Below are positions 1 through 64,000 of a stretch of DNA of 64,000 nucleotides, piece by piece. Source of the stretch: Thermoanaerobacter wiegelii Rt8.B1 (GTDB taxonomy: Bacteria; Bacillota; Thermoanaerobacteria; Thermoanaerobacterales; Thermoanaerobacteraceae). The stretch lies in contig NC_015958.1 of the NCBI RefSeq assembly GCF_000147695.2, positions 1,976,001 through 2,040,000 on the forward strand. The letters are read 5' to 3'. Within the stretch, counting starts at the first letter, position 1. Each line of letters opens with the position of its first letter. Both the position numbers and the translations under genes were made by a program. The notes below the pieces were generated by a model. It saw only the letters and a program-made list of their open reading frames with translations, had not been told where the DNA came from and searched no databases.

Positions 1-276
1 TAATATTTATAGGCCCCACTGGGTGATCCTAAACTGACCTCGGCTAGTAGTTTCCTAAGCCCTGCTTTTCGCAGATGGGCAAGAGTCCACTCTATCCTAT
101 TTCTGAAACGTGTTCCTCCGCTGGGTAGTTTTTCTGCCAGATCATTGTAAGAAAAACTGAATTTTTTTGCCAAAACGTCATATGCTTTTCGTAACATATG
201 TATTCGCCCATCCCCTGCCACCTTTAGAAGGAGCAGAAAAAATTCTTGAAAGCTTGGGACAGTTATCTTAGTATAC
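1..276 (-). CDS. Mrr_N-like winged-helix protein, partial (runs off window start)
   Basis: Reading the minus strand from about 276 to 1 gives one open frame of about 90 residues: VPSFQEFF, LAKKFSFSYNDLAEKLPSG, TRFRNRIEWTLAHLRKAG, SPSGAYKY. This order (PSF, a helix, LPSG, RFxNRIxWAxxxLxxAGL, G-x-Y) is the pattern of the N-terminal DNA-binding domain of Mrr-type restriction enzymes (Mrr_N). The remainder, where a nuclease domain would be expected, lies outside the window. No ATG/GTG/TTG is in frame at the expected start just before KYTKITVPSF, so the start may be mutated. It lies directly downstream of the PD-(D/E)XK-like gene on the same strand. The family call rests on motif memory only. Confidence 0.5.
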
Positions 277-288
277 TTCCCAAAGCAC

Positions 289-876
289 CTATTTTAAAGC
301 TTCAAGGAGTTGATTGACCCACCCCTGAATTTGTTCTATTCTTTGGATCCACTCCCCTGGCTTCCATTGGCGAAGATCCTTTATCATATCTTCTACTGCC
401 AGCACTTCGGCAAATCCATATTTTTCTATAACTGTCCTTCGCCCTTCAGGAAGCACAACTCCCCAAATTAAAACAGCTCCGTCAACTCTGATCTGGCTAC
501 CACCCACCCTAACCTCATAAGCTTCCGGATTTTTAGCTAACTCCAAAAATTTACAAAAGGCCTTCTGGCTACGGTGATGCTCTAATTGCCAAGGTTCTCT
601 AAGTGCTAAGTACCGATAATTTTCAAACTCCAGTTCGCATTTCATCTCTGCTATAAAAATCCGCCTTGTCTCCTTATGCCTCAAAGTAAAATCTAGAGTA
701 TGACCTCGTTTCTCACCCGGCTCATACAAAGTGGGACGTCCCAGATCTTCGTAAGGAGCCTGGGGATATTTACACCAATATCTGACCACTTCTTCATTAA
801 AAAGCCCAAAAAAGCGAGAAAGGAATTTATCTCTTCCAGGGCAGCCGGTTTGGAATAACTCTACAAAGCTAACCAA
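289..876 (-). CDS. Hypothetical protein with PD-(D/E)XK nuclease-like motif
   Basis: About 196 residues. I do not recognise the family, but the stretch HTLDFTL followed 13 residues later by AEMKCE has the D-x(n)-E-x-K form of restriction-endonuclease-fold active sites, with an aspartate at the end of one strand and E-x-K on the next. The frame is open up to 933, but the only good ribosome site (AAGGAGGG) sits 8 bases before a TTG at 876, so I place the start there, giving LVSFVELFQTG as the N-terminus. Its stop is about 12 bases before the Mrr_N-like frame, so the two are probably co-transcribed and may form a restriction-type pair. Upstream is transposase debris. Composition is more G+C-rich than the operons further right, which fits an acquired gene. 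Confidence 0.55.
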   Translation of the reverse strand: MVSFVELFQTGCPGRDKFLSRFFGLFNEEVVRYWCKYPQAPYEDLGRPTLYEPGEKRGHTLDFTLRHKETRRIFIAEMKCELEFENYRYLALREPWQLEHHRSQKAFCKFLELAKNPEAYEVRVGGSQIRVDGAVLIWGVVLPEGRRTVIEKYGFAEVLAVEDMIKDLRQWKPGEWIQRIEQIQGWVNQLLEALK

Positions 877-929
877 ACAAATCTCCCTCCTTGGTCGCTC
901 AACATTTCCCAGAACCATTAACCGCTGAT

Positions 930-1201
930 TCATATAATCGAAAAAGAATTTATTCCTTTGTAGATGCTCTGTCTAAAGAATGTCACGGAGTATACAACCA
1001 AAAATTTATAGGTTTAAAGATGAATTCATGGAAAGAGCTCAAAGGTGGCAGGATACCTGGAATTTTTATAGACCTCACAACGGTAAGGGAATGAATGGGA
1101 GGACACCGTTTGAAAAGTTTAGAGATTCAAAAAACTTCTGGTCTCCTCCCATGTATTCCTTTTCCCAACTATATTACTTGAGGATGTTTTCAGAAAAGTA
1201 G
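930..1201 (+). pseudogene. C-terminal fragment of an integrase-type (IS481/IS3-like) transposase
   Basis: The plus strand reads KDEFMERAQRWQDTWNFYRP, then HNGKGMNGRTPFEKFRD. This is the C-terminal signature of rve-superfamily transposases of the IS481/IS3 type (W..YNxxRPHxGxxGxTPxE). A second frame upstream (RIYSFVDALSKECHGVYNQK) seems to continue the same protein across a frameshift near 985. The N-terminal helix-turn-helix and the first two catalytic acids are absent, so this is dead debris. It lies head-to-head with the nuclease-like gene at 289-876 and just before an IS256 relic. Confidence 0.6.
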
Positions 1202-1267
1202 GGGCTTTTTGTTTCCTATTTAGTAATAAATTAGGTGGTAAATATGTCTTCACCACGCGCCTAAGAA

Positions 1268-2242
1268 ATGGCTCAAGACAATATTACCATAGATTCTGAA
1301 ATTTTGCATTACCTTTTTGTACAAGGGACTAAGGATGAAAAGCTAGCTAAGTTGTTGGAATCTGTACTTAATCAAATTTTAGCAGCTCAAGCTACTGAAC
1401 AAGTTAAAGCTGAACCTTATGAAAGGACAGAAGAAAGACAGGATTATCGTAATAGTTATTATTCAAGAAGTTTAATTACCAGAGTTAGAACTCTCACCTT
1501 AAGAGTTCCAAGACTTCGTAATGGCAAATTTACCACAGACCTTTTTAACCGTTACCAGAGAAGTGAACAAGCACTTTTATTGGCACTAATGGAGATGGTG
1601 GTTAATGGAGTATCTACCCGAAAAATCGAAGAAATCACTTATGAACTTTGTGAAACTGAATTTTCAAGATCCACAATTTCTGAGCTTTGTAAAAATCTCG
1701 ATCCCATTATTACAACGTGGAATTCAAGACCTTTAAGAGAAAAAGGTTTTCCCTTTGTCATAGTTGATGCGATGGTGATAAGAGTAAGAGAAGAGGGACG
1801 TGTTTTGTGGATGCAGCGTACTAATTGCTGTAGGCATAAATGAAGATGGCTATAGGGAAGTATTAGGCCTTATGATAGGAGATAGTGAATCAGAAGATAG
1901 CTGGAGCGAATTCTTTTCATGGCTGAAGCAGAGAGGGCTCCATGGAGTTGATTTGGTAGTTTCCGATCATCATAGAGGACTTGTACAAGCAATTCATCGG
2001 CATTTCCAGGGAGCTACCTGGCAAAGGTGCCAAACACATTAGCCTTATTGAAGGAGGAGACTTCGCATTACTAATATGTTAGAGCGTCTAAATGAGAAAC
2101 TCGTCGTCGTGGAAGAGTTATAAGAATATTCCCAAGTCGAGAATCTGGCATTCGTCTAATAGGAGCATTGTTAATGGAACAAGATGAAAAATGGGCTTCA
2201 GGGAGGAAGTATTTAGATATAGCTGAGTATTTTGAGTGGTAA
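1268..2242 (+). pseudogene. IS256-family transposase, frameshifted and internally deleted
   Basis: The first 178 residues or so (1268-1800) are a good IS256/Mutator N-terminus: RNSYYSRSLITRVRTLTLRV, PRLRNGKF, MVVNGVSTRKIEEI, FVIVDAMVIRVREEGRV; the first catalytic Asp is in VDAM. At about 1800-1815 the frame shifts, then continues as AVGINEDGYREVLGLMIGDS, WSEFFSWLKQRGLHGVDLVV, and QRCQTH, where it stops. Roughly 90 residues are then missing before a C-terminal tail in yet another frame, RVIRIFPSRESGIRLIGALL, ending at about 2242. Two frame changes plus the central deletion mean it cannot make an active enzyme. Confidence 0.75.
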
Positions 2243-2331
2243 AAAGGAATTTCAAAAAAAGCGAAGGATAAGGTTATTTCAATAAAATGACCTTTATCAC
2301 CACCGTTAGTTTTTAATAACTGCTGGAGCCT

Positions 2332-2383
2332 CCTGGTGTCAAGGACGGGTGAAAGCTCGGCGTAGCGTATCCTTGACACCAGG
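2332..2383. repeat. Inverted repeat inside IS256-like end
   Basis: Left arm CCTGGTGTCAAGGA at 2332-2345 is exactly complementary to TCCTTGACACCAGG at 2370-2383, with a 24-nt loop. A decayed version of the same structure occurs in the related end fragment at about 28605-28665. There is no T-run, so it does not look like a simple intrinsic terminator; it may block read-through or be bound by transposase. Confidence 0.6.
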
Positions 2384-3511
2384 GGGCGGAGGCAGTACAA
2401 TGAATTGAACGGTGGTGACAAAGAAGCTTCATATACTAACCAGAGGGATTTTACACAAAAATTTGGACTTGACCATGGTTAGGTGGCTTTATAGATCCTA
2501 TCAACTAAACCTTTTATTTGAGTATTAATTAATTTCTTATTTTAGAAATAATTTATTTTCATTGCACTTTTTACTTCTGCTAATGTGTTTGCTGCAACTT
2601 CTCTTGCCATATAGTTTCCCTTTTTCAGAATATTGTAAATCTCGGGAATATCTTTCGCAAATTCAGCTCTTCTCTTGCGGATTGGTTCAAGTTCTTCCTG
2701 TAAAATTGCATTTAAAAACTTCTTTACTTTTACATCACCAAGCCCACCTTTAGTATAATGTTCTTTTAGTTCATCTAGATTATTGTATTCTGGAAGATAA
2801 CGTGAAAAATGCTCATTCTTGCAAAAAGCATCTAAATAAGTGAATACCGGATTTCCTTCTATATTACCGGGGTCCTCAACCCGTAAATGATTTGGGTCTG
2901 TGTACATGTTCATAACCTTTTTCTTTACTTCATCTGCTGTATCTGATAGATAGATACAATTATTTAAGGATTTGCTCATTTTTGCCTTTCCATCAATTCC
3001 AGGCAGTCTGTGGCAAGCTTTATTATCTGGCAGTAATGCTTCAGGTTCTACAAGAACTTTGCCATATAGTGAATTGAATTTTCTAACAATCTCCTTTGTT
3101 AGTTCTATCATTGGAAGCTGGTCTTCACCGACAGGCACCGTTGTTGCTTTAAATGCAGTTATATCCGCAGCTTGACTAATGGGATAGGTAAAAAATCCTA
3201 CAGGAACGTTTTTTTCAAAATTTCTCATTTTTATTTCCATCTTTATTGTAGGATTTCTTTGCAATCGTGATACAGTCACTAAATTCATGTAATAAAAGGA
3301 TAACTCAAAAAGCTCTGAAATCTGAGATTGAACAAAAAGCGTGGACTTAGTAGGATCAAGGCCACATGCTAGATAGTCCAAAGCTACTTCAATAATATTC
3401 TGACGGACTTTTTCTGGATTATCTATATTATCAGTGAGTGCCTGAGCATCAGCAATCATGATAAATATCATATCGTATAACCCTGAATTTTGCAATTCAA
3501 CTCTTTGTCTA

Positions 3512-5101
3512 GATAGTGTCAAGATACTGTAGGATTTTTTAAGACAACCCCTGAAACTTAGTTAATTTCAGCCTTCAGCTTATCATGCTTTTTATATAAC
3601 TTGTGCATATTTTATTGCTCTTAAAACTCTGTATATTGGCGTCACTTTTCCCATATTCAAAACTGTAATATTATTTATTTTTTCATTTGTAGACGTTTTA
3701 ATTCTTCTTACCGCCTCTTTTATTTGCTTCTTCGTTAATTTGTAGCTCCCTTCATTTATATTCTCTTTCTTACCCCATTCTATTTCTCTCAAATCTCCTC
3801 CATTCTTGCTGAATACTCTTAATTTCGCCATTAACTTTAATCCTTCTCTACTCCATCCTAATGGATTTCTACTTAATCTAGAAGAAAATACATGACTTAT
3901 ATGCCCTTCTGCACTGCACCCTATTACATCTTTGTCTTTACTGTATATCTCTACTCCTTCCCAATTATTTAGTATGTACCTCTTCGCCTCTTTTACCTTC
4001 TCTTTTTCTCTCTCTTCCTTTGTTACCTTTATTAGTTCATTAAATACCTTCTTTAGTTCTTCTTTATCCCCTTCATTTATTGCTCTCCATATCTTATCCC
4101 TATACTTTGGCTCTTTCGATGTAGCTTTTAATACGTATTTGTTTAAATGATATCTGTCTAACACAAACCTTGATTTTACTATCCATTCTAATCCCTCTTT
4201 TATCCACGGCGCTCCATCTCCTGCTATGTATATCTTCTCTATCTTCTCTTCCTTGTAATTTTCTTCTATGTAATTTGCTACATCTATCCATATGTCTTCA
4301 GCTTTCTCTCCTACGTATGCCTTGTAATACACATTTTTCAGTACGTTTCTTCCGTTTCTCTCTTCCCTCCCTTCATGTATGTACACCAATCGAGGTGTTT
4401 CATCTCCACCCTCTTGTAAAGGTACATGGTCTTCATCTGCCTCTATGTATAATACCTTTACTTCTTTCTTCTCTTTTATTTCTCTCTTTACTTCTACTTC
4501 CCCTATTTCCCTTATTGCGTTTAATACCGTCTGTTTACTTAGCTCCTCTGGACATGCTTTTTTACTACTTCTTTCATATGATTCTTCTATCGCGTTTTCT
4601 ACTAACTTTATCTTTACTCCCTTTTCTATCCTATCGTGCCGCCCTATCTCTAATGCATCATCCACCAAATATGTATATCTCCCATCCTGCCTAGATTTGT
4701 AATATGTCCTCTCATATTCAATATCTCCAAGAATTGTCGTTAACCTCTTTTTATCTTTTCTTTCTACTATCCATTTTTCTTTCCTTCTCTTGTCTTCTTT
4801 TATTATCCTATCTAACTCTTCAATAATTGCTTCTATTACTTCACTACCTAGTTTGTCCGTGATTTCCTTTATTCTTGCTACAAGTCTTGTAATATCCATT
4901 CCTTCGTTTAATAAATCACCAAAAATTTCTATCACTTCTCTAGTGAAATTTAGAGCATTTTGTAGTATAATATCTTCAAAAATATATTTTTTCACAAGAG
5001 ACACCCCTTTCTGTGATGTTTTGTTTCCTATTTCTATTTTATCACAGGGGTTGTCTCTTGTTTTTTTCACTCAAAAAATCCTACGATAATTTTACACTAT
5101 C
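3512..5101 (-). mobile_element. Complete ISLre2-family insertion sequence in trpS
   Basis: About 1590 bp. The terminal inverted repeats begin GATAGTGT and match over roughly 29 positions (GATAGTGTCAAGATACTG at 3512 onward; complement of the right edge GATAGTGTAAAATTATCG), both running on into TAGGATTTTTT or GTAGGATTTTTT. A 9-bp target duplication ctttgtcta flanks it. One intact transposase gene fills the element. Between the right edge and the transposase start lies a long inverted repeat (AGACAACCCCTGTGAT pairing with ATCACAG..GGGGTGTCT), which probably limits expression from outside promoters. The intact ends, duplication and gene indicate a recent insertion. Relics of sister copies lie at 16837-16940 and 28350-28555. 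Confidence 0.9.
3592..4995 (-). CDS. ISLre2-family transposase
   Basis: About 467 residues, full length for ISLre2 (UPF0236) transposases. Visible features: coiled, lysine-rich N-terminal half; [32 protein letters not shown] and [16 protein letters not shown], which carry candidate catalytic aspartates; [12 protein letters not shown]; and [20 protein letters not shown] near the C-terminus with the candidate catalytic Glu. The frame is open up to 5070, but AAAGGGGTG precedes a GTG at 4995 that gives VKKYIFEDI as N-terminus, the usual start of this family. The element carries no accessory genes. It is probably active, given the intact frame and perfect flanking duplication. Confidence 0.88.
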
Positions 5102-5355
5102 CTTTGTCTAAGAGAACCTACATAATGGCCAATATGTAGTCTCCCAGTAGGTCTATCGCCTGTCAATATTATTTTTCTCATTCTAACCCACATCCTTTCG
5201 CTTTGCTCAAGCACAAATTGTAATGAAAGTGTGCTATTGAGCGATATTTTTGATATAATTTCTTTAAAATATATAGATATACTACAAAGCACGGAGGAGG
5301 GAGTGGAATTATTTCTCCCACTCATTGGACTCAAGTCCGCATTTTAACATGTGTA

Positions 5356-5447
5356 GAATATCCTCTCAAGCACAAATAAGTGTGACTTTGATCACGTACA
5401 CTAATCATTGTATAAGCAATTCCTTAGTGTTTTTGTGCTGGATATTC
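5356..5447. other. 92-nt nested inverted-repeat element (possible structured RNA or MITE)
   Basis: The segment opens with GAATATCC (5356-5363) and closes with GGATATTC (5440-5447). Inside these, GCACAAA (5370-5376) pairs with TTTGTGC (5432-5438), ACACTAA (5398-5404) pairs with TTAGTGT (5424-5430), and GTGA (5382-5385) pairs with TCAC (5392-5395). The helices nest without conflict and make a three-way junction on either strand. It lies about 175 bases upstream of the trpS start on the minus strand, and just inside the end of an IS1182-like element. I could not match it to a T-box or any riboswitch I know. Confidence 0.5.
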
Positions 5448-5480
5448 AGTCAATGTCTATATATTTTAATTTTTTCTAGG

Positions 5481-7117
5481 GATGTGCAAAATTAATAAAA
5501 ATAGTCACGACAAAAAACCAAAATATGTATGACATACAATATATAGTAATCAACACTGACAATTAAACATAAAGGAAGTGGTAAGGGAAAAGAAAAGACA
5601 AAAAGAGGGCTAAAAAAGGGTATAAATATCCTGTAGAAGTCAAATGTTAAAAAATGACATGAACTAAATTCAGCAAAAGTTAGGCCGATTGCATCAAAGC
5701 AACGAGAGATCTAAACTCATCATATTTGCCCAATTTAATAGCTACAATAGCGACAGTGAGTAAAGTAATATGGCCAAAAGTATTAAGGTTGCTCACAGAA
5801 TTAATATTTCTAACATAAGCCTTTTCAAAATCTAGAGCTTTAAATCGAGAATTATATCTTTCTGATTCTACTCTTAGTCTATAGACAGCGTTAAAATATA
5901 GGGAGTCTCTATTAATAGAGGACCTATACTCAGAAGATATAATAGCATACTTAGTACAGCCTCTATGCTTTTTGCCATTAAAATATTTAGGATGCTTTAT
6001 AGGGCAGGCAGAGTCATCTTTAGAATTACAGAACTTGCAAACAAATTTTTGCTTAATAAAACCATCAAAATACTGTTTGCCGTCTTTGAGCATTTTAATA
6101 CCTGCTTCACAAACCATATAACCATCATCAGTCAGTGGAGGATTTTTAGAATTACGCTTGTTAAGAGGGATAAAACAATGACCATGAAGAGTATCTCTAA
6201 CATAATTATAGAGTTTCTTAACGTCATAACCTTTATCAGCGATAAAATTAGTACCAGTCAGTTTAAACCAATTATTAGTATCAGCAAGTAAAGACAAAGC
6301 GACATCAAAATCAGGGACATCAGCAGGAGTAGTAGTTTCAGCGATAGGTATAAAGAGATAGCATCAACAATAATGTGATTTTTATAGCCCCAATAAAACT
6401 TATAGCGTTTATTAGAAGAATCATTAGAAGCAGAATAAACGCCTAATTTACAATCCTTATCAGACTTAGGCTGATTATCTTTAGAGAATTTATTTTTAGA
6501 AAAAGACTTAGGGTTATTTAACTTAGTGTTAGCTTTAATAGGGGTAGAGTCCATGGAAATAAACTCACCAGAGATAATGCCCATATTTTTTAGGATATTG
6601 ACTTGATTTTGAAAGATAGAGGTCAAATAATCATGAGAGAAGTCATTAATAAAACGGCGGAAAGTCCAATAGGAAGGAAGAGGTTTAGAAATATCGAAGC
6701 CACAAAGATGAGCAATGATAAGATTATTGCGGAGATAATCTAAAAGGTCAGAAATTGTACCAAATCTTAAAGCTTAATAACAATAAAAGCTCTAAACATT
6801 GCATGATGAGAATAACCCTTACGTCCATGATTAGAGGAAGGGAATTCAGGTATTGAAGATAGGTCAAGATTTTTAAACATAGAAGAATAGAAATCAATTT
6901 TAGACTGGGAAGTAAAGAGTTCAGGTATATTTAAAAGTAATTGAAGCTGGTACATGTGGGATTTCCTCCTCCTTAAAAAATTTTTTATAGTGTATATATA
7001 ATAATTCGACAAATGGGAGGGGAAATCCTACATAAAAGATAAAAAATTCAAGAGTGATAGGGAAAAAATATGTCTGCAAAGTGGCTTAAATGAAGGCTTT
7101 TGAATTTTGCACAAGTC
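5481..7117 (-). mobile_element. IS1182/IS5-like insertion sequence, inactivated
   Basis: About 1.64 kb bounded by imperfect inverted repeats: gatgtgcaaaatt at 5481-5493 and aattttgcacaagtc at about 7103-7117. The only gene is a transposase broken by two 1-base deletions. The left-end region (5490-5600) has a diverged copy at 28095-28240, so more than one element of this family has been here. No convincing target duplication could be read at the edges. Confidence 0.65.
5680..6955 (-). pseudogene. DDE transposase (IS4/IS5/IS1182 superfamily), two frameshifts
   Basis: Read in order: MYQLQLLLNIPELFTSQSKI, SSNHGRKGYSHHAMFRAFIV, then after a missing base near 6773 ALRFGTISDLLDYLRNN; MDSTPIKAN with the first catalytic Asp; GYKNHIIVDAI; after a second missing base near 6350, PIAETTTPADVPDFDVALSL; FIADKGYDVKKLY with the second Asp; and ESERYNSRFKALDFEK with the Glu. 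The catalytic triad is therefore present but spread over three frames. The strong site AAGGAGGAGG precedes the ATG at 6955, so the start is there. Both lesions are single-base losses. Confidence 0.75.
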
Positions 7118-7329
7118 TATCTAATATATCATATGGAGTTATACTATTTTGTTTTAATTAACCTATAATTATTTTACACTAACTATGAAACCTAGTAGTT
7201 TTCTTATCATCTGCGCAAAATCTATTATCTATTTTTTATAATTTCCAGATTTTCGTTCTTATTCAATATACCTTAATTAAAGCTGTTAAAAACACAATAA
7301 TATAATTGGATTTACATCTACATAATCTA

Positions 7330-7806
7330 TTATAAAGGTATGCTCAATTGCTTGAAATCTTCAACAAATCCCTTTTTTAAGAAAAATTTCACGGCTGCCT
7401 CATTAAAACTCCATACTCTAAGTTCTAATCTTGAAACCCCTTTTTGTTTGCACCAATTTACTATTAAATTATACAAATTTCCTCCAATTCCTTTTCTTTG
7501 ATGGCTTTTAAGTACACCCATGAATGATACGTATCCATAAGTTCTTTTAGTGCTTGAGGGATGATTAGATGAATGTTTTATCTCAACAACAGCAAATCCA
7601 CATATTTCTCCTTGATCCTCTGCTACAAAAAAAGCTGTATCTTCTCCAGATACAATTTTATTAAAATAATCCTGTGGAAAAAGTATCTCGACAGATTGAA
7701 AAATATCAGGACGATTAAAAGCATGTAAGTCTTGTCCTTCTTTTACTACTAAATGAATTTTTTCATAATCTTCTTTAACAGCTTGACGATAAATGATTTC
7801 ACCCAT
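7330..7806 (-). CDS. GNAT-family N-acetyltransferase
   Basis: 158 residues, the usual size of a single GNAT domain. It starts with YRQAVKEDYEKIHLVV, has the acetyl-CoA pyrophosphate loop as QRKGIGGNLYN (the Q/R-x-x-G-x-G/A motif) near residue 112, and ends with the typical SFNEAAVKFFLKKGF strand-helix. It follows the MFS transporter gene by 8 bases, with GGGGTTAG as ribosome site overlapping that gene's stop, so the two are co-transcribed along with the broken S9 peptidase gene upstream. The substrate cannot be read from sequence. In this context it could modify a drug or peptide handled by the transporter, but that is inference. Confidence 0.85.
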   Translation of the reverse strand: MGEIIYRQAVKEDYEKIHLVVKEGQDLHAFNRPDIFQSVEILFPQDYFNKIVSGEDTAFFVAEDQGEICGFAVVEIKHSSNHPSSTKRTYGYVSFMGVLKSHQRKGIGGNLYNLIVNWCKQKGVSRLELRVWSFNEAAVKFFLKKGFVEDFKQLSIPL

Positions 7807-7814
7807 AATAATAT

Positions 7815-9047
7815 CTAACCCCTTTTCTTAATAAATATTTTAATTTTTATATATAGACTCCTGGCTTTCTTTATATATCTTATAAATCCAAAATAGGCTA
7901 TAGTCACAGCAAATAAATATAATAATCCAGCAGAGAAAACACCTATTTTAATATTATTAATATAAATAATATAAGAACCTATCATCATGCCCAGCAATAA
8001 TCCTAAGTTTTGAGTTGATTGATACAGGCCGAGCATAGAATTGTTTTTATATGAACTATCGTATAGTTGTACTAATGTTTTAGATGAAGTACCACGCATT
8101 GCAGAAAACGAACCAAAAAACAAAGTCAATACTCCTGTAATAATTTGTGTCCTAATAAATCCCAACAAAACAAATACAAATCCTAAGCCAACCAATGACA
8201 ACAAGAAAATATTGTAAGAGTTAATGCTCTTACTTATAAATGAAAAAGTTAATGTTGCTATAAGTGCTCCTATTCCAAAGCACCCCATTATAACACCAAA
8301 AACTTGTGGACTAGTATTTAAATTACTTTGAACAAAAACAGGCAAAATTGAATTAAACATACCTCCTCCTATTACAGCAATAAAGTTAGATAAAATTAGT
8401 AAATTCATCATTTTATGATTTGTTATAGATTCATATTTATTAGTGGTATTAAAATTATAATTTTTTTGGATGTTTGTATGATTTGATAAATGAATTCCCT
8501 TCGAAATTAGATTTAAAAAAATAGCGCTAATTCCAAATGCCAAAGTATTAATAAAAATAGAAAACTTTATACCTAAGAAGGCGTATATTATACCTCCCAA
8601 CATTTGGCCAATCGCAACAATAGCTGCACTAATAGCAGATAGCTTGAAATTATAATTTAGCAACTTTGCATTGTCATTAACTAAAGCTGGGAATAGTATG
8701 TTTGAACTAACTACATATAAAGTTTCTACCAAAGATTTTAAAAATAAAAGAATTAATATTAAATAAGTCTGTTTTAGTGAAAAAAATATGACAGATAAAA
8801 TTATAGTTTGAATGATTGAAGTAGTTATACAACATTTTCTCTCTCCTACTTTTTTACAAAATCTTGTAAAGGGAATTGATAAAATTATGCGTGGAGCTGT
8901 ATCAATTATCAATACTAATGTTGTTAAAAAACCAGATTGAGTTATCTGATATAAGTAAGCTATTACAGAAATTCGTATAATCCAATTTCCAATATCTATT
9001 GCTATTTGTGAACAAAAGAAATAAAATAATGATCTCTTATTTTTCAT
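7815..9047 (-). CDS. Major facilitator superfamily transporter (MFS, DHA3-like)
   Basis: About 410 residues with around 12 hydrophobic segments. The first half contains TTLVLIIDTAPRIILSIPFT, resembling the motif-A region of macrolide-type (DHA3) exporters; a long hydrophilic loop around residues 195-215 separates the halves; the second half has GVIMGCFGIGALIATL and GSFSAMRGTSSKTLVQL. It is an inner-membrane exporter by family, substrate unknown. The ATG at 9047 lies inside the last codons of the S9 peptidase remnant, and the GNAT gene follows after 8 bases, which indicates one operon. A TTG two codons earlier is an alternative start. Confidence 0.82.
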   Translation of the reverse strand: MKNKRSLFYFFCSQIAIDIGNWIIRISVIAYLYQITQSGFLTTLVLIIDTAPRIILSIPFTRFCKKVGERKCCITTSIIQTIILSVIFFSLKQTYLILILLFLKSLVETLYVVSSNILFPALVNDNAKLLNYNFKLSAISAAIVAIGQMLGGIIYAFLGIKFSIFINTLAFGISAIFLNLISKGIHLSNHTNIQKNYNFNTTNKYESITNHKMMNLLILSNFIAVIGGGMFNSILPVFVQSNLNTSPQVFGVIMGCFGIGALIATLTFSFISKSINSYNIFLLSLVGLGFVFVLLGFIRTQIITGVLTLFFGSFSAMRGTSSKTLVQLYDSSYKNNSMLGLYQSTQNLGLLLGMMIGSYIIYINNIKIGVFSAGLLYLFAVTIAYFGFIRYIKKARSLYIKIKIFIKKRG

Positions 9048-9417
9048 TGCCAATACTACCCTGCAAATGCGTATTTAAAAATATTGTAGCTCTTTTATAA
9101 AAAGATATTCTATTTCTGTATTTGGTAATACCATGACCTTCATCTGGATATAAAATATATTCATAGTTTACATTATTTTTTTCTAATTCTTTTACAAGTT
9201 GTTCGGACTCTTCTTTTTTTACTCTAGGATCATTTTCTCCATGAGCAATTAATATAGGTATTTTAATTTTATCAGCTCTAAATAAAGGTGAGCGTTCAAT
9301 TAAAAAGTCTTTATCTTTCTCATGATGACCTACTCTATAATAGAACTCACTAATTATTGGAGAGTAATAATCAGACAATGACTTAACTAAAGTTACAAGA
9401 TTACTGGGTCCATATAA

Positions 9418-10895
9418 TGCCCCCATTTGTCAAGACAATTTTTTTAAAAATCTAAGTTAGATTTTTGCACCTCCTTTATTTTGATAATTTTATATAAAAT
9501 GTAAGTTAGATACACAAAGTGAAGTTATTTGTGTGTTTAGATTTATCACAATTAGTGCATACCATTTTAGATATTTGGACAGCTATGTCAAACATCAACA
9601 TCTTAGTGATCTACAAGTTGTATATTACTGATGCATCAAGGCATGGAATGAAAAGTTCACCACAGGGAACATGTGATAAATGCCACAGATTTAGCCAGCT
9701 TGCACAAGAGTATTAGGTTTTCCGTAGTAATATTCAGCAGGTGTTCTATTCCCTAATGACTGGTGTGGTCTCTTATTGTTGTAATATTCAATATACTCTT
9801 GTGTTATTTTTCTTAGCTGATGCCCAGTTTCACAATCTTCCAAGTACAGCTTCTCCCATTTGTAGCTCCTAAAAAATCGTTCTATACGTTGATTGTCTAA
9901 TGCTCTGCCTTTACTATCCATAGATATTTTGATATTATTTTCTTTCAGCAAATTTATATAATCATCACAGGTAAACTGTGAGCCTTGATCACTGTTCATG
10001 ATTTCTGGAGCTCCATGCTGCTTTATGGCTTTCTTTATTGTATCAATAACAAATGTATGTTCAAGTGTATTAGACAGCCCATATCCTACAATATACCTAG
10101 ATTACCAGTCTATTATGGCTACCATGTACATAAAGCCTCGTTTCATCCGACAATATGTTATATCTATTGACCATACTTGATTAGGATGATCAATGTTTAA
10201 CCCTTTTAATAAGTATGGATAGAAATATTTGCTATGCAGTCTCTTACTAAGATTTGGCCCAGGGTAGAATCCGTGTATGCCCATTTCCCGCATATAGCGG
10301 CGAGTTCTTTTACGGTTGATAAGAATTCCATAATCCCTCCTTAGTATAGTTGTCATTCTGCGATAGCCATATTCGGGATGGGCTGTATAAACCTCATCAA
10401 TTATGCGCTTAATCATGTATTCTTCATCGCTTGTTGGAACAGACTTGTAATAAAGGCTTGTACGATTAATGCCTAAGAGCTCAGCCTGTCTGCTGATACT
10501 AAGCTTTTTATCACCCCTATCAATCATTTTCATGCGTTCCTCACGAGATTTAGAATTGGCCAGATTTTTTTTAAGCCAGGCATTCTCATAAGAGAGCTGC
10601 CCTATTTGTTTTAATAATTCCTCCTTCTCCTTTTCATATGATCTTTTGACCTTTTCTAACTCGTCGGTTTCTTTGCTAAATACCTTTGCTGCATTATTGA
10701 TAAATTCTGCTTTCCAGCGACTAATCATATTCGGATGTATTTCATATTCAGCAGCGATTTCATTAAGCGTTTTTTCTTCTCGTAATGCCTCTAATACAAT
10801 TTTGGCTTTTTGTTCTGGTGTAAAATTTCTTCTCTTATTCATAACTATATTCTAACTTATTTTTGCCTTTTTGTCTGTCTAGTTTTCTGGTATCA
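9418..10895 (-). mobile_element. IS3-family element inside the S9 peptidase gene
   Basis: About 1.48 kb. The ends read inward as TGCCCCCATTTGTCAAGACA (from 9418) and TGATACCAGAAAACTAGACA (from 10895, complement). They share TG...CC...C.AGACA and a further AAGTTAGA block about 30 bases in, as expected for imperfect IS3 repeats. The TA-rich junctions make the short target duplication ambiguous (TA or TATA). About 260 bases downstream of the transposase (9430-9690) contain no gene. Confidence 0.75.
9691..10842 (-). pseudogene. IS3-family transposase (OrfA-OrfB in one frame), nonsense mutation
   Basis: OrfA-type N-terminus RRNFTPEQKAKIVLEALREE with a helix-turn-helix and leucine zipper, followed without frame change by OrfB: ISRQAELLGINRTSLYY, HPEYGYRRMTTILRR, NQVWSIDITYCRMKRGFMYM with the first catalytic Asp, MNSDQGSQFTCDDY with the second, and NQRIERFFRSYKWEKLYLED with the Glu, ending KRPHQSLGNRTPAEYYYGKP. 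A TAA at about 10100-10102 stops the frame right after VAIIDW, where a tyrosine codon is expected (W-Y-S-R-Y). That single base change separates the first Asp from the rest. OrfA and OrfB are normally joined by a programmed -1 shift; here they are in the same frame. Confidence 0.82.
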
Positions 10896-11815
10896 TTATA
10901 CCACATACACTAATAGCACATCTAAAATAGTCTGGTGTAAATGTGGCACCAACTAATGCCGCATATCCTCCGTATGAAGAACCATATATTGCTATCCTAT
11001 TTTTATCAACCCATCCATTATCTATTGTCCAATTTATAGCATCTATTAAATCATTATGCATTGTTGTTCCCCATGCTCGATTACCTTTATTCACAAATTC
11101 TTTCCCATAACCTGTTGAACCTCTAAAGTTCACCTGTAAGCAAATAAATCCAAGACTAGATATCCACTGTGCTATTGGATCATACCCCCATGAATGTCTT
11201 CCCCAAGGACCTCCATGAACATGAACTACTAACGGGAGATTCTTTTTTTCATCATTAGGAAATGTAACATATAAATTAAGTTTTAATCCATCACGAGAGT
11301 TAATTGAATAGTGATGCATTCTATTTAATTTATATTTTTTTAAATCTGGGTTACTATGTGCAAGGAAAACCAATTTCTTTGTTGGACGATCATAAAGATA
11401 GTAAGAAATTGAATCAATATCAGAATTGGTTGAAACTATCCACTTATTATCGCTCTCATCTCTACTTATTATATTGATTATCATTTCTCCCTCACGTTTT
11501 TTTAATATTTTCATAATATAATTAAAATCATCTCTAACAGAGCTTTCTATGAATTCCCATTCATCTTTCTCCCTCTGATATAAGGCAGCTTCTATATTAT
11601 AAGAAATAGGGTTAATAAGAACTTCTCGCACATCATAATTTTTATCTTCGGAAATTATCCTTGTTTGATAAGTATCTAAGTTAATTTCTACAAGTTTTGC
11701 TGTATCACTATTTCGAGAATCTAGTACACGTATATATTTACCATCTTTCGAGAAATTTATAGGTCTACTATTAATCGTATCTTCTAAATCCCAATCCAAA
11801 AAATTAGTTCATTTA

Positions 11816-12263
11816 GAATTTGGAGCATTTCTAATAAGTATACGTGGTATATCAAATATATATGTTAAACTTTACCAAACTGTAAGCCATAAAGTGGTAT
11901 TGTCTTTTTTGTCATTTTACAGGTAATGATTGTATTTATATACTACTAATGTAAACTGTTTTTCCATTGTTAAAATACCTTGTGGTAATAAATTCTATTT
12001 TGGGGTTAATTATTTACGATAACAATGACATTTTCGCTGAATATTGACAGAGTTTTTCAAAAAAATTTCTTGAATAGGTATAGACATATTTACCACTTGG
12101 AGAATAATTGCAAAAACATTGAAGAAGAAAACACCATAAAAAGAATAGAGGCTACCTCCCTTCTGTTTGGTATAATTAAAATGTGTGAAATTCTTTTTAA
12201 ATGTCTCACAAACAGCAGAAATATAAAAAAGCGACTTGAGCAGGGCCAATGCCTCTTTTTCAG
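11816..12263. other. Intergenic stretch without a supported gene
   Basis: About 450 A+T-rich bases between the decayed 5' end of the S9 peptidase gene and the stop of the SpoIIE-type phosphatase gene. Short frames exist on both strands, but none has a convincing ribosome site or a recognisable motif. Traces of the missing S9 propeller may extend into the first 60 bases. No terminator hairpin was found directly after the phosphatase gene. Confidence 0.5.
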
Positions 12264-13442
12264 CTAATAAAGCTCTATATGCACCCTCTTGCCGCATTTT
12301 TTCAGGATTTGGGCCAGTTCCTCTACTATCTTGAGCTTGTCGCTTGCGCCTTCCGGCAGGTATGCATTCCGGTGGGCGGGATTGATCGCCCGCCCTACCA
12401 GAAAGCGGATGTGGGTGGAACGATTGACGAGCAGGTCTGCGAGTATTGAAGCTCCGTCCTTCTTTTTCCTTATATCGTCCAAGAAGTGGGGAGAAAAGGA
12501 ATACGTGTTTATAAAATTTCTCAGTATCTCGACACACCTGCTTAAAGTTATCAAACCTTCGGTTACGAGGTCTATTCCCTCTATACTACCGACGGGAGGT
12601 ATCGCCGGGTCGGCATAGTCCATATTTGTGACTACTTTCCTTCCAGTTTCCCTAGAAACAATATTCGCAGTAGTACCTCCGCAGACCACCTTTCTGCCTT
12701 CGCTGCCAATAAGTTTTTTCACGACTTCTGTATCCTTTGACCTATCTTCAGGGGGCCCAACTAGTACCGTGAGCAGCTCCGACTTTCTTAAACCTACTCC
12801 CACGACCGTGGTATCGTCCCCCGGATTACCGGAATAAAGGTGGCTACACGTTTTGATTAGTTGGTCCACCATCTCCGACACGAAATATCCCCTTCTGTCA
12901 AGCCTCTGCAGGTATTCGGCCACATTGGGCCACTGCCATCCCAGGTTCAGGATACCTCCCACCCCTGCGTGAATGACTCCGTCGCTTACCAGGAATATTT
13001 TATCCCCCGGAAAGGCTTCGAACTGGTACTCCAGAATCCTCCTCTCTTCCACTCTCAGTTCCCTGTAAGGTAGCTTAAGAACCTTTCCGTCCCGGATGTA
13101 GATCACAGCTGGATTATCAAATTCAAAAAGCCTTCCCTCTCCGTCATCGTTAATCTCGAGAATGGAAAAAGTGGAGTAAGCAAGCTGCCGGATCCGGCAC
13201 ACTGGGAGAGTATTAATCAGGGTCCTGACCACTTCTTCTATGGAAGCCCTGTTTTTTATCATGGTAGAAGCAATCCTTACGGTAAGGGTGGAAAGTATAC
13301 TGGCCTTTACCCCGCTCCCCAGGCCATCGGCCATTACGGCAATTATGCCGTCTTCGGATTGCACAACCTCAACGCTGTCCCCGCACAGCTCTTCTCCTTT
13401 TTTGGTAAGGCTTTTGGTGAATACTTCGGCGTAGACCTTCAT
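12264..13442 (-). CDS. SpoIIE-type PP2C serine phosphatase, partner of sensory hydrogenase
   Basis: 392 residues. The first 230 or so form a SpoIIE/PP2C domain: GEELCGDSVEVV, VMADGLGSGVKA with the metal-binding Asp, FPGDKIFLVSDGVIHAG, and NPGDDTTVVGVGL with the second metal Asp. The remaining 160 residues (LTVLVGPPEDRSKDTEVVKK, VCGGTTANIVSRETG) are a conserved-looking tail I cannot name. The start codon overlaps the stop of the hydrogenase-like gene by 4 bases (ATGA), so the pair is translationally coupled. This pairing is the phosphatase-linked sensory [FeFe] hydrogenase arrangement (group C3 in current classifications; similar genes are called hfs in Thermoanaerobacterium). The gene is visibly richer in G+C than its neighbours. 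Confidence 0.85.
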   Translation of the reverse strand: MKVYAEVFTKSLTKKGEELCGDSVEVVQSEDGIIAVMADGLGSGVKASILSTLTVRIASTMIKNRASIEEVVRTLINTLPVCRIRQLAYSTFSILEINDDGEGRLFEFDNPAVIYIRDGKVLKLPYRELRVEERRILEYQFEAFPGDKIFLVSDGVIHAGVGGILNLGWQWPNVAEYLQRLDRRGYFVSEMVDQLIKTCSHLYSGNPGDDTTVVGVGLRKSELLTVLVGPPEDRSKDTEVVKKLIGSEGRKVVCGGTTANIVSRETGRKVVTNMDYADPAIPPVGSIEGIDLVTEGLITLSRCVEILRNFINTYSFSPHFLDDIRKKKDGASILADLLVNRSTHIRFLVGRAINPAHRNAYLPEGASDKLKIVEELAQILKKCGKRVHIELY

Positions 13443-15166
13443 TTTTCTTCTTCCCTGCCTTTAACCAGTTCTATAAGCTTAAGGAGCAGCATCTTGCTCT
13501 CCGCCGTCGTCTCTCCCAGCAGTCCCGCTATTTCTTGGGCGACGCGCATCTGCCTGTTTATTACTTCCTGAGCCTTCTCCAGGGTCTCCTCCCTAACCTT
13601 TTCCAATTCCATCCTCTGCTTTTCCTGTTCGGTAATATCCTGAATAATCGCCAGTACCAGGTCCTCTTCCCCGATATAGCATATAGTCTGGAGGGTGGTT
13701 AAAGAATTCCGGGAATAGTTCACCTTTTTATCCTGCAGGTTGGTTTTATTGGCCATTACCCAGGCAAAATCCCTGTCGTCGATGACGGTCGAAAGGGGCT
13801 TCCCCTGGACCTGTTCCTTTTCAACACCAAACATTTTTTCTGCCGCTCTGTTTATTTCCTTTATATTCAAATTACTGTCTACCAGAATGATGCCGTTCGG
13901 GGTGTGGTCTATGATCAGGTTGGCTAGGGATTCGGCCCTGGACCTCATGTAGGGGATGCACATGTCCGGCTCCGCCATTCCTTGGTAAACAGCTTCGGCT
14001 TTTTTACGACAGGTAGGATATCCACACGCCCCACAATTCAATTCTTTTTCGGGAGTTGTTTTACCTATTAAAGCCAGTATTTCTCTTATCTCTGATTCAG
14101 TTGGCGTAGGTGCTTTAAAGGCCTTCGGCTCGAAAGACCTCCTGAGGTCAATACCAGCCGCATAAGCCTTTATATTCTCATACCCTTGCTGCTGTTGATT
14201 ATTTTCAATAAATGAAAGCAACCTTTCCCTTCTTTCATAAAGGGAACTGTCAGACGGCATCGAGGGCCCATTGATACAGCCACCCCTACAGGCCATCATC
14301 TCAAATATGCGACCACTTACGTTTCCCATATCCAGGGCATCTAAAAGCTCCATGCAGTTCTCTATACCGTCCACGACTATGACCTCTCGAGACAAAAGGT
14401 CATCCTCCATTGAAGAAGTCTTTAAAAGCCCCCCTGGCAAGGGATAACTCCTGGCAATAAAAGGTTCTAATACATTTTCTCGCTCTCCAAAGTCTACTCC
14501 AGCTATCGTGGAAGCTTTCTCATCTATCCAATCGGCCAATTCTTGGAAAGTTAGTACTGCATCTACATCCCCTAAAACGCTTCTATCTAGGGCTTCAGCT
14601 TTTTTGGCAATGCAGGGACCTATAAAAACAACTTTAATGTCCAACCCATATCTTTGCTTCAATGACCTTGCATGAGCAACCATCGGGGAAACAACCGGAG
14701 CTAGATTCCTTATAAGTCCTGGATAGTATTTCTCTACCAGATTCTTTACAACCGGGCAAGCCGTGGTTATGATGGGGCCCTTATGCCCCTTTTTGAACAA
14801 ATGCTGGTACTCTATAGATACTATTTCAGCTCCCACCGCTGTTTCCTCAGCTCCATAAAACCCTAGGGCCTTCAGTATGGAAAACATCTCCTGAGGAGAA
14901 GTTACGTCAAAGACAGCAGGGTAAGAAGGAGCTATGGAGGCTATAACTTTTTCGCCGGCATTTATGAATTCTTTTACTGCATGTAGGTCATTCCGTACTT
15001 TCTTGGCATTCTGGGGGCATTCGATGATACACCTTCCACAGTATATACATAAGCTATCCACAACTTCCGCCTGACCGCCGACTACTTTTATAGCTTTGAC
15101 AGGACAATGCCTAACACACCGGTAGCAATTTTTGCAGTTTGCCTTAGATACACTGATTACATCCAA
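13439..15166 (-). CDS. Sensory [FeFe]-hydrogenase-like protein with PAS domain
   Basis: About 575 residues. Order: two 4Fe-4S motifs (CKNCYRCVRHCP, CIYCGRCIIECP, residues 17-60); H-cluster domain with L1 ITTACPV (about 143), L2 IGPCIAKKAEA (about 190), L3 MMACRGGCINGPSMP (about 298), so all four H-cluster cysteines are kept but L1 lacks the second Cys of the catalytic TSCCP; an extra CGACGYPTC...C cluster domain (about 385); a PAS domain (about 415-525, MFGVEKEQVQGKPL); and a C-terminal coiled coil. The missing L1 cysteine and the PAS domain point to H2 sensing, not turnover. The frame opens at an ATG (15184), but that ATG belongs to the ribosome site GGGAGGAGG; the TTG at 15166, 7 bases further, is the likelier start. 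Confidence 0.85.
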   Translation of the reverse strand: MDVISVSKANCKNCYRCVRHCPVKAIKVVGGQAEVVDSLCIYCGRCIIECPQNAKKVRNDLHAVKEFINAGEKVIASIAPSYPAVFDVTSPQEMFSILKALGFYGAEETAVGAEIVSIEYQHLFKKGHKGPIITTACPVVKNLVEKYYPGLIRNLAPVVSPMVAHARSLKQRYGLDIKVVFIGPCIAKKAEALDRSVLGDVDAVLTFQELADWIDEKASTIAGVDFGERENVLEPFIARSYPLPGGLLKTSSMEDDLLSREVIVVDGIENCMELLDALDMGNVSGRIFEMMACRGGCINGPSMPSDSSLYERRERLLSFIENNQQQQGYENIKAYAAGIDLRRSFEPKAFKAPTPTESEIREILALIGKTTPEKELNCGACGYPTCRKKAEAVYQGMAEPDMCIPYMRSRAESLANLIIDHTPNGIILVDSNLNIKEINRAAEKMFGVEKEQVQGKPLSTVIDDRDFAWVMANKTNLQDKKVNYSRNSLTTLQTICYIGEEDLVLAIIQDITEQEKQRMELEKVREETLEKAQEVINRQMRVAQEIAGLLGETTAESKMLLLKLIELVKGREEEK

Positions 15167-15345
15167 AATCAATCCTCCTCCCATTTACTATTTTTTATAG
15201 CTTCTAAATCCTCGCCACCTCCTGCGCGTCACAGAAGTGAAATATTTATCGGCAACCTTAATCATTACTCCTTTGACACACCCTCATATCCAATTATAAA
15301 ATCTTTACTTTTGTGTCTTTTGCAATAATTAGATACATAAAGATG

Positions 15346-15385
15346 AAAACCCCACTATTTGTATTGGCTAAAAGTGGGGTTTTTT
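15346..15385. terminator. Bidirectional intrinsic terminator between adhA and the hydrogenase gene
   Basis: AAAACCCCACT (15346-15356) pairs with AGTGGGGTTTT (15373-15383), loop 16 nt, with T-runs available on both sides. It lies 50 bases past the adhA stop (minus strand), so it ends the adhA transcript and isolates the sensory-hydrogenase pair. Confidence 0.75.
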
Positions 15386-15436
15386 AAATTGTTGAACTTT
15401 TTGGCTCTTTGTGTCAGAGTAGCCTTTGGCTATGGG

Positions 15437-16648
15437 TTAAGAAATTGGGTTAAGAGATTCTTCATAAATCTTGGCAATAACAGCTTCAGTTGCTTCCACT
15501 GGTGCAATAGAAAGCAATCCATCGAGAGAAGGTGTCGTTTTAGCAAGCTTCACCAGAGTCGGGACATCCTCTTTTGTGAATCCAAAGTCCGAAAGTTTTT
15601 GGGTGCATCCTATATTAAAGAGCCATTCTTCAACCTTTTTAGCTACATATTCTGCTTCAGCAGGCAGTCCTTTTAGTCCAGGCACGATAGGACTGTATAT
15701 GTCAGCTAACACCTCTGCAACAGCGGGATAAATAGTTTTTACCACTGCAGGCAGTATAGCACCAAGCCCAAGACCGTGAGCAATCTCAGGTTTTACTGCA
15801 CTTAGTGGGTGCTCCAGTGCATGAGTAAGGTGCAAGAGACCATTGTCAAAAGAAATACCAGCTATAGCAGAAGCATAAAGCAAATAGTATCTAGCCACAA
15901 GGTTTTCAGGGTCATTTACAGCAACAGGGAGGTAACGAACTATCAACCTCACTGTCTCTTTCGCCAATAGAATGCTGTAAGGTAATGTCACAAGAGTGGT
16001 GGCAGCTTCGGTAACGTGATTTAAAGCATCTATAGTAACAGCTATTGTCTGTTTTTTATCAAGCTTTATCATGAGAGCAGGATCATCTATAGCATACATA
16101 GGATAAATGCACTCATAAGCTATTGCAGGCTTATAATTTTTTTCTGGGATTGTAGCCACCGCAAATCTGTCTACTTCGGTACCAGTACCATGAGTAAGGT
16201 TTATAGCTATAATAGGAGCAGCTTTTTCAGGTATGAATTTCTGTTCATAAAGTTCTCTTGCATTTTTATCAGTGTATTCCAGCAGTACAGCCACACTTTT
16301 CGCGGTATCTATAGGGCTGCCACCGCCAATGCCGATAACAGCTTTTGCCCCAGTTTCCCGGCCGATTTTTGCCGCCTCATCGATCATGTCAACAGTAGGA
16401 TTGGGCCCAACCTTGTCATAAAGTGAATATTTGAATCCGAGTGTCTCAAGAGCCGGTTTTACCACATCCCAGGCCCCACTGGCTTTATAGGAACCTTTAC
16501 CGGTTACAAGAATGACATTGTTGATACCTTTGTTTTTAAGAACTTCTAGAATATCTTTTATCTTTTTTATACTACCTATTCCAAAATAAGTCGTGTTTTT
16601 GCAGCGAAGTTCAAAAACCTTATTTGGATTTATTTTTGTTTCCCACAC
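15437..16648 (-). CDS. adhA: Iron-containing alcohol dehydrogenase (AdhA type)
   Basis: 403 residues, full length for group III iron-dependent alcohol dehydrogenases. Cofactor motif IGIGGGSPIDTAKS (GGGS near residue 107); metal-binding histidines in DALNHVTEA, LLHLTHALEHPLSA and PEIAHGLGLG; NLTHGTGTEVDRFAV is the typical nicotinamide-side loop. It should reduce aldehydes or primary alcohols' precursors with NAD(P)H in the cytoplasm, as AdhA of Thermoanaerobacter does in ethanol formation. Start is GTG at 16648 behind AAGGAGGTAATTAAA. A sigma-A promoter is visible at 16684-16712. It is divergent from adhB, with an ISLre2 relic between them. Confidence 0.88.
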   Translation of the reverse strand: MWETKINPNKVFELRCKNTTYFGIGSIKKIKDILEVLKNKGINNVILVTGKGSYKASGAWDVVKPALETLGFKYSLYDKVGPNPTVDMIDEAAKIGRETGAKAVIGIGGGSPIDTAKSVAVLLEYTDKNARELYEQKFIPEKAAPIIAINLTHGTGTEVDRFAVATIPEKNYKPAIAYECIYPMYAIDDPALMIKLDKKQTIAVTIDALNHVTEAATTLVTLPYSILLAKETVRLIVRYLPVAVNDPENLVARYYLLYASAIAGISFDNGLLHLTHALEHPLSAVKPEIAHGLGLGAILPAVVKTIYPAVAEVLADIYSPIVPGLKGLPAEAEYVAKKVEEWLFNIGCTQKLSDFGFTKEDVPTLVKLAKTTPSLDGLLSIAPVEATEAVIAKIYEESLNPIS

Positions 16649-16683
16649 TTTAATTACCTCCTTGTAAAATTTATATCAATTTA

Positions 16684-16712
16684 ATTATAGCATTTTGTTA
16701 AAAAACAATCAA
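16684..16712 (-). promoter_or_regulatory. adhA promoter with overlapping TTGTT-N4-AACAA palindrome
   Basis: On the minus strand, -35 TTGATT (16712-16707), a 17-base spacer, and -10 TATAAT (16689-16684) preceded by TG. The spacer contains the perfect palindrome TTGTT-N4-AACAA (16695-16708). It resembles a Rex operator but with 4 instead of 8 bases between half-sites, so the operator call is weak; the promoter call is stronger. Confidence 0.65.
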
Positions 16713-16836
16713 TATTGAATTTTTGATTTATTTTTTTAGAGTTAAGGGAAAATTTCAACTGAAATTTGGAGTATTTTTCAATTGCCAAATACATACTGCA
16801 AATTGTAGTATGATGTTTTCTAGATTTTGAACAATA

Positions 16837-16940
16837 GACAACCCCTTTCTGTGATTTTGTTTTTTGAAAATTCTATTTTATCACAAGAGTTTTCTTTAGT
16901 CCTTTGTTTACTTAAAAAATCCTACGATAATTCTATGTTC
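16837..16940. mobile_element. ISLre2 end relic between adhA and adhB
   Basis: Over about 100 bases this matches the right-hand end of the complete ISLre2 element (4990-5095): gacaacccctttctgtgat, attctattttatcaca, ttaaaaaatcctacgataat occur in the same order and spacing. The rest of the element and a clean outer edge are gone. It ends about 10 bases before the adhB -35 box. Confidence 0.8.
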
Positions 16941-16950
16941 GAATAAATGA

Positions 16951-16979
16951 TTGACAAATTTTTAACCATGTGTTATTAT
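16951..16979 (+). promoter_or_regulatory. adhB sigma-A promoter
   Basis: TTGACA (16951-16956), 17-base spacer, TATTAT (16974-16979). The transcript would carry a leader of about 75 bases containing the inverted pair GGGTAA/TTACCC (about 17008-17036) and the ribosome site AGGAGGTG. The near-consensus -35 agrees with strong expression. Confidence 0.75.
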
Positions 16980-16983
16980 ATAA

Positions 16984-17001
16984 TTGCAAAAAATTTAACA
17001 A
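16984..17001 (+). promoter_or_regulatory. Possible Rex-type operator at adhB
   Basis: TTGCAAAAAATTTAACAA fits the redox-repressor pattern TTGTTAA-N4-TTAACAA at 12 of the 14 defined positions, with correct 18-base length. It lies immediately after the -10 box, at the expected transcription start, where a repressor would block transcription when NADH/NAD is low. Confidence 0.4.
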
Positions 17002-17060
17002 TCAACGGGTAAGCTATTCACATTAATGTTTTACCCAGTATTTTAGGAGGTGTTTTAATA

Positions 17061-18119
17061 ATGAAAGGTTTTGCAATGCTCAGTATCGGTAAGGTTGGCT
17101 GGATTGAGGTAGAAAAGCCTAATCCAGGACCCTTTGATGCTATCGTAAGACCCCTAGCTGTGGCCCCTTGCTCTTCGGACATTCACACTGTTTTTGAAGG
17201 AGGCCTTGGTGAACTTCACAACGCAGTGCTAGGTCACGAAGCTGTAGGTGAAGTAGTCGAAGTCGGTAGTGAAGTAAAAGACTTTAAACCTGGTGATAAG
17301 GTGGTCATTCCTGCTATCACTCCTGATTGGAGAACGTTAGATGTTCAACGTGGTTATCATCAGCAGTCCGGAGGTATGCTTGCTGGTTACAAGTTCACAG
17401 CCCAGAAACCTGGTGTGTTCGCCGAGTACATCCACGTTAACGATGCAGACATGAATCTTGCTCATTTACCTGACGGCATCTCTTTAGAAGCGGCCGTCAT
17501 GATCACAGATATGATGACTACCGGCTTTCACGGAGCCGAACTGGCAGAAATAGAATTAGGTGCAACAGTAGCGGTTTTGGGTATTGGTCCAGTAGGTCTT
17601 ATGGCAGTCGCTGGTGCCAAATTGCGGGGTGCTGGAAGAATTATTGCAGTAGGCAGTAGACCTGTTTGTGTAGATGCTGCAAAATACTATGGAGCTACTG
17701 ATATTGTAAACTATAAAAATGGTCCTATCGACAGTCAGATTATGGATTTAACGGAAGGCAAAGGTGTTGATGCTGCCATCATCGCTGGAGGAAATGTTGA
17801 CATCATGGCTACAGCAGTTAAGATTGTTAAACCTGGTGGCACCATTGCTAATGTAAATTACTTTGGCGAAGGAGATGTTTTGCCTGTTCCTCGTCTTGAA
17901 TGGGGTTGCGGCATGGCTCATAAAGCTATAAAAGGCGGTTTATGCCCTGGTGGACGTCTAAGAATGGAAAGACTGATTGACCTTGTTTTTTATAAGCGTG
18001 TCGATCCTTCCAAACTCGTCACTCATGTTTTTCAAGGATTTGATAATATTGAAAAAGCTCTAATGCTGATGAAAGATAAACCAAAGGACCTAATCAAACC
18101 TGTTGTAATATTAACATAA
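17061..18119 (+). CDS. adhB: NADP-dependent secondary alcohol dehydrogenase
   Basis: 352 residues, the exact length of the Thermoanaerobacter brockii/ethanolicus enzyme and nearly identical to it as I remember it. Catalytic zinc ligands are Cys37 (LAVAPCSSDIH), His59-Glu60 (LGHEAVG) and Asp150 (AVMITDMMTTG). The Rossmann fold has VLGIGPVGLMAVAGAKLRG, and NADPH specificity comes from GSRPVC (Gly-Ser-Arg) and the Tyr of AAKYYG. It oxidises secondary alcohols and reduces ketones and acetyl-derived aldehyde with NADPH, as a cytoplasmic tetramer in the family. Start ATG at 17061 behind AGGAGGTG. Own promoter and terminator make it a single-gene transcript; nfnAB follows on the same strand and can supply NADPH. 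Confidence 0.97.
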   Translation: MKGFAMLSIGKVGWIEVEKPNPGPFDAIVRPLAVAPCSSDIHTVFEGGLGELHNAVLGHEAVGEVVEVGSEVKDFKPGDKVVIPAITPDWRTLDVQRGYHQQSGGMLAGYKFTAQKPGVFAEYIHVNDADMNLAHLPDGISLEAAVMITDMMTTGFHGAELAEIELGATVAVLGIGPVGLMAVAGAKLRGAGRIIAVGSRPVCVDAAKYYGATDIVNYKNGPIDSQIMDLTEGKGVDAAIIAGGNVDIMATAVKIVKPGGTIANVNYFGEGDVLPVPRLEWGCGMAHKAIKGGLCPGGRLRMERLIDLVFYKRVDPSKLVTHVFQGFDNIEKALMLMKDKPKDLIKPVVILT

Positions 18120-18147
18120 AAATGGGGACTTAAACCCCCATTTTTAT
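18118..18147 (+). terminator. adhB intrinsic terminator
   Basis: AAAAATGGGG pairs with CCCCATTTTT across a 7-8 base loop immediately after the TAA, followed by further T residues. A classical strong terminator; it overlaps the stop codon. Confidence 0.85.
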
Positions 18148-18194
18148 GTTGATAAAGCTAAATACAACGGTTTTTTTTGTGACACATCGGCCTT

Positions 18195-18211
18195 TTGTTA
18201 AAAAATAACAA
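18195..18211. promoter_or_regulatory. TTGTTA-N5-TAACAA palindrome upstream of nfnA
   Basis: Perfect palindrome of 6-base half-sites, about 100 bases before nfnA. It is one base shorter than the Rex consensus (N6 between these half-sites), so it could be a Rex-like operator or chance in A+T-rich DNA. I could not assign a confident -35/-10 pair for nfnAB. Confidence 0.35.
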
Positions 18212-18312
18212 TAAATAGTTATTTTCGTAACATTTTTATTGTCATTAATACTAATAATATCTTCGAAAGTGATAAAATATTGCTAAAATCTTAATAGAAA
18301 AGGAGGACTATT

Positions 18313-20578
<2,266 letters not shown>

Positions 20579-20598
20579 ACATCTTTCGGTAAACTAAA

Positions 20599-20658
20599 GA
20601 GACGATAGCAAGACGGCACTATGGAAGGATATACATCCAGCTATCGTCTCTTTTATTT
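20599..20658 (+). terminator. nfnAB terminator
   Basis: GAGACGATAGC (20599-20609) pairs exactly with GCTATCGTCTC (20640-20650), loop 30 nt, followed by TTTTATTT. The loop is long but the 11-bp stem and T-run are convincing. Confidence 0.8.
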
Positions 20659-20708
20659 GTGAATTTATCGTTTTACCTGCTCACTTATTTCCTGTTCTGC
20701 AATCGTTT

Positions 20709-21414
20709 TTAAAATTTTGTTGTCACATCTACTAATAAAAGCTTTATACTGTTTCCCCCCTTTCTAAGCTGTACAATTTTGTTAAATCCAATAGGCAAAT
20801 TTTCATAAACATTTAATCCCAGCTCCATCCTTGTACCAGGAAGCTCATGGCTTTCAAAATTTTTTAGCTCTGCTATTTTCCCATTTTCAACCATTTGAGA
20901 TTTTTTATCTTTATAGAAAACTAAAGCAATATTACCTCTGTCAGAAAATAGCGGCAGGCCATACACTAAATTTGGGGAAGCATTTTGTATCACAGTCTTT
21001 TTTGCCGTTTTTAAATTGATTAAATCCATGTCATATTCTTTAAAATCTTTATCCTTAGCAGTAATAAAAATAACTACATCTCCACATCTTCTCACCAATA
21101 AAGTCTTCTCATTAAAAGTAATCATCTCTTTCTCATTGCCATTTTTATCAATTCTATATATTTTAGTCGTCTTTATATTTATGTTTCTGTACAAATATAT
21201 ATTTCCGTTTCCATCCACAGACAACAAATACCCATTTGCGATGAACTTAGGCTCTTCCTGATTAAGCTTTTTATATACTTTCCCTAAACTTTCAAAATAA
21301 ATCCGATAACCTTTGTCGACTTTTACTGCTATAGTATTTGAAACAGGCATATTTACTTTCACATCATAAGTTTTAAAAGCAGACAAACAACCAATTTAAT
21401 CGTTTTGGCACCAT
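20709..21414 (-). pseudogene. Secreted or lipoprotein-like propeller protein, 5' frameshift
   Basis: The main frame (21386-20709, 225 residues) contains short repeated strand patterns with DxNGN- and DKNGN-type turns (LSVDGNGNIYLYR, YRIDKNGNEKEM), suggesting a beta-propeller; no family recognised. It has no good start of its own. Upstream, AGGGAGGATAAAG precedes an ATG at 21414 whose frame reads MVPKRLNWLFVCF and then stops; this looks like the beginning of a signal sequence. A lost base or bases near 21375-21385 would join the two frames. The gene is therefore probably inactivated at its signal peptide, or the frame break is a sequencing artefact. Confidence 0.5.
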
Positions 21415-21619
21415 CTTTATCCTCCCTATTCACATTATTGTTCATTTGGTAACATTGAATATAAATTTAAAATCATGTATTGTACCGTCGCATCCTCGAC
21501 TGGTAATTTGGTTCCTTTCATTAAATTTACAACCTTTACATTGGTGTTAGTATATTATTGTAGACACTTTAACTCGAACAGGATAAAATAAAGATATAAA
21601 GAGAGGAAGTATCTACAAA

Positions 21620-21895
21620 ATGCCAAGAGGACAAAGAAAATATAATGATGAATTCAAGAATACTATAGTAGAGTTGTATAACTATGGTAAAAGTCTAGTA
21701 GAGCTTTCAAGCGAATATGACATCTCAAAATCCACAATATCAGGTTGGTTGAAAAAAGCAAAACCAATAAATATAGACAACAAAGGCACAACAATTACAG
21801 TAGAAGAATATCAGGCTATGTTAAAGAAGATGGCAAGACTTGAAGAGAAGAATGAAATATTAAAAAAAGCGATGGCCATATTCGCAAAGGAGTAA
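21620..21895 (+). CDS. IS3-family OrfA (helix-turn-helix protein)
   Basis: 91 residues. RKYNDEFKNTIVELYNYGKS, LVELSSEYDISKSTISGWLK is the IS3 OrfA helix-turn-helix; LARLEEKNEILKKAMAIFAK-like C-terminus (LEEKNEILKKAMAIFAKE) is the leucine zipper that in active elements leads to a -1 frameshift into OrfB. Ribosome site GAGAGGAAG precedes the ATG. OrfB is broken, so the protein cannot support transposition but could still bind IS ends. Confidence 0.8.
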   Translation: MPRGQRKYNDEFKNTIVELYNYGKSLVELSSEYDISKSTISGWLKKAKPINIDNKGTTITVEEYQAMLKKMARLEEKNEILKKAMAIFAKE

Positions 21896-21939
21896 GCTCT
21901 ATATTTGAGTTTATTGAGGAAAATAAAAATATCATAATG

Positions 21940-22458
21940 TTAAATTAATGTGTGAAGTTTTAAAGGTTTCAAGGAGCTCCTATATAACGCATATTTACAC
22001 TGTCAAGGACAAATGGTGGTACCTTGCCACAGTAATAGATTTACATACCAAGGAAGTTATTGGTTATGTATTTTCCAAGACAATGGATACATAGCTTGCT
22101 ATTTGTGCTGTGGGAAATACCTATAATGCTCAAAAGCCACAGGGAGAGCTTATACTTCATAGTGATTTAGGTTCACGGTATACAAGCACCAAATTTCAAG
22201 AATATATATTATCCAAAGGTAACATAAAACACTCATTTAGTCACAAAGGATGCCTCTATGATAAATGCATGTATAGAATCTTTTCATGCTTCTTTAAAAA
22301 AGGAAGAAGTAAATTTAGCTACTTACCATGATTTTGCTACTGCCAGACTTGCTATATTTGAATATATTGAATCTTGGTATAATAGAAAGAGAGTACATAG
22401 TAGTATAGGGTATATGACTCCGCGACAATTTGAGGATTTAATTAAAAAGTCAGCATAA
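21940..22458 (+). pseudogene. IS3-family OrfB, decayed
   Basis: Fragments in changing frames: WWYLATVIDLHTKEVIGYVF with the region after the first catalytic Asp, GELILHSDLGSRYTSTKFQE with the second Asp, MINACIESFHASLKKEEVNL with the Glu, and the typical end YNRKRVHSSIGYMTPRQFED. The N-terminal third of OrfB and the segment with the first Asp are missing. Stops near 22095 and frame changes near 22260 confirm decay. Confidence 0.75.
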
Positions 22459-22503
22459 AAATTTCGAGTTTTTGTGTCTACTATATTGACATAAATCCAA
22501 AAA

Positions 22504-23545
22504 TACGGATGGCGGCATATCACAAGAGAGCTTGTCTTGGCAGTTGGTATAATCTTTTCCACCATACTCATGATGTACGGTATGACGGCAAAAGATTCAA
22601 TAGTTGTTTCGATTGAGAGGGCGGAGGAAAAGAACTTCAAATATGAATACGCCTATCTTTTTAAACTCAGTATCAAGTCATCCTGAGATAAAGCTACCAA
22701 GCTTTGCAGAAGGCTTCAACATGATGTCTTTTGGCATCGAGGGAAAGAAACTTAGTATTATGATATACGGTATTAAAAAGGATTCACAGATGATAAAGCT
22801 GTATGATACAAAGGGCAAGCAAATACAAGTATCAAATAAGCTCATCGTATCAAGACCTCTGGCAAACAAGCTTGGACTTAAAGAGGGAGACAAGATTCAT
22901 ATAAAGAGCAAGTTCACCGATAAAAAGTACACCTTGGAAGTTTACAAAATTGCCGACCTTCCGGTTGGTAACAACGGATATATGGCTCTTTAGAGTTTCA
23001 ACAGGATGTTTGGTTTTAGTGATAAAGACTATGTGGGCATATTTTCGAAAGAAAAGCTAAACCTTGACAGCAATCTGGTGTTTGAGAGCTACTCAAAATC
23101 TGAGCTTGTAAATACAATAAAAGCTTCTGCATCGGACCTTTCAAAGACAATTGGAGTTATGTCACTTGTTGCAGCAATCCTTGCCCTTTTGATTGTGTAT
23201 GTTTTATCCAATCTGACTATAAATGAGAATAAGAAAAACATAGGGGTACTGAAAATGTTGGGATACAGAGAAAATAGCATCTTTAAAATGATACTTGGCT
23301 TTAACAATATTTCGTTCTTGATAGGATTTTTAGCGGGCATTCCACTTTCAAAAGTTACTATGGACAGTCTCATGAGTGCGGCGACAAAGGATATAGATTT
23401 TGCCATGGTGCTTGAGGTAAGCCCAAAGAGCGTCATTTCAACATTTGCTGTACTGTTTTTGGTGTTCGTATTTTCAAGATTTTTGGTCAGAAGAAAAGTG
23501 GCAAAGGTCATGCCGGTTGACGTTTTAAGAGAACAAGTAGATTAA
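22504..23545 (+). pseudogene. FtsX-type ABC transporter permease, 5'-truncated and frameshifted
   Basis: Successive pieces: ELVLAVGIIFSTILMMYGMT (membrane segment, 22525 region), SVSSHPEIKLPSFAEGFNMM, KLGLKEGDKIHIKSKFTDKK, a TAG stop at about 22993 followed by SFNRMFGFSDKDYVGIFSKE in the same reading direction, then three membrane helices (VMSLVAAILALLIVYVLSNL, NNISFLIGFLAGIPLS, VISTFAVLFLVFVFSRFLV). The last 180 residues form a typical FtsX domain with ENKKNIGVLKMLGYR. The N-terminus was lost at the IS3 boundary and a frame change occurs near 22640. No ATP-binding partner gene is nearby. G+C content is slightly above that of the flanking IS sequences. Confidence 0.78.
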
Positions 23546-23752
23546 AAAATAAAAGCTGCTTTCCTTTTTAAAATAGCCACCACCCCTCCATTTACCATAA
23601 AGCCAAAATTTTAAAAAGGCAGCAAAGGATTAAAAGCTTCGCTGCCTAACTTTTTTACTTTTACTTAATTAATAATTTTTCATAAAAGCCGTTTTAAATA
23701 GTAGTATTTGTTTTATCATTATTATTTCCTCTCACAAATTGAGTTAAAGCAA

Positions 23753-24540
23753 TGGCATCACATAAAAACTTTACCATTGAAGAAAACCTTGCTATTTTAG
23801 CAGAAACAGAAAGTTCTTCCACTAAAAGCGATGGGTATCTGGTTTTTTACAAACCATAGATGGTAAAATAGTATCTGACTAAGCTATAAAGACCATACTT
23901 TTTGATTTAGCTGAAGAATATCCTCGCTATGGCTACAAAAAATTGACTGTTCTTTTAAAAAGTTTATTTGGCATAAAAATTAACAAAAAGAAAGTTTATA
24001 GATTATGTAAAGAGATGGACCTTCTATTGCCTGCAGAGAGGCATTATAGGTCAGAGCAATCCTTGATAGCTTTCAAAGAAGTTGCAGTGAATGAGCCGAA
24101 TAATCATTGGCAAATGGATATCACATATGTAACATTGCTTCCAAAAATAATTTTTGTGTTAGGTATTATAGATACATATACTCTTGAGATAGTAGGGTAT
24201 AATACGGACCGATAATGGTCCACAATTTAAGTCAAAAGAATTCGAAGAATTTTGTGAATCCTATGGTATATTACAGAACGAATACCTATAACATCACCAG
24301 AACGAAATCCTAATATAAAGAGATTTTTTAGAACATTAAAAGAAGAATTTGTAAAATTACATGAATTTATTGCATATGGCCTATTTTTTAAAAAGCTTGA
24401 TGAGTTTATGAAAGAGTACAACTGGATAAGGTCCCATCAATCACTAGGTTACATTCCAACAAGCAAGTTTTACAAAGAAATTTTACGAAACAATGCGAGC
24501 CGAGGACTTTTAGTCGTTGAAGTCCAAATAAATAGGGACC
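23753..24540 (+). pseudogene. IS3-type transposase (OrfB), decayed
   Basis: Pieces: SHKNFTIEENLAILAETESS (start of OrfA-like part), LAEEYPRYGYKKLTVLLKSL (across a frame change near 23940), NNHWQMDITYVTLLPKIIFV with the first catalytic Asp, DNGPQFKSKEFEEFCESYGI with the second Asp, and NPNIKRFFRTLKEEFVKLHE where the Glu position follows; C-terminal YNWIRSHQSLGYIPTSKFYK. At least three frame breaks (near 23860, 24210 and 24275). About 190 bases before this (23546-23740) contain only A+T-rich spacer. Confidence 0.7.
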
Positions 24541-24748
24541 AGTACAGTTATCTAAAGTTTCAACTTTTTTAACTGTTTTACTAGAAAAATTTTATCTTTA
24601 TATAGGCTATTTTAATTTATTCCGAATATTGGTAAAATAAATGTGAAAAAATAAAAAGAGACTGTAAAAATTTTTGTGTAAACTGATTAAAAACCTCTTT
24701 CTTGGTAAGAATTAAAATATATACAAAACCAAGAAGGAGGCTTTAAAA

Positions 24749-25935
24749 ATGTCACTATTGACAAAAGAACAGTTAAGAAATTTCATTAACGAAAACAATA
24801 TTCAATCTATTCCAGACCTTTATACATCATTAAAAAATCTTTTTAAAGACACTATTCACGAAATGCTTGAAGCAGAACTTTCAACAGAACTTGGCTACGA
24901 AAGATATGACAAAAAAGATAAAGATACTCAAAACTCAAGGAATGGCTATACTCAAAAGACGGTAAAAACTCAATTTGGTGAGATGGAAATTGATATTCCA
25001 AGAGACAGACAAGGAGAATTTGAACCTAAAATAGTTCCAAAATACAAAAGAGACATATCAGGAATTGAAGAAAAAGTAATAGCTCTATATGCAAGAGGAA
25101 TGTCAAGAAGAGATATTCATGACCAGATAAAAGACCTGTATGGAATAGAACTATCTGCAGAAATGGTAAGTAAAATAACCGAAAGAATAGTAGCAGAAAT
25201 AAAAGAATGGCAATCAAGGCCATTAGAAAAGATATACACTTTCATATTTATGGATGCCATCCATTACAAAGTAAGAACAGACGGTCATATTATCAATAGA
25301 GCAGCTTATGTAGTATTAGGGGTAACGATAGAGGGCATAAAAGATATATTAGGGATTTGGATTGGAGAAAATGAGAGTTCAAGATTCTGGCTTGGAGTAT
25401 TAAATGAGCTAAAGAACAGAGGAGTAGAAGATGTTTTAGTATTTTCTGTAGATGGATTAACAGGGATAAAAGAAGCAATACAAGCAGCATTTCCAAAATC
25501 AGAGATACAAAGATGTATAATACATCAATTAAGGAACTGTTTCAAATATGTGTCATATAAACACCTTAAAGAATTCAGTAAAGACTTTAAAACAGTATAT
25601 CAAGCAGCTAATGAAGAAATAGCAAGGGATGAATTTGAGAAATTAAAAAACAAATGGCAGAATCTATATCCTTATGCCATAAAGAGTTGGGAGAATAACT
25701 GGGATGTATTAAGTCCATTTTACAAATTCCCTGAAGAAGTAAGGAAAATAGTGTATACAAAAGGAAAGTTACAAAATCAAAAATAATATTTCCATCTGAT
25801 GAAGCATTAGAAAAAATGCTATACTTAGTAACAATGAATGTATTAAAGAAATGGACAGTGAGGTATAAAAACTGGGATATAGTATTAAACCAATTAATCA
25901 TAATGTATCCTGGAAGACTTGAAAAATACTTATAG
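24749..25935 (+). pseudogene. IS256-family transposase lacking the catalytic Glu segment
   Basis: The frame 24749-25786 gives 345 residues of a good IS256 transposase: EMLEAELSTELGYERYD, RNGYTQKTVKTQFGEMEIDI, IFMDAIHYKVR with the first Asp, VFSVDGLTGIKEAIQAAFPK with the second Asp, RCIIHQLRNCFKYV. At about 25755 it runs KIVYT-KGKLQNQK and stops; the expected TTNxIEsxHRQ segment with the catalytic Glu is missing. The tail then continues in another frame, KVTKSKIIFPSDEALEKMLY to LEKYL (stop about 25935). A deletion of roughly 40 bases explains both the lost Glu and the frame change. Ribosome site AAGGAGGC precedes the ATG. Confidence 0.82.
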
Positions 25936-25956
25936 GGGGCGAAGCCCGAAAAAATT

Positions 25957-26006
25957 TTTTCTCTAGAACCTTTGAATCCCTAGGTCTTCAAAGGTTCTAG
26001 AGAAAA
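25957..26006. repeat. 20-bp perfect inverted repeat downstream of IS256 transposase
   Basis: TTTTCTCTAGAACCTTTGAA (25957-25976) is exactly complementary to 25987-26006 across a 10-nt loop containing CCTAGG. A small GGGC-GAA-GCCC hairpin precedes it at 25935-25949. It occupies the same place (just after the transposase stop) as the hairpin at 2332-2383 in the other IS256 relic. No T-run follows on the plus strand. Confidence 0.75.
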
Positions 26007-26190
26007 GCTTACAGTATCCCTAATTAAATATTTTAACCAAAATTATTCACTTTCATGCATAAGATGTAGAAAAAAGGTCATACTAAAGATAGAACAGATA
26101 AAAATGTTAACTGATTCTTACTGAGAAAGAGGATATAATTAATCTAAATACACAAAATATTTTTCACTCCCATATTTTAATTCAACGCTT

Positions 26191-27732
26191 TTAAATATAT
26201 GCCCATCTTTTTTTACTCTCTCTTTTTAAGCTTTTTTCATGATTTATTTGTATTTTTTCGTGTGGCACATGAAAATCAACTTCATCTATATCGAGTTTAT
26301 CAAGTCTTTCTTTAATATTTTTGTATGTCGATGTATCACCAAATTTATTTACTGTCAACCTTGATTGATTTACATTGCTATTGATAACACCCGCACCTCC
26401 AATGCATCCACCAATGCATGCCATTCCTTCTACAAAATTATTGGGAAGTTTCCCTGCTTTCATTATTTTTAAAGTTTTGTCACATTCCTCAAGTCCATTG
26501 CAAATAACCGGATTAAGTTCTATATCAATATCCATTTCTTTTATTGCTTCTTTTATAGCTTCTACTACACCGCCAGATCGTGCGAATTTTCTTCCAAATA
26601 GTGTCGCATCCTCAACTTTCATGTCTTCTTGCTCTTTGATATCTATTCCCGCTGCATCAAGTACAGCCACCATTTCTTCAAATGTCATGGCATAGTCTGT
26701 TATTCCCTTAATTTCATCTCTCATGATTTCTGATTTTTTTGCGGTACATGGACCTATAAAAACAGTTAATGCATCAGGATCAAACTTTTTAATATATTTT
26801 GAGATAGCCGTCATGGGTGATACTGTTGTTGATACATTTCGAATAAGCTCAGGATAGCTTTTTCTAATATGAGTCACAAACGCAGGACAACATGAGCTTG
26901 TCATGACTTTTATGTCACCTATTTTTTCACTAAATTCTTTTGCTTCTTCTATTGCAACAAGATCAGCTCCAAGTGCAACCTCTACAACATCTGTGAATCC
27001 CAATTTCTTTAAAGCAGATTTAACCTGTCCTACTGTCTCATCTTTAAATTGAGATGCTATAGCAGGTGCCACTAATGCATAAACCTTTTTTCCACTCTTT
27101 ATAGCTCTTATTATGTCTACAATATATGATTTATCTGTTATAGCACCAAATGGGCATGCCAATGTGCACATTCCACAGGAAGTACATTTCTCATAATTGA
27201 TAACAGCTTTTAATTCTTCATCCATAATTATTGCTTTCGCTGCACAAGAGCGTATACATGGTCTTAAAGTATCCGATATCGCATTATATGGGCATACATC
27301 TTTACATCTACCGCATTCAATACATTTATCATAATCTATATGAGCTCTCTTATCTCTTATAGAAATAGCACCTCTAGGGCAAACTTCTATACATTTATGT
27401 GCTAAGCAACCACGACATGCCTCTGTAACCCTGTATCTTTTAATAGGACATCCTTCACAAGCTATATCTATTACTTGTATAATGGGTTCCTCACTTTCGA
27501 TAGCATATTTCAGAGTTCTTTCTAAGTTTTTACCCATTGCTAGTTTTGTTCTCTGCTCGAGGATGGCTCTTTCTTTATACACACAACATCTAAATCTAGG
27601 TTTTGAGCCAGGAATTATTTCGTGTGGAATTTTATTATATTCTTCTTCCAGTTTGTCTTCTAATGTTAATTTTGCTACTTTGTATAATACCTCATACTTT
27701 AACATCTGAATATCAGAATTAAATTTAAACAA
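26191..27732 (-). CDS. [FeFe] hydrogenase, monomeric group-B-like
   Basis: 513 residues. A region of several 4Fe-4S motifs comes first: CEGCP (about 94), CRGCLAHKCIEVCP, CIECGRCKDVCP, and CTSCGMCTLACP (about 184-195). The H-cluster domain follows with L1 TSSCCPAFVTHI (about 280), L2 IGPCTAKKSEI (about 328) and L3 EGMACIGGCIGGAG (about 436). All H-cluster cysteines and the extra catalytic Cys of L1 are present, so it should be an active H2-evolving or -oxidising enzyme, unlike the PAS protein at 13439. L1 with CCPAF instead of CCPGW is the group-B form. Start is TTG at 27732 behind GGGAGGAATAAGC. Single gene; physiological partner probably ferredoxin. An IS256 element abuts its 3' end. Confidence 0.9.
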   Translation of the reverse strand: MFKFNSDIQMLKYEVLYKVAKLTLEDKLEEEYNKIPHEIIPGSKPRFRCCVYKERAILEQRTKLAMGKNLERTLKYAIESEEPIIQVIDIACEGCPIKRYRVTEACRGCLAHKCIEVCPRGAISIRDKRAHIDYDKCIECGRCKDVCPYNAISDTLRPCIRSCAAKAIIMDEELKAVINYEKCTSCGMCTLACPFGAITDKSYIVDIIRAIKSGKKVYALVAPAIASQFKDETVGQVKSALKKLGFTDVVEVALGADLVAIEEAKEFSEKIGDIKVMTSSCCPAFVTHIRKSYPELIRNVSTTVSPMTAISKYIKKFDPDALTVFIGPCTAKKSEIMRDEIKGITDYAMTFEEMVAVLDAAGIDIKEQEDMKVEDATLFGRKFARSGGVVEAIKEAIKEMDIDIELNPVICNGLEECDKTLKIMKAGKLPNNFVEGMACIGGCIGGAGVINSNVNQSRLTVNKFGDTSTYKNIKERLDKLDIDEVDFHVPHEKIQINHEKSLKRESKKRWAYI

Positions 27733-28094
27733 GCTTATTCCTCCCTTTCTAAAAATACTAAAAATAATTATTTTTCAAATTTTAATTTAACTTCTATAGT
27801 AAATCAATCCATCTATTCTAGCAACAGAAAGCATATTAAGGCAATATAATCAGTTGTAGGTAATATGTTCTCATTTATACGACATCACAAAAGCGTAATT
27901 GAAGATATATCATTTTAGAAAAACCGTATTAAGCTAATTGCGATGTTTAAAAGGATATTTAAAAGACCAAGTATAAGAAAGAATTAAGAACCAAAAAAAA
28001 CAACTTTCTCCTAATATCATATGGTAAAATGCACGTTTACTACCTGTGGATAAAGCAAAACTAGAAAAATCACATCGCTCATGATTATTTGACC
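27733..28094. other. Upstream region of hydrogenase gene, no gene seen
   Basis: About 360 A+T-rich bases. It must hold the hydrogenase promoter on the minus strand, but no unambiguous -35/-10 pair or operator stood out, and no frame with a ribosome site is present. Confidence 0.4.
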
Positions 28095-28240
28095 ACTATC
28101 TGCACCTCTTTTTGTCTCTTTTTATCCTTTTTCACTTCCTTCATGTTTGGTTAAGAGTGTTAATAACTACATATTGTATATCATATATATTGTGGTTTTT
28201 GTTTCTGATAATTTTAATTAATTTTGTACATCCATATTAG
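28095..28240. mobile_element. Relic of an IS1182/IS5-like element end
   Basis: The complement of this stretch follows 5482-5605 in order: gatgtacaaaattaat, accacaatatatatgat, atacaatatgtagttat, aaggaagtg, agacaaaaagagg, with scattered substitutions. It is a diverged copy of the left end of the element at 5481-7117; no transposase remains. Confidence 0.65.
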
Positions 28241-28349
28241 TGTATAATAAAAATTGAAGTATCCTAAAAATACACATAAGAATGGAACTGTTATCCATAT
28301 TTATTATACCATAACAATCCTTTTTTGTTTAGAGTAAAGTTGATATCGA

Positions 28350-28555
28350 TAATGTCAATATACTGTAAGATATTTTTTTTAAAGGCAAACCCTGAAATTG
28401 CTTAAATCAAGGTTCCATGCATTATGTTTTTTTATATCACTCTTTCATATTTTATTGCTTTTAAAATTCTATATATTGGTGTTATTTTGCCCATATTTAA
28501 TACTGTAATATTGTTTATTTGTAGCTTTTGTATACGTTTCAGCTCTCTTCGTTTA
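28350..28555 (-). mobile_element. Relic of an ISLre2 end
   Basis: Matches the left end of the complete element (3515-3700): atactgtaagat, caaaccctgaaa, catattttattgct, aaaattctatatattggtgt, cccatatttaatactgtaat appear in the same order. It covers the inverted-repeat side and the last 40 codons or so of the transposase, then breaks off at about 28555. Confidence 0.75.
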
Positions 28556-28559
28556 ATCA

Positions 28560-28737
28560 ATAAAATATCCTTTATTCCTACCATTAGTTTTTAGTAACTG
28601 ACGAAGAACCCTAGTATCAAGGACGGACGAAAACTCAGCAATGAGTACTCTTGACAACCCGGTGGCGGAGTAGTACACTGGATCATATTTTAACCACAAG
28701 GATTTTACACAAAAATTTGGACTTGACCCTCCACATA
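28560..28737 (+). mobile_element. Relic of an IS256-like right end
   Basis: Parallels 2285-2475: ccattagtttttagtaactg, atcaaggacggacgaaaactc, cttgacaacccggtggcggag, and ggattttacacaaaaatttg followed by gacttgacc. The hairpin present in the first copy is degraded here. The three relics 28095-28737 lie back to back, so this point has been hit repeatedly. Confidence 0.7.
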
Positions 28738-28847
28738 CCCCACTAGGCATTTTCCCTTCTTTTTCAGTATAATTTTTTTATCTCCTTCCTTTAAAGGATG
28801 TCTTTTTAATATCTTTACTTTTTTGAAATCTGTTCAGTAGTTTTTAT

Positions 28848-29459
28848 TCACCAATCCTCAGGTATCCGTAGTAGAAGTACCTCGCCTTCCCATGAAGCCT
28901 CAAAAGGAACCATTTCTTCTATCATTATGATTTTTTCTACACCACGTTTATTTAACTCTTCCAAAGCTGCTTCCATTGTTTTCTTCACAATTTCTATGGT
29001 TGTTGCTGGATTAAACCAAAAAACTGTGCTTGAAATATGCTTATCTCCTGCATAGACAACTGCTCCAACTGCATCTGGAACAGGTGCTGTGTATGGGAAG
29101 TGACTTAAAAAAGATAAGCACGCTTTTATTTCTTCTTTCCCGGTAATTATACTGCTTGGACCGGTTAATATTTGTTCTTCTATTAAGAAATCAGACATAG
29201 GCTCAAATATTGGAGCAGCAATTATCCATGAATCTAGTTGGAAATGATCAAGATTTTCTTTCTTAAAAAATTCTTCTGCCCGCTCAACATTGCCAAGTGT
29301 TAATTTAAAGGGAATGTTATTCTTCTTTAAGAAAAACAGTGTTGTTTTTAAACCGCGCAAATACTTTGCGTATTCATCTACTTTTATATTTTTTCCAATT
29401 ACAGCAAATTCCTGTGGACTCTCTAATATTTCTTCTAGTTCATCCCAGTATTTCTGCAT
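28848..29459 (-). CDS. Hypothetical protein, possibly the 3' part of a frameshifted gene
   Basis: 203 residues from the ATG at 29459, family not recognised. It is a soluble alpha/beta-looking protein (FAVIGKNIKVDEYAKYLRGL, FPYTAPVPDAVGAVVYAGDK). The ATG has no ribosome site, and the frame continues upstream with protein-like sequence (FITFNEIAVPFYTFKEYFKR) to about 29533, overlapping the end of the gene at 29516-30010. One inserted base near 29530 would fuse the two into a protein of about 390 residues. So this may be the second half of a single gene, broken by a frameshift or a sequencing error. Confidence 0.55.
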   Translation of the reverse strand: MQKYWDELEEILESPQEFAVIGKNIKVDEYAKYLRGLKTTLFFLKKNNIPFKLTLGNVERAEEFFKKENLDHFQLDSWIIAAPIFEPMSDFLIEEQILTGPSSIITGKEEIKACLSFLSHFPYTAPVPDAVGAVVYAGDKHISSTVFWFNPATTIEIVKKTMEAALEELNKRGVEKIIMIEEMVPFEASWEGEVLLLRIPEDW

Positions 29460-29515
29460 TTCTGCTTGTATGTCTGGGCGCTTAAAATACTCTTTAAATG
29501 TGTAGAAAGGTACAG

Positions 29516-30010
29516 CTATTTCATTAAAAGTAATGAATTAAAGGACTCTTTAAGCTTTTTTGCACTTTCCCATATTACTGGATCTGGCCACCAGCATATT
29601 AACCTATCCGAATTTAGCACCTCTTTTTCTAAATTTTCCTGCTGCTTCGCTGTAAAGAACTTTTCTCCGTATTTTTCACTTAAGCAGGCTGCTATTCTTA
29701 AATTCCCTTCTTCCCATAAGTTTACAACGGAAGGCAGCAGTTTTTTTTGTTCTTTTCTCGAATATATGTGCCATGTTAAATCCGCAAGATCTTTTGCTGC
29801 TTCTTCTTCATCGGCTGTTGTCTCTTCTTTATCAGTGATTGCCTTCAGGGGATTCCATTCTCCTGAATCGCTCTGTTCAGCAACTAATACAACATCAATT
29901 TCGGTATCATTTATGTAAGGAAAAACCAGGTCAAAACTGCGCTGCTTCCCGCCCTTGGATTGAGAATAGTTGATTATAATCTTGTCTTTTCTGTTCACAA
30001 TTTTTCTCAT
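29516..30010 (-). CDS. Hypothetical protein, possibly the 5' part of the same gene
   Basis: 165 residues from the ATG at 30010, chosen because CAGGGAGCTAATA precedes it; the frame is open to 30076 but without another ribosome site. Not recognised. It opens with a basic strand-rich part (MRKIVNRKDKIIINYSQSKG), has an acidic stretch (TDKEETTADEEEAAKDLADL), and ends FNSLLLMK just where the downstream frame picks up. It lies 95 bases behind the ATPase gene on the same strand, so it may share its transcript. Confidence 0.55.
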   Translation of the reverse strand: MRKIVNRKDKIIINYSQSKGGKQRSFDLVFPYINDTEIDVVLVAEQSDSGEWNPLKAITDKEETTADEEEAAKDLADLTWHIYSRKEQKKLLPSVVNLWEEGNLRIAACLSEKYGEKFFTAKQQENLEKEVLNSDRLICWWPDPVIWESAKKLKESFNSLLLMK

Positions 30011-30105
30011 TATTAGCTCCCTGCCTCTTTTGACTCTTTTTAATTCCATTTTAAATTTTTTTGTGTACAGTATCAACCGTTTTAAGGTACATTAAGCGAT
30101 AACTT

Positions 30106-31500
30106 TCATTTATCAAATTTTTCAATCAAAAAAACATTGCTGTTGTTCTTTGCAAAATTTATCACATCATCTGTAAAACCGCTTTTCGAAAATAATATAT
30201 AATACTTATTTTGATAATTAAACAAAGCACTTTTTTCTATTAAACCCTTTAGAACACCCATGTCTACCTTCCTGTTCTGCCATTTACATTCGCCAAACAT
30301 TATGTTATTTTTATCAAGTGCCACTATGTCAATTTCTTCTTCACGTTTTTTATAAGGATTGTTTCCCCACCACTTCCCTATCTTTTCAAAAATGAAAGGT
30401 AATTTCTTGTTTTTGTTTAAAATCTTAAGATAGTCTATGCATATTTCCTCATAAACTTCACCAATAAATTCATTCATGAAGGGTTTAATCTTGTTTTCCA
30501 GAACTTCATCAATCAACCCCTGCTCAATTAAAGCTTTGTTAGTGAAGACAAATCTATACCAGAACCTGAAAAAATTATCTTTAATTTTATAAATACTTTT
30601 TCTGCTTTTATCTTTCAATTCAACAGGAGTAATTTTTTCAAGAATTTTTAAGTCTATTAGCGTAGAAATATACTTCGAGCATTTATCAGTATCAACTCCT
30701 ACTTTTGTAGATATTTCGTTTAATTTACTGCTTCCACTTGCTATTGCCTCTATTATTGAGTTATATAATGAAGGTTCTCTTACCTCCTGTCTTAATAGTA
30801 ATTTAGGCTCTTCGTAAAGATAAGATGCTTTATCCAGTATCTTTGTTTTAATATTTTCGTATACGTCCTTTGTACTGTCAAAGTTATTTAAATATTGAGG
30901 AATCCCTCCTAAAACTCCATAGGCTATGACTTGGTTTTCAAAATCATAGTTAGGGAAAAACTTTCTGCTTTCAAAAAAATTGAAAGGTTCCACTATTAAC
31001 TGAGCAGTTCTTCTCCCATATAAAGGGCTTTTATAACTTAAAATCTCTTTTTCAATAAAACTTACAGAAGAACCACAGATAATCAAAAAAAGTTTAGTGT
31101 CTTTTAAATGATGATCTATTAAATTTTGTAAAAGTGATGGAATACTTTTGTTTGAATTGACTATATATGGGAATTCATCAATTACAACAACTAATCGTTT
31201 GTCTTTCGCCTGCTGTGCTAAAAAGAGAAACGCTTTTTCCCATGATTCAAACCTACTTACTAATCCACCCAGTCCAAAATATGATAGTATCTTATCTGAA
31301 AAAGACTCAAGAGCAATTTTATCATTGTATTCTTCGGCAACAAAAAATATTGACGGTTTATCTTTGCAAAATTCGGTCAATAATGTAGTCTTTCCCACAC
31401 GTCTTCTCCCATACATTACTATAAAATGAAATTTATCTTCATTATACAGCCTGTTTAATGTTTCAAGTTCATATTCTCTACCAATAAACATTAAATTCAC
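30106..31500 (-). CDS. AAA-type ATPase with DUF234 (PD-(D/E)XK-like) C-terminus
   Basis: 464 residues. Walker A is YGRRRVGKTTLLTEF (about 30-44), Walker B RLVVVIDEFPYIV (about 110), and a sensor-type FLIICGSSVSFIEKE follows. The middle has a winged helix (about 250-300; IASGSSKLNEISTKVGVDTD, STLIDLKILEKITP). The C-terminal domain (DUF234) has REEEIDIVALDKNN and IMFGECKWQNRKVDMGVLKG: D and E-x-K of the restriction-endonuclease fold. This is the widespread archaeal/bacterial DEXX-box ATPase family of unknown physiological role, often linked to mobile DNA. It starts at the ATG at 31500; a perfect palindrome sits at its predicted transcription start. Confidence 0.85.
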   Translation of the reverse strand: MNLMFIGREYELETLNRLYNEDKFHFIVMYGRRRVGKTTLLTEFCKDKPSIFFVAEEYNDKIALESFSDKILSYFGLGGLVSRFESWEKAFLFLAQQAKDKRLVVVIDEFPYIVNSNKSIPSLLQNLIDHHLKDTKLFLIICGSSVSFIEKEILSYKSPLYGRRTAQLIVEPFNFFESRKFFPNYDFENQVIAYGVLGGIPQYLNNFDSTKDVYENIKTKILDKASYLYEEPKLLLRQEVREPSLYNSIIEAIASGSSKLNEISTKVGVDTDKCSKYISTLIDLKILEKITPVELKDKSRKSIYKIKDNFFRFWYRFVFTNKALIEQGLIDEVLENKIKPFMNEFIGEVYEEICIDYLKILNKNKKLPFIFEKIGKWWGNNPYKKREEEIDIVALDKNNIMFGECKWQNRKVDMGVLKGLIEKSALFNYQNKYYILFSKSGFTDDVINFAKNNSNVFLIEKFDK

Positions 31501-31518
31501 CTCATTGATTTATAAGGT

Positions 31519-31551
31519 ACTAACTCTAAAGTTACTAACTTTAGAGTTAGT
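31519..31551. promoter_or_regulatory. 33-bp perfect palindrome at the ATPase promoter
   Basis: The 16-base arm ACTAACTCTAAAGTTA (31519-31534) is exactly mirrored at 31536-31551 around a single C. On the minus strand, TATAAT (31560-31555) lies directly upstream, so the palindrome starts at the expected +1 and ends 18 bases before the ATG. This is the position of an operator, or of a hairpin at the 5' end of the mRNA. Confidence 0.7.
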
Positions 31552-31642
31552 AATATTATACCACAGTGCTGTATTTTCTTCCAGAGCCTTGCTAAAAAAT
31601 GGGTTAATACAGTTTAATGAGCAAGAAAATCAGCAAAATTAA

Positions 31643-31669
31643 AGGCAGGTATCAAAAAAACACCTGCCT
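31643..31669. terminator. Hairpin, possible terminator
   Basis: AGGCAGGT (31643-31650) pairs with ACCTGCCT (31662-31669); the loop is A-rich on the plus strand, giving T-rich on the minus strand. No clear T-run after the stem, so termination is uncertain. It lies in the 250-base gap between the ATPase promoter and the DinB remnant. Confidence 0.35.
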
Positions 31670-31810
31670 CAACTCTTGAAAAAGTCTAAACGAACAAATT
31701 CATAAATTGCCCTGCCGGCAGCAACATTGACCAGAGTAAAGAAGTATCTAGCATCCCAAATGAATTGTAAAATTTTGTATAATTATTAACCTGACGCTAC
31801 GACAGTTATA

Positions 31811-32560
31811 ATGCGTGAAAATTTTAAAGAAATTGTTTGGCCTCTAGAGATTTCAGCCATGATAGGCATTGGCAGGGCTACCACAGCAAAATTGCGAAGT
31901 TATGGAATAGACACTTTAGGAGAGCTTGCCAAGTCACCCCCATCTTTTTTAAAACACCTTTTAGGCATTAATGGGATTACTCTCTGGAAGTATGCCAATG
32001 GAATGGATGATTCAATAGTATATGATGCGGACTATAAGGCACCTGTGAAAAGTATTGGTCACGGAGTTACATGTACAGCCGATCTTGTAAATAATGAAGA
32101 AGTTAAAAATGTGTTTATGGAACTTTCTTTTAATGTATCTAAAAGACTTAAAGAAAATGGGCTTGAAGCCAACGGAGTACAAATAAGTGTCCGTGATGAA
32201 AAATTTTTTACAAAACAGTATCAAACCAAAACTCCTTATCCCATACAAAATTCTATTGAATTAGCCCAAATTGCCACTGAATTATTTATAAAAAGATATG
32301 ACTGGAAAACAAATGTACGTTCACTTGCAATCAGAGCAATAGATTTAACCAAAGCAGGGACAGGCTTTCAAATGAAATTGTTTTGTGATTATATTTCTCA
32401 CGACAAAAAAGAAAGACTAGATACAGCAATTCAAAAAATAAAAAATAAAAAATAAATATGGCAAAAAGAGTATTACCTTTGCTTCTCTCATGGGAAATAT
32501 TAAAATGCCTGAAGAAATAACCGAAGTTATAGCTTTGCCGGCAGGTGTTCATCTTTTATA
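31811..32560 (+). pseudogene. Y-family DNA polymerase (DinB/UvrX-like), N-terminal half missing
   Basis: The frame 31811-32455 starts at the thumb/helix-hairpin-helix region (EISAMIGIGRATTAKLRSYG, TLGELAKS) and continues through the little-finger domain (VKSIGHGVTCTADL, KRLKENGLEANGVQISVRD, VRSLAIRAIDL). After a frame break in the A-run at about 32435-32455 it ends YGKKSITFASLMGNIKMPEE, ALPAGVHLL, stop at about 32560. The catalytic palm and fingers, about 200 residues, are missing, so it is inactive. UvrX-type polymerases are common on prophages and plasmids; it lies next to a tRNA relic. Confidence 0.78.
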
Positions 32561-32634
32561 GTATTTTTGTTTTTAAAAAACAAACTACCGGCATAAAACA
32601 TATACTGGTCAATCATAATGTGTCCACATCTTAT

Positions 32635-32667
32635 AGGTCGCAGGTTCGATTCCTGTCAGGCGCACCA
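32635..32667 (+). other. tRNA 3'-end fragment with CCA (probable att site)
   Basis: AGGTC, then T-stem GCAGG (32640-32644), loop TTCGATT (32645-32651), T-stem CCTGT (32652-32656), acceptor strand CAGGCGC (32657-32663), A, and CCA (32665-32667). No matching 5' acceptor (GCGCCTG), D arm or anticodon arm precedes it, so this is not a functional tRNA gene. Such 3' fragments are left at the far end of elements that integrate into tRNA genes. If so, the element lies to the left, and the complete tRNA further left, outside the window. Confidence 0.75.
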
Positions 32668-32676
32668 TTTATTTTA

Positions 32677-33357
32677 TTAGTTTTTACAACATCTTCCGCC
32701 ATTGTTTAATTCATCTATAATTTCTAATAATTCTTCTCCTAAAGAACTTATAATAAAATCAGCTTCTGATAAGTCCTGATTTCCGGAATTAGGATTTTTA
32801 AAACCTATCACTTTCATCCCTGCTTTTTTAGCACCATAAACTCCATTATATGAATCCTCAATTACAACACACTCATGGGGTTTTACTTTTAATTTGTCTG
32901 CTGTATATAAAAATATATCTGGTGCTGGTTTGCTATTTTTTACATAGTCTCCAGATACAAGCACCTCAAAGCATTTATCAATTCCCAACTTTTTCACAAC
33001 TAATTCTATCACATCTATAGGAGAGGAAGAAGCAACAGCTAATTTATACTCTTTCTCAAAAAGCTTTTTTACCGTCTCTGTTATACCTTCTATAGGAATT
33101 ATTTCGCCTGTTTTCAAGACATGCTCTAAATACCTTTTTCTATCTACTTCTACAAGCTCTTCTACGCTTTGAGAAAGATTAAATCTTTCTTTAATTTTCC
33201 TCCACATGTAATAAGAAGAAGTCCCTACAAATGTCAAATGTTCGTCTTCACTTATCTCTACTCCTAAACTTTTGAATAATTCCTCTTCTAATTTAATGTG
33301 TATTGGCTCACTGTCAATAATTACACCGTCCATGTCAAAGATAATTGCTTTAATCAC
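32677..33357 (-). CDS. HAD-superfamily hydrolase (beta-phosphoglucomutase/phosphatase-like)
   Basis: 226 residues. HAD motif I IIFDMDGVIIDSEP with the nucleophile Asp at position 8 and acid at 10; motif II VASSSP (about 110); motif III KPAPDIFLYTADKL (Lys about 143); motif IV VVIEDSYNGVYGAKKAGM. The alpha-helical cap inserted after motif I and the DSEPIH sequence are typical of subfamily IA sugar-phosphate phosphatases and beta-phosphoglucomutases. The substrate is undetermined. C-terminus ends in NNGGRCCKN. Its stop is 10 bases from the tRNA fragment, so it is the first chromosomal gene on that side. Confidence 0.85.
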   Translation of the reverse strand: MIKAIIFDMDGVIIDSEPIHIKLEEELFKSLGVEISEDEHLTFVGTSSYYMWRKIKERFNLSQSVEELVEVDRKRYLEHVLKTGEIIPIEGITETVKKLFEKEYKLAVASSSPIDVIELVVKKLGIDKCFEVLVSGDYVKNSKPAPDIFLYTADKLKVKPHECVVIEDSYNGVYGAKKAGMKVIGFKNPNSGNQDLSEADFIISSLGEELLEIIDELNNGGRCCKN

Positions 33358-33439
33358 TTATATCAACCCCTTGCAAAGTTGTTAGTTATTTATCTCCAAA
33401 AGTTCTAACTCTTGTTTCATTCTTAAACTACCTCTTCAC

Positions 33440-33946
33440 TTATTTGAAAAGTTTTCTTGGTATATATCTTCCTATAGTCTCTATCATCTTTTCATTTGGC
33501 TCAAAAAACAAAACAGTTTTTATCCCTTTATCTTCAAAAACTGCAAAATATACATCAGGAGAAGACATAGAACTTACCGCTTCAATTCGATTTTTAATAG
33601 CTTTTATGTCTTCTGTGAACTTGTCAGTATTAACCCTTGCCATGATTTCAAAATCTCTACAATCAACGCTTATAACATGTTTCCTTCTTTTTTGGTCAAT
33701 TATTTTATCTACATCCAATTCACTGTTTGTAAGCGAATACTCAAACTCAATGTTTCTCGACCTTATTAAGTAATGCGCTAAATAGCCAAACAAAAACAAA
33801 AAGAAAATCAAGAAATTTCTAACTATTGGTATTAAAGGTATCACGCCAAACACAATAATTAATGCAGCTACTACAACACCAATACTAAATAGAGTATCCT
33901 TCGAAGTTTTTTGTTTTTTGACTAATTTTTCGATAAATACATCCAT
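33440..33946 (-). CDS. Small membrane protein of unknown function
   Basis: 168 residues, not recognised. After a basic N-terminus (MDVFIEKLVKKQKTSKDT) come two membrane helices (about 20-37 FSIGVVVAALIIVFGVIPL, about 42-60 IVRNFLIFFLFLFGYLAHYL), then a soluble alpha/beta domain of about 100 residues with KRRKHVISVDCRDFEIMARV and a charged C-terminus. The soluble part is probably cytoplasmic. GAGAGGTG-type ribosome site precedes the ATG. It stands between the HAD gene and the FtsA-like gene, all on the minus strand, but spacing of about 80-120 bases suggests separate transcripts. Confidence 0.65.
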   Translation of the reverse strand: MDVFIEKLVKKQKTSKDTLFSIGVVVAALIIVFGVIPLIPIVRNFLIFFLFLFGYLAHYLIRSRNIEFEYSLTNSELDVDKIIDQKRRKHVISVDCRDFEIMARVNTDKFTEDIKAIKNRIEAVSSMSSPDVYFAVFEDKGIKTVLFFEPNEKMIETIGRYIPRKLFK

Positions 33947-34019
33947 TCTCTTTTCACCTCTCCCTTAATTATATCAGCAATGTCAAAATTCCACAACTTT
34001 ATATATTTAAAAGCGAATA

Positions 34020-34055
34020 AAATTAAAGTCTCCACCCTTTTAAAAGCGGAGACTT
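34020..34055 (-). terminator. Terminator of the FtsA-like gene
   Basis: AAGTCTCC (34026-34033) pairs with GGAGACTT (34048-34055), inner bases CTTTT/AAAAG extend it; on the minus strand it is followed by TAATTTTATT. It starts 10 bases after the stop codon. Confidence 0.7.
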
Positions 34056-34064
34056 CACCTACTT

Positions 34065-35822
34065 TTATATTTCAATTTCAATATTATCTCCTGGCTTCAA
34101 TATATCTGTATAGGAGGCACGCCTTCCATTAAGTTTCATTTCTGGCACTTTGTTATTATCCAGTTTCAAATCTATAAAATTAAATACGTCTACAAACAGA
34201 TACTCTTCTTTCCCCTTTAACACTACTTCTTTCCCATTTACTGTTACAACAAAACTTGTTAAATCTTCTTTTATAACTATCTCATCCCCATTTTTTATAA
34301 CATAATTTTGGTCCACTTTTGAATCATTTACAAAAATTATTTTCCCTTTTTGCTGCTTTAGTAGTTCACCAGCAGTTATTGTAGCATCTTGCCCTTTTTG
34401 ACCTTTTATAATTGTTATTTCGTCTCCATCCTTTATAGGAGTTTTTAAATTTGCTAATGAATCATTTACATATATTTTGGGAGGTGTTCCTTCTTCACCT
34501 TTAACAACGATTTTTTGGCCGTTAAGATTGAAAACTAAGTCTTTGCCATTTTGTACAATTAAATTTTTAGAGTCATAGTTTATAGCAACTAAAGCATCAA
34601 TTACCGTGGGATTTTTTATGTTAAAAATCTTTATTGTTTCATTGTCAATAGAAACTTTTATAAAGTCCTTTCTCTTATTTATCATTGCAGAGTAAGCTAT
34701 TCCTATTGGAGTTATGCTTTCAGGGCCTTTTAACGTCTTCCCTTTGTAATCTAAAATTTCTACTGATTTTATACCTCGTACAGATACTCTATTTATAGGT
34801 AAATTCAATATAGATGCTATTTCTTCAGGCAAATTAGGAAGATTACTACTGCCACCGACTAAAAATACCGCAGAAGGGCTTTTACCATTATATTTTATAA
34901 TTTCGTTGCATATCTTTTGCGCCAAAACTTTAACTTGTGGCGCTATAATTTCCATTACTTCTTCTTTTGTTATTTTGTGCTCTATATTTAACACGTCTTT
35001 AAATTTGATTTCTTTTTTTGTGCTTTTTTTTATTTTCTCAGCAGTATTAAAATCGGTGAGGAAATGGGTAGCAATTGATTCCGTAATTTCATCACCGGCA
35101 TAAGGCACCATAGAATACGCTATTATGTTTCCTTCTTTTGATATAGCAATATCAGAAGTACCTGCTCCTATATCTACAAGAGCTATATTCAACATCCGAA
35201 TTTCAGGTGGAATTGCCACATTTATTGCTGCTATAGGCTCTAACGTGATATATGAAACTTCCAACCCAGCTTTTTTTACTGCAGCATAGAGCCCTTCTAC
35301 TACATCGTAAGGAAGAAAAGTAGCTAAAATTTCTACTGCTATTTCACGGCCTTTATGTCCTTTTAAATTGGTAATAGGAAAACTATTTAAGTAATAATTG
35401 GATACTGTATAACCGACGGTATGATATTTTGTAACCCCTGATTGAGAAACAATGGAATTTTGTGCAATCTCAAGAGCTTCCAACTCGAGATTGTCTATAT
35501 CTTCTACCGTTATTTCGTGCTCTTCATCAATATTTTTTTCCGCTCTCGCAGATTGAGTTTTTAAAGACCTTCCCGCCGCCGCAATACATACTTCTGTCAA
35601 TTTTATATTTAAAGAGTCTTCAAGCCTTCTCTTTATTTTTTCAACAACATTAGCAACTTTATCTATATCATGAACTTGCCCATCAAACATTGCCCTACTT
35701 TCATGTTCCATCTGTTCAACAGCAAGCACTTGGAATTTCCCATTATTTTCAATTCCAACTATCCCTACAACTACCCTTGTCCCAATGTCAAGAGCAAAAA
35801 TAATATCACGGTTATCCATCAT
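34065..35822 (-). CDS. FtsA-like actin-fold ATPase with C-terminal beta-grasp-like repeats
   Basis: 585 residues. The first 390 or so are FtsA/PilM-type actin fold: IIFALDIGTRVVVGIVGIEN (phosphate 1), VCIAAAGRSLKTQSARAE, NIALVDIGAGTSDIAISKEG (phosphate 2), SAVFLVGGSSNLPNLPEEIA (adenosine). The last 180 residues are unusual: three or four short strand-rich units with KIYVNDSLANLKTPIKDGDE, IFVNDSKVDQNYVIKNGDEI, FVVTVNGKEVVLKG, KLNGRRASYTDILKPGDNIE; each ends in a G-D-x-I turn as in ThiS/ubiquitin-like folds. The family is known in Clostridia as a second, longer FtsA-like protein distinct from divisome FtsA. No ftsZ is near. Ribosome site GGGGGTTAA precedes ATGATG. Confidence 0.8.
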   Translation of the reverse strand: MMDNRDIIFALDIGTRVVVGIVGIENNGKFQVLAVEQMEHESRAMFDGQVHDIDKVANVVEKIKRRLEDSLNIKLTEVCIAAAGRSLKTQSARAEKNIDEEHEITVEDIDNLELEALEIAQNSIVSQSGVTKYHTVGYTVSNYYLNSFPITNLKGHKGREIAVEILATFLPYDVVEGLYAAVKKAGLEVSYITLEPIAAINVAIPPEIRMLNIALVDIGAGTSDIAISKEGNIIAYSMVPYAGDEITESIATHFLTDFNTAEKIKKSTKKEIKFKDVLNIEHKITKEEVMEIIAPQVKVLAQKICNEIIKYNGKSPSAVFLVGGSSNLPNLPEEIASILNLPINRVSVRGIKSVEILDYKGKTLKGPESITPIGIAYSAMINKRKDFIKVSIDNETIKIFNIKNPTVIDALVAINYDSKNLIVQNGKDLVFNLNGQKIVVKGEEGTPPKIYVNDSLANLKTPIKDGDEITIIKGQKGQDATITAGELLKQQKGKIIFVNDSKVDQNYVIKNGDEIVIKEDLTSFVVTVNGKEVVLKGKEEYLFVDVFNFIDLKLDNNKVPEMKLNGRRASYTDILKPGDNIEIEI

Positions 35823-36021
35823 TTAACCCCCGAAATTATTACTTTATAATTTTATTATACAATTTTACATATTATTTCGGAAGGGCTTTTAATAAGTTTA
35901 ATGTAGATTAACATTTTTAGTGTTATAAAAATTTTGTAATAAAATTTAAAAATAATTCCCTTGCACAAAAAGTTTATTCACAGTAAAATATCTTCAAAAA
36001 ACGAATGGGGGAATACGGTTT

Positions 36022-37646
36022 ATGCGAAAAGTTGTAATCTTTTTTTAACTTTTATTTTTATTATATCTGTTATTTTATCAGGATGCAGTGGTAAATCAGC
36101 GCAAAGTACAGCAAATTCAACAAAAGAAAAACAAGTTCTAAGGTTAAATCTCGGTGAAGAGCCACCTCGCTTAGATCCTCAAACCTCAACAGATGGAGTT
36201 TCTTTTCAAGTGCTTAATGCAGTATTGGAAGGTTTAGTAAGGCTTGGCCCCGATGAAATACCACAGAAGGGTTCAGGTTTAGCTAAAGATTGGAAAATAT
36301 CTGAAGATGGTTTACATTACACTTTCTATTTAAAAGACAATATATATTGGAGCGATGGCAATCCCATAACAGCCTATGATTTTGAATATTCTTGGAAAAG
36401 GGCATTAGATCCTAAAACAGCATCGGATTATGCCTATATAATGTTTCCAATAAAAAATGCAGAAAAATATAATGCTGGTGAGGTCAGTGCTGATGAAGTA
36501 GGAGTAAAAGCATTAGACGACAAGACATTGCAAGTAGATTTAGAAGCTCCTACTCCTTATTTCTTAAGCTTAACGGCTTTTATAACATATCTGCCTTTAG
36601 AAAAATCCTTTGTAGAAAAAGTAGGAGATAAATTAGCCACAACTCCTGATACGCTTGTATACAGTGGTCCTTTTATATTAAAAGAATGGAATCATGAGCA
36701 AAATATTGTCCTGGTAAAAAATGATAAATACTGGGACAAAAACAATGTTAAATTAGATGAAATTTATATGGATATGGTTAAAGACATGAATACTATAGCC
36801 CAAAATTTTGATACAGGTCAATACGATGTAATAACTGTTACAGGTGATTATGTAGAAAAATATAAGGACAAACTTCAAATATATCCTAATGGTTTTACTT
36901 ACTTTTTAGCATTTAATACAAAAAATCCGGTGTTTAAAAATGCAAATATAAGAAAAGCCTTCGGATTATCCCTCGATAGAAAGCAATTAACAGAAAATAT
37001 TTTAAAAGATGGCTCTATACCTGCTTATGGATTTGTACCTTATGGCATTCCCGGGAAAAATGGTGAGTTCCGCAAAGAAGTTGGAGATTTATTCAAAGAA
37101 GATGTAGCACAGGCAAAAGAATTACTGGCTAAAGGAATGAAAGAATTAGGCATAACTACTTTGCCTAAAATAGTCCTGTTAGCTGATGATACAGATGTAG
37201 CTAAAAGAGAATCTCAAGCAATTCAAGAGTTTTGGAGAAAAAATCTAGGTGTAAATGTAGAACTGCAAAATGTTCCATTTAAGATAAGATTGCAAATGTA
37301 CTCACAAGGACAATTCGATGTAATATTGACAAGATGGGGAGCCGATTACAACGATCCAATGACTTTTATGGACCTGTGGGTCACTGAAACGAGTGGCGAG
37401 CCAAATCGGGTTTTTTACTCAAATCCTGAATATGATAGGTTAATTGCAGAAGCAAAAAGTACTAATAATAATGAAATAAGAATGGAAAACATGAAAAAAG
37501 CTGAAGAAATTCTGATGGAAGATATGCCAATTTCTCCACTGTTTTTCTCAGCTACTGCTTATGTACAGCAGGATTACGTAAAAGGAATTGTAAGGCATGC
37601 AGTTGGCGTGGATAATGATTGGAAATGGACATATATAGAAAAATAA
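36022..37646 (+). CDS. oppA: Oligopeptide ABC transporter substrate-binding lipoprotein (OppA-like), 5' frame break
   Basis: About 540 residues. Lipoprotein signal with lipobox VILSGCSG; mature part has LNLGEEPPRLDPQTSTDG, WKISEDGLHYTFYLKDNIYW, NPITAYDFEYSWKRALDP, the SBP family 5 signature region, and FDVILTRWGADYNDPMTFMD near the end. Binds peptides outside the cell. The main frame extends back to a TTG at 35961 with no ribosome site. A better start is ATG 36022 behind GGGGGAATACGG, giving MRKVVIFF, but it hits TAA; adding one T to the T7 run at 36050-36056 gives MRKVVIFFLTFIFIISVILS, a normal signal peptide. No permease or ATPase genes adjoin it. Confidence 0.85.
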
Positions 37647-37656
37647 GGTTTAAAAT

Positions 37657-37679
37657 TGGGAGGCTTATATTGCCTCCCA
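37657..37679. terminator. Convergent terminator between oppA and the activase gene
   Basis: TGGGAGGC (37657-37664) pairs with GCCTCCCA (37672-37679), loop TTATATT, followed by TTAATTAA. It sits between the stops of two converging genes. Confidence 0.75.
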
Positions 37680-37683
37680 TTAA

Positions 37684-38667
37684 TTAACTAGCTGTATTTG
37701 CATGGACTTTCTTGCTAGTGCTGTTAGACCATCTGCCGCACTTATCTCCCCATCTTGAAATTACCTCATCTCCTTGTATGAACTCTACGACTTCGCATCG
37801 ATTTGGGCAAGCAGTACACTCAAAACCTACCGCTCTATATTTAAAGTCACTTACTTCAAAGCCTTTAAAGGAAGTATATCCTTTTTCTTTTACTGCTTCT
37901 TTTGCCAATATTGCTGCCCCGATGGCTCCCATTACTCCGTAATGTTCAGGCACATATACTTTCATCCCTAATGCCTTTTCAAATGCTGCTTTTATTCCCT
38001 TATTAGCAGCAACACCGCCTTGAAACACTATTGGCTCTTTTATTTCTTTACCCTTCCCTACATTATTTAGATAATTTCTAACAAGGGCATCACACAAGCC
38101 ACTTATTATGTCAGCAAGAGCATATCCCATCTGCTGCTTATGAATCATGTCAGATTCCGCAAAAACACTACATCTACCCGCAATTCTGACGGGACTTTTA
38201 GATTGCAAAGCTATGTCTCCAAACTGTTCGATGGGAATATTTAGCCGGTATGCTTGCTGGTCAAGAAAAGAACCGGTACCTGCTGCACAGACTGTATTCA
38301 TTGCAAAATCTACTACTACCCCATCTCTTAAAATTATGATCTTTGAGTCCTGTCCTCCTATTTCAATTACCGTTCTGACATCCTTTATTACATTGGAAGC
38401 TGCCACAGCATGAGCAGTAATTTCATTTTTGACAATGTCTGCCCCTACCATTAAGCCAGTCAATTGCCTCGCACTCCCTGTGGTACCTACTCCTTTAATA
38501 ACCATATCTCCTATTTTATTTTTTATCTCACGAAGAGCATTTTGAACTGCTTTAATAGGTTGGCCCTGTGTCCTTATGTAAACAGAAGCTATTACTCTAT
38601 TATTCTCATCAATTACTGCAATATTAGTACTAACAGAACCTACGTCTATCCCCATGTAACCTTTCAT
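37684..38667 (-). CDS. 2-hydroxyacyl-CoA dehydratase activase-like ATPase (BadF/BadG family)
   Basis: About 328 residues. ASKHA-type ATPase: YMGIDVGSVSTNIAVIDE (phosphate 1), EIGGQDSKIIIL (phosphate 2), VCAAGTGSFLDQQAYRL and IAGRCSVFAESDM with the two Cys that hold the subunit-bridging 4Fe-4S cluster, and EPIVFQGGVAANKGIKAAFE (adenosine). Activases fire single electrons into 2-hydroxyacyl-CoA dehydratase or benzoyl-CoA-reductase type enzymes. The C-terminus carries an extra cysteine cluster, CTACPNRCEVV and WGDKCGRW, which resembles the junction region of the long activase-dehydratase fusion proteins, but no dehydratase part follows. Start ATG at 38667 behind AGGAGGT; an upstream ATG in frame lacks a site. 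Confidence 0.85.
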   Translation of the reverse strand: MKGYMGIDVGSVSTNIAVIDENNRVIASVYIRTQGQPIKAVQNALREIKNKIGDMVIKGVGTTGSARQLTGLMVGADIVKNEITAHAVAASNVIKDVRTVIEIGGQDSKIIILRDGVVVDFAMNTVCAAGTGSFLDQQAYRLNIPIEQFGDIALQSKSPVRIAGRCSVFAESDMIHKQQMGYALADIISGLCDALVRNYLNNVGKGKEIKEPIVFQGGVAANKGIKAAFEKALGMKVYVPEHYGVMGAIGAAILAKEAVKEKGYTSFKGFEVSDFKYRAVGFECTACPNRCEVVEFIQGDEVISRWGDKCGRWSNSTSKKVHANTAS

Positions 38668-38801
38668 ATCTAACCTCCTAAAATCGTTCATTTATTTTAC
38701 ATTTTTGCCTTCAAAATCATTTTTTATACTCTTTCAATTAACGAATAAATTGCATTAATAAGCAAAAACTACATTCAGAATAAAAGTGGGGGCGAGAAAT
38801 T

Positions 38802-40334
38802 ATGAAAAAGAATCTGCACATTATTATTTTGGCGCTTTCTATCTTTATAAATATGCTTTTTACTTACATTTTTATCTCAGAAGTAAAACCAAATCTAAAT
38901 CTCAACCTTTCTTTTGTCTTGACAGCAGCAGTAATTGTTGTGACCTACCTACTATTTAAAAATAAATTTTCGGAGCTTATGCCTGTAAACTACAACAATA
39001 TCACTGAAGCAAAGGAAGATACCAGTCATCGAAAAACCAATATCACTTTTAAGGATGTGGCAGGATTAGATGAAGTAATCGATGAATTAAAAGTTATAAT
39101 CGACTTTATGACAAATACAGAAAAGTACAACAAAATGGGAGCAAAAGTCCCCAAGGGTATATTATTTTACGGGCCACCAGGTACAGGAAAAACTCTTTTG
39201 GCTACGGCATTAGCTGGTGAAACCAATTCTACTTTTATAAGTGCTTCCGGTTCAGAATTTGTAGAGAAATATGTAGGTGTAGGTGCAAGTCGCATAAGAG
39301 CTCTTTTCGCAAAAGCAAAAAAAAGCGCTCCCAGTATTATTTTTATAGATGAGATAGATGCTGTGGGAACAAAGAGAAACACCGATAACAACTCAGAAAA
39401 AGATCAAACTTTAAACCAACTATTGGTAGAAATGGATGGTTTTAATAGCAACGAAGGGATTATAGTCATAGGAGCAACTAATAGAATTGACATGCTAGAC
39501 GAAGCCTTACTAAGACCTGGAAGATTTGATAGAACTATACACATTGGAGCACCTAATATGAAAGCAAGGTTGGAAATATTAAAGGTACATACTCGCAATA
39601 AACCCCTTGACGAAACTGTATCTTTAAGTGAATTAGCGCGAAAAACTCACGGTATGACAGGAGCACATCTGGCTACTATGTGCAACGAAGCAGCAATACT
39701 GGCTGTAATGAAAAACAAAAGTAAAATTGGAAAGGAAGAGTTTGAAGAAGCATTAGAACGCGTAATCGCAGGCCTTAAAAAGAAAAATCCTTCTGTAGTA
39801 GAAAAAGAACGAACTATTGCTGCGTACCACGAAGCAGGTCACGCTCTTATTGGAAAAATTTTAAACGTAAATACTATAGAAAAAATTTCAATCGTTCCTC
39901 GAGGTGAAGCATTAGGATATGTATTAAACTTTCCAAAAGAAGATGCCTTTTTATTGACAAAAACAGAGTTGAAAAATAAAATAACCATGCTTTTAGGGGG
40001 TAGAGCTTCTGAGGAAATAATATTCAATGAAATTTCAACAGGAGCCGAAAATGACTTAAAAGAAGCTACAAAAATTGCTTATCAGATGGTTTGCAATTAT
40101 GGAATGAGTGAATTGGGAAACAGGGTTATTGACCTTCATATGTTAAAATCTACAGAAATTGTCGATAAAGAAATTGACAAAATTATAAATAGCTGTTATA
40201 CGCTTGCAAAAAAAATATTGCTGGAAAATAAAAATAAAGTTATTGCAATAGCCGAAAAGCTTTTAGAAAAGGAGTCAATTACAAAAGAAGAATTACAAAC
40301 ATTATGGGAAGAAGAAAATACTTTATGCGTATGA
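38802..40334 (+). CDS. Short FtsH-type membrane AAA+ metalloprotease
   Basis: 510 residues. Two close membrane helices (about 4-25 and 35-53) with only about ten residues between them, so the usual extracytoplasmic domain of FtsH is absent. AAA module: [15 protein letters not shown], Walker [16 protein letters not shown] (about 128), pore loop [10 protein letters not shown], Walker [12 protein letters not shown], second region of homology [20 protein letters not shown]. Protease: zinc motif HEAGH (about 345) and Asp in [11 protein letters not shown]. Degrades membrane and cytosolic proteins in the family. The canonical FtsH of Firmicutes is about 600-650 residues, so this is probably a second, specialised paralogue. 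GGGGGCGAG precedes the ATG. Monocistronic with a terminator. Confidence 0.88.
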
Positions 40335-40368
40335 CAAAAAAGCCTATTTAAAAACAGGCTTTTTTGTC
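40333..40368. terminator. Bidirectional terminator between ftsH-like gene and the Hsp70 operon
   Basis: GACAAAAAAGCCT (40333-40345) pairs exactly with AGGCTTTTTTGTC (40356-40368), loop 10 nt. T-runs on both strands serve both converging transcripts. The last codons and stop of the DUF1461 gene lie within the stem. Confidence 0.85.
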
Positions 40369-41048
40369 ATTTTTAGTATTCCATATACTATAGCAAGTAT
40401 AATTATAAAAGTAAAAAAAGTATTTCTGAAAATAAAAAACACTGCATCTTGAAAAAATTCTAAAGGAAACATTTGTATAAGTCTATCTGTTTCAACGTTT
40501 AACTGCCATAAATCATTGTCAAAAAATACAAGGTGAAAACCAGTAAACCAATTATCAAAATTCAAAGTCACCGCAAATGCAAAAACCAACAGTAGAATTA
40601 TTATAAATATTGTACCTTTTAAAAGATAATCGAAGGCTTTATAAAAGGATTTTGCAAAAAGAAAGTATGTAAAAATGAGTATAAAAACTATTATTGATAT
40701 ATTTCTTGTTAAAAAACCCTTTTGAAACAAATCTTTTACATCTTTCATATGAGCTAATTCTCTATCATTAAACATTCTCTGCATACTGCCATTAATTTTT
40801 GCACTTACATCTAAAGTCTCTTCTTTATCCATTAAATATCTCTGCATTATCTTGGTTATTTTCATAAGTTCATCAATATTCATGCCAGTTACTGACATTA
40901 CATTATTTTTTTCATATTCCTCTTTATAAAAATTACCGTTAAAAGCCACATATTGCAAACTAGTAAGAAAAACAGCCAAAAACAGTGAAACCACCATGCC
41001 ACTAATAAGAAAGGTATCAATAATTTTCCTCACCATTTTAAATAACAT
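40344..41048 (-). CDS. DUF1461 / TIGR01906-family integral membrane protein
   Basis: About 235 residues. N-terminal membrane helix (about 8-30 IIDTFLISGMVVSLFLAVFL), an external-looking segment of about 90 residues (NVMSVTGMNIDELMKITKIM, RYLMDKEETLDVSAK, RMFNDRELAHMKDVKDLF), then three more helices and a short basic tail. LM-x6-Y-L-x(n)-FNxRE-x2-HM-x-DV is the mark of DUF1461; function unknown. It begins 6-15 bases after the 489-residue gene, so it is the last gene of the seven-gene operon. ATG at 41048 is preceded by AAAGGTGC; a GTG 9 bases upstream is possible. DUF1461 genes also occur elsewhere, so its link to the system may be incidental. Confidence 0.8.
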   Translation of the reverse strand: MLFKMVRKIIDTFLISGMVVSLFLAVFLTSLQYVAFNGNFYKEEYEKNNVMSVTGMNIDELMKITKIMQRYLMDKEETLDVSAKINGSMQRMFNDRELAHMKDVKDLFQKGFLTRNISIIVFILIFTYFLFAKSFYKAFDYLLKGTIFIIILLLVFAFAVTLNFDNWFTGFHLVFFDNDLWQLNVETDRLIQMFPLEFFQDAVFFIFRNTFFTFIIILAIVYGILKMTKKPVFK

Positions 41049-41063
41049 CCTTTGCACCTTTTA

Positions 41064-42533
41064 TTATAGCCTCATAAAAATTTTTTTGTTTTTTAAATCC
41101 TTGTAAAGCTCTATCTTTTTCTTTACTGTATGCATAAAAGATAACTTTCTGCTCCGCGAATTATCAAGCTCAATGGAGTTTTTTATATAATGCAAGACTT
41201 CTTTTTCAAAATTCTGAGGTACAGGAATAATTCCCATAAGTCTTTTCATTCTCGCTTTTCTATACTCATTTTTCATGTTTCTTGAAATATCTTCAATTAA
41301 AGAAATGACATTTTTTATTTCGCCTTTTATCAGAGCCATATCTATAGATTCTTCCTCTATTTGAGCATCCTCAAGTACTATCTCACTAGTATCATTTAAC
41401 AAGTTTTCATACTCTGAAAGCGTTTCAATGTCTTCTAATATACCCTCATCTATAATTTCCATAATGTCCAGATCAGAATAATCAATTTCTCCTAATAGTA
41501 AATTATACCTATACAATTCAAAATACCAATTAGAAATTACATTATCACAGGTTTTGATATTTTTTTCTATTTCTTTGTAATCTAAAGAACTTTTATTTAA
41601 TTTAACATAAAAATCTATATACTCACCAATAAAAGGCTCTTTTTTAAATAAAGTTTCAAATTTATTTTCTGACAAAAATACTATCAATAGTCTATTTATA
41701 ATTTTTAAAACAGAAAAAGAAACCTCTCTTAGACTTTGAATACTTTTTATTAACTCTACACTTTTTTTAAAGTACGCGTCTACTTCTTCCCGAGTCATTT
41801 CTTTAAAATCCAGTGACTGTAAGTACTCAATTTTCTTAGCAATAATAGGGAAAAATTCGCCGTAGCCTTCTATTAATTTTCCATAAAAATTTTCCTCTAT
41901 ATCTATTACATTTTCCAAAAAAGCTTCATAATTTGGATAATCCTTCTCCAATCCCTTTGTTAAATATTCATAAAAGCGTTTTTTAGACATAGCAAAAGGA
42001 ATGCTGGATATTATTTCTTTTATCCTTTCTTCTTTTTCCTCTTCAACCTCATTTATAAAATTAATAACACTTTCGTAAAATTCTTCCTCATCTATCAATT
42101 CTTCAGAAAAGAAATCTCTTATTCTATCATTTACCACTTCGTTAACATATCTCGACTCTACGTAATATCCATATAAAACATCTATAGCATTTTCAAAGTA
42201 CTCTTTATATTTTCTAATCGTCTTTTCCGTGTTCCTTTTCATTTTTTCTTCCATAAGGCTGAAATATGTTGTATTATTTGCTATATTCTTAACAACTTCC
42301 AAAATGCTTTGTGTTTCTTTATCCAAATATACCAAAGCATTTGCCACATTCTTTTTCCTAAATAGTACATGGTATAAATACACCGTCTCATTAAAAAGCT
42401 CCAAAATACTAATTATTTGTACTATTTCTTTTTGTTTTTTTATTATTCTTTTTAACAACAGAGAAATTTCATTTGGTGTCTTCGAAGTTTTATTGAGTTG
42501 TTCCCTCAATTCTCTTACTTCATCTTGTTGCAT
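41064..42533 (-). CDS. Large helical protein of the Hsp70/beta-CASP operon, unknown
   Basis: 489 residues, no family recognised. Almost entirely alpha-helical by eye, rich in Glu, Lys, Ile and Leu, with coiled-coil-prone stretches at the N-terminus (EVRELREQLNKTSKTPNEIS, LLLKRIIKKQKEIVQIISIL) and in the middle (FINEVEEEKEERIKEIISSI). Tyrosine-rich segments (LYGYYVESRYVNEVVND) and an acidic part (SEIVLEDAQIEEESIDMALI) precede a basic C-terminus (RKLSFMHTVKKKIELYKDLK). No signal peptide or membrane helix. It follows the 136-residue coiled-coil gene after 11 bases and precedes DUF1461 by 6-15 bases. It could be a scaffold or a large GrpE/NEF-like partner, but nothing in the sequence proves this. 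Confidence 0.7.
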   Translation of the reverse strand: MQQDEVRELREQLNKTSKTPNEISLLLKRIIKKQKEIVQIISILELFNETVYLYHVLFRKKNVANALVYLDKETQSILEVVKNIANNTTYFSLMEEKMKRNTEKTIRKYKEYFENAIDVLYGYYVESRYVNEVVNDRIRDFFSEELIDEEEFYESVINFINEVEEEKEERIKEIISSIPFAMSKKRFYEYLTKGLEKDYPNYEAFLENVIDIEENFYGKLIEGYGEFFPIIAKKIEYLQSLDFKEMTREEVDAYFKKSVELIKSIQSLREVSFSVLKIINRLLIVFLSENKFETLFKKEPFIGEYIDFYVKLNKSSLDYKEIEKNIKTCDNVISNWYFELYRYNLLLGEIDYSDLDIMEIIDEGILEDIETLSEYENLLNDTSEIVLEDAQIEEESIDMALIKGEIKNVISLIEDISRNMKNEYRKARMKRLMGIIPVPQNFEKEVLHYIKNSIELDNSRSRKLSFMHTVKKKIELYKDLKNKKIFMRL

Positions 42534-42544
42534 TGTTACACCTC

Positions 42545-42955
42545 TCAGTCATTTATCTTTAACATTCGCGACAGGTCTTCTACTAAAGAATACTTTTGTT
42601 CTTCCTTAGTTACAGCCACTTGAGTTACAGTGGTGTCAAACAAAAAATTTGTTTTCTCTTCTATATTAGTCAAAATTTCTTTTATTTCAAGCAAAGCATT
42701 GTTAAAATCTACCTTTTGCTGTTGGATTTCTACTAGCAATCTATTTACTAATATTTTTAAATTTTCGGCTTGTTTTTCTTTTGATGAAGTATTTTCAATA
42801 ATCTTGTTCATTCTTTTTTCAAACTCTAATCCAATTTTTTCTATTCTCTCCTCTAATATTTCTTTTTCCTTTTCTAACTGTGAAATTTTATTTTTATAGC
42901 TTAAAATTTCTCCTTCTTGCTCTTTTATTTTTTCAGTAAGCCTTTCTATCTCCAT
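42545..42955 (-). CDS. Small coiled-coil protein (GrpE-like in size and shape)
   Basis: 136 residues. Residues 1-55 are a continuous heptad coiled coil (IERLTEKIKEQEGEILSYKN, ISQLEKEKEILEERIEKIGL), and residues 60-105 a second helical stretch (KQAENLKILVNRLLVEIQQQ, NNALLEIKEILTNIEEKTNF). Size and long N-terminal coiled coil recall GrpE, the nucleotide exchange factor of Hsp70, but the beta-domain of GrpE is not apparent, so I do not call it GrpE. The ATG shares a base with the upstream stop (TAATG), which implies translational coupling with the 179-residue gene. Confidence 0.65.
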   Translation of the reverse strand: MEIERLTEKIKEQEGEILSYKNKISQLEKEKEILEERIEKIGLEFEKRMNKIIENTSSKEKQAENLKILVNRLLVEIQQQKVDFNNALLEIKEILTNIEEKTNFLFDTTVTQVAVTKEEQKYSLVEDLSRMLKIND

Positions 42956-43494
42956 TATATTCTTTTTTCCTGCAGAATCAATTTTTCCTGTAATTTTTCA
43001 ATCTCTTTCAATAGTTTTTTGTTGATTTTTACTGTTTTATCGATAGTCTCTTGCTCATCAATATTTTTTTCTATTTTTTCTTTTTCCCCCTCAATTAAAT
43101 CTATTAAGTCCTCCAATATTTTTTTATAACTTTCACCTTTTGAAAATAAAAGTACAGAGAAAATAACTTCTGGCTTATAAAAATTCAAAAGTTCTGGTAC
43201 CTTCTCCTCTATTTTTTCAAAAGCCAAAGGCTGTATCCGCCTCACCAAATCTGCATAATTTTTTTCCCATTCTTTTATAAAGACTTCTCCATCTATATTC
43301 CCTTTCAAAATCTCTTCTCTGAGAATTGGAATTATCTTTTTAGGTGGAGAAGCACTCTCTATTAATCGAAAACCAGCCAACTTTTTTTGTAAATTAGTAT
43401 TTTTTTTGAAAGGTTTTATAAGCACATCATAGGGAAGAGTAGATAAAAAAATATCTATATACTTCTTTTCTGTCACATTTTTAAATTCCAACAT
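42955..43494 (-). CDS. Helical protein with C-terminal coiled coil, unknown
   Basis: 179 residues, not recognised. N-terminal globular part of about 115 residues (EFKNVTEKKYIDIFLSTLPY, KKLAGFRLIESASPPKKIIP) and a C-terminal coiled coil of about 60 residues (LIDLIEGEKEKIEKNIDEQE, LLKEIEKLQEKLILQEKRI). The coiled coil could pair with that of the next gene product, whose start codon overlaps this stop. Starts 12 bases after the HEAT-repeat gene. No membrane segment. Confidence 0.65.
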   Translation of the reverse strand: MLEFKNVTEKKYIDIFLSTLPYDVLIKPFKKNTNLQKKLAGFRLIESASPPKKIIPILREEILKGNIDGEVFIKEWEKNYADLVRRIQPLAFEKIEEKVPELLNFYKPEVIFSVLLFSKGESYKKILEDLIDLIEGEKEKIEKNIDEQETIDKTVKINKKLLKEIEKLQEKLILQEKRI

Positions 43495-43506
43495 ATTTTC
43501 ACCTTC

Positions 43507-45084
43507 TCACATTTTAATGAGCTTGTCTGTTTTTTTATAGTTCTCTTCAACGATTTTTTGTGCTAAATACCTAATCCTAGCACTATTGCTTTCCATTGCA
43601 TCACTAAATATTTTTTCATCAATTATATTTTTTAATCCTTTCGCATTTTTGCCTAAAATTTTATAAATCAAATACTGTATTTCTTCCTTTGCAGTGTTTT
43701 TTAATTTTTGTATTAATTCTTGTGCTATTTCCTCGTCGAGATTTGTTTCTATTATTTTTAAAGCGTTTATACAAGCATAACCATCATCATTTTTAATAAT
43801 ATACTTTATCCCTTCCGCAATTTGCCTATTTATGTCACTGTTCCTAAGCCCCTTCAATCTTTTAATTTCTTTTATTGCATTTAATAATTCCTCTACAGAA
43901 AAACCTGGTTTTACAATATAATAGAATAAATTACTTAGATATTTTATCTCTCCCAACTGAACCAAAGCCGAATAAGCATTAATAGCCAAATAATTATTTT
44001 CTAAAAACTGTTTTATCATAGGTTTTGCTTCTAATATTCGCAAATTTGCTAAAGAAGTAATAGCACAAGCCTTTAACTCTAACGATTGATTTTCTTCTTT
44101 CAAAATTTCCAACATTATATTTGCACATCTTTCATCTTTCGTATACCCTAACCCAATTACTATATTCATTTTGTTTTCTACGCTAGGATCATAATAAGCC
44201 TTAAGTAAATACTCTGTAGCAATGCTCGTCCTCATTTTCCCTAATGTTATCGCAGCTTTTTGACTATATCTCTCCTCATATAGCAACTCTGCAATATTTT
44301 CAACTGCCTTTTCCTTTAGATTCGCTATAACATTAGAATATACAATATTCAAGCTGCTATTTTCATTGTCCAAATATTTTTCTATTATCTGCTTTACTGC
44401 CTCATCTCCTAGCACAGTAAGCTTTGTTAAAATTCTAAAAGCAAAATTTCTTTCTCTGCTATTAAATCCATTAAGAGAATTAACCATATTCAATATATGA
44501 GGAATGCATTTTTTCTCTCCCAATTCTATAAGAGTTTCTGCTGCTATTTCCTTTAAATTATCATTTTCTAAAAGTGTAATTAATTGCTCATAAGCCCTTA
44601 TTTCTTTTATTTCTCTAAGCGTTTGAATGACAAGTTTAATTTGTTCTTCCCATTCCCATTCTTGCAAAATAGTGATAAGAGCATTGCGGGCCTCTAAGCT
44701 GTTATTTGATATATTTTTGAGAATTCTCACCATTCTTTTAAAAATTTCCTCTTGTCTTAAATCCAAAGCTTTTGCACTATATACTATCATCTCAATTGGA
44801 TTTTGCCCCTCTGATAAAATATTTCTCCCTAATTCAACAATGTCTTTTTCTAAAGAAGCTAGTGCAGATTGGTGAAGAGTAGATAGCAATTGAATTTTTT
44901 CTCCAATAAGTTTTGCATTAGTTTCGCTAATATAATATTTAAATAGTTCTCTTTTAAAGTTTTTATCTTTATCCTTCATCCTTTTTGCTCCCAAATATTC
45001 CATTCCATCATCCATCACCTCTTTAGAAACATTTATAAAAAAATCTTTATTCTCCAAAAGCAACTCCTTCCAGTCAATGCTCAT
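43507..45084 (-). CDS. HEAT-repeat protein of the Hsp70/beta-CASP operon
   Basis: About 525 residues of alpha-alpha repeats. Typical HEAT units include IREIKEIRAYEQLITLLEND, LKEIAAETLIELGEKKCIPH, AVENIAELLYEERYSQKAAI, YDPSVENKMNIVIGLGYTKD and LELKACAITSLANLRILEAK. Such solenoids bind partner proteins. The ATG at 45084 (MSIDWKELLLEN) is chosen because GAGGAG lies 9 bases before it; it overlaps the Hsp70 gene's stop by 11 bases, so the two are translationally coupled. A start 21 bases further upstream is in frame but has no ribosome site. In context it is a candidate adaptor between the Hsp70-like ATPase and its substrate or the nuclease. Confidence 0.8.
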   Translation of the reverse strand: MSIDWKELLLENKDFFINVSKEVMDDGMEYLGAKRMKDKDKNFKRELFKYYISETNAKLIGEKIQLLSTLHQSALASLEKDIVELGRNILSEGQNPIEMIVYSAKALDLRQEEIFKRMVRILKNISNNSLEARNALITILQEWEWEEQIKLVIQTLREIKEIRAYEQLITLLENDNLKEIAAETLIELGEKKCIPHILNMVNSLNGFNSRERNFAFRILTKLTVLGDEAVKQIIEKYLDNENSSLNIVYSNVIANLKEKAVENIAELLYEERYSQKAAITLGKMRTSIATEYLLKAYYDPSVENKMNIVIGLGYTKDERCANIMLEILKEENQSLELKACAITSLANLRILEAKPMIKQFLENNYLAINAYSALVQLGEIKYLSNLFYYIVKPGFSVEELLNAIKEIKRLKGLRNSDINRQIAEGIKYIIKNDDGYACINALKIIETNLDEEIAQELIQKLKNTAKEEIQYLIYKILGKNAKGLKNIIDEKIFSDAMESNSARIRYLAQKIVEENYKKTDKLIKM

Positions 45085-46654
45085 AGTTTTCACTCTCCTC
45101 GCCAATAGCCACTTGAACTCTTTGCTCTGTAGAAGCTACTACCCATGCGCTCAAAGTCAAAATTCTATTTCTATCAAAACTTATTTTTAGAGAAATAGGC
45201 GTGCCGGGTTTTATTAACTTTGAAAAATTTAATTGGACGCTTTTTAAACGCTTCATCTTTGGATCCCATAAATTTTTCCCTGAAAATACATCCAAACGCA
45301 TACCCGTAGCATTAGTTACTCTTAAAATCTTGTCATACTCTCTTTCATAAGGTGCTTTTGTACCTTGTGAAACAATCAAAAAAGGTAACCCATTCTTTAT
45401 ATCAATGTATATGTTGGAAGCCAGAACAGGCTCAATTTTGATATTGTTATTTCCTTTATTCAGTTTTTCGCTTAAATAGTGGTAAATTGCTGCTCCCCGC
45501 GCAACCGAAAACATAGGATGTAAACTTATTAAAGCTTTTTTCATAAATAATTTCTCTATGACATTTCGCACAGGCCTATAATTGCTCATGCCTCCTGTCA
45601 AAAGTACATCATCTATATCTTGAATCATAAGCCCCGCTTTTTCCAAAGTATCTAAAATAGGGTCTACGACATTATATCCCATGTTTCCTTCTTTAACCAA
45701 TAGAGGTCTTATACACTCCTCATATTCCTTATTAGATATTTTAAACTTATAAGGTTTCCCTTTTATAAAATTTTCTACAATATTTTCATATATTACTTCT
45801 TCTCCCACTGAAATACTAAAAAATTTTCTTGCCTTTTCCATCTCGCAAACCAATCTATTATATACATGCCTTTTTTCATTTTCACTATCAAATAAATCCC
45901 CCATTTCCTTCGAACATTTTTCTAAAAGATAAATACTGCCCATTAAATCAAAATTTATTCCTCCTACTAGAGTATGAGAAGAAATGGCTATTTCTTCTAC
46001 AATGAAGTCCTTATCCGTTATTTGTACTTCTAATATCGAGACATCACAAGTTCCTCCTCCTAAATCGAACACCAACATTTTTCTCGGCCGCGAAAAATCT
46101 AAATGTCTTTTGTTTTGTGGCAATTTCTTCTCAGTATTTATAAAATCAAGAAGTGCTGCTGTAGGCTCAGAAATAAAATAAGTATTTTGTTCATCAAATC
46201 CTGCCATTTTTGCAGCTTTTTTTGTCGCTCGAATTTGGTCGTGATTAAAAGATGCTGGCACAGTTATAACTACATTTACTACTTCTTCACCAATTTCTCT
46301 CTCCAAGCTCTGTTTAGCTTCCTTTAATATTAAAGCTGCCACTTCTTCTGGTGAAAAAAGTTTTCTATCAATTTCCCAAAAATAACCTGACGTTCCTATA
46401 TAATTTTTACTGTTATAAATAACTCTCTCCGGTTCCTTAACTTTCATAGACTGTGCTATTCTACCCACATACTGATTTCCACTTTTATCTACATATAAAC
46501 AAGAAGGCAATATTTTATCATAAATGTATTCATAGTCTTCATTAAACTGCCCAATATCTATCACTCGAGGCAGTAATTCTCCCTCTTGCGATATTTCCAA
46601 AACTGATGCAACCGTATTCGTAGTACCTAAATCTATTCCTACATATCTTTTCAT
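45074..46654 (-). CDS. Hsp70-like (DnaK-type) ATPase without lid domain
   Basis: 526 residues against about 610 for DnaK. Nucleotide-binding domain complete: YVGIDLGTTNTVASVLE (phosphate 1), VVITVPASFNHDQIRATKKA, ISEPTAALLDF, MLVFDLGGGTCDVSILEV (phosphate 2), DDVLLTGGMSNYRPVRNVIE (adenosine). From about residue 400 a beta-sandwich-like substrate domain remains (ASNIYIDIKNGLPFLIVSQG, YDKILRVTNATGMRLDVFSG), but the helical lid and the EEVD-type tail are missing. It is not the housekeeping dnaK: no grpE/dnaJ neighbours. It begins 10 bases after the beta-CASP gene and overlaps the HEAT gene. The role would be ATP-driven binding of a specific client, perhaps a partner from this operon. Confidence 0.88.
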   Translation of the reverse strand: MKRYVGIDLGTTNTVASVLEISQEGELLPRVIDIGQFNEDYEYIYDKILPSCLYVDKSGNQYVGRIAQSMKVKEPERVIYNSKNYIGTSGYFWEIDRKLFSPEEVAALILKEAKQSLEREIGEEVVNVVITVPASFNHDQIRATKKAAKMAGFDEQNTYFISEPTAALLDFINTEKKLPQNKRHLDFSRPRKMLVFDLGGGTCDVSILEVQITDKDFIVEEIAISSHTLVGGINFDLMGSIYLLEKCSKEMGDLFDSENEKRHVYNRLVCEMEKARKFFSISVGEEVIYENIVENFIKGKPYKFKISNKEYEECIRPLLVKEGNMGYNVVDPILDTLEKAGLMIQDIDDVLLTGGMSNYRPVRNVIEKLFMKKALISLHPMFSVARGAAIYHYLSEKLNKGNNNIKIEPVLASNIYIDIKNGLPFLIVSQGTKAPYEREYDKILRVTNATGMRLDVFSGKNLWDPKMKRLKSVQLNFSKLIKPGTPISLKISFDRNRILTLSAWVVASTEQRVQVAIGEESENYEH

Positions 46655-46664
46655 AAACTCCTCC

Positions 46665-48509
46665 CTATTGAAGTTCTACTATTTCTCCTTCTTCTGGTGC
46701 AAAAACTTTTATTCCTTCAATTCTTTTTAAAATTGTTTCTATATTTATTTCACTCTTACTTTCGTATCCCCTGTGAATTACAAAAACAGCAGATGGAGCC
46801 ATCTTTATAACTGTTTCTAATAGGTCTACCATATTTGCATGATTTAACATTCCAATTTGATAATTTTTTAAACCTTCAATTTCTCTATTATTAGAATCGA
46901 GATTCATAATACAGCCCTTTGAAAAATTTTTTATTTCAGAAGCATATATAAAAGATGCACTTCCCTCTTTTAAGTCATTTGAACTGGCGAGAATCACGCA
47001 ATTGCCTAGGGCTATTTCCTTTTTTATAAAATCTTTTCTATCAGTGTATAAAGTATTTTCAGCCACATTTAGTATTCCATTTCCATATATGGGCCCAGCA
47101 AAATTTTCATATAATTTACTAAAATATGCTATATCTCCATCTACATACACATTAAAAGGAATATATGAAAAAGTTTTTCTAAAAAATAATAATAGGTCTT
47201 GCCCTTTACCAATAGCATATACAGGTAAAAGTATTCTCTCTTCATCTTTTAATAGCTTTTCTATCGACTTAAGTATCAATTTATCCTGTAAATACTTATT
47301 TTGGACACCAAAGTTATTGCCGTAACCATAAGTAGCTTCAGATATTAAAATATCTACTTTTAAATCGGGAAGAAATCTAAGTCCTTTATTACTTTCCACA
47401 TCTTTTAATGTAAAATCACCTGTATAAAAAATTTTTATCCCCTCAATCTCAAGATACACAGCTACAGCGCCTAAGATATGCCCTGCAGGAAATAACTTAA
47501 GTTTTACTTCTTTATTTTTTATTCTAAAGCTTCTTTCTTCTTCTGTATCAAAACTTATAATCTGGCTGTCAAAATTTATAATCTCCTCTTCTATTTTTAT
47601 CTCTAATTTTGTATGTCCCCTCAAAAATATTTGCCTCAAAATTTCGTGAGTTGCCCTTGACATTATAATCGGAGAGTTTAAACCTTTTCTTAATAATTCT
47701 ACAATTCCCCCAAAATGGTCTAAATGAGCATGAGTAATAATTACCAAATCAATATCTTTAATATCTATAGGTAAATTTTTTATAGAATTGTAATATAAGG
47801 TTTTATCCTTAATCAAAGCTCCCGCATCTAGTAAAATATTTATTCCCTCATAGGATACCAAATAAGAGCTAGCGCCAATATTATCCCCTCCCCAACAAAA
47901 AAATTTAAAGTTATGGATGGAGTTAAAATTTTTTCTGGTTTTATGGTAATACTCATTTATTAATTTCGAATCTTCTGGAAACAAACGATAAAGTTTAAGA
48001 TTTTGTTTTTCTTCTTCACTAATAAGGCCATATTTTAATTTTAGCCGCAATATATATAAGTCCTGAGGATTTAATTTATAAGCTTTATCTAAGAATTGGT
48101 GCCTCTCACCAATCTCCTCATATATTTCAGCTATAAGTCCATATATTTTCGGCAGTAACAATTTATCTTCTACTTTTTTCTCCATATAAAGTAATTCTTC
48201 CAAAATTTCTAAAATCCTTCTTTTATTTTTAAAAGAAAGTAACAATAAATAAAATTTTATCCATTGGTCTTCCCCGCTATAATTCATTAATGCTTCAAAA
48301 AGATTTTTTGTTTTTAAAGATTCTTCTACCAAATCTAAAAGAATAACACTTTTTATAAACAAAGCTAAATTATGCTTATCAATTTCTAATTCGCTCTTTA
48401 GCTCAAAAAAATGCTCTTTTGCTTCTTCAGGAATACCTATATAAATTTCAAGTATTATCTGCCACAACAGCAAATATTCATATAATTTTTTGTCCAATTT
48501 CTTTACCAA
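46665..48509 (-). CDS. TPR-like / MBL-fold beta-CASP nuclease-like protein
   Basis: At least 614 residues. The first 200 are helical repeats (KLYEYLLLWQIILEIYIGIP). The rest is a metallo-beta-lactamase/beta-CASP domain: CWGGDNIGASSYLV, VIITHAHLDHFGG (motif 2), LFPAGHILGAVAVYLE (motif 3 His), IFYTGDFTL (motif 4 Asp), ISEATYGYG (motif A), MLNHANMVDLL (motif B His), VFVIHRGYES (motif C His). His in motif C is the RNA-type signature (RNase J/CPSF73-like). The TTG at 48509 has no ribosome site; protein-like sequence continues upstream (YINAYWYVFQQKSLVKKLD) to a GTG at 48621 behind GGGAGGTG, if one T is removed from the T5 run (AAAAA at 48604-48608, plus strand). First gene of the operon. Confidence 0.85.
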   Translation of the reverse strand: MVKKLDKKLYEYLLLWQIILEIYIGIPEEAKEHFFELKSELEIDKHNLALFIKSVILLDLVEESLKTKNLFEALMNYSGEDQWIKFYLLLLSFKNKRRILEILEELLYMEKKVEDKLLLPKIYGLIAEIYEEIGERHQFLDKAYKLNPQDLYILRLKLKYGLISEEEKQNLKLYRLFPEDSKLINEYYHKTRKNFNSIHNFKFFCWGGDNIGASSYLVSYEGINILLDAGALIKDKTLYYNSIKNLPIDIKDIDLVIITHAHLDHFGGIVELLRKGLNSPIIMSRATHEILRQIFLRGHTKLEIKIEEEIINFDSQIISFDTEEERSFRIKNKEVKLKLFPAGHILGAVAVYLEIEGIKIFYTGDFTLKDVESNKGLRFLPDLKVDILISEATYGYGNNFGVQNKYLQDKLILKSIEKLLKDEERILLPVYAIGKGQDLLLFFRKTFSYIPFNVYVDGDIAYFSKLYENFAGPIYGNGILNVAENTLYTDRKDFIKKEIALGNCVILASSNDLKEGSASFIYASEIKNFSKGCIMNLDSNNREIEGLKNYQIGMLNHANMVDLLETVIKMAPSAVFVIHRGYESKSEINIETILKRIEGIKVFAPEEGEIVELQ

Positions 48510-48670
48510 ACTTTTTTGCTGAAAAACATACCAATAAGCATTTATATAATCCTCCTTTTCTACAAATTTTTTTATACTGTTATCGTATACATCATAAATA
48601 TTTAAAAATGACGTAACTCACCACCTCCCTATGTTTTTATTTTAATACCTTTTGAGTAAAAATTCTACAC

Positions 48671-48699
48671 AAAAAATAAGTCTGGATTTTGTCCAGACT
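48671..48699 (-). terminator. dhaKLM terminator
   Basis: On the minus strand, AGTCTGGA pairs with TCCAGACT (48679-48699 in total) across a 5-nt loop, followed by TATTTTTTG. It ends the dha transcript 10 bases after dhaM and separates it from the Hsp70/beta-CASP operon, whose start follows within 50 bases. Confidence 0.85.
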
Positions 48700-48708
48700 G
48701 AAAAACTC

Positions 48709-49101
48709 TTACAATTTATTAAGTTTTTTTGCTTCTTCTGCCACTGAAAGAACTTTATCAAAATCACTACCTATAGAAGCCTCTACACTAGCTGCAATTG
48801 CTCCCTCCACTAAAGGTGCATCAGCAATTTTTACTTTACCTTCATATTCCTCTCCCAGGAGTTCTATCGCCATTTGCGCACTCATTACAGCACTTCCAAT
48901 ATCAACTAAAACTACTACTCCTTCTCCCTCGTCTACTTTTTTAATTTCCTCCATTATCTCTGTAGCATCTGTTCCCAATCTGCCATCTTGTGTCCCGCCA
49001 GCTATCCCTATGGGAACTTTTCCACCTGTCATTTGGCTTGCAAGTTCATAAATCCCCTCTACTATTTTTCTTGAGTGAGAGACTAACACTATTCCAACCA
49101 T
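48709..49101 (-). CDS. dhaM: DhaM, PTS EIIA-type phosphotransfer subunit of dihydroxyacetone kinase
   Basis: About 130 residues, a single EIIA-Man-type domain: VGIVLVSHSRKIVEGIYELA with the phospho-accepting His in VSHS, IAGGTQDGRLGTDATEI and VVVLVDIGSAVMSAQMAIEL. It takes phosphate from HPr and passes it to DhaL-ADP. It is the short form; HPr and EI modules fused in E. coli DhaM are absent, so general HPr must supply phosphate. The ATG at 49101 is used because GGAGG stands 5 bases before it; the in-frame ATG pair at 49119 overlaps dhaL's end and lacks a site. Confidence 0.92.
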   Translation of the reverse strand: MVGIVLVSHSRKIVEGIYELASQMTGGKVPIGIAGGTQDGRLGTDATEIMEEIKKVDEGEGVVVLVDIGSAVMSAQMAIELLGEEYEGKVKIADAPLVEGAIAASVEASIGSDFDKVLSVAEEAKKLNKL

Positions 49102-49115
49102 TTTTTCCTCCACCA

Positions 49116-49754
49116 TCATGATAAATTGACAACATCAGAAAAAGACTTTATCATCAAATATGCTGATGTTGCCCCTGGATCTAAGTGTCCAATACTTCTT
49201 TCTCCTAAGTAACTTGCTCTTCCTTTTCTTGCAGAAATATTCTTAGTGTATTCCATTCCCTCTTTTGCAGCATTAGCTGCTCTATTTAATGCTTCAGGTA
49301 ATGCAATGTTGTTCTCTAAACTATCTTTTAAAGCTTTATATGCAGGTTCAATAGAATCTATCATAGTCTTGTCTCCTGCTTCGGCTTTTCCTCTTTGTTT
49401 GATGCCATCTAAAGCAGCTTCAAAGATTTTAACTATATCCTCTTCAGAAAGTTCATTTTTACCCTGAACTACTTGTCCAGCCCTCATAAAAGCTGTACCA
49501 TATAAAGGACCAGAAGCTCCTCCCACCGTAGATACAAGAGTCATGCCTATAGTTTTTAATATTGTCCCTATATCAGTAGTTTCAGGCAATGTGGTCAATT
49601 TTTGCTTTACGGCATCAAATCCTCTATCTAAATTTATTCCGTGGTCCGCATCACCAATAGCAGCATCCAACTCTGTAAGGTATTCTTTATTTTCTTTTAT
49701 AACCTCTACAATTTTGTCCACAATTTTTAGGACATCATTTTTTGTGATAACCAT
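49116..49754 (-). CDS. dhaL: DhaL, ADP-binding subunit of dihydroxyacetone kinase
   Basis: 212 residues. LDAAIGDADHGINLDRGFDA holds the Asp residues that bind the two Mg ions; GGASGPLYGTAFMRAGQVVQ and AGDKTMIDSIEPAYKAL follow; C-terminus ARKGRASYLGERSIGHLDPG ATS is the nucleotide lid. DhaL keeps ADP bound as a cofactor that is rephosphorylated by DhaM and donates phosphate to dihydroxyacetone on DhaK. It starts 18 bases after dhaK behind TAGGAGGTAG. Confidence 0.95.
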   Translation of the reverse strand: MVITKNDVLKIVDKIVEVIKENKEYLTELDAAIGDADHGINLDRGFDAVKQKLTTLPETTDIGTILKTIGMTLVSTVGGASGPLYGTAFMRAGQVVQGKNELSEEDIVKIFEAALDGIKQRGKAEAGDKTMIDSIEPAYKALKDSLENNIALPEALNRAANAAKEGMEYTKNISARKGRASYLGERSIGHLDPGATSAYLMIKSFSDVVNLS

Positions 49755-49772
49755 CTTCTACCTCCTAAAAAT

Positions 49773-50771
49773 TTATAATTGTTTGAAAGCAGGTGTATCA
49801 GCCTTTGCATCTAACAATGTTTTAAGTTCTTCATCTAATTTTAATAATGTTATAGAAAATCCACTCATTTCAAGAGAGGTCATAAATTCTCCTACGTATG
49901 TTTTGTAAACTTTGATCTTCTTACTCTCTAAGATTTCTGCTACTTTCCTGTTCGCAACATAAAGTTCCATTAAAGGAGTTGCACCAAGCCCGTTTATCAT
50001 AACAGCTACTTCGTCATTTTCTTTATAAGGCAGGTCATTTATTATTTTCTCCATTAAATGTTCTACTATTTCATCTGCAGGTTTTATTTTTTCTCTGTGA
50101 GTTCCAGGCTCTCCATGTATTCCTATACCAATCTCCATCTCATCTTCTGCAAGAGTAAAGCTGGGTTTCCCTGCTGCTGGAACAGTACAGGGTGTTAGTG
50201 CCATTCCCATTGACCTTACATTTGCAATTACTTTCTCAGCTACTCTTTTTACTTCTTGTAAGCTAGCCCCTTCTTGTGCCTTTGCACCAGCAATTTTGTG
50301 AACAAAAACAGTTCCAGCAATGCCACGCCTTCCCTGCGTCCAAGTGCTATTTTCTACTGCAACATCATCGTTCACTATCACTTCATCTACTTCTATTCCC
50401 TCCATCTGTGCCATTTCTCTAGCCATTTCAAAATTCATTACGTCACCTGTGTAATTTTTAATAATCAATAATACTCCTTTTCCTCCATCCACTGCCTTAA
50501 TCGCTTCATAAATTTGGTCAGGTGTAGGTGAAGTAAAGACAGCACCAGGGCAAGCCGCATCTAACATTCCATAGCCCACATATCCTGCATGAGCAGGCTC
50601 ATGGCCACTGCCACCACCACTTACAAGTCCAACTTTTCCTTCTACAGGTGCGTCTTTTCTGACAATTACATCTATGTTGTCAAGTTTTCTCAGGTAAGAT
50701 GGGTGAGCAGCCAATAATCCCCCTATCATTTCTTTCACGACATCATTAGGATTATTAATCAACTTTTTCAT
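49773..50771 (-). CDS. dhaK: DhaK, dihydroxyacetone-binding subunit
   Basis: 332 residues. KVGLVSGGGSGHEPAHAGYV contains the GSGHEP loop and the N-terminal active-site histidine, LLIIKNYTGDVMNFEMA follows, and IGIHGEPGTHREK supplies the His that forms the hemiaminal with dihydroxyacetone (about residue 220). VMINGLGATPLMELYVANRK is typical of the second domain. Product: dihydroxyacetone phosphate, entering glycolysis. First gene of dhaKLM, with AGGAGGAGG before the ATG and a -24/-12 promoter 40-55 bases upstream. Confidence 0.96.
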   Translation of the reverse strand: MKKLINNPNDVVKEMIGGLLAAHPSYLRKLDNIDVIVRKDAPVEGKVGLVSGGGSGHEPAHAGYVGYGMLDAACPGAVFTSPTPDQIYEAIKAVDGGKGVLLIIKNYTGDVMNFEMAREMAQMEGIEVDEVIVNDDVAVENSTWTQGRRGIAGTVFVHKIAGAKAQEGASLQEVKRVAEKVIANVRSMGMALTPCTVPAAGKPSFTLAEDEMEIGIGIHGEPGTHREKIKPADEIVEHLMEKIINDLPYKENDEVAVMINGLGATPLMELYVANRKVAEILESKKIKVYKTYVGEFMTSLEMSGFSITLLKLDEELKTLLDAKADTPAFKQL

Positions 50772-50809
50772 TGTTTACCTCCTCCTAATTTACTTTTGTT
50801 AGTTTTTAA

Positions 50810-50827
50810 ATGCAATTTATATGCCAA
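50810..50827 (-). promoter_or_regulatory. Sigma-54 (-24/-12) promoter of dhaKLM
   Basis: On the minus strand TTGGCATATAAATTGCAT: GG and GC are separated by exactly the spacing of sigma-54 promoters, and the flanks match TTGGCAC-N5-TTGCW well. It lies between the terminator of the sigma-54 activator gene and dhaK, so the activator encoded next door is the obvious partner. Confidence 0.8.
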
Positions 50828-50850
50828 ATAAATTGTAGCAAATAGGCAAT

Positions 50851-50877
50851 AAAAAAATAGCCTCAAAAGGCTATTTT
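50851..50877 (-). terminator. Terminator after the sigma-54 activator gene
   Basis: AAAATAGCC (50854-50862) pairs with GGCTATTTT (50869-50877), loop TCAAAA; on the minus strand a run of T follows. It ends the glpA-to-regulator transcript, leaving dhaKLM under its own promoter. Confidence 0.85.
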
Positions 50878-50911
50878 GGTAAAAAGTATCAACCATTCAT
50901 TTCTATTGGTA

Positions 50912-52547
50912 TTATCTATCAACAAGTCCGTATTTCCTCGCCTTTGCAGCGATAGTCTTGTGGGTAAGTCCTAAAACTTTTCCTGCTTTATTAAAGCTTT
51001 TATATCTTTGTAGTGCGGCTTTTATTATTTTGTACTCATATTCTTCCATTGTAAGTAACTCGCTATTTTCTCCAAGATAAATAATGTCATCATCTGATAT
51101 AGTGGTAGTTTCATTTCGAATATATTGGGGCAAATCTTCATAATCGATGTAATCAGTATCACTCAATGTTATACACCTTTCAATTATATTTTCTAATTCT
51201 CGTATATTCCCAGGCCAATCATAATATATCAATGCTTGCATAGCTTTTTTGGTAACCTTTTTTACATTTTTGTTTAATTTTTTGTTAAGTTTATCAATAA
51301 AATGTTCCACAAGTAGAGGAATATCTCCTCTTCTTTCCCTTAAAGGAGGTAAAATCACAGGTATAACGTTTAATCTATAGTATAAATCTTCTCTAAAAGT
51401 ACCATCTTTTATTGCTTTTTCTAAATCTTTATTTGTCGCAGCGATTATCCTCACATCTACTTTTATAGTTTTTATTCCTCCTACTCTTTCAAATTCCTTT
51501 TCTTGAATCACCCTTAAAAGCTTTACCTGAATCTCAGGTGGAATATCTCCTATTTCATCAAGAAAAATCGTTCCTCCATCGGCTAATTCAAATTTTCCTA
51601 TCTTTTGAGTTACCGCTCCAGTAAAAGCTCCCCTTTCATGTCCAAAAAGTTCACTCTCCAATAGAGTCACAGGAATAGCCGCACAATTTACCCTTATAAA
51701 TGGCTTATCCTTTCTCTTACTGGCGTAATGTATCGCATTAGCCACCAGCTCTTTTCCCGTTCCGCTTTCTCCTCTTATGAGGACTGTTGAATCAGTTTCC
51801 GCCGCTTTGGAAGCAATAGTAAGAGCGTCTTTTAATTTTCCGCTATTGCCTATTATTATGTCAAAAGCTTTGTCAAGTTTTCTATTTCTTTTCAGCTCAT
51901 TTTCCAAATATTCTATTTGAGGGAAGTCATAAAATACTATAACAGCTCCTTCTATCTTTGTACCTGTATAAATAGGTGTTATATTTGTTAACACCACATT
52001 TGTATTTATTTTTAGTTTTTTATTCATCTCTTCTTTGCCTATTTTCAAAACATCAGCAATTTTTATATCCGGTATCACTTCTTGTATTTTTTTCCCTATA
52101 GCCTGGTCCATATTAATCCCTGTAATACTTTCAGCTGCTTTGTTAAAAATCATTATTGCTCCATTGTCATCAGTAACTATAAGTCCTGAGCCAATGGAAT
52201 TAAATATTTTCTCATAGGCTATTGAGGTATTTTTTAAAAGTTCATAAGTAGTTTTTTCTTCCTTTTCTTTCCCTAACTCGTTGTAAAAAAAGCCTTTAAA
52301 CTCTTTTATAGCATTGTCCACATTGGCTCCTTCTACTACGACTTCTATTTCTTCACCGCGAGAAGCAAAAAAAAGTCGCCATTGACAGCATACTGTTAGC
52401 AGGAATCAACCTATTGTCATTTATCTTCCTTAAAAATATGCTTACATTGTTTTGTCTGCTTATGTGACTAACCTTTTGAACAATATGGGCAGCAATCTGA
52501 GAATGGATACTCACAGGAGTTCTTAATATTTCCCTTCTTCCCTCCAT
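50912..52547 (-). CDS. Sigma-54-dependent activator with N-terminal HPr-like domain (DhaR/LevR-like), frame break
   Basis: Main frame from 52321: PAS domain (SIAYEKIFNSIGSGLIVTDD, about 30-130), AAA+ domain with RGESGTGKELVANAIHYAS (Walker A), ESELFGHERGAFTGAV (the GAFTGA loop that touches sigma-54), GTIFLDEIGDIPPEIQVKLL (Walker B), and Fis-type HTH (KAGKVLGLTHKTIAAKARKY). Upstream, ATG 52547 behind GTGGTGAT opens an HPr-like domain: REILRTPVSIHSQIAAHIVQ (His kept, HPr's Arg replaced by Gln) and ANSMLSMATFF, which runs out of frame at an eight-base run (A8, 52367-52374) and resumes as ASRGEEIEVVVEGANVDNAI. One base too many in that run explains the break. Shares the glpA transcript and should activate the dhaKLM sigma-54 promoter. 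Confidence 0.82.
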
Positions 52548-52566
52548 TTTATCACCACACAAAAAC

Positions 52567-52932
52567 TTATTTTACATAAAGGTTTCTTGTAGCAATTATG
52601 TCAACTCCCGTACCTAAAATGCTCTTCACAACTACATCTCCTATTTTTACAGGAGCTTTAACCTCTACCTTGGCCAATTCAAGCATTATTTCTTGTATCT
52701 TTTCTTTTGGAACAGGCTCTTTTGTCCTAACTGATAAGAGTGGAAGATGTCCCCCTACCGCTCTCACACTTGTCGTAATAGTCCTTTTAGGCATAATAAC
52801 TTCATTTTTAGCATATTCTAATCCTCTAGAACAAGAATATCCTTTTACGCTTTTTATCTCCCCTCCTTCCATTTCAACTTGTATCCTACAGCCCAACGGG
52901 CAAACTATACATGTAATTTCTTTTAATTCCAT
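52567..52932 (-). CDS. DUF1667 cysteine-containing protein
   Basis: About 121 residues. CIVCPLGCRIQVEMEGGEIK and GYSCSRGLEYAKNEVIMPKR give a C-x2-C-x3-C...C pattern that could bind an iron-sulfur cluster, then TITTSVRAVGGHLPLLSVRT and the C-terminal GDVVVKSILGTGVDIIATRN. DUF1667 genes regularly follow GlpA and FAD-oxidoreductase genes in Firmicutes, suggesting a small third subunit of a glycerol-3-phosphate dehydrogenase complex. ATG at 52932 behind GAGGAGGG, 1-2 bases from the upstream stop. Confidence 0.88.
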   Translation of the reverse strand: MELKEITCIVCPLGCRIQVEMEGGEIKSVKGYSCSRGLEYAKNEVIMPKRTITTSVRAVGGHLPLLSVRTKEPVPKEKIQEIMLELAKVEVKAPVKIGDVVVKSILGTGVDIIATRNLYVK

Positions 52933-52933
52933 T

Positions 52934-54193
52934 TTATCCCTCCTCAACTAAAAAGACAATGCCTTCTTTAGGATTTGCATTTTTTAGTATGTCTTTACTT
53001 AAATTTACATCAATCATTTCACCAGGAGTTAAGCGCTGCCTTTTTTGTCTTAGTAAATATTTATCTCCTGATTTTACTGCTAATGTAGCATTGTTATAAA
53101 CGTTAACAGGTCTCATTCTGAATTTTATCCTTTTTTCTAAGTTATCTACATTTATCTTTTGCGGAACAACATAACGTATGCCATTACCAGCTTTTACGGC
53201 AATATTGCTTTTTCCAAATTCACCTTCTCGAATAAATCGTATTGCTGAATTAGCTGCCAATCTCGCTTCTGCAGTAACATTGTCAACTAAGTCGTGAACT
53301 TGAAGGACATTTCCGCAGGCGAAAATTCCAGGTATATTGGTCTCTAACATTTCATTTACAATAGGTCCTCCTGTGACAGGGTCTAGCTCTACACCAGCTT
53401 GTTTTGAAAGTTCATTCTCCGGTATTAACCCCACAGATAATATTAATGTATCGCAACTTATATACTGTGCAGTATCCATAATTGGCTCTCTATTTTCATC
53501 AACTTTGGCAATTGTAACCCCTTCTACTCTGTCCTTGCCGTGAATTTCGATGACAGTATGACTTAATAAAAGTGGAATATTAAAATCTTCTAAGCACTGA
53601 ACAATATTTCTTGTAAGTCCACTAGAGTAAGGCATGAGTTCTACAACTGCTTTGACTTTTGCTCCTTCTAATGTAAGCCTCCTCGCCATAATAAGCCCAA
53701 CATCACCAGAACCTAATATGACTATTTCTTTTCCAGGGAGATAGCCTTCCATATTTACATACCTTTGAGCAGTACCCGCAGTTAAAATACCTGCTGGGCG
53801 AGTACCAGGTATCATAATAGCGCCCCTTGGCCTTTCTCTGCATCCCATAGCCAAAATTATAGCTCCAGCTTTTATTTGAAACACACCATCTCTAGAGTTA
53901 ACTGCTTTTACTATTCTCTCAGGAGTTATTTCCAAAACCATAGTTTCCAGCATCACATTTATGCCATATTCTTCTACTTTGTCAATAAATCTTTGTGCAT
54001 ATTCTGGACCTGTCAATTCTTCTTTAAATTCTTGAAGTCCAAATCCATTGTGTATGCACTGTTGTAAAATACCCCCGAGGTATTTATCTCTTTCAATTAT
54101 GACTATATTTTTTACACCCTTTTCATAGGCTTCTACAGCAGCACCTAACCCTGCAGGGCCACCGCCTATTATGACTATATCGTAATTAAGCAT
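52934..54193 (-). CDS. FAD/NAD(P)-dependent oxidoreductase, GlpA partner
   Basis: 419 residues. FAD motif YDIVIIGGGPAGLGAAVEAY at the N-terminus, GAIILAMGCRERPRGAIMIP, a second dinucleotide motif KEIVILGSGDVGLIMARRLT (about 160), and IPGIFACGNVLQVHDLVDNV (FAD closing motif). It has no CxxC redox pair, so it is a pyridine-nucleotide type dehydrogenase rather than a thioredoxin reductase. It overlaps the GlpA gene by 8 bases and is followed at once by DUF1667, as in other Firmicute glycerol clusters. Likely passes electrons from glycerol 3-phosphate to NAD or another carrier; that is inference from context. Confidence 0.88.
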   Translation of the reverse strand: MLNYDIVIIGGGPAGLGAAVEAYEKGVKNIVIIERDKYLGGILQQCIHNGFGLQEFKEELTGPEYAQRFIDKVEEYGINVMLETMVLEITPERIVKAVNSRDGVFQIKAGAIILAMGCRERPRGAIMIPGTRPAGILTAGTAQRYVNMEGYLPGKEIVILGSGDVGLIMARRLTLEGAKVKAVVELMPYSSGLTRNIVQCLEDFNIPLLLSHTVIEIHGKDRVEGVTIAKVDENREPIMDTAQYISCDTLILSVGLIPENELSKQAGVELDPVTGGPIVNEMLETNIPGIFACGNVLQVHDLVDNVTAEARLAANSAIRFIREGEFGKSNIAVKAGNGIRYVVPQKINVDNLEKRIKFRMRPVNVYNNATLAVKSGDKYLLRQKRQRLTPGEMIDVNLSKDILKNANPKEGIVFLVEEG

Positions 54194-55694
54194 TTTTATA
54201 CACCTCTTTCTTTAAAACCTCTGCCGCTTTTTCTAATAAAAATTTTTTTGTCTCTGCAGCTAAAATATTTGAATTTCTTCCATGCTTTGTAACCTCAAGA
54301 GGAGAAATATTAAGTTCTCTTGCTAATATTTCAACAACTCTTGGCCCGCAAAAACTTCCCTGACATCTCCCCATTCCAGCTCTTACACGCCTTTTAACAC
54401 CATCTAAAGATTTTGCACCTACAGGTCTTCTTATCGCATCTATTATCTCTCCTTCTGTCACTGTCTCACATCTGCATATTATTCTTCCATATGCAGGGTT
54501 TTCTTTTATAAGTTTGTTTCTCTCTTCGTCTGAAAGTTCAGTAAATCTTATAACTGGTTTTCTTTTTGGATTAAAATCTACTTTTTCAATCAACTTAAGT
54601 CCGGCATCTTTAAGTATATCCCGTATCATTTCAGCAATAGCAGGTGCTGCAGTAAAACCAGGAGATTCTATTCCAGCAGCATTTATAAATCCTTTCACAT
54701 CAGATTCTCCAATTATAAAGTCTTTGTCTTCTGTATCAGGAGTCGCTCTAAGTCCTGTAAACTGAGTAATAGTCTTTCTGACATCAAATTTATCCACACT
54801 TCTTTTTGCAACTGTAATTGCTTTATTGAGCCCTTCTCTGGTAGTTGCTTTAAATTCTTTATCTTGTATGTCTTCTGAAGTAGGTCCAATAAGTAGATTT
54901 CCATCAACTGTAGGAGAAACTAGTATTCCTTTACCCATTTTAGTTGGAACCTGGAATATTACTGTCCTTGCAAGATATCCTTGGTCTTTATCTAATATCA
55001 AATATTCTCCTTTTCTAGGATGCACAGAAAATGGCTTCGCCCCTACCATGTTATTTATGACATCTGAATAAAGTCCTGCAGCATTGACAACATATTTACT
55101 GTAAAATTCTTCTTTGTGAGTTTTTACTATAAAGAAGTCACCATTTTTTTTGACATCAATTACTTCTGAATTAAAAACAAATTCTGCTCCATTTTGTGCA
55201 GCATTTTCTGCCACTGCAATAGTATATCCATAAGGACATATTATTCCTGCTGTTTTGGCATACAAAGCAGCAACTACAGCGTCATTTATGTGTGGTTCTA
55301 TCTCTTTGACCATATCTTTTGTAATGAGAGACAACCCTTTGACACCATTTTTTATTCCTCTATCAAACAATTCATAGAGCTCTTTTACCTCTTCTTCAGA
55401 AAAAGCCACAACTAAAGAACCTGTTCTCTTTATTGGAACATCCAAATCTTTACACAACTCATCGTACATTTCATTTCCTCTGACATTCAGCATAGCTTTT
55501 AAAGTACCAGGTACAGGGTCATAACCCGCATGTAGTATTGCACTATTAGCTTTAGAAGCTCCTTCCGAAGCCACATCTTCACCTTTTTCTACAACTAATA
55601 TTTTTAATTTGTATTTTGAAAGTTCTCTCGCAATTGAACATCCAACCACTCCAGCACCTATTATCAAAACATCGTACATTTCTTTCATAGTCAT
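54186..55694 (-). CDS. glpA: Glycerol-3-phosphate dehydrogenase, GlpA type with BFD-like domain
   Basis: 502 residues. FAD motif YDVLIIGAGVVGCSIARELS; DAO-fold body with GASKANSAILHAGYDPVPGT, QVPTKMGKGILVSPTVDGNL, GLRATPDTEDKDFIIGESD and AAGIESPGFTAAPAIAEMI. The C-terminal 90 residues are a BFD-like [2Fe-2S] domain: IICRCETVTEGEIIDAIRRP and RAGMGRCQGSFCGPRVVEIL (C-x-C...C-x4-C). This is the anaerobic-type enzyme that oxidises glycerol 3-phosphate to dihydroxyacetone phosphate. Start at 55694 behind AGGAGGTTTT. A leader terminator immediately upstream points to antitermination by GlpP. Confidence 0.9.
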   Translation of the reverse strand: MTMKEMYDVLIIGAGVVGCSIARELSKYKLKILVVEKGEDVASEGASKANSAILHAGYDPVPGTLKAMLNVRGNEMYDELCKDLDVPIKRTGSLVVAFSEEEVKELYELFDRGIKNGVKGLSLITKDMVKEIEPHINDAVVAALYAKTAGIICPYGYTIAVAENAAQNGAEFVFNSEVIDVKKNGDFFIVKTHKEEFYSKYVVNAAGLYSDVINNMVGAKPFSVHPRKGEYLILDKDQGYLARTVIFQVPTKMGKGILVSPTVDGNLLIGPTSEDIQDKEFKATTREGLNKAITVAKRSVDKFDVRKTITQFTGLRATPDTEDKDFIIGESDVKGFINAAGIESPGFTAAPAIAEMIRDILKDAGLKLIEKVDFNPKRKPVIRFTELSDEERNKLIKENPAYGRIICRCETVTEGEIIDAIRRPVGAKSLDGVKRRVRAGMGRCQGSFCGPRVVEILARELNISPLEVTKHGRNSNILAAETKKFLLEKAAEVLKKEVYKNA

Positions 55695-55710
55695 AAAACC
55701 TCCTTAAAAG

Positions 55711-55753
55711 ATAAAAAAACCATATATAACCGACCCTGTCGGCTATATATGGT
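55711..55753 (-). terminator. Leader terminator upstream of glpA (probable GlpP antitermination target)
   Basis: On the minus strand a 16-bp stem (ACCATATATAGCCGAC with GTCGGTTATATATGGT, one G-U pair, loop AGG) is followed by seven T residues, and the glpA ribosome site begins 8 bases later. A terminator placed right before a ribosome site, in a locus that encodes the antiterminator GlpP, fits the glpD/glpFK leader control known from Bacillus. Confidence 0.8.
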
Positions 55754-55855
55754 TCTCCAAATCTCCACCATACTCATATTTATTTTTTCTTCTCTTTAAT
55801 AAATATATTCTACAAACATCTTAAAATTCCTGCTACTTTTTATCAATTTTTTATT

Positions 55856-57361
<1,506 letters not shown>

Positions 57362-57382
57362 TTACAATTTTTATAATATCAT

Positions 57383-57409
57383 ATCGGCGAGAGATAAATT
57401 CTCGCCGAT
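57383..57409. other. Intergenic hairpin between glpF and glpK
   Basis: ATCGGCGAGA (57383-57392) pairs exactly with TCTCGCCGAT (57400-57409), 7-nt loop. It has no T-run on the minus strand, so it is more likely an RNA-processing or mRNA-stabilising element that sets glpF and glpK levels apart than a terminator. Confidence 0.6.
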
Positions 57410-57431
57410 TTAAACTCTTTAAACTTTTGTA

Positions 57432-58163
57432 TTAGTGTATACTCATAATAAGCTGGTAAACTACAGCTCCAAGTATTCCTCCAACTATTGGCCCAAATAT
57501 TGGAACTATCAAACCATATCCCCAATCAGAATCTCCTTTCCCTGGGATAGGAAGAATAGCATGAGCAAGCCTTGGTCCAAAGTCTCTTGCTGGATTAATT
57601 GCATAACCTGTAGGTCCACCTAAGCTTAACCCTATTGCCCAAATAAGTAAACCAATTAGAAGCGGTCCTAGTCCTCCAACTAATTGATTGTTGCCATTTG
57701 TTATACCTAGTATTCCTATTAAAAGCATGGCAGTACCAAATGCCTCAGTTATAAAATTCTTGCTTAAATTTCTTATAGCTGGAATTGTTGAGAAAACTCC
57801 CAATTTGCTATCAGGATCATCTGTTGCAGCAAAATGATCCATGTACATCAAATAAACAATTATGGCTCCCACAAAAGCTCCTAAAACTTGTGCTATAATA
57901 TAGCCTGGCACTAAACTCCATGAAAACTTGCCTATCGTTGCTAAACCAATAGTCACAGCCGGATTTAAATGAGCACCACTTATCCATCCAACTACATAAA
58001 CAGCCACCATTACTGCAAATCCCCATCCTGCAGTGATTACAATCCAGCCACTGTTTTGACCCTTAGATTTATTTAAGACAACGTTTGCAACAACGCCATC
58101 ACCTAACCATATAAGTATCATCGTACCAAAAAATTCAGCAACATATTTTGCAAGGTCACTCAT
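57432..58163 (-). CDS. glpF: Glycerol uptake facilitator (aquaglyceroporin)
   Basis: About 243 residues with six membrane helices. Two NPA-type loops: SGAHLNPAVTIGLATIGKFS (first NPA, about residue 63) and YAINPARDFGPRLAHAI (second, about 200), the latter with the Asp and Arg typical of glycerol-conducting channels. AEFFGTMILIWLGDGVVANV at the N-terminus is a usual opening. ATG at 58163 behind GGAGGGATATTTT; an upstream ATG at 58178 overlaps the ribosome site. First structural gene of the glp cluster after glpP. Confidence 0.95.
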   Translation of the reverse strand: MSDLAKYVAEFFGTMILIWLGDGVVANVVLNKSKGQNSGWIVITAGWGFAVMVAVYVVGWISGAHLNPAVTIGLATIGKFSWSLVPGYIIAQVLGAFVGAIIVYLMYMDHFAATDDPDSKLGVFSTIPAIRNLSKNFITEAFGTAMLLIGILGITNGNNQLVGGLGPLLIGLLIWAIGLSLGGPTGYAINPARDFGPRLAHAILPIPGKGDSDWGYGLIVPIFGPIVGGILGAVVYQLIMSIH

Positions 58164-58240
58164 AAAATATCCCTCCATGATTCCAAAATTTATTAAGTTT
58201 TATTTTTTAAAACTCAATTTTTATGTCTCTCGCCCTCCTT

Positions 58241-58810
58241 TCACTCAATAAACCACAGATTTTTTTCACTCGTTGATACGGCAATAGCTCCAGATTTAAG
58301 TGCATTTATAACTTCTTCTTTTGTCTTGACTAAACCTCCTGCGATGACTGGTTGATGCACATCTACCGATATTTCACTTATCACTGAGGGAATTATCCCA
58401 GGCATTACTTCTATTGCATCTGGAACTATTTGTTTTGCTGAAGCAAACCCTGTTTTTAATGCCTGGGAATCTAAAATGAAAAGTCTCTGGATGCAGAAAA
58501 GATCAAATTGTTTAGCGTGTATCAAAATATTATTGCGGGTAGAGATTATACCATGGGGCTTTATTTTTTCAGCCAAATACTCTACTGCTTTGTTGTCCTT
58601 TCCTAAACCTTCAAGCAAATCAAAATGCACAAAAACAATTTTATCATGTCTTTTGACCTCTTGAACTATTTCAGAAATGTTCATTATGTCACCAGTAAGT
58701 AAAAATATCACCTGTGCATTTGAAGAAAGAGCCGTATTTAAATCTTTTGCCTCTCGCACTGCAGCTATTATCGGGAAGTCTCTCATTGCATCCAGAATCT
58801 TTTCTCTCAT
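58241..58810 (-). CDS. glpP: GlpP, glycerol uptake operon antiterminator
   Basis: 189 residues. PIIAAVREAKDLNTALSSNA, VIFLLTGDIMNISEIVQEVK, FVHFDLLEGLGKDNKAVEYL, GIISTRNNILIHAKQF and DAIEVMPGIIPSVISEISVD, PVIAGGLVKTKEEVINAL are the TIM-barrel signatures of the GlpP family. With bound glycerol 3-phosphate GlpP stops termination in glp leaders. It sits directly before glpF, and the glpA leader has a matching terminator (55711-55753). Confidence 0.93.
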   Translation of the reverse strand: MREKILDAMRDFPIIAAVREAKDLNTALSSNAQVIFLLTGDIMNISEIVQEVKRHDKIVFVHFDLLEGLGKDNKAVEYLAEKIKPHGIISTRNNILIHAKQFDLFCIQRLFILDSQALKTGFASAKQIVPDAIEVMPGIIPSVISEISVDVHQPVIAGGLVKTKEEVINALKSGAIAVSTSEKNLWFIE

Positions 58811-58873
58811 TTTTATACCCCCATCTTTTCTTTATGCAAGTAATATGCCAAAAAATAAACCTGAAAAATACAT

Positions 58874-58909
58874 ATAAAAAAATACCCCTTTGATACAAAA
58901 TATCAAAGG
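58874..58909 (-). terminator. Terminator after the YbhN-like gene
   Basis: CCTTTGATA (58887-58895) pairs with TATCAAAGG (58901-58909), loop of 5; on the minus strand the stem is followed by GGTATTTTTTTATATG. It lies 35 bases past the stop of the gene at 58944 and separates it from glpP. Confidence 0.8.
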
Positions 58910-58943
58910 TTATTATTCCTGTATGATAATTAGTACCAAACTG

Positions 58944-59978
58944 TTATTTAATTAACATTCTCTTTGCATCTTGATTTTTTATTGCCATAAAAAATCCTAT
59001 AGCCGAAATTCCCAAGTAAACATAATAAGTAAAAAACCTCCACATGCCCACAAAAATTCCTAATTTACTGGGAGGAAGTATATTTGAAAAAATTGTTGCA
59101 AAACCTATTTCTACTACACCAGAACCACTTGGAATAAAACTATACGCCAAAATGTCATAAAATATGAGTTGTCTTCCAATTACTGCTAACAAATTAAAAG
59201 GTACATTCATAGCTAATAATAAAACTGGAGCAATGCTGTAAAAAAGCAACCAATAAGCTACTGCATAAAATAATTGAGAAAAAAACAGCTTATAACTGGA
59301 AGGCCCTATAAAAAGGTCATTAAAATTTTTATGATAAAGTATGATTTCTTCTTTTATTTTTTCAAAATACTTTTCCAGTTTAGGCTTTTTAAAAAACGAG
59401 ATATTGCTTATTTTATTAACAATCTCAATGACAAAGCGGGGTTTTAATATGATATAAATTAATATAAATAACAAAAACATCAAAAATATACTTACTAACA
59501 CTGCAAAATAAGAAAGAACAGTTCCTAATTCTAATTGATTTCTAAAAAAAATAAGTAATATAGGAGGCACAGTCCCAAAAAAAATCCCTGAGAACAGAAG
59601 CTTGGCAGTAAAAATCATTAAGCTTTTATTTGGTGAAACTCCTTTTTTACTAAGTAAATATACAATGAGAGGTAAAGCTCCTGAGCCAAAAGGTGTTATG
59701 TAGCTTATAAAAAAAGTCGCAAGGTTAAATTTAAAAAGATAATCAAAAGGCAAGTTTTCTCCTAATTCTCTCAATAAATCCCTTATTCGCAAAGTATCCA
59801 CTATCAAGCTCAATATTATCAAGCCAAAAATCGCCCCAAGATAAAAAAGGGGTATGTGAAAAGCCATTTCAATTTCTTTAACGCCTGTAATTTTTAACAA
59901 GACTAAAATTGAACCAATGCTTAAAAGTAATGCAAAAGCCATCATATATAAATTTTTCTTCTCAAGAATTGTCCCCAA
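58944..59978 (-). CDS. YbhN/LPG-synthase-type integral membrane protein
   Basis: 344 residues with about eight membrane helices. LRELGENLPFDYLFKFNLAT FFISY, ITPFGSGALPLIVYLLSKKG and FIPSGSGVVEIGFATIFSNI show the two P-x-G-x-G loops of the UPF0104/LPG_synthase_TM family, which includes MprF flippase-like domains. Soluble synthase domain absent. Could move lipids or lipid-linked precursors across the membrane; the substrate is not readable. TTG start at 59978 behind GGGGGAATTATT. It follows pdaA on the same strand, with a small hairpin (about 60004-60024) between. Confidence 0.82.
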   Translation of the reverse strand: MGTILEKKNLYMMAFALLLSIGSILVLLKITGVKEIEMAFHIPLFYLGAIFGLIILSLIVDTLRIRDLLRELGENLPFDYLFKFNLATFFISYITPFGSGALPLIVYLLSKKGVSPNKSLMIFTAKLLFSGIFFGTVPPILLIFFRNQLELGTVLSYFAVLVSIFLMFLLFILIYIILKPRFVIEIVNKISNISFFKKPKLEKYFEKIKEEIILYHKNFNDLFIGPSSYKLFFSQLFYAVAYWLLFYSIAPVLLLAMNVPFNLLAVIGRQLIFYDILAYSFIPSGSGVVEIGFATIFSNILPPSKLGIFVGMWRFFTYYVYLGISAIGFFMAIKNQDAKRMLIK

Positions 59979-60047
59979 AATAATTCCCCCAATTTTGCCT
60001 TTACGATGTAGAAAAACCTACATCACAAAGGCTTTATTTTACATTTT

Positions 60048-60932
60048 TCATGGTATATCATCTAGGGTTTTAAATTCATATCCCTCGGCTTTAATACTTT
60101 TAATTATTCGATCAAGAGCTAAAGCATTGTCTTTTGAAACAGCATGTAAAAGTATGACAGCTCCCGGGTGAAGCCTTTTCATAACAGTATTATAGCTTTC
60201 CTCTGGTCCTCCAGGAAGTGGCTGCCAATCAGCCATCGCTAAACTCCAAAAAACTGTTCTATAACCTAACGATTTTGTAAGATACAAGGTTCTCTCACTA
60301 TACTCACCTTTTGGCGGTCTAAAATACTTCATCTTTTTCCCTGTCAGCTCTTCAAACATATCTCCTAACTTAGTTATTTCCTCTTTTACTTTTTCATCAG
60401 ATAAGGTAGGTAAGCTTGGATGATTCACTGTGTGATTCCCAACTATATGCCCTTCCTCCACCATCCTTTTAACTAAATCAGCCTGTTCTTTTACATAGGG
60501 CCCAGTTACAAAAAAAGCAGCTTTTACATTGTTTTCTTTGAGTATATCTAATATTTTAGGTGTATAACCATTTTCATATCCTTCGTCAAAAGTCAAATAA
60601 ACTACCTTTTTTGTCGTATCTCCTACAAAAATCGCATCGTATTTTTTTATAAGCTCCATTGCCAAAGGGGTAATTTCTGGAGTTTGATGATTTGGCAACA
60701 CCCTTAGTCCCCAGCTATACAAAGTGTTATCCAGATTTTCTGTATTGGTATAAACAGCATCGTTGGCCGTATTAGATATTTTTTCTTTAGGTTTTTCCAA
60801 AGGCTTTTGTAAAGCTTCATTTTGCATTTTTTGTTCTTCTGCCCTTGTAATGTATTTTTTTGCTATTCCACAAGAGGTAATCGAAAAACACAACAAAATT
60901 CCCATTAAGATATAGAATACTTTTCTTACCAT
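60048..60932 (-). CDS. pdaA: Polysaccharide deacetylase, PdaA-like (spore cortex), lipoprotein
   Basis: About 294 residues. Lipoprotein signal with lipobox SITSCG. NodB domain: VVYLTFDEGYENGYTPKILD (catalytic Asp-type residue in TFDEGYENG), FFVTGPYVKEQADLVKRM, GHIVGNHTVNHPSLPTLSDE (metal His-x3-His), YFRPPKGEYSERTLYLTKSL, TVFWSLAMADWQP and HPGAVILLHAVSKDNALALD. TFDxGYENG and the H-A-V-S-K-D-N-A-x-A-L-D block are specific for PdaA, which makes muramic delta-lactam in spore cortex. ATG at 60932 is preceded by GAGGTATGACC; an ATG two codons upstream overlaps this site. Confidence 0.88.
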   Translation of the reverse strand: MVRKVFYILMGILLCFSITSCGIAKKYITRAEEQKMQNEALQKPLEKPKEKISNTANDAVYTNTENLDNTLYSWGLRVLPNHQTPEITPLAMELIKKYDAIFVGDTTKKVVYLTFDEGYENGYTPKILDILKENNVKAAFFVTGPYVKEQADLVKRMVEEGHIVGNHTVNHPSLPTLSDEKVKEEITKLGDMFEELTGKKMKYFRPPKGEYSERTLYLTKSLGYRTVFWSLAMADWQPLPGGPEESYNTVMKRLHPGAVILLHAVSKDNALALDRIIKSIKAEGYEFKTLDDIP

Positions 60933-61003
60933 GGTCATACCTCATTTCAATTTTTCTATATTCCGTTTTTATTTTTTCTCTATATAAACATAATATTCTG
61001 TTT

Positions 61004-61564
61004 TTATTTGGAAGTATTTTTGTATATTTCACATACAGTATCTCTACAAAGGCAGAATCTACACAAGGCAAAAGAAGAATTTACTTCAGGAGAATAATCT
61101 CCTTCTTGCATTTTTTCCATTTGCTTTAATATATTAAAAAGTTCTTTTCTTAAGTGTCGCCTATTATAAACCTCAAACATAGTATTCCTATAAACTATTC
61201 GCCCTCTTTTTACTCTTTTTTGGTATACATCTTCTATTATCAAAAAATATGCAACTAACTGCATAACATCTTTATAATAAGGTGAATCCTCTGCTTCACT
61301 GCTCTTTAGTTCTATTGGTATCAATTCTTCTCCTAATCGGTAAATATAATCCGGTTTTCCAGATAAGCCATATTTATGTGATTTTAATAATTTTCCATAT
61401 ACTACTCCTTTTTCCTTTACCTCTTGTGGCTTATCTATGTATATTATTTTACCTCCTCGAAATCCTATGCTTCTTCTCATTTTTTTATAAAAAGACCTCT
61501 GTTCGATAACTGATTGAATAAGCAAATATATAGTAAAAAATAAAAAAATTATATTGAGAATCAT
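61004..61564 (-). CDS. Membrane-anchored Cas4-like nuclease, C-terminal half
   Basis: 186 residues. One N-terminal membrane helix (ILNIIFLFFTIYLLIQSVIE, 2-21) then a Cas4/Dna2-type core: KGVVYGKLLKSHKYGLSGKP, SGKPDYIYRLGEELIPIELK with Asp and E-L-K of the PD-(D/E)XK site, MQLVAYFLIIEDVY (the Q-x3-Y motif), and C-terminal LCRFCLCRDTVCEIY with the three cysteines that bind a 4Fe-4S cluster. The first Cys and N-terminal helix of Cas4 are absent here but present in the adjacent 92-residue protein, whose stop overlaps this start by 4 bases. The anchor predicts both halves face the cytoplasm. No cas1/cas2 or CRISPR array is near. Confidence 0.78.
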   Translation of the reverse strand: MILNIIFLFFTIYLLIQSVIEQRSFYKKMRRSIGFRGGKIIYIDKPQEVKEKGVVYGKLLKSHKYGLSGKPDYIYRLGEELIPIELKSSEAEDSPYYKDVMQLVAYFLIIEDVYQKRVKRGRIVYRNTMFEVYNRRHLRKELFNILKQMEKMQEGDYSPEVNSSFALCRFCLCRDTVCEIYKNTSK

Positions 61565-61839
61565 TTTAAAACCCTCATAATCGCAATTATTAATAAAATA
61601 GCTATAATTCCAAAAATAATCGCATATTTTTTATATCGCAATTTTACAATATCCTTGTAATATTTTTCATGATATTCTATCCCTTTCTTAAAGTTACTAA
61701 ATTGCAAATCTTGCTCTTTTGGATCTCTCAAACTATTGATATACTCTATTCCATATTTTTTTATATAATACCACTGATAGGGGCAATAAAGAAATTGATT
61801 TATCTCTGTGGCAGATATATACTTATCCTCTTTTTTCAT
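61561..61839 (-). CDS. Cas4-like N-terminal half with C-terminal membrane helix
   Basis: 92 residues. YISATEINQFLYCPYQWYYI is the Cas4 opening (S-x-x-E/D-I-x-x-Y/F-x-Y-C-P-x-x-x-Y) with the first cluster cysteine at about 18; NFKKGIEYHEKYYKDIVKLR supplies the G-x-x-x-H-E motif. Residues 72-90 (YAIIFGIIAILLIIAIMRVL) form a membrane helix at the C-terminus. The stop overlaps the start of the next gene (ATGA), so the halves are made together. Joined, they contain every Cas4 active-site and cluster residue, with two membrane helices inserted between. Confidence 0.72.
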   Translation of the reverse strand: MKKEDKYISATEINQFLYCPYQWYYIKKYGIEYINSLRDPKEQDLQFSNFKKGIEYHEKYYKDIVKLRYKKYAIIFGIIAILLIIAIMRVLK

Positions 61840-61885
61840 AATATAACACCTTTAAAAACAATATTTTTACAGACTTATTATACCA

Positions 61886-61921
61886 TATAAAAAAACGGGG
61901 TAAAACCCATTTTTACCCCCG
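61886..61921 (-). terminator. kdp operon terminator
   Basis: CGGGGTAAAA (61896-61905) pairs with TTTTACCCCCG (61911-61921, one bulged C); on the minus strand it is followed by TTTTTTTATATGG. The stem overlaps the last codons of the kdpD-like gene. Confidence 0.8.
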
Positions 61922-63040
61922 TGGATCGGCTACAACAAGAACATCTATAAATTTAGTACCTTTCATTATTCTTCTAACAATAGAACCCCTTATTATTTCA
62001 TCAATTCTTCTTCTCACAGACTGTCCTACTACAATTTGAGTAATTGCATTTTCTTCAGCAAATTTTATTATAGCCTTAGCAGGGTCATTTGATTTGACCA
62101 TGTAAAACTTTGCTTCTAATTTGTTGCACAGCATTGTGATTTCATCTAATTTTTTGAGTTTTTTATGGTCTCTTAAGTCATCATCATTGTAAACATGCAA
62201 AACAAAGAGGTCTGCTTTAAGCATTTTAGCTAACCTATAACCTCTTCGTATCAGATACTCTGCATTAAATCTCAAATTTACACAAACCAATATCTTTTCT
62301 TGTGCTCCTTTTAATCCTATAACGTTTTTTCTATTTTTATATTCCAAAAGCCTATCGTCAACCTCATTTGCTACTTCCCTCAATGTAAGTTCCCTTAACG
62401 CGGAAAGATTGCCAATTCTAAAAAAATTGTTAAGAGCAGTTTCAATCTTATCGGGACTATAAATCTTTCCATTTTTAAGCCTCTCTATCAAAGTCTCCGG
62501 CGAAACATCAACTACTTCTACTTCATCACATATTTCTAAAAGTTTATCAGGAATAGTTTCCCTCACCTTTACATTAGTCATGCGGTTTATATAATCATTA
62601 AGACTTTCAAAATGTTGTATGTTGACAGCAGTCATCACACTTATGCCGTTATCTATAAGCTCCAAAACATCTTGATATCTCTTTTCATTTTTTGAACCAG
62701 GAGCATTTGTATGGGCTAATTCGTCTACCACCACAACCTGGGGTTTTCTCTTTAAAATAGCCTCCAAATCCATTTCCTTAAGAATTGCACCTTTGTAATT
62801 TATTTCCTTTGGTGGAATAATTTCAAGGTCCCCTATCTGCTCCTCAGTGTCTTTTCTCCCATAGGTTTCTACAAAGCCTATTACCACATCTATACCTCTT
62901 GCCTTCATTTCATTGGCATCTTGCAACATGTGATAGGTCTTGCCGACACCAGGAGCAGCACCAAGATAAATCTTCAACCTTCCCTTATTAGCTCTTTCTA
63001 TTTCTCTCAAAAAATAATCAGGGGACTTCTTCGCCATCAT
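61913..63040 (-). CDS. kdpD: Short KdpD-type protein (sensor and USP domains only)
   Basis: 375 residues against about 890 for full KdpD. KdpD N-terminal domain: RLKIYLGAAPGVGKTYHMLQ (Walker A), RGIDVVIGFVETYGRKDTEE, PQVVVVDELAHTNAPGSKNE (Walker B), TAVNIQHFESLNDYINRMT, then a universal-stress-protein domain (about 245-370; KILVCVNLRFNAEYLIRRGY, VVGQSVRRRIDEIIRGSIVR). The four membrane helices, GAF and histidine kinase domains are absent, and the stop lies in the operon terminator, so this is a real short form, not a break. USP domains of KdpD bind c-di-AMP in other Firmicutes; that role is possible here. No kdpE follows. It begins 6 bases after kdpC. Confidence 0.88.
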   Translation of the reverse strand: MMAKKSPDYFLREIERANKGRLKIYLGAAPGVGKTYHMLQDANEMKARGIDVVIGFVETYGRKDTEEQIGDLEIIPPKEINYKGAILKEMDLEAILKRKPQVVVVDELAHTNAPGSKNEKRYQDVLELIDNGISVMTAVNIQHFESLNDYINRMTNVKVRETIPDKLLEICDEVEVVDVSPETLIERLKNGKIYSPDKIETALNNFFRIGNLSALRELTLREVANEVDDRLLEYKNRKNVIGLKGAQEKILVCVNLRFNAEYLIRRGYRLAKMLKADLFVLHVYNDDDLRDHKKLKKLDEITMLCNKLEAKFYMVKSNDPAKAIIKFAEENAITQIVVGQSVRRRIDEIIRGSIVRRIMKGTKFIDVLVVADPRG

Positions 63041-63046
63041 AAAGCC

Positions 63047-63625
63047 TCACTTTTTATTTTTCTTAATTTCTTCTAATAAGCTTAAATTTAATTTAAGCAC
63101 ATTTACCCGTGGTTCTCCAAAAAGGCCTAAAAATCTGCCTTCAATATTTTCATCCACAAGTTTTTTTACAACTTTTTCTGGCAAATTGTTTGCTTTAGCT
63201 ACTCTTTCAACTTGTAAATATGCGGCTTGCGGAGAAATATGAGGATCTAATCCTGATGCAGAAGAAGTAACTATATCTGCAGGTATGTCACTTCTTTTTA
63301 CTCCAGGGTTTTTCTTTAAAAACTCCTCAATATTTCTTTCCACTTCTTCTTTAAATTTAGGATTAGATAAAGCGTAATTAGTACCACCTGAAGACTCTGC
63401 ATTGTAATCCACTGCGGAAGGTCTTCCCATAAACCACTTAGAATCAGTGAATTTTTGTCCAATGAGCTCGGATCCTACTGCCTTGCCATCTACTTTAATT
63501 ATACTACCTTTTGCCTGATAAGGAAATATTAAATTTGCAATTGCTGTCATAATAAAAGGATATATAAGCCCTAGCAATATCATCAAGACAAGTGTAAATT
63601 TAATTGCTTTCTTAACTTCGCTCAT
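63047..63625 (-). CDS. kdpC: KdpC, subunit of the high-affinity K+ ATPase
   Basis: 192 residues. One N-terminal membrane helix (about 10-33, FTLVLMILLGLIYPFIMTAI), then the conserved SELIGQKFTDSKWFMGRPSA, NYALSNPK, SDIPADIVTSSASGLDPHIS and PQAAYLQVERVAKANNLP motifs of KdpC. It stabilises the KdpFABC complex and ATP binding. It lies 15 bases after kdpB and 6 before the kdpD-like gene. Confidence 0.95.
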   Translation of the reverse strand: MSEVKKAIKFTLVLMILLGLIYPFIMTAIANLIFPYQAKGSIIKVDGKAVGSELIGQKFTDSKWFMGRPSAVDYNAESSGGTNYALSNPKFKEEVERNIEEFLKKNPGVKRSDIPADIVTSSASGLDPHISPQAAYLQVERVAKANNLPEKVVKKLVDENIEGRFLGLFGEPRVNVLKLNLSLLEEIKKNKK

Positions 63626-63640
63626 AGCAAATCCTCCAAA

Positions 63641-64000
63641 TTAAAAGATAGAAGATATTATTAAGTCAATAAGTTTTATCCCCACAAAAGGAGCAATCAA
63701 TCCTCCCAGTCCGTAAATCAGTAAATTCCTCACCAATAACGCATTAGCACTCATTGGCCTATATTTTACTCCTCTCATAGCAATAGGAATCAAAATAGGT
63801 ATTATAATGGCGTTAAATATTAAAGCTGATAATATTGCATTAGTCGGTGAGGAAAGTTTCATTATATCCAATACCTTTATTGATGGCAAAGTATCAGACA
63901 TAATGGCGGGAAGTATCGCAAAGTATTTAGCAACGTCATTGGCAATACTAAAAGTAGTCAACGCTCCTCTCGTCATGAGAAGCTGCTTACCAATTGCTAC
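63641..64000 (-). CDS. kdpB: KdpB, P-type K+ ATPase subunit, C-terminal part (runs off window end)
   Basis: The last 120 residues. [20 protein letters not shown] and [12 protein letters not shown] are the conserved KdpB segment after the P-type hydrolysis domain; [40 protein letters not shown] and [18 protein letters not shown] are the last membrane helices. The phosphorylation domain and the kdpA/kdpF genes lie beyond the window. Confidence 0.95.

Follow-up and report, generated by a model that had tools for sequence, protein, structure and literature searches.

A lidless Hsp70, a HEAT-repeat protein and a predicted beta-CASP nuclease form a conserved gene module in the family of Thermoanaerobacter wiegelii and distant Firmicutes, a possible chaperone-gated RNase device

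The window analysed here is a stretch of 64,000 nucleotides from Thermoanaerobacter wiegelii Rt8.B1, in which an earlier note had described seven same-strand genes as one operon, proposed to act as an ATP-controlled RNA-processing or stress-response machine at the membrane. All seven reading frames are present where that note placed them, and with their landmarks they are arranged as follows.

48679 to 48699, minus strand: terminator-like hairpin between dhaM and A, with an 8-pair stem and a T run
46665 to 48614, minus strand: A, predicted beta-CASP metallo-nuclease of RNA type (CPSF73/aCPSF1-like), helical in its N-terminal region, start codon uncertain
45074 to 46654, minus strand: B, Hsp70 NBD and beta substrate-binding domain, without lid or tail
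43507 to 45105, minus strand: C, HEAT-repeat solenoid
42545 to 43494, minus strand: DE, a single helical and coiled-coil protein, split by a frameshift in the window
41064 to 42533, minus strand: F, helical protein of 489 aa without a family, a resident neighbour outside the module
40344 to 41057, minus strand: G, PF07314/TIGR01906 (DUF1461-type) membrane protein, a resident neighbour outside the module
38802 to 40334, plus strand: short FtsH paralogue, convergent, a landmark of the locus with or without the module

The unit at this locus is smaller than a seven-gene operon. The window module consists of four genes, A, B, C and DE; D and E are one gene, and F and G lie outside it. In three genomes (G003, G008 and G010), F and G are kept at the locus without the other genes, which led us to reject both as module members. 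Two coiled-coil gene fragments remaining in G008 are a deletion scar and record the loss of the module from this locus in a close relative. F is possibly co-transcribed with the module. G matches both PF07314 and TIGR01906 above cut-off (132.7 bits against 74.8 for the latter) and scores 48.4 bits against the NCBIfam Lit equivalog (Lit lipoprotein transacylase), under its cut-off of 400. Because F and this membrane protein are retained at loci lacking the module, the proposed membrane location of the machine is unsupported. The hairpin upstream of A is visible by eye in G008 as well; a terminator scan returned two sites against a shuffle mean of 2.5, that is, not above shuffles, promoter matches were no commoner than in shuffles, and no Rfam RNA reached the gathering threshold between positions 36000 and 52000 of the window.

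DE had been taken for two small coiled-coil proteins sharing a TAATG junction. A single open frame of 316-329 aa spans both parts in 12 of the 14 sister loci checked, and DE as two genes in the family was accordingly rejected; the exceptions are G007, split at another place, and G016, a broken draft. In the window, a one-base frameshift leaves two ORFs, one of 179 and one of 136 aa, in place of the single gene. Besides DE in the window, broken family copies comprise B in G001, C in G006, DE in G007 and B, C and DE in G016, some of these genomes being drafts. HEAT repeats were detected in window C, as previously read, with the start at TTG 45105 or at an in-frame ATG at about 45084. Swapping of HEAT specificity in G006 was considered and dropped, the DNA there being 88.5% identical but frameshifted throughout.

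Window A belongs to the MBL proteins (PF00753, 51 bits); among solved structures, its best relatives are YSH1/CPSF73, Ints11, aCPSF1 and Cas14. It fits the RNA-type beta-CASP pattern, with HxHxDH, further MBL ligands, an acidic residue at motif A and a His at each of motifs B and C. In seven of seven diverged A proteins, the positions HxHxDH, H, D, E, H and H, which we take to be metal ligands, are invariant, in agreement with the original assignment of an MBL/beta-CASP protein of RNA type. The Pfam Beta-Casp model PF10996 leaves window A unmatched and matches the homologues from Priestia and from a Klebsiella-labelled record. A shares its catalytic domain and active-site columns with the CPSF73/aCPSF1/Cas14 beta-CASP ribonucleases but differs from them in scoring far below the equivalog cut-offs (117 against 580.2 and 109.1 against 800), in its N-terminal region and in its operon with an Hsp70. 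A does not begin at 48621 as had been thought, since the GTG frame there hits a stop after nine codons. The first canonical start (ATG/GTG/TTG) is TTG 48509; protein-level conservation extends upstream of it, to about ACG 48614, which is the likely start, the choice of codon being an uncertain one read from sequence. A beta-CASP gene on a Herpetosiphon plasmid was rejected as a further module, as no Hsp70 occurs among its 11 annotated features.

The Hsp70-type ATPase without lid and tail was correctly recognised. Window B reaches 185.9 bits where the cut-off is 20.6, and its match to the Hsp70 profile stops at position 498 of 599, from which the absence of the lid follows; the protein terminates after SBD-beta. 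Its PDB matches are to DnaK, consistent with NBD plus SBD-beta, and against the DnaK equivalog it reaches 182.1 bits, below the cut-off of 822.55. The position equivalent to Lys70 of DnaK, which we take to be catalytic, is Gln in window B and in G002, G004, G005 and G006, Arg in G012 and G623, and Lys in the remaining 9 of 16 aligned B proteins. The same genome also carries housekeeping DnaK, GrpE and DnaJ. A contig scan with a generic Hsp70 query returned 80 loci at 27-32% identity, which we read as ordinary DnaK-type.

An ortholog of B was found in 16 of 19 genomes of the family (own included; one broken), and the order A-B-C-D-E-F-G-FtsH in 14 of 15 fetched module-bearing family loci, the fifteenth (L020) being a short contig showing A-B-C alone. 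Here the module is vertically stable at a single site beside the DhaKLM and FtsH genes, where no defence gene was noticed, a pattern that looks more like that of a resident function, and A, B, C and DE are under purifying selection (median dN/dS 0.13-0.26). Outside the family, A, B and C occur together at nine loci: two near-identical class relatives (G024 and G028, not independent for that reason), one phylum relative, four Bacilli and two plasmid records. The earlier suggestion of a nuclease, Hsp70, HEAT and coiled-coil unit therefore holds as a gene set conserved across genera, and the genes are not together only in this strain; three coiled-coil proteins and a membrane component as parts of it are not supported. 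Trees of A, B and C share congruent main groups, with distance correlations of 0.940, 0.965 and 0.952 over 11 loci. Three of the four Bacilli have DE after these genes, and both plasmid records have it there as two ORFs; its putative homology between the family and Bacilli is suggested by position and a weak profile match, and G623 has no recognisable DE.

Genome surveys, in which group names come from the titles of the loci serving as centres, gave counts that are lower bounds because scoring was limited to the 3-6 best candidates in each genome. At least 10 of 398 genomes in the phylum sample carry the module, seven from the family and three from outside it, as do at least 4 of 398 in the Bacilli sample, where a fifth, far weaker match was left out of the count, and the centre genome alone in a 63-genome order sample. 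With the same 3-6 candidates per genome and in samples without a positive control, the class of Oceanimonas gave 0 of 369, the phylum of a Chloroflexi MAG 0 of 231 and the class of Micromonospora 0 of 226; a further set of eight genomes, also without a positive control, gave 0 of 8. Among the matches listed from a collection of 72,556 plasmid records, two records stand out; the stretch from the Klebsiella-labelled one has 34% GC, so this record may be mislabelled. Four scans of viral contigs yielded no relative, and the best 15 of 38 and 8 of 22 matches in phage records were DnaK-level Hsp70 or partial MBL matches.

All nine loci outside the family carry an additional protein of one family, CC. 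The order is A-CC-B-C in all four Bacilli and both plasmid records, and CC-B-C-A in G024, G028 and G195. Compared by hhalign with a GrpE set of 74 sequences from tblastn matches (those with stops or fewer than 100 query residues dropped), the C-terminal region of CC gave 93.4% with four sequences and 80.8% with eight. The controls stayed at or below 2.0% (four-sequence) and 1.2% (eight-sequence) over 40 block-shuffles each, and at 1.7% and 0.5% for reversed GrpE; the highest value among five other families was 2.6%. Other comparisons gave 40.0% for the full-length CC profile, 62.5% for the head alone and 73.4% for the reciprocal, and the similarity spans the coiled coil, helical part and beta head of GrpE. 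The Pfam GrpE model found no match in the four CC proteins scanned, the NCBIfam GrpE models none on the CC of G028, whose own-genome GrpE matches strongly, and a PDB profile search with CC chance coiled coils only. As the curated GrpE models do not match, we call CC GrpE-like and not GrpE; in the eight copies compared, its C-terminal region resembles a dedicated exchange factor of GrpE type.

Within the family, the CC profile found nothing in the four genomes searched, own included, and the controls were found in all four. Neither F nor DE matches GrpE, and both were rejected as a GrpE-like partner. The view that no recognisable GrpE is present stands at the window locus, whereas at distant loci the GrpE-like CC lies in the module; the idea of dedicated co-chaperones is borne out by CC at nine of nine distant loci, GrpE-like in the eight tested. 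No J-protein was recognised in the set, in agreement with the first reading: the HPD motif is absent from the CC, DE and F proteins scanned, which removes them as J-protein candidates, and as mere letters HPD turns up within the MBL portion of three A proteins related to one another, and once each in another A, a B and two HEAT proteins. B and the DnaK-GrpE pair share NBD plus SBD-beta, with a GrpE-like partner in distant members only; B differs in lacking lid and tail and in its linker, and no J-protein is recognised in the module.

Outside the family, seven of the nine loci have defence-type genes near the module, picked by eye from the fetched stretches and counted without a statistical control; among these seven, the Klebsiella-labelled record is a weak case. 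PADLOC-DB models gave no strong match to the window module proteins or five Priestia ones (best 29.3 bits). An RNA-processing or stress role, as first proposed, may be right, but the genes around the mobile copies speak rather for defence. The sporadic occurrence of this portable set of four or five genes in Firmicutes, often near known antiviral genes, suggests an undescribed chaperone-controlled defence system.

By their description, Type III CoCoNuTs appear to be the nearest known analogues. According to passages of PMC11090510 (eLife 2024), their CnuD/CnuCD proteins share with the module Hsp70 NBD/SBD, HEAT-like repeats, coiled coils and an adjacent RNase, and the systems are predicted to target RNA and are associated with restriction systems. 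The module differs in that its nuclease is a beta-CASP protein, its Hsp70 and HEAT units are separate genes, copies outside the family have a GrpE-like partner, and no McrB GTPase, McrC or HEPN was recognised among the proteins scanned. No McrB-type GTPase was recognised in the neighbour proteins scanned either, and the AAA+ protein near the G024 module is ClpB-type (AAA_2, 165 bits). Passages of PMC7159879 (eLife 2020) describe GTPase-centred conflict systems of Firmicutes and Actinobacteria with a dedicated Hsp70 and GrpE, the Hsp70 sometimes without a peptide-binding domain. The module, in its distant copies, shares the dedicated Hsp70 with a GrpE-type partner; those systems have a GTPase core, whereas no TRAFAC-clade GTPase was recognised in the module or scanned neighbours, and 'lactamase' occurs 0 times in the main text of PMC7159879. 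Our literature searches showed no account of this gene set, nor of a dedicated pair of Hsp70 and GrpE-like protein coupled to a single nuclease.

We give an approximately even chance (about 0.5) to the reading that this is a portable chaperone-gated RNase module, a defence or RNA-quality-control device, located just upstream of two resident genes unrelated to it. Its HEAT and coiled-coil proteins would build a recognition or assembly platform, and Hsp70 B would be an ATP-state switch binding the nuclease or a trigger or aberrant RNA-protein complex. Release or recruitment of the CPSF73-type nuclease would then cut RNA of the invader or infected cell, and the GrpE-like CC, where present, would reset the switch. 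In this reading, assembly into a complex, the switch, the RNA substrate, the trigger and the defence purpose are inferences. Gln at the position of Lys70, together with the lack of a GrpE-like match in the four family genomes searched, own included, makes an ATP-driven cycle doubtful in the window genome. A bolder version, which we hold tentatively, would make the module a novel class of immunity in prokaryotes, with the Hsp70 as sole NTPase and molecular switch; the private Hsp70-GrpE-like pair and HEAT solenoid would sense infection and unleash or aim the CPSF73-type RNase, and this would be the first defence system with a chaperone cycle gating a beta-CASP nuclease.

The main alternative, unlikely in our estimate, is a resident RNA-processing or stress machine without a defence role, in which the nuclease would mature or decay particular transcripts and the Hsp70 and HEAT proteins would assemble or protect it. 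It would account for the 16 of 19 family genomes with B, for the same site, marked by F, G and FtsH, in the window and the 14 loci fetched long enough, for purifying selection and retained active-site columns in A, and for the closest solved relatives of A being mRNA 3'-end and termination nucleases; it sits poorly with loss or breakage of the module in close relatives and with its rare, scattered occurrence, plasmid-borne copies and defence-type neighbours outside the family. Rather improbable, too, is a unit without a chaperone cycle, in which B would bind foreign or aberrant RNA and bring the nuclease to it. RNA targeting by Hsp70 and HEAT-like units has been proposed for CnuD, and in passages of PMC11090510 an RNase flanked by Hsp70 NBD/SBD and by HEAT-like units is a theme of Type III CoCoNuTs. 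The missing GrpE-like partner in the four family genomes searched, the Gln at the Lys70 position and a B linker unlike that of DnaK fit such a unit, but the GrpE-like partner at eight diverged loci argues for nucleotide exchange, and 9 of the 16 B proteins aligned keep the Lys. Private help with the folding of the large nuclease and its scaffold, without a regulatory role, could be provided by an Hsp70 with SBD-beta and a GrpE-like protein, yet this reading is very unlikely, since a lid and a J-protein are usual in Hsp70 folding work, B has no lid, the CC, DE and F proteins scanned have no HPD motif and the same genome holds housekeeping DnaK, GrpE and DnaJ.

Our best reading of the four genes is a mobile, chaperone-gated RNase module, probably with an anti-phage or RNA-quality-control role. 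If this is true, a chaperone-gated RNase would join the catalogue of bacterial conflict systems. It would also offer a small expressible system in which to ask whether an Hsp70 can act as a switch in signalling instead of folding proteins and, since the module parallels the CoCoNuT Hsp70 and HEAT units without a GTPase, the role of those units would become testable in a simpler context. Even with a housekeeping role, it would present a dedicated Hsp70/GrpE-like pair linked to one nuclease.

The genome holding the window is a single contig of 2,785,056 bases, and positions 40344-48509 of the window are filled by seven ORFs, all on the minus strand. The genes referred to below are as follows.

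dhaM, dhaL and dhaK: upstream of A, matches above the cut-off
A: 46665 to about 48614, minus strand, metallo-beta-lactamase protein (beta-CASP nuclease)
B: 45074-46654, minus strand, Hsp70 with NBD and SBD-beta and without lid
C: 43507-45105, minus strand, HEAT solenoid
DE: 42545-43494, minus strand, coiled-coil gene, two ORFs in the window, read as one gene
F: directly after the DE ORFs, minus strand, 489 aa, no family
G: after F, minus strand, membrane protein matching TIGR01906/PF07314, not a Lit equivalog

To delimit the module, loci of the Thermoanaerobacteraceae were compared. Of 19 family genomes, the window's own among them, 16 have an ortholog of B, the copy in G001 being broken, and the order A-B-C-D-E-F-G-FtsH was present in 14 of the 15 fetched loci with the module, the remaining one (L020) being a 3.5-kb contig that carries A-B-C. 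EBP-dhaK-dhaL-dhaM lies immediately upstream in 12 of these 15 loci; the upstream flanks of L051 and L020 are cut off by contig ends, and no dha genes were found within 4 kb upstream of the module in L036 (G007). Three genomes without B (G003, G008 and G010) nonetheless retain the FtsH paralogue followed by G and F, and nothing in this stretch matched A, B, C or DE, indicating that F and G, which the earlier note had included in a seven-gene operon, are resident genes. F directly adjoins dhaM in G003 and G008, but not in G010. In G008, dhaM and F are separated by 230 bases, within which two fragments of DE match G002 and G004, one of 101 nt (85%, E 9e-28) and one made up of the final 59 nt (78%, E 1e-7); the copy in this genome was therefore lost by deletion. 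The 96 bases at the matching spot in G003 gave only an A-rich 31-nt match (E 2e-5). By sequence comparison, then, the module at the window locus is A-B-C-DE. The FtsH paralogue is short (38802-40334, 510 aa), convergent with G and F whether the module is present or not, and two other FtsH-like genes lie elsewhere in the genome; F-G-FtsH may be a separate unit of its own.

The two small coiled-coil ORFs had been taken as two genes, a reading that fails because one uninterrupted frame of 316-329 aa runs across both in 12 of 14 sister loci, the exceptions being G007, split elsewhere in the gene, and G016, a broken draft copy. The window DE differs from the sister copies by one base within an A run. 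Likewise, GTG 48621 is not the opening codon of A. In all six aligned loci of the genus, window included, the frame shows protein-level conservation ahead of every ATG, GTG or TTG codon, and extends to an ACG (48614 in the window) behind a strong ribosome-binding site and at the right distance from it, so that a near-cognate start is likely in this genus and control of A through it is possible. An in-frame ATT lies near the matching place in all eight loci of the sister genus; six of them have an in-frame GTG three codons before it, overlying the ribosome-binding site, and an intervening stop occurs in two. The region compared is window 48500-48630, with the corresponding sites in L036-L042 and L045-L050.

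Beyond the family, B orthologs well above DnaK level were found in the class relatives G024 and G028, which are 95-98% identical over the module, in G195, elsewhere in the phylum and the sole carrier among the 63 genomes of its order, and in 4 of 398 Bacilli genomes (522-545 bits); a fifth Bacilli match, G491, scored 245 bits and is not counted with these four. In the phylum sample, 10 of 398 genomes carried the ortholog, 7 of them from the window's family. Of the rows listed for a collection of 72,556 plasmid records, two stand out, Priestia megaterium pNCT2_2 and one that bears the label Klebsiella grimontii pNY3A, and a query with A returned the same two as the only ones with 80% coverage. 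In pNY3A the stretch with the module (L151, CP079755.1 162832-192570) has its Hsp70 divided between two annotated ORFs. The GC content of this stretch is 34% and its nearest relative is a Bacilli copy, so the label may be wrong or the module of foreign origin.

At all nine loci outside the family, A, B and C occur together with an additional protein, CC. The Bacilli and plasmid copies run A-CC-B-C, with DE next in three of the four Bacilli and, divided into two ORFs, in both plasmid records, while the gene after C in G623 had no match to DE. In G024, G028 and G195 the order is CC-B-C-A, and DE was not recognised at these loci. In trees built for A, B and C over 11 loci the main groups are the same, with G623 placed otherwise in the C tree, and distance correlations were 0.940 (A-B), 0.965 (A-C) and 0.952 (B-C). 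By profile comparison (hhalign), the C proteins of the groups are related: family against Bacilli gave 99.6% and family against G024/G195 96.6%, but Bacilli against G024/G195 only 5.9%. The DE genes of the family and those of Bacilli share place and layout, but their profile similarity is weak (28-58%, mostly coiled coil; N-terminal part 10%).

In hhalign runs the C-terminal region of CC could be aligned along the length of GrpE, at 93.4% (E 2.6e-7) when four sequences were used and 80.8% when eight were. The figure was 73.4% in the reciprocal comparison, 62.5% for the head by itself and no more than 40.0% for CC at full length. Forty block-shuffled GrpE alignments per query reached at most 2.0% (four-sequence) and 1.2% (eight), reversed GrpE 1.7% and 0.5%, and five other protein families no more than 2.6%. 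Because the Pfam GrpE model was silent on the four CC proteins scanned, NCBIfam gave no match for CC of G028, and a PDB search with the CC profile yielded chance coiled coils alone, we call CC GrpE-like, stopping short of GrpE. A search for CC in four family genomes, one of them the window's own, gave no match, whereas it was detected in four control genomes. Lys70 is important for hydrolysis by DnaK; at this position B has Gln in the window and in G002, G004, G005 and G006, and the other eleven aligned proteins have Arg (two) or Lys (nine). Three further Hsp70-like proteins (frames of 503-638 aa, C1:461763, 577863 and 1662477) occur besides the best DnaK-type match in the phylum relative G050.

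Defence-type neighbours lie at seven of the nine loci, or six without the weakest case, a raw count without a background rate, made on hand-picked genes within the fetched stretches. A CRISPR array adjoins the module in G024, an array and Cas8b (529 bits) lie near it in G028, and two BrxC/D ATPases in G195, an Mrr nuclease in G543 (PDC-S02, 451 bits), a NERD-UvrD protein in G732 (C3a187, 216 bits), and an Mrr nuclease with an NsnA-like HNH protein (104 bits) beside the Priestia copy. The weakest case is the Klebsiella-labelled copy, with an integrase, an HNH protein without PADLOC match and a distantly PbeA-like helicase (53 bits). A WYL regulator lies upstream of A in G583, and the two neighbour genes scanned in G623 gave no defence-type match. 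In G195 the stretch L148 624-3580, immediately upstream of the module and on its strand, has the two tandem ATPases, which matched BrxD and SngB models, and a protein of 260 aa. Separately, L043 13250-17901 (G024) encodes an FHA and zinc ribbon protein, a PP2C phosphatase, a radical SAM protein, a ClpB-type AAA protein (DolB/PDC-M37B-like) and a protein of 336 aa. This set, which may be a second conflict system, has an IS-like ORF between it and the module.

Median dN/dS among close relatives was 0.18 for A, 0.13 for B, 0.26 for C and 0.18 for DE (window copy left out), compared to 0.19 for F, 0.32 for G and 0.08 for FtsH. Broken copies comprise DE of the window and of G007, B of G001, C of G006 and several genes of G016, some of which may be assembly errors.

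The best solved relatives of A are YSH1/CPSF73, Ints11, archaeal CPSF1/FttA, Cas14 and TTHA0252, indicating an RNA-type enzyme. A second beta-CASP-like protein of the genome (G000:C1:2641317-2642684) is 26% identical to A, and the matching stretch is interrupted by several stops. Searches of the open-access literature turned up no beta-CASP-Hsp70-HEAT operon; the nearest described systems are CoCoNuTs (PMC11090510) and NTP-dependent conflict systems (PMC7159879). Our preferred account of A-B-C-DE, with CC where present, is a chaperone-gated RNase. What the comparison shows is the gene set, its joint inheritance and the invariant active-site columns of A; the formation of a complex, the gating, RNA as substrate, the trigger and the purpose are what we infer. 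C and DE would form a platform, B would be the switch, reset by CC where CC is present, and A would be the effector RNase. The switch may be frozen in the window's family, in keeping with a role in targeting RNA such as has been proposed for CnuD of CoCoNuTs (PMC11090510).

Follow-up and report, generated by a model that had tools for sequence, protein, structure and literature searches.

The window analyzed here, a 64,000-nucleotide stretch of Thermoanaerobacter wiegelii Rt8.B1 DNA, holds two neighboring open reading frames on the minus strand, of 92 and 186 amino acids, both present where an earlier sequence-only reading had placed them. The upstream gene (61,561–61,839, minus strand), referred to as the N-half, encodes in order ISATEINQFLYC with the first cluster cysteine (C19), a G-x3-HE motif (G53-x3-H57) and a C-terminal hydrophobic stretch of 17 residues (Kyte-Doolittle 3.06), predicted to form a membrane helix (residues 72–88; 61,576–61,626, minus strand). 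The downstream gene (61,004–61,564, minus strand), referred to as the C-half, starts with a hydrophobic stretch (Kyte-Doolittle 2.29), also a predicted membrane helix (residues 1–17; 61,514–61,564, minus strand), followed by GKPD, ELK, Q-x3-Y and C-x2-C...C (D72, E85-L-K87, Q102-x3-Y106, C168, C171 and C178). Positive charges lie N-terminal to the N-half helix and after the C-half helix, and because of this charge placement both soluble parts are predicted to be cytoplasmic. The two genes overlap in a start/stop ATGA (61,561–61,564, minus strand), which is kept in the examined loci of family f1 of the order Thermoanaerobacterales and probably couples the translation of the halves.

Upstream of the N-half, a promoter-like site on the minus strand (61,877–61,904) reads TTTACC, 16 nt and TATAAT, with TG before TATAAT. 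This is a consensus match only; nine such sites are found in the region versus 11.1 expected, and the site before the N-half is no stronger than chance. Further upstream, we notice that the KdpD-like protein at 61,913–63,040 has just 375 amino acids, a length equal to that in other Thermoanaerobacter loci.

Descriptions of Cas4 give it as one soluble chain, and several RecB-type nucleases hold their cluster with one N-terminal and three C-terminal cysteines. We know of no settled role for the CRISPR-independent forms of Cas4. In the window, the C-half scores 107.2 bits against the NCBIfam Cas4 model TIGR00372, above the cut-off of 65, and the N-half scores 18.1 bits at model positions 2–66, the part that is missing from the C-half. 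Only one of the 160 window open reading frames of at least 60 amino acids contains the N motif, and it lies directly upstream of the C-half. Profile comparison gives the same division, with the N-halves matching Cas4 residues 2–55 and the C-halves residues 69–191, without overlap. The D, E-x-K and Q of the PD-(D/E)XK motif are all in the C-half, in order, and invariant in 10 Bacillota pairs, where all predicted functional residues of both halves fall among the invariant columns. The four cysteines of Cas4 are reached only by both proteins together (C19 with C168, C171 and C178), and every intact pair examined consists of two genes instead of one chain. The earlier proposal that the Cas4 motifs are divided between two membrane-helix proteins is thus confirmed by the motifs, the TIGR00372 scores, the invariant columns and the substitution ratios described below. 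By motifs, profile and modeled fold, the pair belongs to the Cas4 family, and it departs from that family in being two chains.

A division of this kind might be what is left of a single-chain Cas4 after decay or a frameshift, or be rejoined by programmed -1 frameshifting. At 61,564–61,570 of the window, directly before the N-half stop, we notice a slippery-type heptamer, TTTAAAA, which takes this position in most Thermoanaerobacter and some Thermoanaerobacterium and is not conserved in other relatives. It is missing in five loci (L009, L010, L011, L016 and L018) although the ATGA is kept there, and programmed frameshifting at the heptamer was rejected for its lack of conservation. Decay could explain the broken N-half frame of two draft genomes (L005 and L013), in which the C-half is intact; because both breaks are single-base differences at runs of A, however, they are likely sequencing errors. 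Moreover, where dN/dS is computable, it is approximately 0.04–0.14 for the N-half and 0.05–0.15 for the C-half, which indicates that both halves are under purifying selection. The split also occurs where a gap or an in-frame stop separates the halves and where the genes lie far apart. We regard decay or frameshifting as a very improbable explanation.

In order to obtain a one-chain fold, we used the pair of the Defluviitaleaceae locus L051 (3,653–4,552), because the window halves lie in different frames while the L051 halves share one. A single TAG stands between them, and this is the closest to a fused form that we observed. The AlphaFold2 input was the L051 read-through chain, with TAG read as Gln, and 22 relatives, none of them plasmid-derived; the resulting model has a pLDDT of 85.5 and a pTM of 0.77. 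Compared with solved structures, it matches Cas4-Cas1 with a Z of 14.7 (173 residues, rmsd 3.5) and type I-C Cas4 with a Z of 14.5 (170 residues). Both matches span model residues 3–300, with the membrane helices (74–105 and 110–135) as an insertion. The read-through chain is thus predicted to be one Cas4 fold with an inserted membrane hairpin. Since fusing the halves forces them into proximity, the model shows their compatibility rather than their binding. The N-half alone gave only chance-level matches to solved structures.

Type I-C Cas4 and the Cas4-Cas1 fusion (PDB 8d3l, 7mi4) match the read-through model best along its entire length, but they are soluble, single-chain and partnered with Cas1-Cas2. 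AddB/AdnA, Dna2, EXO5 and MGME1 belong to the same RecB-type nuclease superfamily, whereas they match with lower Z, are single chains and are not anchored in the membrane in the way of the pair. In the predicted fold, the helices sit at the loop that follows the G-x3-H helix of other Cas4 proteins, so the pair would correspond to a Cas4 with a membrane hairpin that is cut open on the outside.

The C-half is present in 20 of the 23 genomes of the order, with the N-half adjoining. The split form occurs in all 18 positive genomes of family f1, in two relatives within the order and in three Defluviitaleaceae genomes. The immediate neighbors in the window are kdpD and pdaA, not cas1 or cas2, so the earlier remark on the absence of nearby CRISPR genes is true of these neighbors; a separate one-frame Cas4 of the T. 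wiegelii genome lies approximately 633 kb from the pair.

The downstream neighbor, a pdaA-type polysaccharide deacetylase gene (60,048–60,938, minus strand), bears on another reading, in which the pair is one enzyme engaged in sporulation or cell-envelope work with PdaA, for example on DNA at the forespore septum. This gene (spore_pdaA, TIGR02884) directly follows the pair in families f1 and f2. Outside Thermoanaerobacterales, however, pdaA does not adjoin the pair: in Defluviitaleaceae (L051 and L105) the pair lies between YhaM-like and RlmD-like genes, and plasmids of non-spore-formers carry it among other neighbors. The promoter-like site before the pair is also of the vegetative type, though chance would account for as many such sites. 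The sporulation role suggested by the sequence-only reading therefore lacks support as a general function, and we consider a role with PdaA unlikely.

The search for homologues with the same split and membrane helices reached Bacillota relatives and plasmids across phyla. The pair occurs on plasmids of Bacillus subtilis, of planctomycetes and of the proteobacteria Aeromonas, Marinobacter, Vibrio, Pseudomonas, Microbulbifer, Acidovorax, Burkholderia and Rhodanobacter. Among the records matching the Aeromonas C-half, 24 of 28 are typed as conjugative or mobilizable; E. coli genomes searched with the Aeromonas DNA gave no match. The annotation of the N-half is often hypothetical or CFI-box, or absent. 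On the planctomycete plasmid pPL62-2 (L110, 2,337–2,836), we notice a C-half broken beside an IS701 transposase, with no N-half seen.

The membrane location would also suit a defense enzyme that degrades incoming foreign DNA, and PADLOC Cas4 models match both halves, though by family likeness only. Most loci examined have no defense-system neighbors, the exception being a DNA methyltransferase that adjoins the two planctomycete pairs. Phage records gave no match to the pair, which speaks against defense; viral contigs gave none either, and a phage origin of the pair was rejected. Constant presence across a whole order is also less typical of defense genes. A defense function is doubtful in our judgment, though less so than work with PdaA.

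In several carriers, the halves are not adjacent. In Vibrio gangliei, the N-half (E 1.1e-12) lies approximately 41 kb from the C-half. IncC-type plasmids carry a relative of the C-half some kilobases from a candidate N-half, which lies between mobI and repA and overlaps repA (L136, 3,128–3,415). Its match is weak (E 0.006–0.008), but it has an ATEL...C...RGE-x2-H pattern and a hydrophobic tail; it aligns with other N-halves at 79% probability, and its match to single-chain Cas4 is not significant. The candidate, as a weak match, is found in 1,092 records and the C-half query in 1,121, with nearly the same host breakdown. By sequence matching, about 1,100 IncC-type plasmids thus appear to carry both halves, the N-half match being weak. 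Both genes are annotated merely as hypothetical in the records examined. We had considered that IncC plasmids have no N-half and hence lost their cysteines, and dropped this idea after the weak N-half match, with its membrane tail, appeared beside mobI. A connection with surface or entry exclusion in IncC plasmids was dropped as well; a paper on exclusion (PMC11493245) mentions neither Cas4 nor nuclease.

The cysteine cluster of the IncC C-halves is degenerate (SCSCGG), and the C-half of a Comamonas plasmid has no cysteine cluster, with no N-half found. The IncC cluster would agree with a membrane complex that has lost its nuclease activity and acts as an iron-sulfur sensor or a structural partner of DNA transfer; a precedent for a non-enzymatic role is a virus nucleocapsid protein that derives from Cas4 (PMC4625639). 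Yet D, E-x-K and Q are invariant in the ten Bacillota pairs, and the alignment places D, acidic-x-K and Q in almost every plasmid homologue. We find a non-enzymatic complex improbable, slightly more so than the sporulation reading.

We built a tree from 50 sequences and 128 columns, including 17 single-chain Cas4 proteins. One branch, with support of 96/81, parts the split and IncC sequences from the 17 sampled single-chain Cas4. In the split C-halves, the catalytic Asp is preceded by a proline (Val in the IncC type), which appeared in none of the single-chain sequences compared. The tree suggests that the split likely arose once, a single origin being likely rather than proven because the single-chain sampling is limited.

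According to Hudaiberdiev et al. (2017; PMC5704561), most Thermoanaerobacteriales have a solo-Cas4, which is monophyletic there, and all members carry four cysteines. The pair shares with solo-Cas4 (COG1468, PF01930, TIGR00372) the same motifs in the same order and, by the model, the same fold; it differs in being two proteins with one membrane helix each. The words 'split' and 'transmembrane' are absent from the main text of that study, which files the Thermoanaerobacterales gene as solo-Cas4 with the division unmentioned there. Our search of the accessible literature found no split or membrane-held Cas4, though an earlier description may exist elsewhere. Cas4 searches recover the larger half only, and the division can be missed. 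The pair looks like an overlooked branch of Cas4, with the two-part design found again in distantly related bacteria and on numerous transmissible plasmids.

There is good support for the earlier suggestion that one Cas4-type nuclease is divided between two membrane-anchored proteins, from their co-occurrence across phyla, the unlinked N-halves, the non-overlapping profile matches and the predicted single Cas4 fold. We consider a two-protein Cas4-type nuclease at the membrane quite probable. Under this proposal, the two proteins would form one complex on the inner side of the cytoplasmic membrane, where a C-terminal helix would anchor the N-half and an N-terminal helix the C-half. The soluble parts may complete one cytoplasmic fold as a physical heterodimer, in which the first cysteine of the N-half and cysteines 2–4 of the C-half would together surround an iron-sulfur cluster. 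The putative active site for nuclease activity, formed by D, E-x-K and Q, would lie in the C-half.

More tentatively, we speculate that the nuclease trims DNA, probably single-stranded or end-bearing, as it enters or leaves through the membrane. The plasmid versions might trim DNA in conjugation, and the Thermoanaerobacter version perhaps acts in DNA uptake. This idea is drawn from the plasmid contexts and from the DNA uptake reported in Thermoanaerobacter (PMC9834392). The 'incoming DNA' role of the sequence-only reading is compatible with the plasmid contexts, though being carried on a mobile element is no proof of acting on the DNA that is transferred. A role in DNA transfer across the membrane is plausible to us, somewhat short of an even chance. 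Slightly less probable still is the broadest form of the idea, that an anciently split membrane Cas4, standard in several conjugative plasmid families including IncC and in some chromosomes, processes membrane-crossing DNA and is active only when the halves meet there. The two-protein membrane form gives Cas4 a location and a clear test, namely DNA crossing the membrane. Were a role in transfer demonstrated, it would bear on the IncC plasmids, which are major carriers of drug resistance.

The anchors vary among the carriers. The C-half helix is predicted in all 26 tabulated pairs. The N-half helix of proteobacteria is weak, or a CFI-box or short amphipathic tail takes its place. The CFI-box tail (NF041770) is found on many proteobacterial N-halves (L107, L113, L116 and others), and no paper on it was found in the literature searched. 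CFI-box-CTERM proteins thus have their C-terminal part in common with these N-halves, but the family is named for the tail alone, and the Cas4-type N-terminal motif is absent from its name. On the Pseudomonas plasmid pMRCP2 (L121, L135), the halves are divergent neighbors, the N-half match being weak, and both are without a membrane helix, which gives the impression that the two anchors were lost together.
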